Shown here: positions 1 to 41,128 of the stretch, one piece after another
Layout of the letters: each line of letters begins with the position of its first letter
Position numbering within the stretch: position 1 is the stretch's first letter
Assembly: GCA_001789395.1 (NCBI GenBank)
Contig: MFZK01000010.1
Span: forward strand, 36,628-77,755
Origin: Candidatus Roizmanbacteria bacterium RIFCSPHIGHO2_02_FULL_37_13b
Lineage (GTDB): Bacteria > Patescibacteriota > Microgenomatia > UBA1406 > HO2-37-13b
Length of the DNA stretch: 41,128 bases
Direction: 5' to 3'
Notes under the pieces: generated by a model
Told to the model about the DNA's origin: nothing
The model's input: the letters and a program-made list of their open reading frames with translations, nothing else
The model's database searches: none
Position numbers and translations under genes: made by a program

Positions 1-479
1 AAAGGAACAAAGACAACATCGGCTATCGTTTGACCATGTTTGCTTATAAATCTTCTGTTACTTGATAAATTTGGGATACCTGCGTTATCAGCTAATAAAA
101 TATTTGTCGCTTTGTTTTTTCTAAGATAATCAGCGATTTTTCGTTCCCTTTGTTTTGATTTATGAAATAAATTAATTTCAAGTGGGATTTTAAGCATTTG
201 GGATAATTTGACCAAATCTTTAGGGACAAGGACTGCTGCATTACCATTGACCGAAATTACCGGATGTTTAGCATCGATTAAGACTGCTAAAGCAGCCATG
301 GTTGCTTTTTTAGCGAATAAACAAGTTTTCTCGCCGATAAGATAATCAAACGTCTCACCTCGACCTTGTGCGATAAGCCCTTGAGGAGAAGTCAACCCCT
401 TATGTACTCCCCAGACCAGAAGATCACGATAGTAGTTAGACAAGTATCGTGGATGTGATTTTGATGCATGTATTTTCAT
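1..479 (-). CDS. 4-phosphopantoate--beta-alanine ligase (archaeal-type phosphopantothenate synthetase), 3' end cut by window
   Basis: The first 159 residues are visible and the C-terminus lies outside the window. The N-terminus carries the archaeal phosphopantothenate synthetase (DUF137) signature: SHPRYLSNYYRD at residues 8-19, GLIAQGRGETFDYLIGE near 35-51, VISVNGNAA near 75, and a LEINLF strand near 99. The family joins 4-phosphopantoate and beta-alanine with ATP to give 4'-phosphopantothenate, replacing bacterial PanC chemistry. The start ATG overlaps the stop of the upstream pantoate kinase as ATGA (476-479), which implies translational coupling. It is the last visible gene of the panE-panB-kinase-ligase operon. 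Family assignment comes from recalled motifs; beta-alanine supply is not visible here. Confidence 0.88.
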   Translation of the reverse strand, partial: MKIHASKSHPRYLSNYYRDLLVWGVHKGLTSPQGLIAQGRGETFDYLIGEKTCLFAKKATMAALAVLIDAKHPVISVNGNAAVLVPKDLVKLSQMLKIPLEINLFHKSKQRERKIADYLRKNKATNILLADNAGIPNLSSNRRFISKHGQTIADVVFVP

Positions 480-1300
480 ATTAATCGAACGGTATCATTA
501 GTGATGGATAATTTTATAGAGACGCCCTTTTCGAATCGTTTTGAGCTTATAATAACATCTCCCAGCATTGCCATTGTAGCATGACCACCTTTATTTCTAA
601 CTTCTTCAATTACCGACTCCATTTTCTTATTCTTTAAAAGACCACTTTTTTTAGCAAAGCTGAAGCTTAAATCAATTAGTTTTTCAAATGGTACTTTCCT
701 ATTTATCTGAGTTATAGAACGAGTAGCTTCGTGATTGATTCGTAGCAGTTGATTTTGATCTGACAGTATGGCCGGTGTTGAAATTCTATTGATAATTCGT
801 GTATAAATTTTTCTATCAATATAATTAAGCCTTAGAACAATATAACACACTCCGGGAGTGGTACGGACCATGCAGCCGCCTAAAACTTGAGTTATTACAC
901 TTCCTAAACCTGTTTTATTTTTCACTTCAGCGATATGCGCAATTTGAATGAGTTGTTTTTTTGTTTTGCCGAGTTTTAACAGACGGTTAGTCGAAAAAAC
1001 AGTGGCAAGAGTTGAAGCACCGCTTAATCCAAATCCACAACCCAGAGGAAGAGGAGAATTTAGTCTTATTTTCAATGTTTTAGAAGTTAACGAATTTATT
1101 GCCGATGTCACTGTCGGGAAATTGATTTTCTTACCATTAAAACAAATTGAGGTTTGTTGCGCTTCCGTTACGGAAGCGGTTACACCCTTATTGATTGTAA
1201 AGGAAACTCCTGTCGAACCCATTTTCAATAGATTGTTATTAGGGTGGACTCTAAAAATCAAACTGATGCTTGCTGGACAGTACGCTTGATATCTTTTCAT
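476..1300 (-). CDS. Pantoate kinase, archaeal-type GHMP family
   Basis: This 274-residue GHMP-superfamily kinase phosphorylates pantoate at the 4-position in the archaeal CoA pathway. The N-terminus reads as the family-typical CPASISLIF...MGSTGVSFTINKGV, and the glycine-rich ATP loop PLGCGFGLSGAST (about residues 80-92) has the GCGFGLSGA form typical of archaeal pantoate kinase, not homoserine or mevalonate kinases. A GLGSV segment follows near residue 131. It lies 5 nt after panB and overlaps the ligase start by 4 nt. The next enzyme being the archaeal ligase makes the assignment much stronger than the kinase alone would. Bacteria normally phosphorylate pantothenate after condensation, so this pair is unusual. 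Confidence 0.87.
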   Translation of the reverse strand: MKRYQAYCPASISLIFRVHPNNNLLKMGSTGVSFTINKGVTASVTEAQQTSICFNGKKINFPTVTSAINSLTSKTLKIRLNSPLPLGCGFGLSGASTLATVFSTNRLLKLGKTKKQLIQIAHIAEVKNKTGLGSVITQVLGGCMVRTTPGVCYIVLRLNYIDRKIYTRIINRISTPAILSDQNQLLRINHEATRSITQINRKVPFEKLIDLSFSFAKKSGLLKNKKMESVIEEVRNKGGHATMAMLGDVIISSKRFEKGVSIKLSITNDTVRLI

Positions 1301-1305
1301 ATGAA

Positions 1306-2037
1306 TTAAAAACTGTGTTCTTTATCCGGAAATTTACCTTTCAAGACGTCTTGTTTAAAATTTGTTACTGCGTTTCGAATCTCTTGTGTAACATTTCCAT
1401 ATCTTTTTATCATTTTTCCCTGAAAGTCTGATAAACCAATAATATCGTGTAGAACGAGTACCTGCCCGGAGCAATTTATTCCGGCACCAATTCCGATAGT
1501 TGGCGTTTTGATACTTTCAGTAATTCTTTTGGCAAGTCGAGCAGGAATGCATTCCAAAATCAGCAAATTGATTCCCAGTTTATCCATAAGTTTTGCTTCG
1601 GATAAAATTTTATTACCGCTTTCCTCATCTTTTCCCTGGACACGGTAGACATCTGCCGTCTGGGGAAGCAGGCCTAAATGGCCGACGACTTTTATGCCAT
1701 TTTTTATTAGCGTTTTGATGATATTCGGTTTATATCCTTCAATTTTTACCATATCGCAACCTGTGGTTAAAAAAAGTCGGGCGTTTTTTAAAGCAGACGT
1801 GGGAGTTTCATAACTATTAATCGGCATATCACCGATTGTTGTGCTTCGCCGGACACCTCGTGTAACGGCTCTTGTATGATGAAGCATTTCCGCCAATGTA
1901 ACCGATTTAGTATCTTTATATCCCAATACTACCATGGCCAGACTATCACCGATTAAAATATAGTCAACGCCGACTTCATCTACGATTTTAGCAGTCGGAT
2001 AGTCGTAAGCAGTCATCATGATTAATTTTTTTTTCAT
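1306..2037 (-). CDS. panB: 3-methyl-2-oxobutanoate hydroxymethyltransferase
   Basis: PanB transfers a hydroxymethyl group from methylene-tetrahydrofolate to 2-oxoisovalerate, giving ketopantoate. At 243 residues it is slightly shorter than the usual 260-280. Visible motifs are MTAYDYPTAKIVDE at the N-terminus, the metal/substrate segment IGDSLAMVVLGY near 28-39, DMPINSY near 70, VGHLGLLPQ near 117-125 and PTIGIGAG near 180. The short spacing to panE (5 nt) and to the pantoate kinase (5 nt) fits one transcript. The start is the ATG before KKKLIMMTAYD; the family normally begins just before this strand. Confidence 0.95.
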   Translation of the reverse strand: MKKKLIMMTAYDYPTAKIVDEVGVDYILIGDSLAMVVLGYKDTKSVTLAEMLHHTRAVTRGVRRSTTIGDMPINSYETPTSALKNARLFLTTGCDMVKIEGYKPNIIKTLIKNGIKVVGHLGLLPQTADVYRVQGKDEESGNKILSEAKLMDKLGINLLILECIPARLAKRITESIKTPTIGIGAGINCSGQVLVLHDIIGLSDFQGKMIKRYGNVTQEIRNAVTNFKQDVLKGKFPDKEHSF

Positions 2038-2042
2038 AAAAA

Positions 2043-2927
2043 CTAATTATTTGTTTCAAGTGATTTAATTAAATAATAAAGCGTCTTATTAACCGGTGTA
2101 TTAATACCATATTTTTTTCCCAGTTTGACTATTTCGCCATTCAAATAGTCAATTTCAGTTTTCTTACCGCGATTCAAGTCCTGGAGAGTTGAATTTGTAT
2201 TTGCCGATAGGGGAATATAATCATCAATCATTTTGGATATATTTTTTGTAAAAATAATTCCATTAGCTTTAGAAACTGCCAAACATTCATTTATTAAATC
2301 CGTTTTCAATTCTTTAAGCCCGGGATCAGCCAATTGATTGTTTTTTACCCGAAGTATTGATCCTAACCCATTGATGACACAATTCACAATCAGTTTTTCC
2401 CATTCTTTGATTTTGATATTGTCAACCAACTCGGCTTTAAATCCAACGTTAATTAATATCTTTGCAATCTCCATGCCATTTTTTTCAACAAAAGTCGTAC
2501 TATCTCCATTAAATCTGATTAGTCCCGGCTCACTACTTGAAGCCCCACATTGACTAACAGCTCTTATAACATGACATTTCAATATTTTTTTATACTCCTC
2601 CTCTTGATTAACGCCATTTTGCAGAATGACCAGAACAGTATCTCTTTTAACCAAGTTTTTAATATGAAGTAGGGCAGATCGAGAGTCATTGACTTTTGTC
2701 GTCAAAAAAATAATCGTACTTTGAGGGATATTGGTTATCTTCTCTTGCGCTTTTAATTTATATGTTTTATTGATTAATCCTTTAAGTTTTAATCCATGAC
2801 GATTGATACTATTGACCGTATTTTTTCTACCAATTAATATAACCGGATACTTTTCTGACAGTCGGGCACCAAATATACTACCAATAGCTCCGGAGCCTAA
2901 AATATATATCAGTTTGGGATGATCCAT
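2043..2927 (-). CDS. panE: 2-dehydropantoate 2-reductase
   Basis: This 294-residue Rossmann-fold reductase makes pantoate from ketopantoate with NADPH. It shows the nucleotide-binding loop ILGSGAIGSIFGARL near residues 9-23, the QNGVNQEE segment near 103, the catalytic lysine region EWEKLIVNCVIN near 174, and the C-terminal ketopantoate reductase signature LQDLNRGKKTEIDYLNGEIV near 249. It is the first gene of the four-gene minus-strand CoA-precursor operon. An intergenic stretch of 179 nt separates it from the divergent dinB and must contain the operon promoter. A weak TAAATT lies 5 nt before the ATG. Confidence 0.94.
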   Translation of the reverse strand: MDHPKLIYILGSGAIGSIFGARLSEKYPVILIGRKNTVNSINRHGLKLKGLINKTYKLKAQEKITNIPQSTIIFLTTKVNDSRSALLHIKNLVKRDTVLVILQNGVNQEEEYKKILKCHVIRAVSQCGASSSEPGLIRFNGDSTTFVEKNGMEIAKILINVGFKAELVDNIKIKEWEKLIVNCVINGLGSILRVKNNQLADPGLKELKTDLINECLAVSKANGIIFTKNISKMIDDYIPLSANTNSTLQDLNRGKKTEIDYLNGEIVKLGKKYGINTPVNKTLYYLIKSLETNN

Positions 2928-2975
2928 TTGTTAATTTAGTTCGTTAATAGGCAATAAAACATTTTTACGGGCTTT

Positions 2976-3109
2976 ACCCTGAGTGAAATCGAAGGGTTGA
3001 CGGTAAACGATTGTTCACCTATAATAATCATGAATCATGGAACATGAAACATAAAACATCAAAACCATCTTTTTGATAATGCTTCAAGCTTCATGTTTCA
3101 AGTTTTATG
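2976..3109. repeat. Intergenic dispersed-repeat-like sequences between panE and dinB
   Basis: Two low-complexity signals sit in this divergent spacer. At 2976-2997 there is an imperfect palindrome of the form ACCCTGAG...CGAAGGGT. At about 3036-3109 there are several permuted copies of short words (CATGAAACATAAAAC on one side, CATGTTTCAAGTTTTATG on the other). They look like dispersed intergenic repeats rather than a simple hairpin, because the right-hand words are not in mirrored order. The second block reaches the dinB start codon and so overlaps its leader. Whether they recur elsewhere in the genome cannot be seen from this window. Confidence 0.35.
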
Positions 3110-4420
3110 AATAGTCAACCTTTAATAATCAATTCTTGGCCGCAAGCAATACTTCATATTGATGGCGATGCATTTTTTGCCTCTTGTGAACAATCTATTC
3201 ATCCCGAGTACCGAGGCAGGCCCTTGATCACCGGCAAAGAACGTGGCATCGCCGCAGCTCTTTCTTATGAGGCTAAAAAGCGCGGAGTCAGGCGGGGGAT
3301 GCGAATTTTTGAGGTAAAGAAACTATGTCCCGACTGTATTATCTTGCCATCAGACTATGAAACCTATTCACTTATTTCCAGAAAAATGTTTAATATCATC
3401 AAAAAATATAGTCCTTGTGTCGAGGAATACTCAATCGACGAGGCTTTTGTTGATCTGACGGGATTGAAGCGGCCACTAAATATGTCATATGAAAAAATAG
3501 CCGGTGAAATAAAACGGAATATTGAAAAATCACTTGATATTTCCGTCTCCGTTGGACTGTCTTTAAACAAAAGCTTGGCGAAACTGGCATCAAATTATCG
3601 AAAACCCAGCGGAATAACAATTGTTCCCGGGAGTTACGTTCACTTGCTTTTGGCAAAAGTTTCTTTAATTGATATTTGGGGCATTGGCATTAATACTGCT
3701 TCTTATCTTCAAAAACTGGGGTTGAGAACTGCATTGGATTTGGCCCAAAAAAATGAAGACTTTGTCAAAAAAAAATTGACTAAGCCGGGAGTTGAAATCT
3801 GGAAAGAATTACTGGGTGAATATATTTACCATGTGGATCCTAATGAGAAAGACACTTATAAATCAATTTCAAAAGTGAAAACTTTTACCCCGGCATCATC
3901 TGACCGGGATTTCATTTACGCTCAACTTATCAGAAATCTGGAAAATGCGTGTTTAAAAATGAGGCGTTATAATTTAGCCGCCTCAAAATTATTTATTTTT
4001 TTAAAAACTCAAAGTTACGAATCTTTTGGCGTTGAGATCAAGTTAAATAGAGCAACCTCTTATGAGATGGAAATTGCACCCAATATAAAATCGGTCTTTT
4101 ACAAAATATTTAATGAAAAACTGTCATATCGGCAAACCGGGATTGTCTTAGTTGATCTTAGAGAGGACAATAGAATTCAATATTCACTCTTTGATGATCC
4201 GGTGAGAGTTGAAAAAATCAAAGCCATTAGTCAATCGATTAACGAGCTGGACAGAACATTTGGCAAACATTCGGTTTTTTTGGGTTCGACGCTGCCGATC
4301 CAGAAATTTTCTCAACATTTAGGTAGTCGGGGAGATATCTCACAAAGAAAACAAACATTAATGAAAGGAGAGAATATTCGTCAACGGTTAAATTTGCCGT
4401 ATCTTTTTACACAAATTTGA
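3107..4420 (+). CDS. dinB: DNA polymerase IV / Y-family translesion polymerase
   Basis: This 437-residue error-prone polymerase carries the palm carboxylates in HIDGDAFFAS (D19, residues 17-26) and SIDEAF (D110, E111), the GIAAALSYEAKKRGVRRGM finger-domain segment, GLSLNKSLAKLASNYRKPSGI in the palm, and the IWGIG helix-hairpin-helix thumb at about 195. The little-finger domain follows. A C-terminal stretch with YSLFDD near 365 and a basic tail extends beyond the 350-residue core; it may be a clamp-binding region, though no canonical beta-clamp peptide is clear. It would copy damaged templates. It stands alone, without a UmuD or LexA-type partner nearby. Confidence 0.92.
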   Translation: MNSQPLIINSWPQAILHIDGDAFFASCEQSIHPEYRGRPLITGKERGIAAALSYEAKKRGVRRGMRIFEVKKLCPDCIILPSDYETYSLISRKMFNIIKKYSPCVEEYSIDEAFVDLTGLKRPLNMSYEKIAGEIKRNIEKSLDISVSVGLSLNKSLAKLASNYRKPSGITIVPGSYVHLLLAKVSLIDIWGIGINTASYLQKLGLRTALDLAQKNEDFVKKKLTKPGVEIWKELLGEYIYHVDPNEKDTYKSISKVKTFTPASSDRDFIYAQLIRNLENACLKMRRYNLAASKLFIFLKTQSYESFGVEIKLNRATSYEMEIAPNIKSVFYKIFNEKLSYRQTGIVLVDLREDNRIQYSLFDDPVRVEKIKAISQSINELDRTFGKHSVFLGSTLPIQKFSQHLGSRGDISQRKQTLMKGENIRQRLNLPYLFTQI

Positions 4421-4444
4421 AAAAAATCTGTTATTATTTCCTCT

Positions 4445-5104
4445 ATGCAAAATAATAGATTATATTTGATATTATCAATACTTGGTCTATTAATAATTGC
4501 AGGGTTTATTTTTATTGCCAGAAGTCCGACACAAAAGGAAAAGACCATCAATGAACCGACGGAAACCCAATCTAAACCAACGAAAATTATGGAAAATACT
4601 GCACCTGAAATGACGATTGATAAAAATAAAAAATATTCAGCTGTTTTAAAAACAACTGAAGGAGATATTACGATCGATCTTAACGCCGATAAAACTCTAA
4701 TAACAGTCAATAATTTTGTTACGCTGGCAAGAAAGAATTTTTATAACAGCACTGTCTTTCATAGGGTGATCAAAGGTTTTATGATCCAAGGTGGAGATCC
4801 AAAGGGGGATGGAAGTGGTGGACCGGGATATCGATTTGACGATGAACCATTTGATGGATCATATACCAGAGGGACAGTAGCGATGGCAAATGGTGGTCCA
4901 AATACCAATGGAAGTCAGTTTTTCATCATGCAAAAGGACAGAGATCTGCCTAAAGATTATGTCATTTTTGGAAAAGTGGTTAGCGGAATTGAGATCGTTG
5001 ATAAGATAGCCGAAGCTCCTGTCAAACAAAATCCAAATATGGATGAAATTTCAATCCCATTAAATCCTGTTAAGGTTGTTTCTGTGCAAGTTAACGAGAA
5101 GTAA
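4445..5104 (+). CDS. Membrane-anchored cyclophilin-type peptidyl-prolyl cis-trans isomerase
   Basis: The 219-residue protein has an N-terminal hydrophobic anchor (about residues 6-25), a short Pro/Thr/Lys linker, and a cyclophilin domain from about residue 65. The domain shows VNNFVTLARKNFYNSTVFHR, FMIQGGDPKGDGSGGPGY, GTVAMANGGPNTNGSQFFI and VIFGKVVSG, with the catalytic Arg in FHRV and the Gln in QGGD. It probably folds exported proteins on the outer face of the membrane. A TATTAT hexamer at 4432-4437, 7 nt before the ATG, suggests a nearly leaderless transcript. It converges with the next minus-strand gene, with only 3 nt between stops. Confidence 0.93.
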   Translation: MQNNRLYLILSILGLLIIAGFIFIARSPTQKEKTINEPTETQSKPTKIMENTAPEMTIDKNKKYSAVLKTTEGDITIDLNADKTLITVNNFVTLARKNFYNSTVFHRVIKGFMIQGGDPKGDGSGGPGYRFDDEPFDGSYTRGTVAMANGGPNTNGSQFFIMQKDRDLPKDYVIFGKVVSGIEIVDKIAEAPVKQNPNMDEISIPLNPVKVVSVQVNEK

Positions 5105-5107
5105 CGG

Positions 5108-5362
5108 TTATAACAGATATACTTCATCGCCTTCATGAACCTTTTGGTCAACTTGAACTCCTATTTCATCACCTTTTTTTGCTTCAGTTATGGCTTTATG
5201 ATCTACCTGCATCGAGGTTACTTTTTGAGTAAATTCATATTCATTGCCTTTTATTCTTATGGTATCACCGGTTTTAAGAGGTGATTCAAGTTTGATAATT
5301 CCGGCATTAACATGGGGAAAATAATGAGTGACTTTGCCTAATTTTTTTACCTTTTCATCCAT
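5108..5362 (-). CDS. Small EF-Tu domain 2-like (beta-barrel) protein
   Basis: This 84-residue protein matches the free-standing translation-factor domain 2 fold. KLGKVTHYFPHVNAGIIKL is the first strand pair, LKTGDTIRIKG the turn typical of GTP_EFTU_D2 domains, then VTSMQVDHKAITEAKKGDEIGVQV and HEGDEVYLL. There is no GTPase domain. Similar proteins are annotated as translation elongation factor-like, and the domain also occurs at the end of U32 peptidases; its function is unknown. Unlike most genes here it has a conventional leader, with a TATAAT at 5393-5398 and a Shine-Dalgarno-like AAAGGTGG at 5372-5379. Confidence 0.8.
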   Translation of the reverse strand: MDEKVKKLGKVTHYFPHVNAGIIKLESPLKTGDTIRIKGNEYEFTQKVTSMQVDHKAITEAKKGDEIGVQVDQKVHEGDEVYLL

Positions 5363-5371
5363 CCTTTTTCA

Positions 5372-5398
5372 CCACCTTTCTGGATATAAATAATTATA
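5372..5398 (-). promoter_or_regulatory. Leadered promoter with Shine-Dalgarno-like site
   Basis: On the minus strand a TATAAT (5398-5393) lies about 30 nt before the ATG, and AAAGGTGG (5379-5372) lies 9 nt before it. This is the clearest ribosome-binding site in the window and contrasts with the leaderless arrangement of most isolated genes. Confidence 0.55.
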
Positions 5399-5399
5399 C

Positions 5400-6020
5400 T
5401 TATTTCAATCGAAGGTTAGATAGGTGAAAAAACAAATGTCCCCAAAGCAGTCCGATAAAAGCACCGACCAAAACATCCGCAGGAAAATGGGCGCCAAGAT
5501 ATACTCGTGATACTGCAACTAAAAAAGCCAACAAATACAAAAAAAACGTCGGTAAATGTTTTAATCTTAAATATTCCACCAAAAAATAAGCGACAAAAAA
5601 AGCCGTCATTGCATGAAAACTGGGAAAACTGCTGCCATAAGGGCTAATCTGTCCTAAATATGGTGTATTTTGATTTATGACGAATGGTCGTTGACGGCCG
5701 AAAAATGATTGAAGCAAATAACGGATAACGGCTAAAGAACCAAATCCTATAAAAAAATAGATTATGCCTTTAATTTTTACTCTTAAAAATAATATTATAG
5801 TAACAATCAAAGGTGCAAAAAAAAGTGAACCAATTGTGTAATTGGTAATAAATGACAAGAACAATGAAATGAAAGGATTTCTTAGAAAATTATAAAATTG
5901 TTTAGCCATATTTTTATCTATCGTCAATAAAAACACAGGTTTTAATAGAGCTAAAATTAAAAGTAGAAAACAAGCAGTGGCATAAAACAGGTGATGTTCT
6001 TGAATTTTTTTTCGTCGCAT
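5400..6020 (-). CDS. PAP2-family membrane phosphatase (undecaprenyl-pyrophosphatase-like)
   Basis: This 206-residue polytopic protein has the three PAP2 motifs: a first motif QSFFGRQRP near 111, PSFHA near 133 (PSxH), and SRVYLGAHFPAD near 170 (SRx5Hx3D). Most PAP2 enzymes have Lys at the first position of motif 1 (Kx6RP); here it is Gln. The family dephosphorylates lipid pyrophosphates such as undecaprenyl pyrophosphate or phosphatidate at the membrane. It sits 4 nt after the holin-like gene, at the end of an operon with that protein and the Nramp-like transporter. Exact substrate is not deducible. Confidence 0.85.
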   Translation of the reverse strand: MRRKKIQEHHLFYATACFLLLILALLKPVFLLTIDKNMAKQFYNFLRNPFISLFLSFITNYTIGSLFFAPLIVTIILFLRVKIKGIIYFFIGFGSLAVIRYLLQSFFGRQRPFVINQNTPYLGQISPYGSSFPSFHAMTAFFVAYFLVEYLRLKHLPTFFLYLLAFLVAVSRVYLGAHFPADVLVGAFIGLLWGHLFFHLSNLRLK

Positions 6021-6024
6021 AAAA

Positions 6025-6363
6025 TCATCTTACCAAAAGATTTAGAAGAGAACTGATTACGGAAAGTACAAATCCAAATATAACTGCCGCAAAAAGTCCG
6101 TTGACAGAAAATCCGGGGACGAAACGATCAACTACTAGGATTATTAAGGCATTGATAATTAACGAAAATAATCCCAAGGTTAAAATAGTAATCGGTAAAG
6201 TCAATATTTTAAGAATTGGCTTTACAAAAGTATTAAGAAGACCCAAAATCACTGCAACCATTAAAGCTGCATATAAATCCTCAACGGTTACTATTCCGGG
6301 TAAAAGTTTAGCCGTGAAAAAAACCGCTAATGCGTTAATAATTAATTTGACAATAAGATTCAT
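6025..6363 (-). CDS. Phage-holin-family (4-TMS) small membrane protein
   Basis: The 112-residue protein has four hydrophobic segments and the pattern of the mycobacterial 4-TMS phage holin family (PF04020): an N-terminal NALAVFFTAKLLPGI segment, then NTFVKPILKILTLPITILTLGLF and a C-terminal helix ending in LLNLLVR. Members are common in bacterial chromosomes and are mostly not lysis proteins; their role is unknown. It lies between the Nramp-like and PAP2 genes with gaps of 9 and 4 nt, so it is probably co-transcribed with them. Confidence 0.83.
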   Translation of the reverse strand: MNLIVKLIINALAVFFTAKLLPGIVTVEDLYAALMVAVILGLLNTFVKPILKILTLPITILTLGLFSLIINALIILVVDRFVPGFSVNGLFAAVIFGFVLSVISSLLNLLVR

Positions 6364-6372
6364 AACATTATT

Positions 6373-7740
6373 TTAAATCATTGTTAAAACGGTCGCAACT
6401 CCTACCACAGTCATTAAAATTGTAATACACCAACCTAAGATTCTAAGTAGCGGATTATTTACATGCTCTCCCATAATTTTTTTGTTTGAACTCATCTTAA
6501 CAATCAAAACCAAAATAATTGGTGAGACCAGACCGTTTATAACAGCTGTATATATCAAAGTTTTTATCGGATCAAAACCGATAAAGTTCATCAAAAGGCC
6601 AATGATCACCGATATCATTATTGCACCATAAAAAGCTGATGCCCTTTTTAATTTTCGGTTTAAACCGAATTTCCAGCCAAGGCTTTCCGACAAGGCATAA
6701 GAGGCTGAACCGGCCAAAATGGGAACCGCCAACATGCCGGTGCCGATAATTCCTAAGGTAAAAAGAAGATATGCGCTATTTCCAACCAGCGGTTTCAAAG
6801 CCATTGCCGCCTGCTCCGCTGTAGAGATATTTGTAATACCGGAGGAAAACAGCGTTGCAGCGCATGTCGCGATAATAAAATACATGACAAGATTTGAAAT
6901 AAATATTCCAGTCCAAACATCAATCCGCATTTTTTTAATATCGCGTTTGTTAATTTTAGATCGAAGTCCGTTGGCTAATTTGCTTCTTAATGTTTCCTCT
7001 TCAACCTCTTGTGATGTTTGCCAAAAAAAGAGATATGGAGAAATTGTGGTTCCCAAAACAGCACAAACGATCATAATTTGATCTTTTGATGAAATTGTTG
7101 ACGGTAAAAATGATAGCGATAATAAGTGTCTCCAATCTAAATTAAGTGATAAACCCGAAAGGACATAAGCGACTAAGACAAGTGCCAGATATTTTAAATA
7201 CTTAGCGTATTTTTCATATGTCATATAAATTAGGAGAAGTAAGATTAAAATTGCAAAAGAAATAATTAATAAACTAAATGAGAACTGAGGAAAAATAAGT
7301 TGCATGGCTTTGGCCATTGCACCTAAATCAGCACCGACATTTATTGTATTGGCAGAAAAAAGTAGGATAGTACAAGTGTATAAAACCCATTTAGGATAGT
7401 GACGCCGGATATTTGCAGCGAGTCCGCGACCGGTGACCATTCCTAAACGGGCACACATATCCTGAATTGCTGCTGAAAATGGATAAGTAAACGCTGCTAA
7501 CCATAAAAGTTGGAATCCAAATTGGGCTCCGGTTTGAGAATAGGTAGCGATGCCTGAAGGATCATCATCAGCCGCGCCTGTTGTCATCCCCGGCCCCAAT
7601 GCCCGCCAAAAACTTTTTGCTTCTTTAACGGATTTCTGTTTAGTGATTTTGTTAGCAATGGTTTTAGAAGTCTCGATTGTAGATTCAAGAACTACTGCAG
7701 GAGCAGACACCATTTTCTCAACGACATTTTCAGCATTCAT
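6373..7740 (-). CDS. Nramp-related divalent-metal transporter with non-canonical metal site
   Basis: The protein is a 455-residue, roughly 11-TM transporter with the Nramp layout. The usual TM1 metal motif DPGN is replaced by DDDPSG (within GAADDDPSGIATYSQ) and the TM6 motif MPH by SPY (ISPYLFFWQ), so the canonical Asp-Asn-Met transition-metal site is not conserved. This pattern is seen in bacterial Nramp-related proteins, some of which carry Mg2+; the substrate here is uncertain. The chosen start is the ATG at 7738-7740. An upstream in-frame ATG at 7848 would add 36 residues but runs through a separate small ORF (7797-7901). Confidence 0.85.
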   Translation of the reverse strand: MNAENVVEKMVSAPAVVLESTIETSKTIANKITKQKSVKEAKSFWRALGPGMTTGAADDDPSGIATYSQTGAQFGFQLLWLAAFTYPFSAAIQDMCARLGMVTGRGLAANIRRHYPKWVLYTCTILLFSANTINVGADLGAMAKAMQLIFPQFSFSLLIISFAILILLLLIYMTYEKYAKYLKYLALVLVAYVLSGLSLNLDWRHLLSLSFLPSTISSKDQIMIVCAVLGTTISPYLFFWQTSQEVEEETLRSKLANGLRSKINKRDIKKMRIDVWTGIFISNLVMYFIIATCAATLFSSGITNISTAEQAAMALKPLVGNSAYLLFTLGIIGTGMLAVPILAGSASYALSESLGWKFGLNRKLKRASAFYGAIMISVIIGLLMNFIGFDPIKTLIYTAVINGLVSPIILVLIVKMSSNKKIMGEHVNNPLLRILGWCITILMTVVGVATVLTMI

Positions 7741-7796
7741 ATTAATAATACTATGCTGAAAAAAAATCGATTTCAAGTAGATAGGATTTAGAATTA

Positions 7797-7901
7797 CTAC
7801 GCCAAGAAAGACAATCCGATCAAACCTATAGCTATGATACCTAGCCAACCACCGGCTTTAAGTAAGGTCTCTTTCAGCTTGCTTGAAGATTCTTTGCTCA
7901 T
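7797..7901 (-). CDS. 34-residue single-pass membrane peptide upstream of Nramp-like gene
   Basis: A short ORF on the minus strand starts MSKESSSKLKETLLKAGGW and continues as one hydrophobic helix of Gly, Ile, Leu and Phe, ending in TAG. A charged amphipathic N-terminus followed by a single TM helix is a common small-membrane-protein design. It lies directly after a -10-like TATAAT (7918-7913) and 56 nt before the transporter start, so it would be the first gene of the transporter-holin-PAP2 operon. I know of no named family. It could be a transporter-associated peptide; the main alternative is that it is not translated. Confidence 0.5.
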   Translation of the reverse strand: MSKESSSKLKETLLKAGGWLGIIAIGLIGLSFLA

Positions 7902-7912
7902 GATAGAAATAT

Positions 7913-7920
7913 ATTATAAT
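7913..7920. promoter_or_regulatory. Overlapping divergent -10 elements
   Basis: The sequence ATTATAAT contains TATAAT on the plus strand (7915-7920, 12 nt before the thermonuclease ATG at 7933) and TATAAT on the minus strand (7918-7913, 11 nt before the 34-residue peptide). Both transcripts would have leaders of only a few nucleotides. The two promoters overlap and so probably exclude each other. Confidence 0.5.
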
Positions 7921-7932
7921 CGATTGATCTTT

Positions 7933-8493
7933 ATGCATAAACTGCTTATTAGTCTTTTAATTTTAGCTTTGTCTTTTATTAATCTATATTTACCGAAAGG
8001 AGACAGACTTCGACGGACCGATATTAAAAAAATAGCGAATACGGTATCTCAACTGGACCAAAAAGTAGCCACTAATGAAGCCGGTTTTCATACCGTTGTC
8101 AAGGTCATCGACGGTGATACTATAGAAATAGATACACATGAGAAAGTCAGATATATTGGTATCGATACGCCAGAGCTTCATCATCCTAAAAAAAAGATAG
8201 AATGTTATGCCATAGAGGCGTTTAAAAAAAATCAGGAGCTTATTTTAAATAAACGGGTTAAATTGATTAAAGACATTTCAAACAAAGATAGATATGGACG
8301 TCTACTTCGATACGTATATTTAATTAATAATCAGAATGTTGAGACCTTTGTAAATGCAAAATTAATTGAAGAAGGTTTTGCTTATGTAGTTACATATCCT
8401 CCGGATGTGGCATATTCTCAATATTTTCTGAAACTGCAGCTTCAGGCAAGAGAGAGGAAGTTGGGTTTGTGGAGGCAATGTTCTTACGAATAA
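7933..8493 (+). CDS. Secreted or membrane-anchored thermonuclease (SNase-like)
   Basis: From the ATG at 7933 the protein is 186 residues. A hydrophobic N-terminal signal or anchor (MHKLLISLLILALSFINLYL) leads to a staphylococcal-nuclease domain: VVKVIDGDTIEI, KVRYIGIDTPE with the Ca2+-binding and catalytic residues, KDRYGRLLRYVYL with the second catalytic Arg region, and LIEEGFAYV, ending in ARERKLGLW. It likely degrades extracellular DNA or RNA for nucleotide scavenging. An upstream in-frame ATG at 7834 is rejected because it falls before the promoter and gives no signal peptide. The last 104 nt overlap the minus-strand gene that follows. Confidence 0.9.
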   Translation: MHKLLISLLILALSFINLYLPKGDRLRRTDIKKIANTVSQLDQKVATNEAGFHTVVKVIDGDTIEIDTHEKVRYIGIDTPELHHPKKKIECYAIEAFKKNQELILNKRVKLIKDISNKDRYGRLLRYVYLINNQNVETFVNAKLIEEGFAYVVTYPPDVAYSQYFLKLQLQARERKLGLWRQCSYE

Positions 8494-9136
8494 ATCTTTT
8501 ATGGATCTCCAATGCTATTCTCATTACTATAACCGACAATGCGAAGATAAAAATGGGAAGTCCTATCGGCGGCAAGTCTGTTTTTTCACCATTTAACCAA
8601 TGCAGCCATGATTTATACCGGTCAATCGCAAAATGGAAAATTATAAAAATATAAGCAATATAACCGATTCTTAAAAGCCTTCGCCAATTTTTCCCACCGA
8701 TTTTATTGAAGATTTTCGGAAGCGCAATCAAAGTCATACCAAAAAAAATTAACAGAGCCATGACTCCGAGAGTAATGACAAATATATTACTGGGATGAAA
8801 ATAATATGAGGGAAAGGGAAAATTTTCCTGGAGTAGAAAGAAGGTGATTAAGAAATGAAATAATGCATAGAAAAAACCTATAAACCCCAATTGTTTACGG
8901 TATATAATCTTGGGTCTGGCGAAATTCCAAAAGTAGCAGATCCCACTTAAAATCATTGATAATCCGGTTAAAATGACTGCGGTCCAGGCCAATGCTTTAT
9001 TCCATACTCCAAGATCATACTGCCCAAAGGAATATCCAATATAAAAAAATAATAAAATTGAGATCGGTAGGCTAAAAAGAATAACTCTTAAATACAGAGT
9101 AAAATCAATTTTTCTGTTTGAATTATTGTTATCCAT
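8390..9136 (-). CDS. Ferric-reductase-like / MsrQ (YedZ)-like heme membrane protein
   Basis: The protein has 248 residues and six predicted TM segments. Two helices carry spaced histidines in a YedZ-like context: RKQLGFIGFFYALFHFLITF and WRRLLRIGYIAYIFIIFHFA, like the heme-ligating helices of MsrQ and ferric-reductase-like domains (PF01794). MsrQ normally delivers electrons to the methionine-sulfoxide reductase MsrP, but no MsrP gene is present here, so the partner is unknown. The C-terminal 34 codons overlap the end of the thermonuclease gene antisense (8390-8493). The start is the ATG before DNNNSNRKIDF. Confidence 0.7.
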   Translation of the reverse strand: MDNNNSNRKIDFTLYLRVILFSLPISILLFFYIGYSFGQYDLGVWNKALAWTAVILTGLSMILSGICYFWNFARPKIIYRKQLGFIGFFYALFHFLITFFLLQENFPFPSYYFHPSNIFVITLGVMALLIFFGMTLIALPKIFNKIGGKNWRRLLRIGYIAYIFIIFHFAIDRYKSWLHWLNGEKTDLPPIGLPIFIFALSVIVMRIALEIHKRFIRKNIASTNPTSSLLPEAAVSENIENMPHPEDM

Positions 9137-9210
9137 TTTAATAATATTTTAGCACAGGAGCTTTGATATTGGTCCCGCTTTGTGGTAAGATAATATCTTC
9201 CTGAGAGCAT

Positions 9211-10161
9211 ATGCAAAAAAAAACCATTGTCATTGCTTTAGGGGGTAATGCTATCTTGCAAAAAGGCGAAGAGGGAAACTTCGAAACTCAGTATAAAAAC
9301 GTAAATCAGGCAATGGAGGGAATTGCCGATTTAACTCTTAGTAATAAATACCGGATCGTCATCACTCACGGTAATGGTCCTCAAGTTGGAGCACTTTTGA
9401 TTCAACAGGCGATGTCTAACCAAATTGTTCCCGAGATGCCGATGCATGTTTGTGGAGCAATGAGCCAGGGACTTATCGGCTATTTGATTCAGCAGTCATT
9501 ACAAAACATATTTAATAAAAAGAAGATTAAAAAGGAGGTAGCAACGATCATAACTCAAGTAGTAGTTGATGTAAAAAGCAAAGCTTATATAAATCCTTCA
9601 AAACCGGTTGGTTTATATTATAAAAAAAACGAAGCAGATAAAATAGCCAAAGAAAAAGGCTATGTGTTTAAAGAAGATGCCGGTCGGGGATATCGGCGCG
9701 TGGTCCCTTCTCCATACCCCATAAAAATTATTGAGATTGAAGCAATAAAAAAAAATGTAAATGAAGATATTTTGGTTATTGCCGGTGGTGGTGGCGGGAT
9801 CCCTGTATATTTGAAAAATGACAAGATACATGGGTCAGATGCCGTCATTGATAAAGATCATCTTGGTGCACTCTTAGCGGATGAACTCGACGCTGATGAA
9901 TTTATTATTCTTACAGCGGTAGAAAATGCCTATTTGAATTTTAATAAAAAAAACCAATTGATTTTGAAAAAAATAAGTGTCAAAGATGCAAAAAAATATC
10001 TTGGGGCCGGGCATTTTGCTGCCGGAAGTATGGGTCCTAAGATAGAAGCTGCGATCAATTTTGTCACCTCAAAAAAGAAACGCAAATCGGTGATTACCAG
10101 CAATAATAAGTTGTTACAAGCACTGTCAGGCAAAGCTGGGACAGAAATAGTTAATAATTGA
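9211..10161 (+). CDS. arcC: Carbamate kinase
   Basis: This 316-residue amino-acid-kinase-fold enzyme shows IALGGNAI at the N-terminus, ITHGNGPQVG near 50, the PMHVCGAMSQGLIGY segment near 76, VIAGGGGGIPV near 189 with KDHLGALLAD following, and FAAGSMGPKIEAA near 268. It normally makes ATP from carbamoyl phosphate and ADP, the last step of the arginine deiminase and related fermentations. Its stop overlaps an alternative TTG of the next gene, so the two are clearly an operon. No arginine deiminase or transporter gene is present in this window. Confidence 0.95.
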   Translation: MQKKTIVIALGGNAILQKGEEGNFETQYKNVNQAMEGIADLTLSNKYRIVITHGNGPQVGALLIQQAMSNQIVPEMPMHVCGAMSQGLIGYLIQQSLQNIFNKKKIKKEVATIITQVVVDVKSKAYINPSKPVGLYYKKNEADKIAKEKGYVFKEDAGRGYRRVVPSPYPIKIIEIEAIKKNVNEDILVIAGGGGGIPVYLKNDKIHGSDAVIDKDHLGALLADELDADEFIILTAVENAYLNFNKKNQLILKKISVKDAKKYLGAGHFAAGSMGPKIEAAINFVTSKKKRKSVITSNNKLLQALSGKAGTEIVNN

Positions 10162-10172
10162 TAGAAAAAAAT

Positions 10173-11132
10173 ATGCGCCATTTAATTTCTTTAAAAGAAC
10201 AATCAAAAAAAGATTTAATGGATATATTGACAATTTCAGCAAAAATTAAAGAAGCAAGGAAGAAAGGAAAATTGACAGACTATTTACCAAACCAGACATT
10301 GATTATGCTTTTTGAGAAAACTTCGACAAGAACCCGTCTTTCTTTTGAAGCAGGAATGACTGAACTCGGAGGTCATGCTATATTTCTTGATGCTAAAAGT
10401 ACTCAATTATCAATAGGCACCGATATAAAAGATGAAATTAGAGCGATTATGAGATACGGGCAAGTGTTGATGTATCGAGCAGTTAAAGCCTCAAATGTCA
10501 CACTTTCAGCATCTCTTAATCAAATACCAGTCATAGATGCTTGTTCGGAGAAATACCACCCATGTCAAGCTTTGGGAGACATGTTAACCATGATTGAGCA
10601 TTCTAATGGTTTAAAACAAATAAAAAAAGTGGTTTGGCTAGGAATTGAGAATAATGTTTCTAATTCTTTAATGACTGTTTGCACTAAGCTTGGTATAAGA
10701 TTTGTAATTGTTGCACCAGATGTCAATAAGCCAAGTATTGACTATGAATTAAATAAGATGGCCGATAAAACCGGCTTGGTAGAGCGAACATTAAATCTAA
10801 AGTCAGCACTTAAGGATGCAGATTATGTACACACCGACACATGGATGGATATGGAGTTTTTTAAGAATGGCAAAGTATTACCTGAATTTAAAAAAGAATA
10901 CGAAGGCAGAATTAAGACATTTATGCCGTATCAGCTAAATGGTAATTTAATCGATAAATATGCTCCAAAAGCAAAAATTATGCATTGCATGGCATGCCAC
11001 ATCAATTATGAAATCACCCGTGATGCAGTTGATCATAATAACTCAATAATTTTTGATCAAGCAGAAAATAGAATGCATGCTCAAAAAGGAATTATCATGT
11101 GGTTATTGCAGAAGGAAAAATTAGTTAAGTAG
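10173..11132 (+). CDS. Ornithine carbamoyltransferase-like enzyme, atypical specificity loop
   Basis: From the ATG at 10173 the protein is 319 residues (a TTG at 10158 would add five). The carbamoyl-phosphate site is canonical: TSTRTR (50-55) and HPCQ (129-132). GIENNVSNSL corresponds to the DGNNV ornithine segment but lacks its Asp. The usual DxxxSMG amino-acid motif is DTWMDME and the usual HCLPAHRGEEVT is HCMACHINYEIT. The second substrate is therefore uncertain; ornithine is the default. Paired with carbamate kinase, it likely runs phosphorolysis of a carbamoylated compound to yield carbamoyl phosphate and then ATP. Confidence 0.8.
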   Translation: MRHLISLKEQSKKDLMDILTISAKIKEARKKGKLTDYLPNQTLIMLFEKTSTRTRLSFEAGMTELGGHAIFLDAKSTQLSIGTDIKDEIRAIMRYGQVLMYRAVKASNVTLSASLNQIPVIDACSEKYHPCQALGDMLTMIEHSNGLKQIKKVVWLGIENNVSNSLMTVCTKLGIRFVIVAPDVNKPSIDYELNKMADKTGLVERTLNLKSALKDADYVHTDTWMDMEFFKNGKVLPEFKKEYEGRIKTFMPYQLNGNLIDKYAPKAKIMHCMACHINYEITRDAVDHNNSIIFDQAENRMHAQKGIIMWLLQKEKLVK

Positions 11133-11179
11133 TCATTTATTCTTCGATTATCCGATAATCTCACCTTCCATATTTTTGC

Positions 11180-11185
11180 TATACT
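11180..11185 (+). promoter_or_regulatory. -10 element TATACT, 6 nt before GTG start
   Basis: TATACT ends exactly 6 nt before the GTG start at 11192, placing the expected transcription start on the start codon (leaderless). Confidence 0.5.
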
Positions 11186-11191
11186 TGAATT

Positions 11192-11668
11192 GTGTTTAAT
11201 AAAATATTGTTTTTGATATCAATAAGTTTGGCTTTAGGATTGTTGATTCATGGTAGTTTGGTATATGGACAGTCAATACCGAAAACCAGATATTCTCCGA
11301 CGGAATTTATCGTCAAATATAAACCGGGGCAAGCGACCAACAATTTGAAACTATTAGTATTAGATCGTCAAAAAAAAGCTAAGAACATCATCAATCGTAT
11401 AGTGTTTTTTTTTGGTGATTTCAAGACAAGGATAACCAATAAAAAAACTCCCGAGGATAGATGGGTTCGGTTTGAGTCGTTAAATAAAACATTAGGTATT
11501 CTTAGTGAAACGAATCTTAGTCCCGAGTCGAAACAAGTGACGGATCTTTATGTAGTTAAAACGAACGGGAAATTAGATATACTGAAAGTAATAGAATCGT
11601 ATAAACAATTGCCGGAGGTTGAATACGCCGAACCAAATTATCTTTATGAAACGCTCGAATTACCATAA
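11192..11668 (+). CDS. Secreted free-standing protease-propeptide (inhibitor I9-like) protein
   Basis: The 158-residue protein starts with GTG, has a signal peptide (hydrophobic to about residue 26), and contains the subtilase prodomain layout: TEFIVKYKPGQ near 37, a central insertion, LYVVKTNG near 122 and LPEVEYAEPNYLYE at the C-terminus. The last motif is almost the same as in the prodomain of the next gene (VDYAEPNYLYD), but no catalytic domain follows. It overlaps the downstream protease start by 23 nt. It could be a dedicated inhibitor or folding helper of that protease, or a duplicated and truncated protease. The intact signal peptide and frame favour function. Confidence 0.72.
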   Translation: MFNKILFLISISLALGLLIHGSLVYGQSIPKTRYSPTEFIVKYKPGQATNNLKLLVLDRQKKAKNIINRIVFFFGDFKTRITNKKTPEDRWVRFESLNKTLGILSETNLSPESKQVTDLYVVKTNGKLDILKVIESYKQLPEVEYAEPNYLYETLELP

Positions 11669-13262
11669 AACCATTCAAATACTGTTCACATTGTTAGTAT
11701 TTTTTTTCATGCCAACGATGGTTTTTGGTCAGGGTGCTCAGGATCAATATGTAGATAATTCGGTGATTGTCAAATATAAGGAATCGCCAATATTATTGGA
11801 GATAAAGGCTAAAGAAAGACTAAACAGAGAAGATAATTTTCTTGGAAAATTACAAAATTTAGGGCAAGATATTACTCTTGGAATAAGCGGTGGAGCGGCT
11901 CCGGAGACAACGCTACAAAAAATAGATAATTTATCACAACAAATTGGAGCTGAAAAAGCGAATGCAACGGATGAAATCGGCAATAATGTCTTTGCTTTAA
12001 ATACTGACGGCAAACAAGAAGTCAAAGATATCGTCAATTTTTTAAATCAACAGAAAGAAGTCGACTATGCCGAACCCAATTATCTCTACGATTTTTTGGC
12101 AGTGCCCAATGATACTTATTACAATAAAATGTGGGCGCTGACAAAAATTAAAGCACCGCAAGCCTGGGATCAAACCACGGGATCAAAAAGTATAATCGCT
12201 GCAATTATTGACTCTGGAATCGACGTCAATCACGAGGATTTAAAAGGCAATATAGTTGCTACTAAAGATTTCACCGGTTGTGGAATGCAGGATGATGTCG
12301 GACACGGCACTCATACGGCCGGTACTGTCGGAGCAGTAGGTAATAACACTACTGGAGTAGTAGGAATAAACTGGACAGTCGGGATAATGGCTTTAAAAGT
12401 CGGCTGTTCAGGTAAAGATATTGCATTGTCAACTGTCACGTCGGCGATAAATTATGCAGCTGATAATGGTGCCAGGGTAATAAATATGAGTCTTGGTGGA
12501 TCCGGTAGCAGTCAATCGATGGCAGATGCAATCAGTAATGCTGTTAAAAAAAATGTCGTTGTCGTTGTCGCCGCCGGAAACAGTAGTGGAAACAATGCTG
12601 ACTCTCTCTATCCAGCCAGTGATCCAAATGTAATTACAGTTTCAGCAACTGGTCCAAGCGATGAATTGGCTCATTATTCCAGTTATGGTACATGTGTCGA
12701 CGTGGCTGCTCCGGGAGGAAATCCATCGGGTGGATCAAGTACTTGTACGGATGCGACTTGCATTGCTTCAACGTGGCCTGGTAATAAATATAATATACTT
12801 ACGGGGACTAGCATGGCGTCTCCTCACGTCGCTGGACTGGCCGCATTAGTATTATCAAAAAATCCCAGTCTTACCTCACTACAGGTTAGACAGATTATAG
12901 AAAGTAGTGCGGTTGATTTAGGAACTTCAGGTAAAGATATTAAATTTGGCGCCGGAAGGATAGACGTCAAAGCAGCATTAGACAAAGTAACCGGAGGAAG
13001 TCCTCTTCCCACACCGACCAATTCTCTTCAACCTACGCTAACGACTCCGGTTTCCACCACATATCCGACAGCCTTGCCGACGGGAATTACGCCTCAGCCT
13101 ACTTCAGCGACGAGTAAAGACAGGGGAGATTATGACAGTGACGGCACGATAACTTATAATGATTTTGTTAAATGGAAGGATGATTTTGTTCAAACATTAA
13201 GTAAACTTAGATACTTTGAATCCTGGAGAAAAATATACTTTTCGATAAATAGAGCGTTATAA
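11646..13262 (+). CDS. Secreted subtilisin-like serine protease (S8) with I9 prodomain and dockerin-like tail
   Basis: From ATG 11646 the protein is 538 residues. It has a signal peptide (to about 28), an I9-type prodomain ending near 150, and a peptidase S8 domain with the triad Asp189 (DSGID), His220 (GHGTH), Ser389 (GTSMASPH) and oxyanion Asn312 (AAGNSSGN). A Pro/Thr/Ser linker follows from about 455, then one calcium-loop, dockerin-like repeat (DYDSDGTITYNDFVKW) and a short tail. The linker plus single dockerin-like repeat is a common tail of CPR surface proteins and probably holds the enzyme at the cell surface. An earlier in-frame ATG at 11619 lies before the hydrophobic signal and is less likely. 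Confidence 0.93.
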   Translation: MKRSNYHKTIQILFTLLVFFFMPTMVFGQGAQDQYVDNSVIVKYKESPILLEIKAKERLNREDNFLGKLQNLGQDITLGISGGAAPETTLQKIDNLSQQIGAEKANATDEIGNNVFALNTDGKQEVKDIVNFLNQQKEVDYAEPNYLYDFLAVPNDTYYNKMWALTKIKAPQAWDQTTGSKSIIAAIIDSGIDVNHEDLKGNIVATKDFTGCGMQDDVGHGTHTAGTVGAVGNNTTGVVGINWTVGIMALKVGCSGKDIALSTVTSAINYAADNGARVINMSLGGSGSSQSMADAISNAVKKNVVVVVAAGNSSGNNADSLYPASDPNVITVSATGPSDELAHYSSYGTCVDVAAPGGNPSGGSSTCTDATCIASTWPGNKYNILTGTSMASPHVAGLAALVLSKNPSLTSLQVRQIIESSAVDLGTSGKDIKFGAGRIDVKAALDKVTGGSPLPTPTNSLQPTLTTPVSTTYPTALPTGITPQPTSATSKDRGDYDSDGTITYNDFVKWKDDFVQTLSKLRYFESWRKIYFSINRAL

Positions 13263-13399
13263 GATCTTCTTACATATTCCATATATTGAAAAAAAGCTGA
13301 CCCGAGTCTATAATAAGGCTTACAATAATTTCTTTGTACCTTGAAAATTGGATGATTTTATTTATTTGATAATTGATCATTAAAATTGATAATTTATTA

Positions 13400-13445
13400 T
13401 CCCCTGTAGCTCAATTGGTACCTGCCTGCCGGCAGGCAGGGAGCG
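13400..13445 (+). pseudogene. 5' tRNA-Asn remnant (nt 1-26), interrupted by a 20-bp palindrome
   Basis: Positions 13400-13420 repeat nt 1-21 of the intact tRNA-Asn (13695-13715) without mismatch. After a 20-bp palindrome, 13441-13445 (GAGCG) continues with nt 22-26. Similarity then stops. The fragment lacks an anticodon arm and cannot be a tRNA. It appears to be the original 5' end left behind when the GIY-YIG unit entered the tRNA gene. Confidence 0.75.
13421..13440. repeat. Perfect 20-bp palindrome inserted in the tRNA remnant
   Basis: CCTGCCTGCCGGCAGGCAGG equals its own reverse complement and is far richer in GC than its surroundings. It splits the tRNA-Asn remnant exactly between nt 21 and 22 with no loss of tRNA sequence, so it looks like a clean insertion of a palindromic unit, secondary to the duplication. 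Confidence 0.8.
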
Positions 13446-13452
13446 GGAAGCG

Positions 13453-13458
13453 TATAAT
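13453..13458 (+). promoter_or_regulatory. -10 element TATAAT, 6 nt before ATG
   Basis: TATAAT ends 6 nt before the GIY-YIG start codon at 13465, consistent with a leaderless mRNA that could read on into the tRNA. Confidence 0.5.
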
Positions 13459-13464
13459 TATTGA

Positions 13465-13704
13465 ATGTATTGGATTTACGCAATAAGGAGCTACAAAGAT
13501 GGAAGAATATATGTTGGATTAAGTGCAAATGTAGATAAAAGAATTAAAGAACATAATAGTAAACAGGTTTTTTCAACTAAAGGATATTGTCCGTGGCGAT
13601 TAATTTTCAAAGAGTTTGTTGGAGATAGAAAAGCAGCACGAAGAAGAGAAAAATATTATAAAAGTGGAATCGGAAAAGAATATTTAAAGCAAATTCCCCT
13701 GTAG
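13465..13704 (+). CDS. Free-standing GIY-YIG nuclease (UPF0213/YhbQ-like) embedded in tRNA-Asn
   Basis: The 79-residue protein is a single GIY-YIG domain: WIYAIRS at residues 3-9, GRIYVGLS with the second motif, the catalytic-Arg region VDKRIKEHN, and a C-terminal AARRREKYYKSGIGKEYL helix. Relatives include homing-type endonucleases and YhbQ-like proteins that cut structured DNA. Its stop codon (TAG, 13702-13704) is nt 8-10 of tRNA-Asn, and its 5' side abuts a copy of the first 26 nt of the same tRNA. This suggests a mobile unit that targets the tRNA gene and restores its 5' end. The DNA target is inferred, not shown. Confidence 0.85.
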   Translation: MYWIYAIRSYKDGRIYVGLSANVDKRIKEHNSKQVFSTKGYCPWRLIFKEFVGDRKAARRREKYYKSGIGKEYLKQIPL

Positions 13705-13767
13705 CTCAATTGGTAGAGCGCCTCGCTGTTAACGAGGATGTTAGAGGTTCGAGTCCTCTCGGGGGAG
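13695..13767 (+). tRNA. tRNA-Asn (anticodon GTT)
   Basis: A complete 73-nt cloverleaf is present. The acceptor pairs 5' TCCCCTG with 3' CGGGGGA (one G-T pair), the D arm is GCTCAATTGGTAGAGC, the anticodon arm is CCTCG-CTGTTAA-CGAGG giving anticodon GTT, and the T arm is GAGG-TTCGAGT-CCTC. The discriminator is G and CCA is not encoded. The first ten nucleotides are also the end of the GIY-YIG ORF. Confidence 0.96.
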
Positions 13768-13776
13768 CAAATAAAC

Positions 13777-13800
13777 TTTAGATTGTTATAACAATCTAAA
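13777..13800. terminator. Perfect 24-bp palindrome after tRNA-Asn
   Basis: A perfect inverted repeat with 12-nt arms (TTTAGATTGTTA and its complement) starts 10 nt after the tRNA. It is AT-rich and lacks a strong T-run, so it could be a weak terminator, a processing signal or a bidirectional site. Confidence 0.5.
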
Positions 13801-13904
13801 ATAATATAATAACTACAGGAAACATATCCTCTAATTCCGTTTAATATTGTTAAAAATATTATTCCTGTTGATAAATCTTCTAATTTAAACTACTTTTATT
13901 ATTA

Positions 13905-14921
13905 ATGGAGAACGACATCGCTCAACTTCATAGAAGAATCAAAAGAAGTAAGTTTGCCATTTATGCTATTCTAGGATTTCTTATCATCTTAACATTAGGA
14001 ATTATTCTAATATTTCGTCAATCAACTCAAAAGGAAGCAATAATATATAAGTTGGTAGCGAAAGAAACAACAAATAATCGGTTGACTCCAACTATTGTGT
14101 CAAAGAACATAACAAAAAGTACATATTATAATAACGAATCAAGTCCACGCAAGATAGCACCTAATAAAAAGACTACAAATATAACTACATCTAATTTCGG
14201 TCCAAATAATTTCTGCGGACGATGTGTTAGTAAATTAAATTATAGGGTTTGGAATGAGGATGATCCAGAAAACGTTGAATGGAACTCAAAAAAATGTCAG
14301 GTTAGAGTGAAATGTGTTAACGGGAAGTTAGATCGATCTAAACTAGATTCAGATCCGTTTCTTAAATCGAGATTCGGCAGTTCAGGAAAATTTCCTATAC
14401 GTTGTCTCCATAAATCAGAATTTAATAATATCAAAGACTCAGATTTAGAAGAAGGGCCAATGGGAGAAGATGAATATGTATGTGAACCTACAAGCCCCCT
14501 TGACCTTTTTAATGTATGTTTGGGTGGCAATTACCATCCAGACTGGGATTTAATTATCAGTAAATTATGTGGTTGTGGATATATTAGAAGTGATGTTCCA
14601 ATAAAGGGAGCAGATTGTTCAAATTGCCAAAAAGATTGCCCACTATGCTTTCCAGATAAATGTAGTCGATGTAAACTATACGATGGAACCTGTGATCAAG
14701 TTTGTTCTGCTGCTGGATGTTCAAAACAATTAGTATGTAAAAACCAAATCGTTTGCGATTCAACACCAATATCATCATGTCAAAAAGACTGTACTTGTGA
14801 TGAACCAGCATATTGCGATATGGTTTCTAACTGTCTTACAAACGGTGGTCATTGCGAAGTATTTAATGGAAAGGGATACTGTTGTTCTGGTAACGAGAAT
14901 AACGTTCAAAGACCAGAATAA
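13905..14921 (+). CDS. Cysteine-rich single-pass surface protein, unknown function
   Basis: The 338-residue protein has a short N-terminal cytoplasmic helix, one TM segment (about residues 18-39), a Thr/Lys/Asn-rich stalk, and a C-terminal half packed with cysteines, including CGRC, CGCGYI, CSNCQKDCPLCF, CSRCKLYDGTCDQVC, CQKDCTCDEPAYC and a final YCCSG. The spacing suggests several disulfide-stabilised or metal-binding modules on the outside of the cell. I recognise no named family. The codon use is as AT-rich as the surroundings. It follows the tRNA-Asn region and may belong to the same accessory segment. Confidence 0.6.
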   Translation: MENDIAQLHRRIKRSKFAIYAILGFLIILTLGIILIFRQSTQKEAIIYKLVAKETTNNRLTPTIVSKNITKSTYYNNESSPRKIAPNKKTTNITTSNFGPNNFCGRCVSKLNYRVWNEDDPENVEWNSKKCQVRVKCVNGKLDRSKLDSDPFLKSRFGSSGKFPIRCLHKSEFNNIKDSDLEEGPMGEDEYVCEPTSPLDLFNVCLGGNYHPDWDLIISKLCGCGYIRSDVPIKGADCSNCQKDCPLCFPDKCSRCKLYDGTCDQVCSAAGCSKQLVCKNQIVCDSTPISSCQKDCTCDEPAYCDMVSNCLTNGGHCEVFNGKGYCCSGNENNVQRPE

Positions 14922-15130
14922 AAGACTTTTACAATCTTCCTATTTATAAGTATCGATAAAATAAAATCGGAGAATCATCAATAGAAGATAGTTCTTACTT
15001 CATCCGCTAGGGAGAGCAAATTTTTTAGCCTATTGTAACAACCCAATTTTGTGTACCCCAAGCGAATTCACTCGAACTTGTGAAATAAATAGAAGCTTAT
15101 TAATACTTTTTAACTTGTTTTTGTCTTCCT

Positions 15131-15817
15131 TTATTTGAATTTAAATGTTGAGATTATTTGATTAAATTCATTAAGATAATTCATATCCAATAAATCTGCA
15201 TTTATATATACATTATTTACCTTTACTATAATGGTGATTACTTTATCTCCTTTTTCGACTCCTGGACTATCTTGAATAATATCAACATTGTATTTGGTCC
15301 CAGTTACTCCCCCAACAACAATGGATTCCGTTGTCACAGTTTGATATTCATTTGTTTTTATATCTGGCGGAGCATCTCGATAATCAATAGTAAACGTTAG
15401 AAATTTACCACCACCAAACCCACCTTGAATTTTTTTGACATCATCTATTTTTTCCTGAGGAGCTACCATTAAAGCATGTGATGGAAGTTGACCAACAATA
15501 TGTGTATCCCAGGTCGGTGGATATCTGAAACTAAAGATTTCATTACTGTATGTTTTCCAGTTTGAATATGGATCTGTTGTAGGACTTACCCTTGTTTGAC
15601 CATCGTTCGAAAATGGCACCGTTGTTACAATAGCTTCCTCTTTATTTTGTGCATTATTTTGATCATTTTTTTGCTGAAAGAAGACGAATGTAACTAGCGA
15701 TACTAAAGCAAATATCATCAAAAAAAATCCATATTTATAATAATTCATATGTTGTGAGGATTTAGAAATTACCGTATTTTGGTTTTGTATTTGATTGAGA
15801 ATATTATTCTCTTCCAT
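15131..15817 (-). CDS. Membrane-anchored PsbP-like domain protein
   Basis: The 228-residue protein has a cytoplasmic N-terminus, a TM helix near residues 27-48, a Thr/Ser/Pro linker, and an extracytoplasmic domain beginning WKTYSNEIFSFRYPPTWDTHIV, the usual opening of PsbP-like domains in CPR proteins. The domain alternates beta strands and ends in YLNEFNQIISTFKFK. No catalytic residues are recognisable. Its neighbour at 16064-16837 has the same architecture, so the two are probably paralogs. Function unknown; a ligand-binding or wall-associated role is possible. Confidence 0.62.
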   Translation of the reverse strand: MEENNILNQIQNQNTVISKSSQHMNYYKYGFFLMIFALVSLVTFVFFQQKNDQNNAQNKEEAIVTTVPFSNDGQTRVSPTTDPYSNWKTYSNEIFSFRYPPTWDTHIVGQLPSHALMVAPQEKIDDVKKIQGGFGGGKFLTFTIDYRDAPPDIKTNEYQTVTTESIVVGGVTGTKYNVDIIQDSPGVEKGDKVITIIVKVNNVYINADLLDMNYLNEFNQIISTFKFK

Positions 15818-16063
15818 ATCTTTATTTTTAGTTAAATTTTATCGTATTTATAATATTATCAAACTCTTTCATATACATTACTATTCAATTTATAATCTTT
15901 TAGTAATTTTATCGAATAGTCTCCATAGGAGATTGTTTGCCATTCTAAATGAGTATTCTATTAAGGAGAGTAACTCTAGTTTAGAGTGTTAGGATAATCT
16001 AATCTACTATAACAACAACAGGCGTTAATACCACATTATTCAGTTTAATACTTTCTCAAACTT

Positions 16064-16837
16064 CTATAAGAAGGTAATATTATTTAGAATTTCATCTATG
16101 TCACCTTTGGCCTCTGTGTCGTTGTGCCATGTAATATTCAATCCAGGATTTCCATAAACCATAGTACAAGAAGCATAGTGCTTTGAACCATCTTGAGTTA
16201 TTATGTTTTCAATATATCCTGCCTTATGACCCCCAACCAATATTTCTTTTGTTTTGACTGTAGTTCCGGGATTTAGTAACCAAGAACAGTAAGCTTTAGC
16301 TTGACCTACTAAATCTGCATCTTTCATATCAAAAAAAATCGCTTCTAAATTTATCAAAGGAAAGGTAGTATTATTCATTGTTGTTTTTGAAATTTGGAAA
16401 CCAACACCCGGTCCCGGGCCATCGCCCGAAGGTGTTATTCGATTTTTATATACACTATTTGGAATTTGCCAACTACTAGGAAAAACTATCTTAAAACCTG
16501 CTATTTCATTAATATAAGTTCTAGTTTGAACCTCTTTATCCAGAGAAGATACAGGAGGATTACTAATTTCTACCTTTTGAGTAGGTTCTGATTCTGTAAA
16601 GACTGGCGTTGGTGTTAAGGTTGATTCAACCACATAGGTAGGATTTACAGCTGAAGAAGTACTTTTCCTGAATTGCTTCGTTCCCATATAATAAGCAATA
16701 ATTCCAACAACTATAAGAAGTAAGATAACTCCAATAATTAATACTGCAGATGATTTGTGTTTTGGTGGAACTGGATAAACCAGTGGAATATTTAGAGAAG
16801 GCGGTTGACGAACCGGTTGTTGATTCTGCGGATCCAT
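16064..16837 (-). CDS. Membrane-anchored PsbP-like domain protein, paralog of neighbour
   Basis: The 257-residue protein has a Pro/Gln-rich cytoplasmic N-terminus, a TM helix near residues 30-50, a Thr/Pro linker, and a C-terminal domain opening TYINEIAGFKIVFPSSWQIP, again the PsbP-like pattern. It continues with GPGPGVGFQISK, VGGHKAGYIENI and ends in DIDEILNNITFL. It differs from the neighbour in carrying two cysteines in the domain (AYCSWLL and YASCTMV) that could form a disulfide. TATACT at 16849-16844 sits 6 nt before the ATG, so this gene has its own leaderless-type promoter. Confidence 0.62.
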   Translation of the reverse strand: MDPQNQQPVRQPPSLNIPLVYPVPPKHKSSAVLIIGVILLLIVVGIIAYYMGTKQFRKSTSSAVNPTYVVESTLTPTPVFTESEPTQKVEISNPPVSSLDKEVQTRTYINEIAGFKIVFPSSWQIPNSVYKNRITPSGDGPGPGVGFQISKTTMNNTTFPLINLEAIFFDMKDADLVGQAKAYCSWLLNPGTTVKTKEILVGGHKAGYIENIITQDGSKHYASCTMVYGNPGLNITWHNDTEAKGDIDEILNNITFL

Positions 16838-16843
16838 AAAATA

Positions 16844-16849
16844 AGTATA
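16844..16849 (-). promoter_or_regulatory. -10 element TATACT, 6 nt before ATG
   Basis: On the minus strand TATACT (16849-16844) ends 6 nt before the ATG at 16837, the same spacing as at ten other genes in the window. Confidence 0.5.
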
Positions 16850-16915
16850 TCAAAAGAATGTTTGAATGATTTTAAGACGAAACCTGATAGTAAAAGGTTC
16901 TAATATCCTTGGCCA

Positions 16916-16934
16916 GCCCCGATTTAATCGGGGC
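16916..16934. repeat. 19-nt GC-rich inverted repeat upstream of small membrane protein
   Basis: GCCCCGATTTAATCGGGGC forms a hairpin with 9-bp arms. It lies between the minus-strand PsbP-like gene and the plus-strand gene at 16965, 19 nt before the latter's -10 box. It may be a terminator, an operator, or a copy of a dispersed palindrome. Confidence 0.5.
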
Positions 16935-16952
16935 CAGGGGGAGCAAAATTGA

Positions 16953-16958
16953 TATAAT
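16953..16958 (+). promoter_or_regulatory. -10 element TATAAT, 6 nt before ATG
   Basis: TATAAT ends 6 nt before the ATG at 16965 and no Shine-Dalgarno sequence is present. Confidence 0.5.
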
Positions 16959-16964
16959 CAACAT

Positions 16965-17273
16965 ATGTCTAAGAATCCTATTATTAATGCCCTTAGCGCT
17001 TCGGCATATATCATCCTAATTGTCACTGTTATGACTTTCGTGATCCAACCTCTAAAAAACAAGCCTGATACTATTTTTGCTCCAATTACATTTTTATCAT
17101 TACTCACCCTTTCCGTTGCGGTAATGGCATATCTATTTTTTTATCAACCACTTCAGCTTTTTATTGAAGGGAAGAAAAAAGAAGCGGTAAATCTATTTGT
17201 TAAAACTGTCGGTATCTTCGCAGCTCTCACAGTTGTGATTTTGATTCTACTTTTTTCAGGAATTCCCAAGTAG
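16965..17273 (+). CDS. Three-TM small membrane protein, unknown function
   Basis: The 102-residue protein has three hydrophobic helices (about residues 10-27, 38-58 and 79-98). A charged loop, IEGKKKEAVNLF, links helices two and three. I recognise no family. The second half of the gene and its 3' flank (17164-17316) recur about 3.2 kb downstream as a diverged, 5'-truncated copy at 20388-20542, so the locus has taken part in a duplication or recombination. Transcription is probably leaderless. Confidence 0.6.
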   Translation: MSKNPIINALSASAYIILIVTVMTFVIQPLKNKPDTIFAPITFLSLLTLSVAVMAYLFFYQPLQLFIEGKKKEAVNLFVKTVGIFAALTVVILILLFSGIPK

Positions 17274-17316
17274 TTATAGAAAAATAGGGTCTAACTTCCT
17301 CTACCGCTCGGAGCAC
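17164..17316 (+). repeat. Direct repeat, copy 1
   Basis: This copy covers the 3' half of the small membrane gene and 43 nt beyond its stop. Copy 2 lies at 20388-20542. The coding part has diverged at many positions, while the 21 nt at 17296-17316, ending in CTACCGCTCGGAGCAC, match copy 2 exactly. Confidence 0.85.
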
Positions 17317-17343
17317 AATGCACGAAACTAGAACATTCTTTGA

Positions 17344-17349
17344 TATACT
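17344..17349 (+). promoter_or_regulatory. -10 element TATACT, 6 nt before GTG start
   Basis: TATACT ends 6 nt before the GTG at 17356. An ATG two bases earlier is followed at once by a stop, which supports the GTG. Confidence 0.45.
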
Positions 17350-17355
17350 TCAGAT

Positions 17356-17643
17356 GTGAAGAATTTATTGAGCAAGACAAGTGCTTGGCTTCCGCTAGCC
17401 ATGTCAGCTACTGCATTGATATTTACCCTTGTTTGGTTGGCGGTTTTTGGAGTTGTGCGTAGCGAGGATGAGGGAACAGCCGCCCACATTTTTCAACTAC
17501 TCATGGGTGGTCAGTTGCCAATTATTGCCTTCTTCGCAATCAAGTGGTTACCACAAAAGCCGAAGCAAGCATTGGGAATATTGGCACTGCAATTCATTGC
17601 CGGAGTTGTTGCCTTTGCCCCAGTTTATTTTCTTGAGCTGTAG
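17356..17643 (+). CDS. Three-TM small membrane protein, unknown function
   Basis: The 95-residue protein begins with GTG (MKNLLSKTSAWLPLAMSATAL) and has three hydrophobic helices, with the charged loops VRSEDEGTAAH and KWLPQKPKQA between them. The pattern of small acidic loop then lysine/proline loop recurs in uncharacterised small membrane proteins, but no function is known to me. It follows the other small membrane gene by 82 nt. Confidence 0.6.
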   Translation: MKNLLSKTSAWLPLAMSATALIFTLVWLAVFGVVRSEDEGTAAHIFQLLMGGQLPIIAFFAIKWLPQKPKQALGILALQFIAGVVAFAPVYFLEL

Positions 17644-17786
17644 TATTCCCAACCACGAGGGTTGAAAAACTAGCGGAGTGAAATGGAGCGGAAATTATTT
17701 TACAGAGTCCTCTTTCAATCCAAATCACACTTTTTGATGATTATAATCCGTTGAATTTTACTGATTGTCTTTATTAATCTATAACG

Positions 17787-18128
17787 GTGATATATAAGAT
17801 TAGTTTTTTTACACATCCAAACAATATTTCGCCAATCCAGGAATTTCTTGATTCATGTCAACCTAAATTGAGAACGAAGATTTTACGGCAATTTAAATAC
17901 ATTAGGGAATTTGGTTTAACTTCAGCAATTCCAAATCTGAAGAAAATAATCAAGACTCACTTTTGGGAGTTGAGAATATTAGGTAAAGATAATATTCGTA
18001 TTATCTGTGTAACTGCAAAAAACGCAGATATTATGGTTCTTCATATTTTTAGAAAGAAGACTCAAAAGACTCCAATAAAGGAAATCAATATTGCAAATAA
18101 TCGATATAAAATAACCCTTGACAACTGA
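17787..18128 (+). CDS. higB: RelE/HigB-like toxin (Gp49 family)
   Basis: The 113-residue protein begins with GTG and has the HigB/Gp49-like pattern: YKISFFTHPNNISPIQEFLD, LRTKILRQFKYIREFG, a basic segment LKKIIKTHFWELRI and IRIICVTAKNADIMVLHIFRKKTQKTP. This family consists of ribosome-dependent mRNA interferases. The toxin-first order and the XRE antitoxin 26 nt later are typical of higBA loci. A TAATCT 6 nt before the GTG may be the promoter. Confidence 0.85.
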   Translation: MIYKISFFTHPNNISPIQEFLDSCQPKLRTKILRQFKYIREFGLTSAIPNLKKIIKTHFWELRILGKDNIRIICVTAKNADIMVLHIFRKKTQKTPIKEINIANNRYKITLDN

Positions 18129-18154
18129 TATCTAAAAAGATATCATAGTCGCAT

Positions 18155-18433
18155 ATGAAACACTTAGATTTTAATCAATATTTAGAACAACAATTAAAGG
18201 ATCCGAGATTTAAAAAAGAATGGGAGAAAAGCGAACCGGCATATCAGGTTACCCGGGAATTAATTAAAGCCCGAATTGAAAAGCAATTTTCTCAAAGACA
18301 ACTGGCAAAAGCAGCAGGAACAACTCAAACAGTTATTTCACGGATTGAGAATATGACTGTTAGTCCGTCTGTTGGTTTACTTTCACGCTTGGCTACGTCA
18401 CTCGGTAAAAAATTAGTAATCCAGTTTAGTTAA
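18155..18433 (+). CDS. higA: HigA-like XRE antitoxin
   Basis: The 92-residue protein has a helical N-terminus that probably wraps the toxin and a helix-turn-helix at about residues 46-75: FSQRQLAKAAGTTQTVISRIEN. A dimerisation tail, LLSRLATSLGKKLVIQF, follows. It would neutralise the toxin encoded just upstream and repress the operon. A TATCAT at 18141-18146 lies 8 nt before its ATG and could provide separate antitoxin transcription, which is common in toxin-first loci. Confidence 0.88.
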   Translation: MKHLDFNQYLEQQLKDPRFKKEWEKSEPAYQVTRELIKARIEKQFSQRQLAKAAGTTQTVISRIENMTVSPSVGLLSRLATSLGKKLVIQFS

Positions 18434-18536
18434 TTTTCTTTAGCACCCCTGGAGTGAGTTGGGCTGGCGCGATGCATTTTAATCTCTCCAAATTGATATA
18501 ATTGGAAATATTATTCAATTTTAATTCTAAAACTTT

Positions 18537-19148
18537 ATGAGCAAATTATATTTTGACATTGAAACGTTGCCGGCGGGGAGTGAGATGAGAGATATCTTAA
18601 AACAATTTCATGAATCTCGCAGTGAAGACGGAAAAGAAAAAAAATCGTTCGAGGAATATTTAGAATCAACTAATTTCGACGGCACCTTTGGCAGGCTTGC
18701 CTGCATCGGTTATGCGGTAGATGACGGAAAACCGGAAGTATTATATGGCGATGAAAAAGAAATGTTACAACGATTTTGGGAAATTGCCAAAGACATTAAT
18801 TTATTTATTGGATTTAATTTAATGGATTTTGATTTTAAATTTGTCTACCAAAGGTCAATGCTATTAGGGGTTAAGCCGAGCCGCGATTTATCATTCCGGC
18901 GCTACTGTAACACTCCAATTTATGATGTCATGTATGAATGGAATAAGTGGGGTATGCAAAATAAACCGAGCTTAGATAAATTAGCCAAAGCATTCGGTTT
19001 TCCTAGTTCAAAGGGTGGAGATATCGAAGGCAAAAACGTTGCTAAAGCGTTTGAAGAAGGAAGGATTTCTGAAATCTGCGAATATTGTAAAAAAGATGTT
19101 GAGCTCACAAGAAAAATCTATAAACGGATGATTTTTGAAGTGAACTAA
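18537..19148 (+). CDS. Predicted 3'-5' exonuclease (DnaQ/PolB-like RNase H fold)
   Basis: The 203-residue protein has the three exonuclease motifs: ExoI YFDIETLP (D6, E8), ExoII GFNLMDFDFKFVYQRS near 102, and ExoIII EYCKKDVELTRKIY near 182. The YCxxDVxLT form and the overall length match the PolB-like predicted 3'-5' exonucleases (PF10108). It should remove 3' nucleotides from DNA or RNA. It stands between the toxin-antitoxin pair and the interrupted DUF362 gene, with no obvious functional link to either. Confidence 0.83.
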   Translation: MSKLYFDIETLPAGSEMRDILKQFHESRSEDGKEKKSFEEYLESTNFDGTFGRLACIGYAVDDGKPEVLYGDEKEMLQRFWEIAKDINLFIGFNLMDFDFKFVYQRSMLLGVKPSRDLSFRRYCNTPIYDVMYEWNKWGMQNKPSLDKLAKAFGFPSSKGGDIEGKNVAKAFEEGRISEICEYCKKDVELTRKIYKRMIFEVN

Positions 19149-19190
19149 TAATTGGATAACCGCAGGGTTTAATGTATGTAAAATTTCTGC

Positions 19191-19196
19191 TAATAT
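19191..19196 (+). promoter_or_regulatory. -10-like TAATAT, 6 nt before ATG
   Basis: TAATAT ends 6 nt before the DUF362 ATG at 19203. The surroundings are very AT-rich, so this single match is weaker than the others. Confidence 0.35.
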
Positions 19197-19202
19197 ATAT
19201 TA

Positions 19203-20342
19203 ATGTCTGGAGAACCGGGTGCGGCTGAACAACCAAAAGGTGTCGATGCCTTAACACTCCATCCTGATGTATATGCAAGTCGTGGTTTGGGCAGAGTCGG
19301 AAACCTGACCGCTGTGCTTGATGCTCACCAAAAAAGCAATGCCGAGTTTTGGCTTGGTCTTCAAGACAAATCCGTTCTGGTACGGCCGAATATCGTAGAT
19401 CCTGAATTTCCTCAGGGTTGCAGCCATCCTGATGCCTTAAAAAGCCTTTTGGAAAAATTAATAACTTCAGGCGTATCCAAAATTGATATCGGTGATCTTT
19501 CTTCTGCTGATTATTATGGCACTCACCGGCAAACAAAACCTCAAGACATTTATAAAGGTATTGTGGATGGTTTATCACAAAGATATCCTCAGGTAGAAAT
19601 CGCACTTAAAGATTTGCGCGAGTTGAACCAAATCCCCCTTACCGGAGAATTATCGGTCATCGATACGTCATCTTATACTGCTTTGGTGAATCTAGCTCTT
19701 CCAAAAGAACATGGTTAGTATTATTTTAGCGGCGGAGCAAAGCATCTGATGGGTTTAGTCGATCCTTCAAAGCGAAGAGACTATTTTCATCCGGACTTAC
19801 CCGAAGGTGCCCAGCTTCGTGTCCATAATGATCCGGTCAAATCTCAACAAATCAGGGGCACTATCACTGAAACTGATCCTGCTCGAGCAAATATTGAATA
19901 CAATGCTAAGTTAAGTGCGGCTGCCGAATCGGAAGTTGATTCGCTGATCATGAGAAGAATGGCTACATTTATTCAGGCAACAGTAAATCATTTTGCACGA
20001 AAAGGCCAAGCTGTGTTAACAGTCGTTGATGGTTATGAAACCCTGACAGGTCACGAACATCATGGTGTTTTAAAAAAAACTGATTTTGCAGCTATTGGTT
20101 TAAATCCGGTAGCTGTTGATATTTCAGTAGCTCGACACCTCGGTCTATTAAACCAAACAGGCTATCTAACTAATTTAGCTCATTTGGTGCGACCGGAAAT
20201 GCAAGCCGGTGATTTACCTGAAGCGCCTTCACGTAGACTCAAACGTGTAGCCACGGATATCCAAATTTATGATGATAAAAGCTACGGGTTCGGACTTGGA
20301 GTTGTTCCTGATGAAACACCGTCACGATGGGAAGCTTTTTAA
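19203..20342 (+). pseudogene. DUF362-family protein interrupted by one in-frame TAG
   Basis: Two ORFs in the same frame (19203-19718 and 19749-20342) form one DUF362-like protein of about 379 residues. The first part has VLVRPNIVDPEFPQGCSHPDAL and IDIGDLSSADYYG and ends NLALPKEHG. After TAG (19716-19718) the frame continues YYFSGGAKHLMGLVDPSKRR, the normal core following the HG motif. Nothing is missing except the residue at the stop. It may be a nonsense mutation, a read-through site or a sequencing error. TAG ends several other genes here, so it is a real stop codon. Reinitiation at ATG 19749 could yield the C-terminal half. No ferredoxin-type cysteine cluster is visible. Confidence 0.75.
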
Positions 20343-20386
20343 ACTTCTGGTGGTCTAAATATAAAACCGCGGGAGTTTGATTCTAA

Positions 20387-20497
20387 ATTGAAGGGAAGAA
20401 AAAAGAAGCAGTAAATCTATTTGTTAAAACTGTTGGTGTCTTCGCAGCTTTTACAGCTGTGGTTTTAATGCTGCTTTTTTCAGGAGTTCTCAAGTAG
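20387..20497 (+). pseudogene. Truncated duplicate of the 16965-17273 membrane gene
   Basis: The C-terminal 36 codons of the small membrane protein are repeated with the frame intact (EGKKKEAVNLFVKTVGVFAA...LLFSGVLK, stop TAG). The first two-thirds and any start codon are missing. The direct repeat continues past the stop to 20542. Several conservative replacements show an old or recombined copy. Confidence 0.8.
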
Positions 20498-20542
20498 TTC
20501 CAGAAAAATAGGCTTTAATTTTTCCTCTACCGCTCGGAGCAC
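20388..20542 (+). repeat. Direct repeat, copy 2
   Basis: This is the partner of 17164-17316. The two copies bracket the second small membrane gene, the toxin-antitoxin pair, the exonuclease and the DUF362 gene. The last 21 nt (20522-20542) are identical between copies. Confidence 0.85.
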
Positions 20543-20572
20543 GGTTTTTAATTATTCTGTAGATTTAAATAA

Positions 20573-20612
20573 TTGCATAGATTTGCATAGATATGGTATA
20601 ATATGCACAGAT
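20573..20612 (+). promoter_or_regulatory. Phased 10-bp direct repeats overlapping a TATAAT promoter
   Basis: TTGCATAGAT occurs at 20573-20582 and again at 20583-20592. The next 10 bp contain the -10 box TATAAT (20597-20602), and ATGCACAGAT follows at 20603-20612. The copies are in exact 10-bp register, about one helical turn, so bound proteins would lie on one DNA face. A weaker match (TTCTGTAGAT) is at 20555-20564. The array sits directly before the helix-turn-helix/GHKL gene and is a likely autoregulatory operator. Confidence 0.65.
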
Positions 20613-20626
20613 TTACGAATATATAT

Positions 20627-21355
20627 ATGCAAAAACTATTATCAATCGGGCAAACCGCCAAGTTTATAGGAGTATCCATAGATACCCTAAGGCGATGGGA
20701 TTCTTCCGGTCGGTTACGTTCAATACGCAGTGGTCCGAAAGGTCACCGGTTTTATAATCGGTCAGACATCGATCATTACTTACAAAATGTTGAAGTTATC
20801 GCACGGAATTGGGCAGAATCAACTCATCCATCAATTCCAAATCCTGATATATACAGTCAGACTCGTGATGTATTTCAAGCCAGACTCGAATCATTTCAAT
20901 CGGCATTAAGTAGAATTACACCAATTAATATTGTTTCCTTAGTGACAGCGATTGCCGGTGAAATCGGTAATAACTCATTCGACCATAATTTAGGGAATTG
21001 GCCCGATATTCCCGGCGTATTATTCTCATATTCTATTCGGGACAGGAAAGTAGCACTGGCGGATCGTGGTCAAGGAATATTAACAACATTAAAGAGAGTT
21101 CGTCCAAATTTAGTAAGTTCCAGTGAAGCTATAAAGATGGCTTTTACAGAAACTATTTCCGGTAGATACCCGGAATCTAGAGGAAATGGATTGAAGTTTG
21201 TAAGATCAATTATCGTAAAAAATCCGTTTTCACTTTGCTTTCAAACCGGAAATGCACAATTATATTTAAAATATAATGATGTAGAATTAAATATTAAACA
21301 AACTGAAACCATTATAAATGGATGTTATGCAATTATAAATTTCGAGGATTTATAA
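20627..21355 (+). CDS. MerR/excisionase-type helix-turn-helix fused to a GHKL (histidine-kinase-like) ATPase domain
   Basis: From ATG 20627 the protein is 242 residues. Residues 4-52 form a winged helix-turn-helix of MerR/excisionase type (LSIGQTAKFIGVSIDTLRRW, then SGPKGHRFYNRSDIDHYL). After a linker, residues 100-240 form a GHKL ATPase: N-box GEIGNNSFDH (E112, N116), G1 box DRGQG (146-150) and G2 box GNGL (186-189). No phospho-acceptor histidine domain is visible, so it resembles an RsbW-like kinase more than a two-component sensor. Its stop overlaps the next start as TAATG. The pair suggests a partner-switch regulator that binds DNA itself. An upstream ATG at 20603 lies inside the promoter repeats and is rejected. 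Confidence 0.82.
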   Translation: MQKLLSIGQTAKFIGVSIDTLRRWDSSGRLRSIRSGPKGHRFYNRSDIDHYLQNVEVIARNWAESTHPSIPNPDIYSQTRDVFQARLESFQSALSRITPINIVSLVTAIAGEIGNNSFDHNLGNWPDIPGVLFSYSIRDRKVALADRGQGILTTLKRVRPNLVSSSEAIKMAFTETISGRYPESRGNGLKFVRSIIVKNPFSLCFQTGNAQLYLKYNDVELNIKQTETIINGCYAIINFEDL

Positions 21356-21618
21356 TGATTATTGAATTAAAAAAATTTGGGACAACTCTTGTATCCCGTC
21401 CTGCAGGAAAAGAAGCGTGGTTAGCTTTTCAGCCTGTATTAAAAGAAACGTTATTAAAGGAAGAGATTAAAGTTGATTTTGATGGAGTAGCAGTTTTAAC
21501 TCCTTCTTGGGCAGATGAATTCTTAACTCCACTTAAAAATATGTTTAAAAAAAAATTATCGTTAATAAATAGCAGTAATCCATCTGTAAAAGCAACTCTG
21601 TCGATTTTAAATCTATAG
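21355..21618 (+). CDS. STAS-like domain protein (DUF4325)
   Basis: The 87-residue protein resembles the STAS-like DUF4325 family: an N-terminal strand MIIELKKFGTTLVSRPAG, VDFDGVAVLTPSWADEFLTPL as the central strand and helix, and a final SLINSSNPSVKATLSIL. In classical STAS anti-anti-sigma factors a Ser/Thr at the start of the helix is phosphorylated by a GHKL kinase; the TPSWAD segment lies at the matching place. It overlaps the HTH-GHKL gene by one base, so equal and coupled production is likely. It is probably that protein's partner. Confidence 0.78.
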   Translation: MIIELKKFGTTLVSRPAGKEAWLAFQPVLKETLLKEEIKVDFDGVAVLTPSWADEFLTPLKNMFKKKLSLINSSNPSVKATLSILNL

Positions 21619-21792
21619 GTTTCCTACACTTGTTTAAGACTTTCGAACAATTCCTGTCAACGGCTAAAAATTCCTTTTATCCCGCAGCCTACAATCTATA
21701 ATCTATTATCTAAAATATCTATTCTCCAATCTAATGGTTTGGGCAGAAGGTACGCCGAGTCTTGAAGCCGAGTAACTCCCGGTGATGAAATT

Positions 21793-22473
21793 CTAGTTAT
21801 TCTGTAAGTTAGCTATATTAGTTAGTTTATCCCGTCTGCGTTTACGAATATGACCCAAAAGTATTAGAAACAGACCGCTCAGGTGTAAGTCTAGAAATAC
21901 TGGGAAAGGTATCGAAATAGCACAGCCCGTAGCAGCACAATGCGAATAATCAAAGTTAAGGTAATAAGGAATATGTAGAAATATTAGCGTTAATTCTGGA
22001 GTAGGGATAGTAAAACCGCCTCCACATGTACCACAGGTTGGACCTTCAAACACAAAACCTAAGAAAAGACCAAAAAAAATTAGACCTAAACCAAGAATAA
22101 AATACACATTACTCAAAGTAAATACTTTTATATTAAAATGCACATGAGATCTACTATAAAAAGTAAGAACGCTATATATAATAAGATAAGATAAAGTTAA
22201 TACAGCAAAATTGTCGCTACCGAAAATTCCTATTATTTTAACAAGAGATATTAATATAAGTACAATTGAAAAAATAAGACCAAATATTTTGCCTTTAACT
22301 AATCCATAGGAAGATAATATTGCTATTAAGGGAATAGTACCTATCATAAATAAATTATCAAGATAAAGAAAACCACCAACTGGTGAGGAGTAAGATATCA
22401 TTATTCCTCTAAATAAGAAATCAAAAATGGCAATAAAAATGCCAAACATTGCCAGAATCTTTATTTTATTCAC
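21793..22473 (-). CDS. Polytopic membrane protein, unknown function
   Basis: The 226-residue protein starts with GTG and has about six hydrophobic helices. A loop with GPTCGTCGGG and a second segment containing HCAATGCAISIP hold four cysteines, perhaps two disulfides or a metal site on one side of the membrane. It ends in a basic tail HIRKRRRDKL. I recognise no family. TATAAT at 22485-22480 lies 6 nt before the GTG, which supports this start. Confidence 0.55.
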   Translation of the reverse strand: MNKIKILAMFGIFIAIFDFLFRGIMISYSSPVGGFLYLDNLFMIGTIPLIAILSSYGLVKGKIFGLIFSIVLILISLVKIIGIFGSDNFAVLTLSYLIIYSVLTFYSRSHVHFNIKVFTLSNVYFILGLGLIFFGLFLGFVFEGPTCGTCGGGFTIPTPELTLIFLHIPYYLNFDYSHCAATGCAISIPFPVFLDLHLSGLFLILLGHIRKRRRDKLTNIANLQNN

Positions 22474-22479
22474 ATATAT

Positions 22480-22485
22480 ATTATA
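22480..22485 (-). promoter_or_regulatory. -10 element TATAAT, 6 nt before GTG start
   Basis: On the minus strand TATAAT (22485-22480) ends 6 nt before the GTG at 22473. Confidence 0.45.
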
Positions 22486-22586
22486 TATTAACGACTCAAC
22501 TTCGACGGTTTTTTGTTTATAACATGAAGTTATTATTTTATATTCAGAAAGGTGTATTTATTGCAAAATAGGTTTGCACTTCGCAG

Positions 22587-22961
22587 TCACTCAATGATTT
22601 TCCAGAAAGAATCCTTACGGGTGATTTTTCCCTTGGCGAACTCAAGCAAGTCCACTCCCCGAACTTCTATCTTTTTCCCTGATACAGATGTGCCAGTGAG
22701 TGTCCATTCGGAGATTCCAAAATCGCCACACACCCAATGCCGATCATCTCCGTAATGCACATCAGGAATACCCTCAAATCTTTTTGCTAAACCTGCTCGC
22801 ACCTCGGTTTTCCCGACATACCGATCACCACGAGCGGATGTGCCTCGCGGCATATAGAAGACGCAATCCTTTGCGAAATAATCCATAATGGAATCCAGAT
22901 TATGTTTGTTGAATGCCTCCAGGAATCCTTTCAGTATTTCAACGGTTATAGGTTTAGACAT
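22587..22961 (-). CDS. SnoaL/NTF2-like fold protein
   Basis: The 124-residue protein has the cone-shaped NTF2-like pattern: VEILKGFLEAFNKHNLDSIMDYFAKDC as the first helices, then FYMPRG, RYVGKTEVRAGLAKRFEGIPD, and strands WVCGDFGISEWTLTGTSVSGKKIEVRGVDLLEF. Such proteins act as small-molecule isomerases, hydrolases or binding proteins, so the sequence does not fix a reaction. Its GC content seems higher than its neighbours', which may point to recent acquisition. The upstream TATAAT (22993-22988) implies a leader of about 20 nt. Confidence 0.78.
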   Translation of the reverse strand: MSKPITVEILKGFLEAFNKHNLDSIMDYFAKDCVFYMPRGTSARGDRYVGKTEVRAGLAKRFEGIPDVHYGDDRHWVCGDFGISEWTLTGTSVSGKKIEVRGVDLLEFAKGKITRKDSFWKIIE

Positions 22962-23132
22962 GGATTTGTTGACATGGATAACTACTGATTATACAGCATT
23001 TAAGCACTAAAAATATTCCAACAATGACAATCAACTTCCAAAATCAATCAGCAGACTGAACCCGAAGTCAATTTCCCTGTTCTTAAACATTTTTACCGGG
23101 GGAGGCAAAGCCAAAGAAGAAAAAGAAATTGG

Positions 23133-23138
23133 TAAAAT
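23133..23138 (+). promoter_or_regulatory. -10 element TAAAAT, 6 nt before ATG
   Basis: TAAAAT ends 6 nt before the DUF4256 ATG at 23145. Confidence 0.4.
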
Positions 23139-23144
23139 AAAAGT

Positions 23145-23720
23145 ATGAACAACATTACAAGCAATAAAAAGAAGTTGTCACAAGAGCAACGTGAAGAACT
23201 ACTAGAGAGCTTGAAAGCCCGTTTTGAGAAAAATATGAACCGCCATAAAGGTCTTGACTGGACTAAAGTACTAGACAAGCTCCAAGCTAATTCTGAAAAA
23301 CTGTGGTCTCTTTTCGAGATGGAAAGAACCGGCGGTGAACCGGATGTTGTCGGGTATGATAAAAAGACGAATGAGTTCGTTTTTTATGATTGCTCTGCGG
23401 AAAGCCCTCTTGGCCGCAGAAATGTTTGTTATGACCGTGAAGGGCAGGAGTCGAGAAAAGAATTTAAACCAAAAGATAATGCTATTGATATGGCTCTTGC
23501 TATGGGAATTGATCTTTTAGCGGAAGAACAGTATCGGGAGTTGCAGAAACTTGGTGCTTTTGATACGAAAACATCAAGCTGGGTGGAAACACCAACCGAT
23601 GTTAGAAAACTCGGCGGTGCCCTCTTTGCTGATCGCCGCTTTGACCATGTCTTCGTATATCACAACACGGCGCCCTCTTACTATGGCGCTAGGGGGTTTC
23701 GTGGCTCGCTGCGGGTCTAA
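23145..23720 (+). CDS. DUF4256 family protein
   Basis: The 191-residue soluble protein matches DUF4256 (PF14066): MNRHKGLDWTKVLDKLQ, ERTGGEPDVVGYDKKTNEFVF, YDCSAESPLGRRNVCYDREG, AMGIDLLAEEQYRELQKLG and RRFDHVFVYHNTAPSYYGARG are the family hallmarks. The function of the family is unknown. It is widespread and often seen next to small enzymes of the NTF2/SnoaL kind, as is the case here. The gene stands alone, with a leaderless-type promoter. Confidence 0.88.
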   Translation: MNNITSNKKKLSQEQREELLESLKARFEKNMNRHKGLDWTKVLDKLQANSEKLWSLFEMERTGGEPDVVGYDKKTNEFVFYDCSAESPLGRRNVCYDREGQESRKEFKPKDNAIDMALAMGIDLLAEEQYRELQKLGAFDTKTSSWVETPTDVRKLGGALFADRRFDHVFVYHNTAPSYYGARGFRGSLRV

Positions 23721-23766
23721 ATCTTGTACCTTGATAAATGACCTATAGTATAATATATGATTCAAT

Positions 23767-24408
23767 ATGATAAAAACAATATTGATTTTGGTCATTTTAT
23801 CGCTGATATCATTGGTTTGTCCAATGGTATCGAACTCAAATAAAACACTATCGCAGGCAACCTATTCTTTATCGAATAGATATAGTAATTCGTATGTTAA
23901 TGATGTATTTTCAGATAATATTTTGTTAACCATAGCTTATATGGGAGGGAGAGTAAAAAAAGGTGAAAAAATTTCTTGGGATACAATTAAGACCCCAAGC
24001 GTTAACAAGTTAATTCTTAATCCGGGACAAACTTTTGCGTTTCATGATACGGCCTTGCAAAAATATAAAAACAAAATAGCCACAACGACAAATGCACATT
24101 TTATTTCGAGCGAAGGTTTTAAATCTGACGGACGATTGGTCGGAGATGGAGTCTGCCACTTGGCATCTTTTATGTATGTAGTTTCAAAGAAAGCCGGGTT
24201 GATTGTGGAAGCTCCAATCCGTCATGATTTTGCGAAAATTGCCGATGTTCCGAAACAGGATGGAGTGTCAGTCTTTTATTCGCAAAAAAATCCCTATACC
24301 AGCGCTCTGCAAAATTTATACATTACCAATAACCGCAAAAAACCAATAGCTTTTGTATTTACCCATAAAGACAAAGATTTGAACATAAAGGTCGAACAGT
24401 TTAATTAA
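23767..24408 (+). CDS. VanW-like exported protein
   Basis: The 213-residue protein has a signal or anchor helix (about residues 3-22) and a VanW-like domain: VNKLILNPGQTFAFHDTAL, then GRLVGDGVCHLASFMYVVSKKAGL, which is the GxGxCQ-like core with Cys followed by His instead of Gln. APIRHDF and a C-terminal strand set follow. VanW-like proteins accompany cell-wall and surface functions but have no proven activity. An L,D-transpeptidase gene comes 37 nt later, so the two may act on the same envelope material. TATAAT at 23749-23754 lies 12 nt before the ATG. Confidence 0.85.
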   Translation: MIKTILILVILSLISLVCPMVSNSNKTLSQATYSLSNRYSNSYVNDVFSDNILLTIAYMGGRVKKGEKISWDTIKTPSVNKLILNPGQTFAFHDTALQKYKNKIATTTNAHFISSEGFKSDGRLVGDGVCHLASFMYVVSKKAGLIVEAPIRHDFAKIADVPKQDGVSVFYSQKNPYTSALQNLYITNNRKKPIAFVFTHKDKDLNIKVEQFN

Positions 24409-24433
24409 GCAACTTTACAACCGTTTTTTTCTG

Positions 24434-24439
24434 TATCAT
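24434..24439 (+). promoter_or_regulatory. -10 element TATCAT, 6 nt before ATG
   Basis: TATCAT ends 6 nt before the L,D-transpeptidase ATG at 24446. Confidence 0.4.
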
Positions 24440-24445
24440 GCTAAT

Positions 24446-25153
24446 ATGGTGAGAAGAAAACGGAAAAAAAATATTCATTTTATACTTCGGTATCCAATTA
24501 ATTTAATTGTGATTCTCACCTTGGTAGGTTTAATATATCCTGTTGTATCTAAAAATTATTCAATGCCTTGTGCCAATAGTTTAAGTTGTGAAGAAAGCCT
24601 GAAGTTTAAAGTTGAAAATAATGCAGTCGGGATATTTGAAAACCAAAAAGTTAATACCCCTAACATTGACCTTTCTCCGGGGATAGGCAATCAGTCAGTG
24701 CTGGGAGAAAGCAATGCCACTGGTGAGAAACATATTTATGTTAATCTTGCCACTCAAACATTATCAGCTTACCAAGGAGATACTTTATTTATGCAGACGC
24801 TAATCTCGTCTGGCTTATGGGGTAAAACGCCTACGGGAGATTTCACTATTTGGATAAAAATTCGCTCAACAACAATGAGTGGGGGGAGTGGTGCCGATTA
24901 TTACAACCTTCCCAACGTTCCCTACGTTATGTTTTTTTCCAACAATCAGGTGCCTGCCAGTGCCGGATTTAGTCTGCATGGTACCTATTGGCACAATAAC
25001 TTTGGTCACAGAATGAGTCATGGTTGTGTAAATATGAAAACAACTGATGTAGCCAAGCTTTATGAATGGGCTGATCCTCCGACCGCTGGCAATACCACCC
25101 GGGCTAATGATACAAATCCGGGGACAAAAGTCACAATTATTAAGGGATCGTAA
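24446..25153 (+). CDS. L,D-transpeptidase (YkuD family)
   Basis: The 235-residue protein has a basic N-terminus, one TM helix (about residues 16-33), a stem region, and a YkuD domain from about residue 94: HIYVNLATQTLSAYQG, GKTPTGDFTIW, and the catalytic block FSLHGTYWHNNFG followed by MSHGCVNM with the nucleophilic Cys. The enzyme cross-links peptidoglycan stem peptides or attaches proteins to the wall at diamino-acid residues. It is located outside the membrane. Together with the VanW-like gene upstream it suggests this organism has a murein-type wall. Confidence 0.95.
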   Translation: MVRRKRKKNIHFILRYPINLIVILTLVGLIYPVVSKNYSMPCANSLSCEESLKFKVENNAVGIFENQKVNTPNIDLSPGIGNQSVLGESNATGEKHIYVNLATQTLSAYQGDTLFMQTLISSGLWGKTPTGDFTIWIKIRSTTMSGGSGADYYNLPNVPYVMFFSNNQVPASAGFSLHGTYWHNNFGHRMSHGCVNMKTTDVAKLYEWADPPTAGNTTRANDTNPGTKVTIIKGS

Positions 25154-25169
25154 ATTTGAATTCAATAAA

Positions 25170-25805
25170 ATGGCGACATTAAGACGCAAATCAATATTGA
25201 TCTCTTTAATTATCTTAATTATTGGTGTAAGTTTAGTATTTCTTGCTAAGCAAAGTTATAAGGTAGAGAGTCGTGCTTTTTCAGCTTTACATGATTCCCC
25301 TACTCCCAACCCAACAATTATTGTGTCGAATGCGGTTCAAGAAACGATTATGGATTCACCTGATGGAAAAATGACTCTCAAGATGGAAAGCCAACAACAA
25401 GGTGATTATGTTGAATATTCTTTTTATACTTCATCAAAATCCGTACCAACAAAGCAGTATATTTTTAGCAAAAAAGAAATTGTCTCTGATAGTATATCAA
25501 TACCATATAACACATGGTCTCCGAATAATTCATATTTATTTTTAAAAGAATCTACACCTGTGGTAAACGATTATTATGTTTTTTTTGCGTCGGGAAAGAA
25601 TTTCACGGATAATTCTCAATATTTAGATATTCAGGAATTATTTGCTCAACGCGTAACCGGTTATACAATATTAGATGTGACCGGATGGGCAGCCCCAAAT
25701 TTACTCATCGTGAATACCAAAGCAAACCAAGGAGAAAGAAAAGTTTCATTTTGGTTTAACGTCGCGAGTAAAACATTTACTCAGCTTGGAACATATTTTT
25801 ACTAA
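25170..25805 (+). CDS. Single-pass exported beta-rich protein, unknown function
   Basis: From ATG 25170 the protein is 211 residues: a basic start (MATLRRKS), one TM helix (about residues 9-27), a Pro/Thr linker and a domain with DSPDGKMTLKMESQQQGDYVEYSFYT and TWSPNNSYLFLKESTP. The SPDGK and WSPNNSYLF motifs are typical of beta-propeller or TolB-like blades, so a partial propeller or lone beta-sheet domain is likely. It ends in VASKTFTQLGTYFY. The gene begins 16 nt after the L,D-transpeptidase stop and may be part of that operon. Confidence 0.55.
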   Translation: MATLRRKSILISLIILIIGVSLVFLAKQSYKVESRAFSALHDSPTPNPTIIVSNAVQETIMDSPDGKMTLKMESQQQGDYVEYSFYTSSKSVPTKQYIFSKKEIVSDSISIPYNTWSPNNSYLFLKESTPVVNDYYVFFASGKNFTDNSQYLDIQELFAQRVTGYTILDVTGWAAPNLLIVNTKANQGERKVSFWFNVASKTFTQLGTYFY

Positions 25806-25816
25806 TTTGTAGATGA

Positions 25817-25822
25817 TATAAT
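25817..25822 (+). promoter_or_regulatory. -10 element TATAAT, 6 nt before ATG
   Basis: TATAAT ends 6 nt before the oxidoreductase ATG at 25829, separated from it only by T's and one more base. Confidence 0.5.
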
Positions 25823-25828
25823 TTTTTT

Positions 25829-26767
25829 ATGAAATCAATTCAAATTAACAAATATGGTACAAGCGACGTTTTAGAAATTAATGATAATACTCCTGACCCG
25901 ACGTTAAGGAAAGGGCAACTTCTTATAGACGTTTTTGCAGCAAGTATTAATCCGGTTGATTTAGCAATCCGCTCCGGCTATCTTGCACAAATGGCGCCTT
26001 TGCAATTTCCTGTAACATTGGGTGGAGATTTTGCAGGAATAGTCAAAGAGATAGATGTTGATGTCACTAATTTTAAAATTGGAGACGAAGTATACGGACA
26101 GGCCATCATTTTAAACGGAGGCTCAGGATCATTTGCGCAAAGCTTAGAAGCAAATAGTCGTAACACTGCTCTAAAACCTAAGACAGCAAGTTTTGAAGAG
26201 GCCGGTGCTTTGCCACTTGTAGGAACATGCGCAATACAAGCATTGGAAGAACATATTAAATTGGCAAAGAATAACAAGATTTTGATTCATGGTGGAGCCG
26301 GTGGAATTGGTCATATTGCGATTCAACTAGCGAAGTTTCTTGGTGCCTACGTGACAACAACAGTAAATACTGATGATATAGAATTTGTTAAGAAACTTGG
26401 TGTCGATGAAGTAATTGATTATAAGACACAAGCTTTTGAGACAATACTAAAAGATTATGATGCTGTTTTTGATACAGTTGGTGGCGAAACAACAAATAAA
26501 TCGTTTGGCGTGCTTAAAAATGGCGGAGTTTTAGTTTCTATGCTTGGAAAGCCGGATGAAAAACTGGCAAAAGAAAAAAATATTACTGCTGTAGGTCAGC
26601 GTACAAAGACTAATACTGAAGACTTAAATCGGTTATCAGAACTTGTAGATAATGGGAAAATTAAAGTATCAATAGACAAAGTGTATTCACTTGACAAGAT
26701 CAAGGAGGCTGCAAGTCATCAAGAAACTCACCCACGAGGTAAGATTGTGCTTAAGATACGAGAATAA
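25829..26767 (+). CDS. NADP-dependent quinone oxidoreductase (zinc-free MDR family)
   Basis: The 312-residue protein is a medium-chain dehydrogenase/reductase: an N-terminal GroES-like domain (GQLLIDVFAASINPVDLAIRSG, GGDFAGIVKEI, GDEVYG) and a Rossmann domain with IHGGAGGIGHIAIQLAK near residue 150. The structural and catalytic zinc ligands of alcohol dehydrogenases are absent, which indicates a quinone-oxidoreductase or enone-reductase type. It ends with HPRGKIVLKIRE, the usual family C-terminus. It probably reduces reactive carbonyls or quinones with NADPH. Confidence 0.92.
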   Translation: MKSIQINKYGTSDVLEINDNTPDPTLRKGQLLIDVFAASINPVDLAIRSGYLAQMAPLQFPVTLGGDFAGIVKEIDVDVTNFKIGDEVYGQAIILNGGSGSFAQSLEANSRNTALKPKTASFEEAGALPLVGTCAIQALEEHIKLAKNNKILIHGGAGGIGHIAIQLAKFLGAYVTTTVNTDDIEFVKKLGVDEVIDYKTQAFETILKDYDAVFDTVGGETTNKSFGVLKNGGVLVSMLGKPDEKLAKEKNITAVGQRTKTNTEDLNRLSELVDNGKIKVSIDKVYSLDKIKEAASHQETHPRGKIVLKIRE

Positions 26768-26792
26768 ATTCTTAACCTCTGGTAAAAAAATT

Positions 26793-26957
26793 ATGAACAA
26801 GATTAATAAAGTCTGGCATTTAGCCAACAAAATGCCAAAAAACCCAAATCTTGATGAGAGAATCATATGGCATCTCGGCCATGCCAAACATTGTAGCTGT
26901 CGTCCGCTTGCTGGGAAAATCGTAGAAGAGGTCAAAAAGAGAGGGTTAAAAGTATAA
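26793..26957 (+). CDS. Small conserved His/Cys-containing protein (54 residues)
   Basis: From ATG 26793 the protein reads MNKINKVWHLANKMPKNPNL at the start, then DERIIWHLGHAKHCSCRPLAG. This arrangement (WHxxNxMPKNP, RIxWHxxHxxxCxCRP) is one I recognise from short uncharacterised proteins in many prokaryotes. The three His plus two Cys could bind a metal. Nothing is known of its role. It lies 25 nt after the oxidoreductase stop and may share its transcript. A longer upstream ATG would run back into that gene. Confidence 0.68.
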   Translation: MNKINKVWHLANKMPKNPNLDERIIWHLGHAKHCSCRPLAGKIVEEVKKRGLKV

Positions 26958-26960
26958 GAA

Positions 26961-28019
26961 TTAGTTGGAATTGTCAAGCAGATATTTTTTAAAAAACATA
27001 ATGCTACGATTGATTACTGTACTAAAACTGCCACGCGCAATATTGTGATCTTCTCCCTGATATACAAAATACTCGATTTCTTTTTTTTGGCTTTTCATTA
27101 AGCTATAAAACTCATCAGACCATTGTCTTGGGACAGCGTCATCAGCTGTGCCTTGATGGAGTTGGATAGGACTTGATATTTCTGATAAATATTTCGTTGT
27201 TGAAAACAAACGGGCATCATAGTCTTTTTCAAATTCAGCCAGCTTTTTCCGCAATAACATTCCTTCATCTTCATATTCATCCGTGTAATATAAAATATTG
27301 TAAGGAAACGGTTTGGTCACCGGAGCCCAAAGTACAGTCGGATAAATCTTTTTTTCAATTTCCAGAACTGTCAGTGCAATCTGACCGCCGTTTGAATGTG
27401 CCCAGATGCCAATATTATTAAAATCAGCTATTATGCCATTAATATCGTATTCCTCGAGAGTTGAATTGATATTTGCTACCGATTTGATGGTTGAGATAGC
27501 CGTGACAGAGGTTAAAAAACGGGCTTCAAAGACGTCAACCGGTGGGTATTCTGAATCACCATAGCCTAAAAAATCAGGGGCGATAGTAATAAAACCGTTT
27601 TGAGCCAGCGTCCCTCCAGCATGTCTTGACCCCGTGCCGGAGGTATAATTCTCAATTGGGACAAAACCGCGCAGCATCACAATTACAGGATATTTACCTT
27701 TTTGTTTTGGAATATTAATTAATCCCGATACTCGATAGTTCTTTTTATAACCTAAAGATTTGGTATCTATATCTGAGTAATAAAGGTATGAGCTGAATTT
27801 CAAATCATCTTTAAGATTTTTTACAATTTTAATTTTTTGCGGTTTCAAGCTTATTTTTTGAAGATTTTTTATCTGGTATTTTTCCAGAGGAAGAGTTTTT
27901 GTTGTACTTCTATTATTACTAATAGGTGATATTATTTTCGAATTAAACTTCTGAAAAATAACAGAAAAAAAAGTTGTAATTATTAATCCTAAGATAAAAC
28001 CAAAGAGAAAATTCTTCAT
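26961..28019 (-). CDS. Exported alpha/beta hydrolase (prolyl-oligopeptidase-like)
   Basis: The 352-residue protein has an N-terminal anchor helix (about residues 4-20) and an alpha/beta-hydrolase domain from about residue 75. The catalytic residues are probably Ser in GIWAHSNGGQIAL, Asp in HQGTADDAVP and His in GEDHNIARG. The oxyanion region is VIVMLRGF, and the GGTLAQNGFITIAPDFLGYGDS block is like dipeptidyl-peptidase and acyl-peptidase relatives. It probably cleaves peptides or esters outside the membrane. Its stop lies 3 nt from the end of the convergent small gene. Confidence 0.87.
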   Translation of the reverse strand: MKNFLFGFILGLIITTFFSVIFQKFNSKIISPISNNRSTTKTLPLEKYQIKNLQKISLKPQKIKIVKNLKDDLKFSSYLYYSDIDTKSLGYKKNYRVSGLINIPKQKGKYPVIVMLRGFVPIENYTSGTGSRHAGGTLAQNGFITIAPDFLGYGDSEYPPVDVFEARFLTSVTAISTIKSVANINSTLEEYDINGIIADFNNIGIWAHSNGGQIALTVLEIEKKIYPTVLWAPVTKPFPYNILYYTDEYEDEGMLLRKKLAEFEKDYDARLFSTTKYLSEISSPIQLHQGTADDAVPRQWSDEFYSLMKSQKKEIEYFVYQGEDHNIARGSFSTVINRSIMFFKKYLLDNSN

Positions 28020-28070
28020 GCAATAATATTATCAAAATAAACAGACGCCGTTTAACCGATAGATGGTTTG

Positions 28071-30710
28071 TCAGAAAGGTTTTTTGAAGTATAATACTCG
28101 ACTCCAAGAGTGATCCGGTAAGCCCATGTTACCTTCCGAGTCGAAGAATACATCGGAGGGCTGTGCTGTTTCAATTGGTAATACTCTTGAGTATGGTACA
28201 GAACAATTTCTTGAACAAAAAGGAGTTGGTTTATCATATAAAAACAATCGGTCATTAAGACCATTGCCATATCCATCGACGGTCATTATCATTTGACCTA
28301 ATTTGTTAAATCCAACGGAAATGGGAGTTTGAGGATTTTTCGGATTTTGGTCAACCGTATCAGTGAAGTTGTCTTTTGCATAAACTCTTTTTGCTTTTAA
28401 TTGATCAAATGGAAATCCAGATGCCTTATTTAAATCCACAGCGTCAAATTCAAGAACTCTATTATTACTACAATCCCATCCTTCATGTTGACCATCAATG
28501 ACAAATAAATTACCCGACTTATCAATTTTTAATCCAATTATATTTCCAAAACCAAAGGCATCTGCACCAATGCCCTTTCCGTTACAATGCGGAGTTTTTG
28601 TTGTCATGTCAGGTTGTCCTATAATTAAATCAACATTTCTTTTTCTAACGTCAAGTGGATTTCTTATGCGTAAAATACGATAGTTATGCCAATCAGCAAG
28701 CCATAAAATATCTCTTTTATTATCATATGCAAGTCCTGTAGGCGTTATCCATTTTATTGATCCGCCTTGTTTAAATGGTAGTTCTTGTGGGATATTGAAA
28801 TATGGTTTTTGATTGGATGCTAAAGGGGATATAAAAATGTCGATAGGTAGATTATATCTCGCTATCCACAATCGTTTTTTAAGATCAGATGTTAATGCAG
28901 TAATAGTGGCACCAAGCTGCAAATTAAATCCGGGTTGATATAAAATACCATCGGCGGGTTTTGAAACCGAAATGGTTTTATAATTATTCCAAAATAAAAT
29001 ACGTTTTTGGTCAGTGATAACAAGTTGATCTCTACCAATATTTTCAAGAAATACCCCCCAATTTGGTATGAAGAGGCTTTTTGAACTGATTGAATTCGGT
29101 AATGGTTCCTGACCTATCTTAGTATCATATTGAGATTGTAAAATTACTCGATCAGCCGTATATGCTTTTCCTTGAAGTAGATCGATGTTAGGAATAGGAC
29201 TTGAGAAGTGATAAACCTGAAATTCTTTCTCATTTCCGACAAAAAAGTTCAATTGATCGTCAATACCAATTGAGCCAACAGATCGAAACATGCAAAGCCA
29301 AGGATAACTATTTACAGGTTTGTCACATTCTGAACCTCCCCATGAAGCATATTTATCTATTTTTTCTCTGCCAAGCAATTTAACAGCACGCCATTTGACA
29401 CCATCAATCTGAATTAGTACTAATCGAGTATAACCACTGTCGTTCACCCAAATCGCATTCGGTAGTGATGGATCAAGAGTGATAGCAGTCGGGCGATTAA
29501 ATGAAAATTGATATTCGTTATTTAGACCTATAACCAATGCAGTAAAAGAACGATTTACCACGCCAGGTTGAAATGGCCCCAAGTAAACGGTTATTCTACT
29601 TAATTTTGTTGGATGTGGCCAGTCAAGTATGTATAACACATCAGTCGTGTCATCGTATTGTACTGATTTAGGTCGACATAATTTGCTCGTTAAAGATTCT
29701 TGCTCTAGAGGCGGATCAATAGCACCAATGCGTGATTCATCTACATTACAACCTGAATTATCAATAGTATTAAAATCGTCTTGTCCTACAACTAAATCTG
29801 CATTCTTACTATTTGGTGGAAATCTCAATACCCGATTATTCGCTTGATCTGTAACCCAAACGTTTCCATATTTATCTACATCAACCCCAGATGAAGTGTT
29901 ATCTCCATTAATCCAAATTGACTTAGTGTCAGCATTTCCACATATTGTTTGATTGTCGATAGCTTTGTTTTGATTACATTCACGCGATGTAAAGTCAGGT
30001 TGTCCCCAGACGAAATCGGCTTCAGTATCAGTTGCAAATGGATCATTATATTTCAACACTCGATTATTCCATTTATCAAATATATAAAAATTATGTTCAT
30101 TATCTGTTGATAATGTCGTTGCTTCTTCTGACTCAAGTTGACTAAGTACACGAGGGTAATGGCGTCCACATAATGTTTTTGCTGTTGGATTGACATATTT
30201 GGTGTTATCACCGTTGCAAGCACCTGAATAACCATCGGGTTGGCCGATGATTATGTCTGGAGATTTCGTGCTATCAATATCACAAATTCTACCATCACAG
30301 TCACTGCTATTAGTACAAGGCTTATCCATATTTGGTCCGGTTAAACAGCTTCCTATAGATGAAAATCCCAATACTCTACTATTAAATCCGTCCCAAATAT
30401 ACACTCTATTTGGTTTTACTGATTTATCTACAGCAATTCCTTCTGGAAGTCCAATTTTATTTGGAACAATCTCATTGTTTGATGTTTGTTTAAAATCTTT
30501 TTGGCCCAATACCGCATCAGGTATTAAATCATTAGAAAGTCCAATGGATCTAGTCGTGGCTTCGACTTTTTGAGATTTATTTTGAGAGAGGTTTGTTTGA
30601 AAAATTAAATATAAATTAATACTTGTGTAAAGTAGCAAAAGTAAGATACTGACTAAAACAAAGAATGATTTCGTATTATCTTTTTTTGGAAAGTTGTTTG
30701 TATCCACCAT
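28071..30710 (-). CDS. Large exported NHL-repeat beta-propeller protein
   Basis: The 879-residue protein has an N-terminal TM anchor (about residues 17-36) and then repeated NHL-type blades: GIAVDKSVKPNRVYIWDGFN, WNNRVLKYNDPFATD, GNVWVTDQANNRVLRF, GLAYDNKRDILWLADWHNYR and NLFVIDGQ. Repeated motifs of the type DxVxGQxDF precede many blades (ADFVWGQPDF, ADLVVGQDDF, VDLIIGQPDM). Cys pairs in loops suggest disulfides. NHL propellers bind proteins, sugars or RNA; no enzymatic motif is seen. It is the largest protein in the window and probably a surface adhesin or binding protein. TAAAAT lies 6 nt before the ATG. Confidence 0.88.
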   Translation of the reverse strand: MVDTNNFPKKDNTKSFFVLVSILLLLLYTSINLYLIFQTNLSQNKSQKVEATTRSIGLSNDLIPDAVLGQKDFKQTSNNEIVPNKIGLPEGIAVDKSVKPNRVYIWDGFNSRVLGFSSIGSCLTGPNMDKPCTNSSDCDGRICDIDSTKSPDIIIGQPDGYSGACNGDNTKYVNPTAKTLCGRHYPRVLSQLESEEATTLSTDNEHNFYIFDKWNNRVLKYNDPFATDTEADFVWGQPDFTSRECNQNKAIDNQTICGNADTKSIWINGDNTSSGVDVDKYGNVWVTDQANNRVLRFPPNSKNADLVVGQDDFNTIDNSGCNVDESRIGAIDPPLEQESLTSKLCRPKSVQYDDTTDVLYILDWPHPTKLSRITVYLGPFQPGVVNRSFTALVIGLNNEYQFSFNRPTAITLDPSLPNAIWVNDSGYTRLVLIQIDGVKWRAVKLLGREKIDKYASWGGSECDKPVNSYPWLCMFRSVGSIGIDDQLNFFVGNEKEFQVYHFSSPIPNIDLLQGKAYTADRVILQSQYDTKIGQEPLPNSISSKSLFIPNWGVFLENIGRDQLVITDQKRILFWNNYKTISVSKPADGILYQPGFNLQLGATITALTSDLKKRLWIARYNLPIDIFISPLASNQKPYFNIPQELPFKQGGSIKWITPTGLAYDNKRDILWLADWHNYRILRIRNPLDVRKRNVDLIIGQPDMTTKTPHCNGKGIGADAFGFGNIIGLKIDKSGNLFVIDGQHEGWDCSNNRVLEFDAVDLNKASGFPFDQLKAKRVYAKDNFTDTVDQNPKNPQTPISVGFNKLGQMIMTVDGYGNGLNDRLFLYDKPTPFCSRNCSVPYSRVLPIETAQPSDVFFDSEGNMGLPDHSWSRVLYFKKPF

Positions 30711-30716
30711 GAATTT

Positions 30717-30722
30717 ATTTTA
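30717..30722 (-). promoter_or_regulatory. -10 element TAAAAT, 6 nt before ATG
   Basis: On the minus strand TAAAAT (30722-30717) ends 6 nt before the NHL protein ATG at 30710. Confidence 0.4.
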
Positions 30723-30858
30723 TCATCTTAGATTTTTTTTATTTGATTTAACACAACGGGATGTAGTTGGGATTTGATATCACACAAAATCTTTCAGGAC
30801 TTATTGTTAGAAATTTTACAATGAAAATGAAATGTATTAGAATATAATTAAGAAGATT

Positions 30859-31254
30859 ATGAATAGAGTAGTGCATTTTGAAATCCAAGCAGATGTCGTT
30901 GAGCGAGCAATAAAGTTCTATAAAGCAGTTTTTAACTGGGAGTTTCCTAAGTGGATGGATAATCCTCCTTATTGGGGTATAATGACAGCGCTACAAGACA
31001 GTAAAGAGCCAGGTATTAATGGCGGTTTGTTAAAACGTCTTTGTCCGGCGCCAAAACTTGGACAAGGTACGAATGCATATGTATGCACTGTTCAAGTTGA
31101 GAATTTTGATGAAATTGCGGCAGAAATAGTAAAAGCTGGTGGAAAAGTTGCTATGCCGAAACACGCAATAACCGGCATGGCATGGCAAGGATATTTTATA
31201 GACACGGAAGGTAATACTTTTGGTATTCATCAATCCGACAAAAACGCTAAATAA
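30859..31254 (+). CDS. VOC-family (glyoxalase/bleomycin-resistance fold) protein
   Basis: The 131-residue protein has the two beta-alpha-beta-beta-beta modules of vicinal-oxygen-chelate proteins: RVVHFEIQADVVERAIKFYKAVFNW at the start, GINGGLLKRL in the middle, YVCTVQVENFDEIAAEIVKAGG, and a C-terminal GYFIDTEGNTFGIHQ. It resembles the glyoxalase-like group annotated as predicted enzymes related to lactoylglutathione lyase. The reaction is not deducible from sequence. TATAAT at 30843-30848 precedes the ATG by 10 nt. Confidence 0.9.
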   Translation: MNRVVHFEIQADVVERAIKFYKAVFNWEFPKWMDNPPYWGIMTALQDSKEPGINGGLLKRLCPAPKLGQGTNAYVCTVQVENFDEIAAEIVKAGGKVAMPKHAITGMAWQGYFIDTEGNTFGIHQSDKNAK

Positions 31255-31298
31255 TCGACAGAGAAATCGACATTTACTCTTGAGGTGGAGTATGTAAA

Positions 31299-32066
31299 TT
31301 AACTTTTCGATTGTGTTTTAATCACAATAAGTCCTAAAGGTACCCACAAAACCAATAACGGAAATCCTGATATATTCGCAAAAGAATATGAATACCATCC
31401 TAAAAGAAGATTGCTTGATATTAAAGTAGCTATAGCAATAATTTTTTGGCGTCTGTATTTCAATAAAGTTATAAGCATGGCAGCCCAAAATAAATCCGCA
31501 ATTCCTATAGATGTTTCGCCAATTACAATAGCTAAAGGAAACTTGATACTGTTAGTTGTTTGATGGACTTTGTAAGACAGATCTGATAACCAAATATAAG
31601 AAAAATCATATATAAACCAAAGCATGCTGATAACTAAAAATCTCTTTAAATTAAGAATTTTTACCTGAAAGAAGAAGGGAGCTAACCATAAAATTGCGTA
31701 CAGCAAAAAAAAATTATGGGAGACTAAAGAAGGAGACGTAAATCGGTATAAAATAATTATTAATCCTGATAATATAAGTAGTCCTTTTTCTAATTTCTTC
31801 TTATTCAGAGATAACCAAAGACTATGACCTAAAACAAGAAAAATAAAAGTAATTCTTGCGTAATAATAGATAAAAGTTTGGGGACCTTTAATGAACAATA
31901 ATAAGATCAAGAAAAAACCACCCAGTACGAAAAGCAGTAAAAATTTAGGTGATAATTTAACTCCTATTGAGCTTAAACGTTTATGATTATATTTTAAATT
32001 ATTCTCCAAAATTACTAATAAAAGAAACAATATAATTGCAATATTTAGCAAGAGAAAGTTATTCAT
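31299..32066 (-). CDS. Nine-TM protein resembling presenilin/SPP intramembrane aspartyl proteases
   Basis: The 255-residue protein is almost wholly membrane-embedded, with nine predicted helices. Helix six contains YD (Y153, D154, in FIYDFSYIW), helix seven contains GIAD (188-191, in IGIADLFWAAML), and helix nine contains FPLLVLWVPLG (235-245). Presenilins and signal-peptide peptidases have YD in TM6, GxGD in TM7 and PAL in TM9, so order, spacing and flanking aromatic residues match, but GxGD is GxAD and PAL is PLL. I infer a divergent GxGD-like protease; it could instead be an inactive relative or an unrelated membrane protein. It begins 12 nt after the ZIP gene, on the same strand. Confidence 0.5.
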   Translation of the reverse strand: MNNFLLLNIAIILFLLLVILENNLKYNHKRLSSIGVKLSPKFLLLFVLGGFFLILLLFIKGPQTFIYYYARITFIFLVLGHSLWLSLNKKKLEKGLLILSGLIIILYRFTSPSLVSHNFFLLYAILWLAPFFFQVKILNLKRFLVISMLWFIYDFSYIWLSDLSYKVHQTTNSIKFPLAIVIGETSIGIADLFWAAMLITLLKYRRQKIIAIATLISSNLLLGWYSYSFANISGFPLLVLWVPLGLIVIKTQSKS

Positions 32067-32078
32067 GAGCCAAAATAT

Positions 32079-32819
32079 TTAGTGTTTAATAAGTGTTTGT
32101 AGTAAATAAATAATTATGATTCCGCTAAGAAAGGATATTGTTTGCGTCCATTTTTTGTGTTCCTTATAGTCGCGATGAACTTCAGGTATTAAATCAGTAC
32201 ATGCGATATAGATAAAAATTCCGGCGGTCATCGATATAGTTATAAAACTAAATTTCTCAAAAATACTCAAGAAATAGAAGCCAAGAATTCCACCAATGAC
32301 AGCTGTCAGCGCTGATAGAAAATTATAAAATAAAGCCTTTGTATTCTTTAATCCACCATGAATAAAGATGCTATAATCAGCGATTTCATGAGGTATCTCA
32401 TGAGCGATGATTGCCAAAGTGGTGGTTAATCCCAAACTCGGATTTATTAAAAAAGCCGCTGCAATCGCCAGACCGTCAAAAAAGTTATGTATTGAGTCAC
32501 CGATGAGAACTAAAGTAACAGAAGGATCTATAACCGGTTTATCATCATCATGATGATGCAGTAAAACAATAATTCGCTCTAAAAAGAAAAAAATGACAAT
32601 ACCAAGAAGCGCATATAAAAAAATTGAAGATTCTCCGGCGGATTCTTGTGCTTCAGGTAAAAGATCCAAAAACGCCGTGGATAGTAGAACCCCTGCGGCG
32701 AAACTAATGAGAAAATACTCTAGTTTGTCTTTGATTTTTTCATTAATAATCACAATCCCGACAAAGGAAATAAGACTGGTTACTACACTTGCAAGAATAA
32801 TCAAAAAAAACGTAGACAT
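32079..32819 (-). CDS. ZIP-family metal transporter
   Basis: From ATG 32817-32819 the protein is 246 residues with eight TM helices. The metal-path signatures are SIHNFFDGLAIAAAF in TM4 and IAHEIPHEIADYSIF in TM5, as in ZupT/GufA-like ZIP transporters. A His/Asp-rich cytosolic loop (LLHHHDDDKP) lies between TM3 and TM4, another ZIP trait. The family takes up Zn2+ and related divalent metals. The gene starts 1 nt after the Fur-family stop, so the two are coupled; the regulator probably controls this uptake. Confidence 0.93.
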   Translation of the reverse strand: MSTFFLIILASVVTSLISFVGIVIINEKIKDKLEYFLISFAAGVLLSTAFLDLLPEAQESAGESSIFLYALLGIVIFFFLERIIVLLHHHDDDKPVIDPSVTLVLIGDSIHNFFDGLAIAAAFLINPSLGLTTTLAIIAHEIPHEIADYSIFIHGGLKNTKALFYNFLSALTAVIGGILGFYFLSIFEKFSFITISMTAGIFIYIACTDLIPEVHRDYKEHKKWTQTISFLSGIIIIYLLQTLIKH

Positions 32820-32820
32820 A

Positions 32821-33210
32821 TTACTTACATTTGTCGCAAAGGCCAAAAAATTCTAACGTGTGTTTTTCAATTTTGAAATCGGTTTCTATTTTTAACGCCT
32901 TCATTAATTTTTCTTCCCGTATTTCAATATCTTCAACGTCTCCACAATTTTTGCAAACCAAATGATGATGATGATTTTTACCTTTCACCAACTCATATCT
33001 TTTCTTACCGTCACCAAATTCAATTTCATTGACGATGGTTGCTTTTTTCATTAAATCAAGCGTTCTGTAGATTGAGGTTAAATCGATATACTTGTTTCTT
33101 TTTTTTAGAAACTGAAATATGTCCTGTGTGGAAACTGGTTTGATATGTTGTTCAAGAACTTCAAATATCAACCTTCGAGGTCTTGTAAATCTATACCCTA
33201 TTTTGGTCAT
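32821..33210 (-). CDS. Fur-family metalloregulator, probably Zur-like
   Basis: From ATG 33210 the protein is 129 residues (an earlier in-frame ATG at 33324 would run into the tyrA::pheA gene and is rejected). It has a winged helix with YRFTRPRRLIFEVLEQ and YIDLTSIYRTLDLM, then the dimerisation domain with NHHHHLVCKNCG (metal-site His, C86xxC89) and a final CDKCK (C125xxC128), the structural zinc site. A ZIP transporter follows directly, so zinc is the likely signal; iron or manganese cannot be excluded. A perfect inverted repeat overlaps its promoter, which indicates autoregulation. Confidence 0.92.
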   Translation of the reverse strand: MTKIGYRFTRPRRLIFEVLEQHIKPVSTQDIFQFLKKRNKYIDLTSIYRTLDLMKKATIVNEIEFGDGKKRYELVKGKNHHHHLVCKNCGDVEDIEIREEKLMKALKIETDFKIEKHTLEFFGLCDKCK

Positions 33211-33218
33211 AGCATTAT

Positions 33219-33239
33219 TATTGCAAATTACTTGCAATA
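33219..33239. promoter_or_regulatory. 21-bp perfect operator upstream of the Fur/ZIP operon
   Basis: TATTGCAA-ATTAC-TTGCAATA has perfect 8-bp arms around a 5-bp centre and lies 8 nt before the regulator's ATG, in the place of its promoter. Fur-family proteins bind AT-rich inverted repeats of this size, so metal-loaded repressor would block its own operon. Confidence 0.7.
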
Positions 33240-33253
33240 TGTCAATGGTGATC

Positions 33254-34585
33254 TTACCGTTTGACCAAAAAAAAAGTTGTAAGGTTCTCTTTATCGTCTT
33301 GTAAATTTTCTCCAATGATATCAAAGTTATATTTGGGAGCTAAATTGCCAGGTCCTAATATTGCTGTATTTTTAGGAATTTTATTTTTTGAAAGTGCTTC
33401 TGCCGCAAGGGCAGTATCAATCATGTTCCCCTTGCTGCTTATCAACTTAAAAGCTCTATATTCTCGAGCTAAGGTACTTTGACATTGTTTAAAAACTTGT
33501 GGGTGAGCAAGGATATTTCTAATATGAGTAATGTCGACATCTTTTCGCTTCATTAAAAAATGTTTTATTTTAATTACAAATTCATCTAAGATCTTGAATT
33601 TATATCTGGCCATCGCATAAGTTGATTCTTGGACCACTCCTCCGACGGCATTTTGAATAGCAAATAAACCAAAGTCAATATTTCCCCGATGAAGACTCTT
33701 TAGTACATTTTCTGTAGTATATAAATATTTAATTTTGAAATTGTTAACCTTTTTATTATTCAGATAAAAAAGAACCGCTTCTTCACTGAAGCTTCCAATC
33801 CCACCTTGGATACCATAAATAATATACTTAGAGCTGACATTAATAGGTAGGAGCCGATTGTATAATTTATCGTAGGAATGTCCTAACCGCAAACGCATCT
33901 TTTTGGTAAAAGGATTAAAATTTTGTAAATTAAGGAAAAGTTCCCAAGTATCATTGCAAGTTTGATCCATAATTTCATACAGTTTTTTTGATCCGAGTGC
34001 GTCAATATTTGTCGGCTTAAATTTAAACTCTTCCAAAAGCCTTCCAATAAAATGAGTTACACCTTGAGACTCCGCTGCTAGCTTGTCATGTTCACGAGCT
34101 GACATTTCGATTACTCTTAATCCTTTACGGATAAAGTAATTTTTCCAGTAATTATAATTTTGATCATCAGCCATAAATTTATTCATTACTATTTGTAATC
34201 CAGAGAAACCATTTTGACTACTATCGGGACCAAACATCGGATGGGTTAATAATGCTTGAGTTTTACTTTTTTTTAGATATTTAATGAGAACTTTAGCGGG
34301 ATACAATTTTACTGATAAGACATCGATTAACAATTGATTTGGCTGAAAATATTTTTTATGAGATGCAATTACTGCTTTAAAAGCAGAGATTGGAACAGCA
34401 TAAAAGATGACAGAATTTTTATAGACTTGGTTTAGATCTTTGGAAATTGTTGTATTTTTCGTCAATTCGATCTTGTGAGAATCTATTTTCCCTCTGTCAT
34501 GAAGCGTAACAATGTAATCATCTTTCATAAGACGATACAGTGTTTTTCCAAATCTTCCAAATCCAATAATGCTGATATGTCTCAT
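33254..34585 (-). CDS. tyrA-pheA: Fused prephenate dehydrogenase - prephenate dehydratase
   Basis: The 443-residue protein joins two enzymes. Residues 1-250 are a TyrA-type Rossmann dehydrogenase (IIGFGRFGKTLYRLM at 6-20, LLTHPMFGPDS at 112-122, REHDKLAAESQGVTHFIGR around 165-182). Residues 255-443 are a prephenate dehydratase (GIQGGIGSFSEEAV, GLFAIQNAVGGVVQES, ILAHPQVFKQCQ, then GENLQDDKENLTTFFLV). The usual catalytic TRF motif is TTF with the Thr kept and Arg replaced by Phe. No ACT domain follows, so phenylalanine feedback is probably absent. Its ATG overlaps the aroQ stop by 4 nt. Products are 4-hydroxyphenylpyruvate and phenylpyruvate. Confidence 0.9.
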   Translation of the reverse strand: MRHISIIGFGRFGKTLYRLMKDDYIVTLHDRGKIDSHKIELTKNTTISKDLNQVYKNSVIFYAVPISAFKAVIASHKKYFQPNQLLIDVLSVKLYPAKVLIKYLKKSKTQALLTHPMFGPDSSQNGFSGLQIVMNKFMADDQNYNYWKNYFIRKGLRVIEMSAREHDKLAAESQGVTHFIGRLLEEFKFKPTNIDALGSKKLYEIMDQTCNDTWELFLNLQNFNPFTKKMRLRLGHSYDKLYNRLLPINVSSKYIIYGIQGGIGSFSEEAVLFYLNNKKVNNFKIKYLYTTENVLKSLHRGNIDFGLFAIQNAVGGVVQESTYAMARYKFKILDEFVIKIKHFLMKRKDVDITHIRNILAHPQVFKQCQSTLAREYRAFKLISSKGNMIDTALAAEALSKNKIPKNTAILGPGNLAPKYNFDIIGENLQDDKENLTTFFLVKR

Positions 34586-34851
34586 AGTTGTTCAATCTTT
34601 AACGAGTATTGATGAATATGGTCGTATAATTTTTTTATAAATTTCTTAGATAAATTTAATGAGGAAGCTTTTGAAAGTTTTGATTTTAAAACTTTTTGCC
34701 ATCTTTTTTCATTAAGCGCGGTCATTCCATGTGTTTTTTTGAACTTTCCAATATTTCTTACAACGGCCATTCGTTTTGAAAGTGTTTGAAGCAGTTCGTT
34801 ATCAAACTCATCTATTTGCGCTCGCCATCCTTCTAATACATTATTATCCAT
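34582..34851 (-). CDS. aroQ: Chorismate mutase, AroQ type
   Basis: The 89-residue all-helical protein has the AroQ layout: WRAQIDEFDNELLQTLSKRM (first helix with catalytic Arg), KRMAVVRNIGKFKK (Arg/Lys of the active site), NEKRWQKVLKSK and a final helix KFIKKLYDHIHQYSLKIEQ. It rearranges chorismate to prephenate, the substrate of both halves of the fused enzyme just downstream. The 4-nt overlap with tyrA-pheA and the 2-nt gap from aroC indicate tight co-translation. Confidence 0.9.
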   Translation of the reverse strand: MDNNVLEGWRAQIDEFDNELLQTLSKRMAVVRNIGKFKKTHGMTALNEKRWQKVLKSKLSKASSLNLSKKFIKKLYDHIHQYSLKIEQL

Positions 34852-34853
34852 AT

Positions 34854-35939
34854 TTATAAATTTTGCGCCTTATGTCTTAAATAGTGATCCATTAAAACCA
34901 GTGCGGACATGGCATCAATAATTGAGATTGCGCGAGGTAGTACACATGGATCATGACGTCCCGTTGCGTTCAATGTTATTTGTTTCTTATTTATATTTAT
35001 CGTACTTTGTTGTTTTCTAATAGTAGATACGGGTTTAATAGCAACACGAAAATGAATCGTCTCACCGTTTGATATACCACCTAATGTTCCTCCGGCACAA
35101 TTCGTTTTAGTCCTTATTTTTTTTTGATCATCAATATAAAATTCATCATTGTGTTCACTTCCGCTAAGTTTAACGCCTTCAAAACCTGATCCAATTTCAA
35201 ATCCTTTTACTGCATTGATACTCAACATAGCTTTACCCAAATCAGCAGGCAATTTATCAAAAACCGGTTCTCCAAGACCAACAGGAACATTTTTTATTAC
35301 TCCGCGAACTACACCACCGATAGAATCGCCTTCATCTCTAACCGATTCAATCAGTTTGATCATTTTTTCCGCTATTTTTTTATCAGGGCAACGAATAATA
35401 TTTGATTCAATATTATCCAAAGTTACTTTATTAATGTCGATATCAGTTTTAATATCTCCTACTTGTTCAACAAAACTAAAAATTTCAATATTTAATTTTT
35501 CTTTTAAGTATTTTTTTGCAATTGATCCTGCTGCAACTCGACCCAGTGTCTCACGTGCTGATGCTCTTCCGCTTCCTTTCCAGTCTCTGATGCCATATTT
35601 CATCTGAAAGGTAAAATCAGCATGTCCAGGTCTATAGAGGTCTTTAAGATGTTGATAATCTTTAGGATTTGCATCTTTGTTATATGCGAGAAGTAAAATT
35701 GGCGTTCCTGTTGTTTTGCCATCTAAAACACCGGACAAAATATGAATTTCATCTTGTTCCTTCCGTGGGGAGGTGATGGAACTTTGACCCGGTTTTCTTC
35801 TATCAAGTTCTCTTTGAATCTCATCTCTGGAAATCTCAAAATTTGGAGGACATCCATCAATCACTACACCCACACATCCTCCATGGGATTCACCAAATGT
35901 CGTTATCCTAAATAAATGCCCAAACGTATTTCCTGCCAT
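34854..35939 (-). CDS. aroC: Chorismate synthase
   Basis: The 361-residue protein is a full-length chorismate synthase: [18 protein letters not shown] at the N-terminus, [40 protein letters not shown] near 127, SIGGVVRGV near 206 and a C-terminal [21 protein letters not shown]. It converts 5-enolpyruvylshikimate-3-phosphate to chorismate and needs reduced FMN. It is 1 nt from aroD and 2 nt from aroQ. Confidence 0.97.
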
Positions 35940-35940
35940 A

Positions 35941-36618
35941 TTAATATTTCAAAATATTAAAAATAACTTCTAATTGATCTTTTGTTAGTTGTCCTGGAGC
36001 AGATTGTTCATTATCTTGTCTTGGCGCAAATATCATTTCATTACCCCATAATGATCCAAAAATTCGTGTAATAATACCAAATTCACCCATCCCCAAAACA
36101 ATATACTTTAAATTTCTTTTCTTAAATTGCAAAAGCAATCGTAAAAGTCTTAACGCATCCATTTGTTCAGTGCACATCGTCGCTATTTTATAGATGGATG
36201 GTTTATAAGTATTCATTGTATCAACAATCTTTTTAAGTGTATTGTTTTCAACCGTCTTTTTATAATTATGATATGAAACTATTTTTTTAATATTTAACTT
36301 TTTATTTTTGATATACTCCAACTCTTCTTTCTGATCAAAAATATCCAGGTCAATAAACGATTGAGATCCTTCTAAAAGAGAAATGAACTTTATTTTTTTT
36401 GTTGATCCCATTTTTGCTTTTTCAAGATTTTGCCTTCGAAATAATAGAATAAGTTTCTCTTTTAATACCATTAGTTGTTTAATAAACATTTCATCAACGT
36501 CATCAATATAATCAAGCCATACTTCAAAATAACTATAGCCAGTTATATTTGTATGTACAACCTCCAATACCTCACTTTTCTTATTTCTAATTATGGGCAA
36601 ACAATAATTTTTTTTCAT
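35941..36618 (-). CDS. aroD: Type I 3-dehydroquinate dehydratase
   Basis: The 225-residue (beta/alpha)8 protein has the type I residues: Glu in [10 protein letters not shown], the catalytic His in VSYHNYKKT, the Schiff-base Lys in SIYKIATM, and the C-terminal QSAPGQLT loop. It forms 3-dehydroshikimate through a lysine imine, unlike the dodecameric type II enzymes found in many bacteria. Sequence is quite diverged and Lys-rich, but all three key residues remain. It is 1 nt after aroE. Confidence 0.9.
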
Positions 36619-36619
36619 A

Positions 36620-37459
36620 CTATTTTGTTTTACGATTCAAATGATCTAATAATGCATTTCTCATTGTTTCTTCCGGTGCATCATAACCTGTATAAAGCTT
36701 AAATTGTGCGATTCCCTGTTGTAACAACATTTCAATTCCATGAATAATACGTGCTCCTTTTTGTTTTGCATCTCTTAATAGTTTTGTATCATAGGGGACG
36801 TAAATAACATCGAATACTATATGTTTATCCGTAATTAATTTTTTTGGCAATGAACTTTCATTATAATTAGGATCTAGACCGACTGATGTCGCATTAATAA
36901 TAATATCCATATTTTTTACATCTTCCAATGTATCAAAAGAGCGAGCATCTCCGCCAAATTTCGTTGCTAGTTCTTGTGCTTTTTCAATCGTACGATTATA
37001 AATTGTTAAATTGGACCCTTTTTGGGTCAAGCCATAAGCGAAAGCTCTGGCAACTCCTCCAGCTCCAATCAAAGCGACTTTTTTATTCTCTAGCAAAGTT
37101 ATTTTTTGAAGTGGCGCAATCGCTCCAATCAAGTCCGTATTGTATCCTTTCAGTACACCACGATCGTTAACAATTGTATTTACCGCTCCAATTTTTTTTG
37201 CTATTTCATCTATATCATCCATGTATTTCATAACTTCCATTTTGTGAGGTAGTGTGCAGCTAACTCCTCGTATCTTCATAGCTTTAATCCCTGCTACAAA
37301 ATCAGCAATTTGATCAACTATTACATTGCAAGCAAGAAATACAAATTCGCTATCTATTCCCACTTTTTCATATCCGGCATTATGCATAATTGGAGATAAA
37401 GAATGTTCAATGGGATCGCCGATTACCATACAAATTTTTGTTTTTGCTGAAATGTTCAT
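36620..37459 (-). CDS. aroE: Shikimate dehydrogenase
   Basis: The 279-residue protein binds shikimate through IGDPIEHSLSPIMHNAGYE and the catalytic Lys in CTLPHKMEVMKYMD, with GAVNTIV and GYNTDLIGA also conserved. The NADP fold has LIGAGGVARAFAYGL, followed by YNRTIEKAQELA. It ends with MLLQQGIAQFKLYTG, the usual C-terminal helix. The start overlaps the aroA-aroK stop by 4 nt, as in a co-translated operon. Confidence 0.95.
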   Translation of the reverse strand: MNISAKTKICMVIGDPIEHSLSPIMHNAGYEKVGIDSEFVFLACNVIVDQIADFVAGIKAMKIRGVSCTLPHKMEVMKYMDDIDEIAKKIGAVNTIVNDRGVLKGYNTDLIGAIAPLQKITLLENKKVALIGAGGVARAFAYGLTQKGSNLTIYNRTIEKAQELATKFGGDARSFDTLEDVKNMDIIINATSVGLDPNYNESSLPKKLITDKHIVFDVIYVPYDTKLLRDAKQKGARIIHGIEMLLQQGIAQFKLYTGYDAPEETMRNALLDHLNRKTK

Positions 37460-39255
37460 ATTCTTTTCTTTTTAATTATTAAGTAAATATTATTTACAAC
37501 GTCCACAGGTTTTAGATTATCAATATCAATTATTTCGTCTGCAGCCTCTTCATATAAATTTTTTCTTTGGTTTAACAATTCATCAATTTCATCTTTACTG
37601 CTCTTACCATATATTAAAGACGGTCTATTTAAGTCATCACCAATTCTATGTGATAATGTTTCAACCGAAGCCCTAAGTAATATGATAAATCCATTTTTTC
37701 TGATTGCTTTAATATTTTTAGATCGAGTAACAATTCCTCCCCCGGTTGAGATGATCTTATCTTCATAAGAAGATATTTTTTTTGCTATTTCCGATTCTTG
37801 ATCTCTAAAAAAATCCCATCCATATTCTTCGATAATTTCTGGAATATTCATCCCAATTCTTTTGACCATTAATTCATCCAATTCAAGATAGTCTCTATTT
37901 AATTTTTGTGAGAGCAACTTCGCGATAGTTGTTTTTCCACTACCTCTCATACCTATTAGTACAATATTTCTTGTATTAATTAATTCAGTCTTAATGCCAA
38001 TTGAGTTGAGTTTTTTCCAGAAATCTGGAAAAGTTTTATTTACAACATCAGGGTCGTTTATTTCTATTCCAGATAATTTTGTTCCTAGAACGGCAAAAGA
38101 CATTGCCATTCTATGATCTCCGTATGTATTAATTCTTGTAGGCTTTGGATTTCCACCATATATGATTAACGAATTTGCAGTAGAAGATGTTCGCATTCCC
38201 ATTTTTTTAAGTTCATTCTCTAGCGCAATTATTCGCTCTGTTTCCTTCACGCGTAAAGATTGAATACCGGAAAGCTTTGTAATTCCATCTGCAAATGCTG
38301 CAAGTACTGAGAGAGTCTGTGCTTGATCAGGGAAATCTATCATATTAATTTCAGTCGCTTTAATTCCCTTACCTTGAATTGTTATTTCATTGTTGTCATG
38401 GGTTATTTTATTCCCCATTTTTTTTAAGATATCTAGTATCTTTCTATCTGCTTGAACAGAATTGTTTTTTAGATTTTTTAAAGTAAGAGTTGATTTTGTC
38501 AATGCTGCGATGGCAAGAAAATATCCTGCACTAGAAAAGTCGCCCTCAACTGTATATTGTCTTATTTTGTAAGTTTGATTGTTCGGAACAATGTACTTCT
38601 TATATGTTTCATTAATAACATTTATTCCAAACTTTTTCATACAATCTATAGTCATATCAATATATGGTTTTGAAACTTGGATACCTTTGATCTTGACGGT
38701 AATCCCATTGATTAAAGGCGCTACCATAAGCAGAGCTGAAACATACTGACTGCTTACTTTTCCACTAAGACTCAAAGCTCTCTTTTTTAATTTGGATGAG
38801 TTGATTCGTAATGGAGGATGATCTTGTTGATTTAAATAGTCAATATTACCACCCAATTGCCGTAGCGTATCCACAAGTTCTTTTATTGGTCTCTTATTAA
38901 GTTCTTCTTTTCCTTTTATCACTTTAATTCCTGGCACGACTGCTAAAAGCGGCAAGATGAATCGAAGAGTAGTACCCGATAAATTTACATATAATTCATA
39001 AGTTTTATCTTTAATATCCTCGATGGAACCGACTACTTCAATTGAATTTTTAAAGACATCAATTCTCACTCCAAGTGTTTTTAAGCACTTAATCATCGAT
39101 TGGGTATCATCACAAAATAGTGGATTTATGATTTTTACCTTATTTTTTGTCATTGCTGCCATGAGTAGCGATCTATTTGTGTAACTTTTAGAGCCTGGAA
39201 TGACAACGTCCGTTTTAACTGGACTTAGCAATGGTTGAAGAATTATGCTTTTCAT
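37456..39255 (-). CDS. aroA-aroK: Fused EPSP synthase - shikimate kinase
   Basis: The 599-residue protein joins two enzymes with almost no linker. Residues 1-420 are EPSP synthase: PGSKSYTNRSLLMAA at 20-34, NLSGTTLRF near 91, KVSSQYVSALLM near 166, the DFPDQAQTLSV segment with the catalytic Asp near 310, RVKETERI near 335 and GDHRMAMSFAVLG near 379. Residues 429-599 are shikimate kinase: Walker A GMRGSGKTT near 435, ELDELMVKRIG, FFRDQE, STGGGIV and the lid motif LNRPSL. The kinase step precedes EPSP synthase in the pathway, so the fusion could pass shikimate 3-phosphate directly. It overlaps aroB and aroE by 4 nt. Confidence 0.95.
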   Translation of the reverse strand: MKSIILQPLLSPVKTDVVIPGSKSYTNRSLLMAAMTKNKVKIINPLFCDDTQSMIKCLKTLGVRIDVFKNSIEVVGSIEDIKDKTYELYVNLSGTTLRFILPLLAVVPGIKVIKGKEELNKRPIKELVDTLRQLGGNIDYLNQQDHPPLRINSSKLKKRALSLSGKVSSQYVSALLMVAPLINGITVKIKGIQVSKPYIDMTIDCMKKFGINVINETYKKYIVPNNQTYKIRQYTVEGDFSSAGYFLAIAALTKSTLTLKNLKNNSVQADRKILDILKKMGNKITHDNNEITIQGKGIKATEINMIDFPDQAQTLSVLAAFADGITKLSGIQSLRVKETERIIALENELKKMGMRTSSTANSLIIYGGNPKPTRINTYGDHRMAMSFAVLGTKLSGIEINDPDVVNKTFPDFWKKLNSIGIKTELINTRNIVLIGMRGSGKTTIAKLLSQKLNRDYLELDELMVKRIGMNIPEIIEEYGWDFFRDQESEIAKKISSYEDKIISTGGGIVTRSKNIKAIRKNGFIILLRASVETLSHRIGDDLNRPSLIYGKSSKDEIDELLNQRKNLYEEAADEIIDIDNLKPVDVVNNIYLIIKKKRI

Positions 39256-40346
39256 AAACTTTTTTTTGTAATACTTTCTATAACTTTAGAAATTAAATCT
39301 ATAGGTACGTGTTGGTTGAATAGAGCGTTTCCGATTCCGGAAAGTAAAGTAAAATTTACTATTCCTTTTTCAGTCTTTTTATCCGAATTAATTGTTTTAA
39401 TAATTTTTTCTGTTTGTAGGCCGCTTGCAAATACTGGTAATTCGGCATTGATTAAAACCTTTCTTATTAGTTTTAAGTCTGATACGGTAAGCAGATTCAT
39501 ATAATGAGAAATTTCGGCTTCTGCCAACATGCCGATACTTATTGCTTCTCCATGAAGTAGAGGCAAGGAAGTTTCTAGACAATGAGATTCAATCGCATGA
39601 CCAATAGTGTGACCAAAATTTAAAATTCTCCTCGAATTATTTTCAGTTTCATCATTTTTGATTATATCTGCTTTTATATGACATGATTTCAAAATAATAT
39701 CTTTGATTTCATCTTGTGTAAATTCAAAAGGACTTTTTGATGTAATCTTTTCAAAGTATTTTTTATCTCTAATTAGTCCATGTTTAATAATTTCAGCAAA
39801 GCCCGATAAAAATTCACGTTTAGGGAGAGTTGTTAATGTTTGTATATCAGCAATAACGGCTTGTGGTTGATTAAATGTTCCAATAAGATTTTTAATACCG
39901 TCAAAATCAATACCGGTTTTTCCACCAACACTTGCATCAACTTGCGAGAGCAGTGTAGTCGGAATATTAATAAAATTTACCCCTCTCATGAATGTCGATG
40001 CCGCAAATCCACCCATGTCGCTGATCACACCACCACCAAGGTTTATAATTAAGGACTTTCTATCGCATTGTGCAGCATGCATCGCCGCCCATATTTTTTG
40101 TATATTTACAATGTTTTTCTCTTTTTCCCCTGAAGGCAACACAATAGTAATCACCTTATTTGGTAATGAAGACAGTATTTTGTCATGATATAGTTTTTTA
40201 ACATTATGATCCGTAATAACAAAAATTTTAGAATAACTATTTACATTGATAATTGATGTAATTTTTTTAATTAATCCACTGTCGATAAATATTTGATAAA
40301 ATCTTTTTTTCGAATTGTTTGTAAAACGAACAGTAACTTTTTTCAT
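39252..40346 (-). CDS. aroB: 3-dehydroquinate synthase
   Basis: The 364-residue protein is canonical: PSGEKEKN near 111, INLGGGVISDMGGFAASTFMRG near 141, IPTTLLSQVDASVGGKTGI near 168, GFAEIIKHGLI near 230 and the metal ligands in LNFGHTIGHAIES near 285 and HGEAISIGM near 308. It cyclises DAHP to 3-dehydroquinate using NAD+ and a divalent metal. It overlaps the DAHP synthase stop and the aroA-aroK start by 4 nt each. Confidence 0.97.
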   Translation of the reverse strand: MKKVTVRFTNNSKKRFYQIFIDSGLIKKITSIINVNSYSKIFVITDHNVKKLYHDKILSSLPNKVITIVLPSGEKEKNIVNIQKIWAAMHAAQCDRKSLIINLGGGVISDMGGFAASTFMRGVNFINIPTTLLSQVDASVGGKTGIDFDGIKNLIGTFNQPQAVIADIQTLTTLPKREFLSGFAEIIKHGLIRDKKYFEKITSKSPFEFTQDEIKDIILKSCHIKADIIKNDETENNSRRILNFGHTIGHAIESHCLETSLPLLHGEAISIGMLAEAEISHYMNLLTVSDLKLIRKVLINAELPVFASGLQTEKIIKTINSDKKTEKGIVNFTLLSGIGNALFNQHVPIDLISKVIESITKKSL

Positions 40347-41128
40347 ATATAACTAGCTTTATTTCTAAATTTTAATATTGGTAGCAATGTATCAAATTGT
40401 TCCCATGTCAATTGTTGTTTTGCATCTGTAAGTGCGTTTATAGGATCAGTATGAACTTCAATTACCATACCGTCAAAGTCGTACTTCGAAGATTCCTTAG
40501 CAATTTTAAGTACATTATTGACTGATCCACCCGTATGTGAAGGATCAAATAACATAGGCAATTTTGTTTTATTCTTAATTTTCATAGCCATAGCATAATC
40601 AGGTACATTCCTGAATCCATGCGGATTAACTCCATTTGGCGTGAATCCTCGATGGCAAACAATAAGTTGATTCTTATCAATTCCTCCATCTAGCGCGTGA
40701 CCAATAATTCCTTCCCAATGATCTTCACTTACCCACGGTTGGTTTTTTAACATCAGAAGTACACGTTTATCTCTTGCGGCAACCCGTGCAATTTCTCTTT
40801 GATTGTAGTGATTCTGATTACGTGCTCCAATCCACAAAAGGAGCCTTATATCAGGGACAGCCCTTAAAACTGTGTCCATAACAATCTCGGCCTGATCGGG
40901 TAGTAATACCTCGGTACCTGGATTAATTCCTGCTCTTGCTGCTTCAATCAAAAGATCAAGACCTGCTTCTTTTAAGCCTTCGAACCCAGGTTTAGTTCTA
41001 GGTTTCCATAGACAGATACGCATAAAATCAATGTGTCTCTTTTTTACTTGTTTAATTGATGCTAATATCTGGCTTTTTGATTCAGCAGAGCAGGGACCAG
41101 CGATTATCATTGGTTTATCACGAGATAT
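40343..41128 (-). CDS. 3-deoxy-7-phosphoheptulonate (DAHP) synthase, 5' end cut by window
   Basis: At least 261 residues are visible. The reading frame runs open to the window edge (ISRDKP precedes the first internal Met), so the annotated-looking ATG at 41110 is probably not the start. Motifs are those of type I-beta DAHP synthases of the Bacteroidetes kind: MIIAGPCSAESKSQ, ICLWKPRTKPGFEGL, LLLWIGARNQNHYNQREIA, VCHRGFTPNG, PMLFDPSHTGG and MVIEVHTDP. It condenses phosphoenolpyruvate with erythrose 4-phosphate, the first step of the shikimate pathway. It heads the visible part of the operon. A chorismate-mutase or ACT domain could lie upstream. Confidence 0.92.
   Translation of the reverse strand: MSRDKPMIIAGPCSAESKSQILASIKQVKKRHIDFMRICLWKPRTKPGFEGLKEAGLDLLIEAARAGINPGTEVLLPDQAEIVMDTVLRAVPDIRLLLWIGARNQNHYNQREIARVAARDKRVLLMLKNQPWVSEDHWEGIIGHALDGGIDKNQLIVCHRGFTPNGVNPHGFRNVPDYAMAMKIKNKTKLPMLFDPSHTGGSVNNVLKIAKESSKYDFDGMVIEVHTDPINALTDAKQQLTWEQFDTLLPILKFRNKASYI

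Follow-up and report, generated by a model that had tools for sequence, protein, structure and literature searches.

Can a kinase of the GHKL type bind DNA itself, and so control the promoter from which both it and its STAS partner are made? This question is raised by a two-gene locus in the 1.16-Mb draft genome (93% complete) of Candidatus Roizmanbacteria bacterium RIFCSPHIGHO2_02_FULL_37_13b, within a stretch of 41,128 nucleotides that we call the window (Table 1). A first-pass annotation had described a helix-turn-helix (HTH) fused to a GHKL ATPase domain with the motifs E112/N116, DRGQG and GNGL, its gene overlapping that of a small STAS-like protein by one base (TAATG). Both descriptions hold; Pfam recognizes the HTH (MerR, 35.6 bits; HTH_17, 33.6 bits), the GHKL motifs are invariant and the fold matches, and the kinase stop codon (21353-21355) shares its last base with the start codon at 21355 of a gene whose product matches DUF4325 (Pfam, 31.1 bits). 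The HTH-GHKL gene likely starts at 20627 and not at the ATG at 20603, because the latter falls within the third repeat and before the point where transcription is expected to begin. Elsewhere in the window, at 19203-20342, two consecutive open reading frames show weak Pfam matches, one to the first third of DUF362 and the next to its last third, and are possibly a single gene broken by a frameshift or a stop.

Table 1. Features of the kinase/STAS locus, in window coordinates
Feature	Position	Strand	Basis and remarks
Operator word 1, TTGCATAGAT	20573..20582	+	sequence; word conserved upstream of 82 related loci
Operator word 2, TTGCATAGAT, exactly 10 bp after word 1	20583..20592	+	sequence
-10-like box TATAAT, inside the array	20597..20602	+	sequence
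Degenerate operator word, ATGCACAGAT, same 10-bp register	20603..20612	+	sequence
HTH-GHKL protein, 242 aa	20627..21355	+	ORF list, Pfam, structure model; alternative start 20603
BldC/excisionase-type winged HTH, residues 4-54	20636..20788	+	Pfam, PDB sequence matches, fold match
Codon of Asp19 (recognition helix; predicts base 3 of the word; corresponds to BldC Lys26)	20681..20683	+	
GHKL N-box E112..N116..H120 (EIGNNSFDH)	20960..20986	+	alignment of 50 relatives
GHKL G1 box DRGQG (D146-G150)	21062..21076	+	D146, G148, G150 invariant
GHKL G2 box GNGL (G186-L189)	21182..21193	+	invariant
DUF4325 STAS protein, 87 aa	21355..21618	+	Pfam PF14213; starts on last base of kinase stop codon
Codon of Ser51 (LTPSWADE motif), candidate phosphorylation site	21505..21507	+	P50-S51-W52 invariant

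What kinds of domains are these? The predicted structure of the HTH-GHKL protein has a pLDDT of 89.8, and its head is a MerR-like winged HTH with the BldC fold: its sequence matches BldC in the PDB (6ama/6amk), a profile alignment sets residue 19 against BldC Lys26 and Arg23 against BldC Arg30, and its model superimposes on the BldC-DNA structure 6ama, one of its nearest folds, with a TMt of 0.82 and an rmsd of 1.8 A over 54 aa. The NCBIfam BldC model scores 29.1 bits on this head, under its 77-bit cut-off, and no NCBIfam model rises above its own cut-off. In plasmid and phage records the HTH is the sole matching part, found in unrelated proteins, and the viral contigs searched gave no match; in PADLOC, the HTH matches no models beyond mads_1 and one for a type II methyltransferase, and no defence assignment results. 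Pfam is nearly blind to the GHKL part, with HATPase_c_2 found in only 1 of 50 members; however, an alignment of 50 relatives shows no variation at E112, N116, H120, D146, G148, G150 and G186-L189. In fold, the model matches the ATPases of GyrB, Hsp90 and topoisomerase II, as expected of a Bergerat fold with N, G1 and G2 boxes. The earlier proposal had been staked on such a fold. Neither Pfam nor the secondary structure of the model places a STAS domain between the HTH and the GHKL domain. The partner consists of STAS only, lacking a C-terminal winged HTH (wHTH), and P50-S51-W52 is invariant in a 31-sequence alignment, with PSW in all listed partners. A pseudo-fused GHKL+STAS model, built from the in-frame pair of locus L110 with the stop read as Gln, reaches a pLDDT of 92.9 and a pTM of 0.74, which are per-residue and overall confidences only, and we leave it out as evidence of a complex.

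Is the upstream repeat an operator? The repeated words in 10-bp register that the first-pass annotation had seen around the -10 box are there: the series TTGCATAGAT, TTGCATAGAT, ATGGTATAAT, ATGCACAGAT runs in exact register, with two perfect words, TATAAT and a degenerate word in whose place several relatives carry a perfect TGCATAGAT. The hexamer TTGCAT (20573-20578) within word 1 lies in a poor -35 position, 18 bp before the -10 box; it is because the -35 is poor that the promoter is absent from the promoter-scan list, and because the array is too short that Tandem Repeats Finder, run over the window, reports nothing. The array is unique in the genome, being the sole match at three or fewer mismatches and also under a looser spacing pattern. 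Single 12-mers at one mismatch occur in 12 places compared with 10 for a reversed control, and therefore no regulon emerges from the pattern search; no target other than the protein's own promoter was found. A word similar to the operator word, TCCATAGAT, also lies at 20674-20682 within the recognition-helix codons (S-I-D), probably by coincidence, because relatives use other codons there. With just two perfect copies in the window and no array from Tandem Repeats Finder, one might regard the repeats as chance or as a structural feature, for example AT-rich promoter repeats or the site of another binder, and not as the operator of this protein. In the window alone, the array is indeed modest, and as far as sequence goes, it is the relatives that settle the matter.

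The cassette is scattered through the Patescibacteria, the tiny-genome CPR bacteria. A class search gave 24 strong relatives with a patchy distribution, a phylum search found relatives in 47 of 380 genomes, and a scan of GTDB species genomes yielded 347, of which the best 80 are almost all labelled Patescibacteria; the closest matches to the query protein are labelled Roizmanbacteria. One relative (L068), on a short contig, is labelled Candidatus Methylomirabilis, outside the Patescibacteria; this contig is possibly mis-binned. The proposed search for DUF4325 beside HTH-GHKL genes shows that the pair recurs: in each of the 79 loci whose sequence extends far enough, a STAS gene lies downstream (a pattern recognized 78 of them, and L116 was recognized by eye), as it does in 45 of the 48 loci from the phylum search. 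The repeats, whose absence from related genomes would have counted against the earlier proposal, recur as well. Forward words number 209 in the 130 bases upstream of 82 loci, a 14-fold excess over the 14.7 that Markov shuffles lead one to expect; the reverse strand has 14. The word classes were defined on these same 82 loci, and the reverse strand and the shuffles are therefore the fair comparison. At least two words are present in 73 of the 82 loci, and 110 of 129 distances between neighbouring words fall within 1 bp of multiples of 10.5, mostly 10, 20 and 21. In other words, these are direct repeats in helical phase, as for BldC, with the exception of three loci (L068, L198 and L200) in which the words are partly inverted, e.g. 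TGGGTAGTTT...AAACTACCCA, and head-to-tail binding would therefore not be universal.

Array and protein are linked by how the words vary. They differ between loci mainly at one place, and the difference tracks HTH residue 19: Asp19 goes with TGCATAG or TACATAG, Gln19 or Met19 with TGTATAG, Asn19 with TGGGTAG and Ser19 with TGAGTAG. A fixed rule could be scored in 79 of the 82 loci and agrees in all 79 (57 D/C, 14 Q/T, 4 M/T, 3 N/GG and 1 S/AG), and among held-out loci from the phylum search, all less than 95% identical to any training protein, the 17 that could be scored agree without contradiction; about 100 genomes entered this comparison. Two unscored loci with Gln19, L198 and L200, have TTTATAG, with the expected T at position 3. 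When all protein columns are ranked by information on word class, with the classes of L198 and L200 taken by eye, residue 19 accounts for 1.127 of 1.127 bits, and the second-ranked column for 0.43 bits, 0.31 above its shuffle mean. A tree built from the GHKL part with the HTH left out requires 23 or more changes at residue 19, and the best tree offers 12 phylogenetically independent pairs, over which the code holds. Four of these lie on well-supported branches, all in the same direction and none opposed; with only four such pairs, the sign test by itself falls short of significance (p 0.125). To our knowledge, no readable specificity code had been described for BldC-type HTHs, and none was found in the literature searched. 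In the BldC-DNA structure, base contacts in the major groove are made by two residues, Lys26 and Arg30 (PMC5859096); residue 19 aligns with Lys26, and thus an independent structure picks the same residue as the covariation. The reading of the repeats as chance or structure, very improbable in our estimation, is close to refuted by this one-residue/one-base covariation, which spans 96 scorable loci and occurs only at the BldC base-contact position.

Two further observations concern the same helix. In L072 and L074, the helix is SIENLRNW (E19, N20, N23) and the 10-bp repeat is altered (TTTTAGCAGATT type); L072 is almost identical in its GHKL part to L071 (SIDTLRQW), and comparison of the two points to a very recent joint switch of reader and operator. 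In L121 (L121:1565-3019), the fusion partner of an HTH with helix HRDTLRNW is a type I HsdM methylase, and upstream, on the reverse strand, stand two TTCATAGGT words; here the residue D and the base C fit the code.

Proteins with no such head, or with a different one, serve as controls. In eleven GHKL paralogues that lack the HTH, the 200 bases before the gene hold no word, which also speaks against chance repeats; for one of the eleven, L206, the gene start is uncertain. In L027, L028 and L030, the GHKL-STAS pair carries, where the HTH would otherwise be, an ArsR-like winged helix, and these loci have a common promoter motif, TTGACTTYGTAGTCARTWYTGACTAYAAT, given also as TTGACTTYGTAGTCA...TGACTA near the start; by comparison of these loci, the swap of the DNA-binding domain appears to go together with a swap of the operator. 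Elsewhere in the class, the clear arrays inspected fall into two groups: in L145 and L143 they precede a truncated or split copy of the HTH-GHKL gene, and in L131 and L146-L148 they precede genes for other proteins that have the helix SIDTLRRW. The latter four loci have TGCATAGAT-type arrays, and their proteins are fused to long surface-type regions and adjoin ATP-synthase genes. Additionally, the genome of the window holds a second kinase/STAS pair (L001, or L215:2324-3567; G000:C22), which consists of a 320-aa GHKL protein without a recognized HTH and a DUF4325 protein (56 bits); its GHKL part matches PADLOC's DrmA at 7e-21 and its STAS part weakly, in the same order, which suggests that some DrmA-like proteins may carry the two parts as a fusion.

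Taken together, the code, the absence of the words in HTH-less paralogues and the different operator that comes with a different winged helix strongly support autoregulation by the HTH. The phased array is very probably the operator of the HTH-GHKL protein, which would thus control its own gene, and the earlier idea that the kinase-like protein itself carries a DNA-binding head is supported by the residue-19/base-3 code, the conservation of the array and the paralogue controls. Among known readers of direct repeats, BldC is a lone 68-aa protein that binds 9-bp direct repeats at many targets (PMC5859096; PDB 6AMA, 6AMK). It shares with the window protein a MerR-like winged HTH without a coiled coil, the direct repeats, and Lys26 and Arg30 at the places of residue 19 and Arg23; it differs in that the window HTH is fused to a GHKL domain, keeps a 10-bp register and has one array in the genome. 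Excisionases of phages and integrative and conjugative elements (Gp37, PDB 4J2N; RdfS, PMC11963761) have a related small winged HTH that is able to oligomerize on DNA, but the window HTH is fused to GHKL, its array sits at a promoter and no recombinase was recognized nearby. The HATPase regulator SspH was set aside, since it has the HATPase domain only.

What, then, does the STAS partner do? The first-pass annotation had proposed a switch that controls a promoter without a sigma factor. The absence of a sigma gene from the cassette and the operator at its own promoter favour such control; the claim to novelty does not survive, because a sigma-free kinase/STAS promoter switch has already been published. 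In CapK/CapS (EMBO J 2026), an HTH-STAS-GHKL kinase is paired with a STAS-wHTH partner, and CapS, the STAS protein, is the repressor, acting on palindromes in a sigma-free, autoregulated promoter circuit; CapK is activated by single-stranded DNA (ssDNA), for which its internal STAS and GHKL domains form a predicted groove, deletion of its HTH had no effect and the role of that HTH was left unknown, and an immune operon lies downstream in most loci (PMC13373217). In VapK/VapS/VapC, the kinase has the form STAS-GHKL and comes with a small STAS protein and a PIN toxin; there is no DNA-binding domain (PMC13373217). The window pair resembles CapK/CapS in the adjacency of its genes, the N-terminal HTH on a GHKL kinase and the conserved Ser of the STAS partner, and VapK/VapS in combining a GHKL kinase with a small STAS protein. 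Might it therefore be a stress switch of this kind, sensing DNA damage or phage, with the STAS output running through another protein such as a toxin and the HTH merely setting the expression level? We consider this unlikely, though worth keeping in mind. These are the closest described systems and the Ser is equivalent; VapS is the single PDB match of the STAS profile, albeit not significant (E 0.89); the pair is patchily distributed (28 of 279 genera); and one relative (L213) has a STAS-like N-terminus before its GHKL part and matches the family profile at 4.6e-34, so the GHKL core is common to the STAS-GHKL type and the N-terminal part is what is exchanged. However, no immune operon recurs downstream, no PIN-domain VapC toxin lies beside the window pair (Pfam) or recurs in relatives, and conserved neighbours as targets were rejected altogether, as the largest shared neighbour family reaches 5 of 80 loci. 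Moreover, the window kinase lacks the internal STAS domain of CapK and carries a DNA-binding domain that VapK does not have, and its bare STAS partner lacks the C-terminal wHTH of CapS; we set the pair apart from CapK by its description, namely an HTH head on the kinase, direct repeats, a bare STAS protein and no operon after it.

A classical partner switch in trans has also to be weighed, in which the GHKL protein would hold an alternative sigma factor, the STAS protein would release it and the HTH would be an autoregulatory side feature. The GHKL Ser-kinase and STAS motifs, including the conserved Ser, are those of RsbW/RsbV and SpoIIAB/SpoIIAA, and the genome encodes three sigma70_r2 proteins. 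Those known pairs, however, target sigma factors and lack a DNA-binding domain, whereas here neither a sigma factor nor a PP2C phosphatase is linked: no sigma gene recurs among the neighbours of 80 loci. In switches of the RsbW/RsbV kind, a PP2C-type phosphatase resets the STAS protein; a search covering the SpoIIE and PP2C_2 phosphatase families found no match in the 93%-complete genome. We regard this alternative as improbable, more so than the stress switch.

We favour, as the probable though by no means assured reading, a cassette that brings together a kinase and its substrate, with the kinase acting as the DNA-binding regulator of the operon that encodes it. How might such a cassette work? 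The BldC-like HTH would read the 10-bp-phased direct repeats in its own promoter with one protomer per word, and residue 19 would read the third base of the word; both of these steps are strongly supported. By analogy with BldC, binding may involve several protomers arranged head to tail. Given that the array overlaps the -35/-10/+1 region, its occupancy would block RNA polymerase, and from this position the operon would be expected to repress itself. The GHKL domain may bind ATP and, as RsbW/RsbV and CapK/CapS suggest, phosphorylate Ser51 of the co-made STAS protein; the unphosphorylated STAS protein could dock on the GHKL domain and loosen the HTH oligomer on the array, such that the operon is expressed, and phosphorylation could free the STAS protein and restore repression. 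The lack of a SpoIIE or PP2C_2 match in the genome speaks against this cycle too, since the phosphorylated STAS protein would have to be reset. That the STAS protein sets repression is a hypothesis suggested by the invariant Ser51 and the intact GHKL motifs, and the direction of its effect is a guess. Sequence evidence could hardly make a stronger case for the operator; the switch claim is a good hypothesis.

More broadly, we can imagine, with rather less confidence and at somewhat short of even chances, that the HTH is a portable autoregulatory cap in Patescibacteria. A BldC-type HTH would have been fused to unrelated proteins (the GHKL kinase with its STAS partner, the large surface-type proteins by ATP-synthase genes, the HsdM methylase), each gaining a phased operator at its own promoter, with one residue of the head reading one base of the word; where the fusion partner is the kinase, its ATP/STAS state would set the repressor oligomer directly, and the kinase itself would be the transcription factor. 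Three things are new here: a kinase that carries the DNA-binding head, an operator of phased direct repeats, and the residue code. The cassette would represent a second wiring of the kinase/STAS switch, one with the DNA-reading head on the kinase, and it suggests a testable role for HTH heads such as that of CapK. The code, which can be tested by changing single residues, could also be used to predict operators in uncultured bacteria, whose regulators are beyond the reach of direct study.
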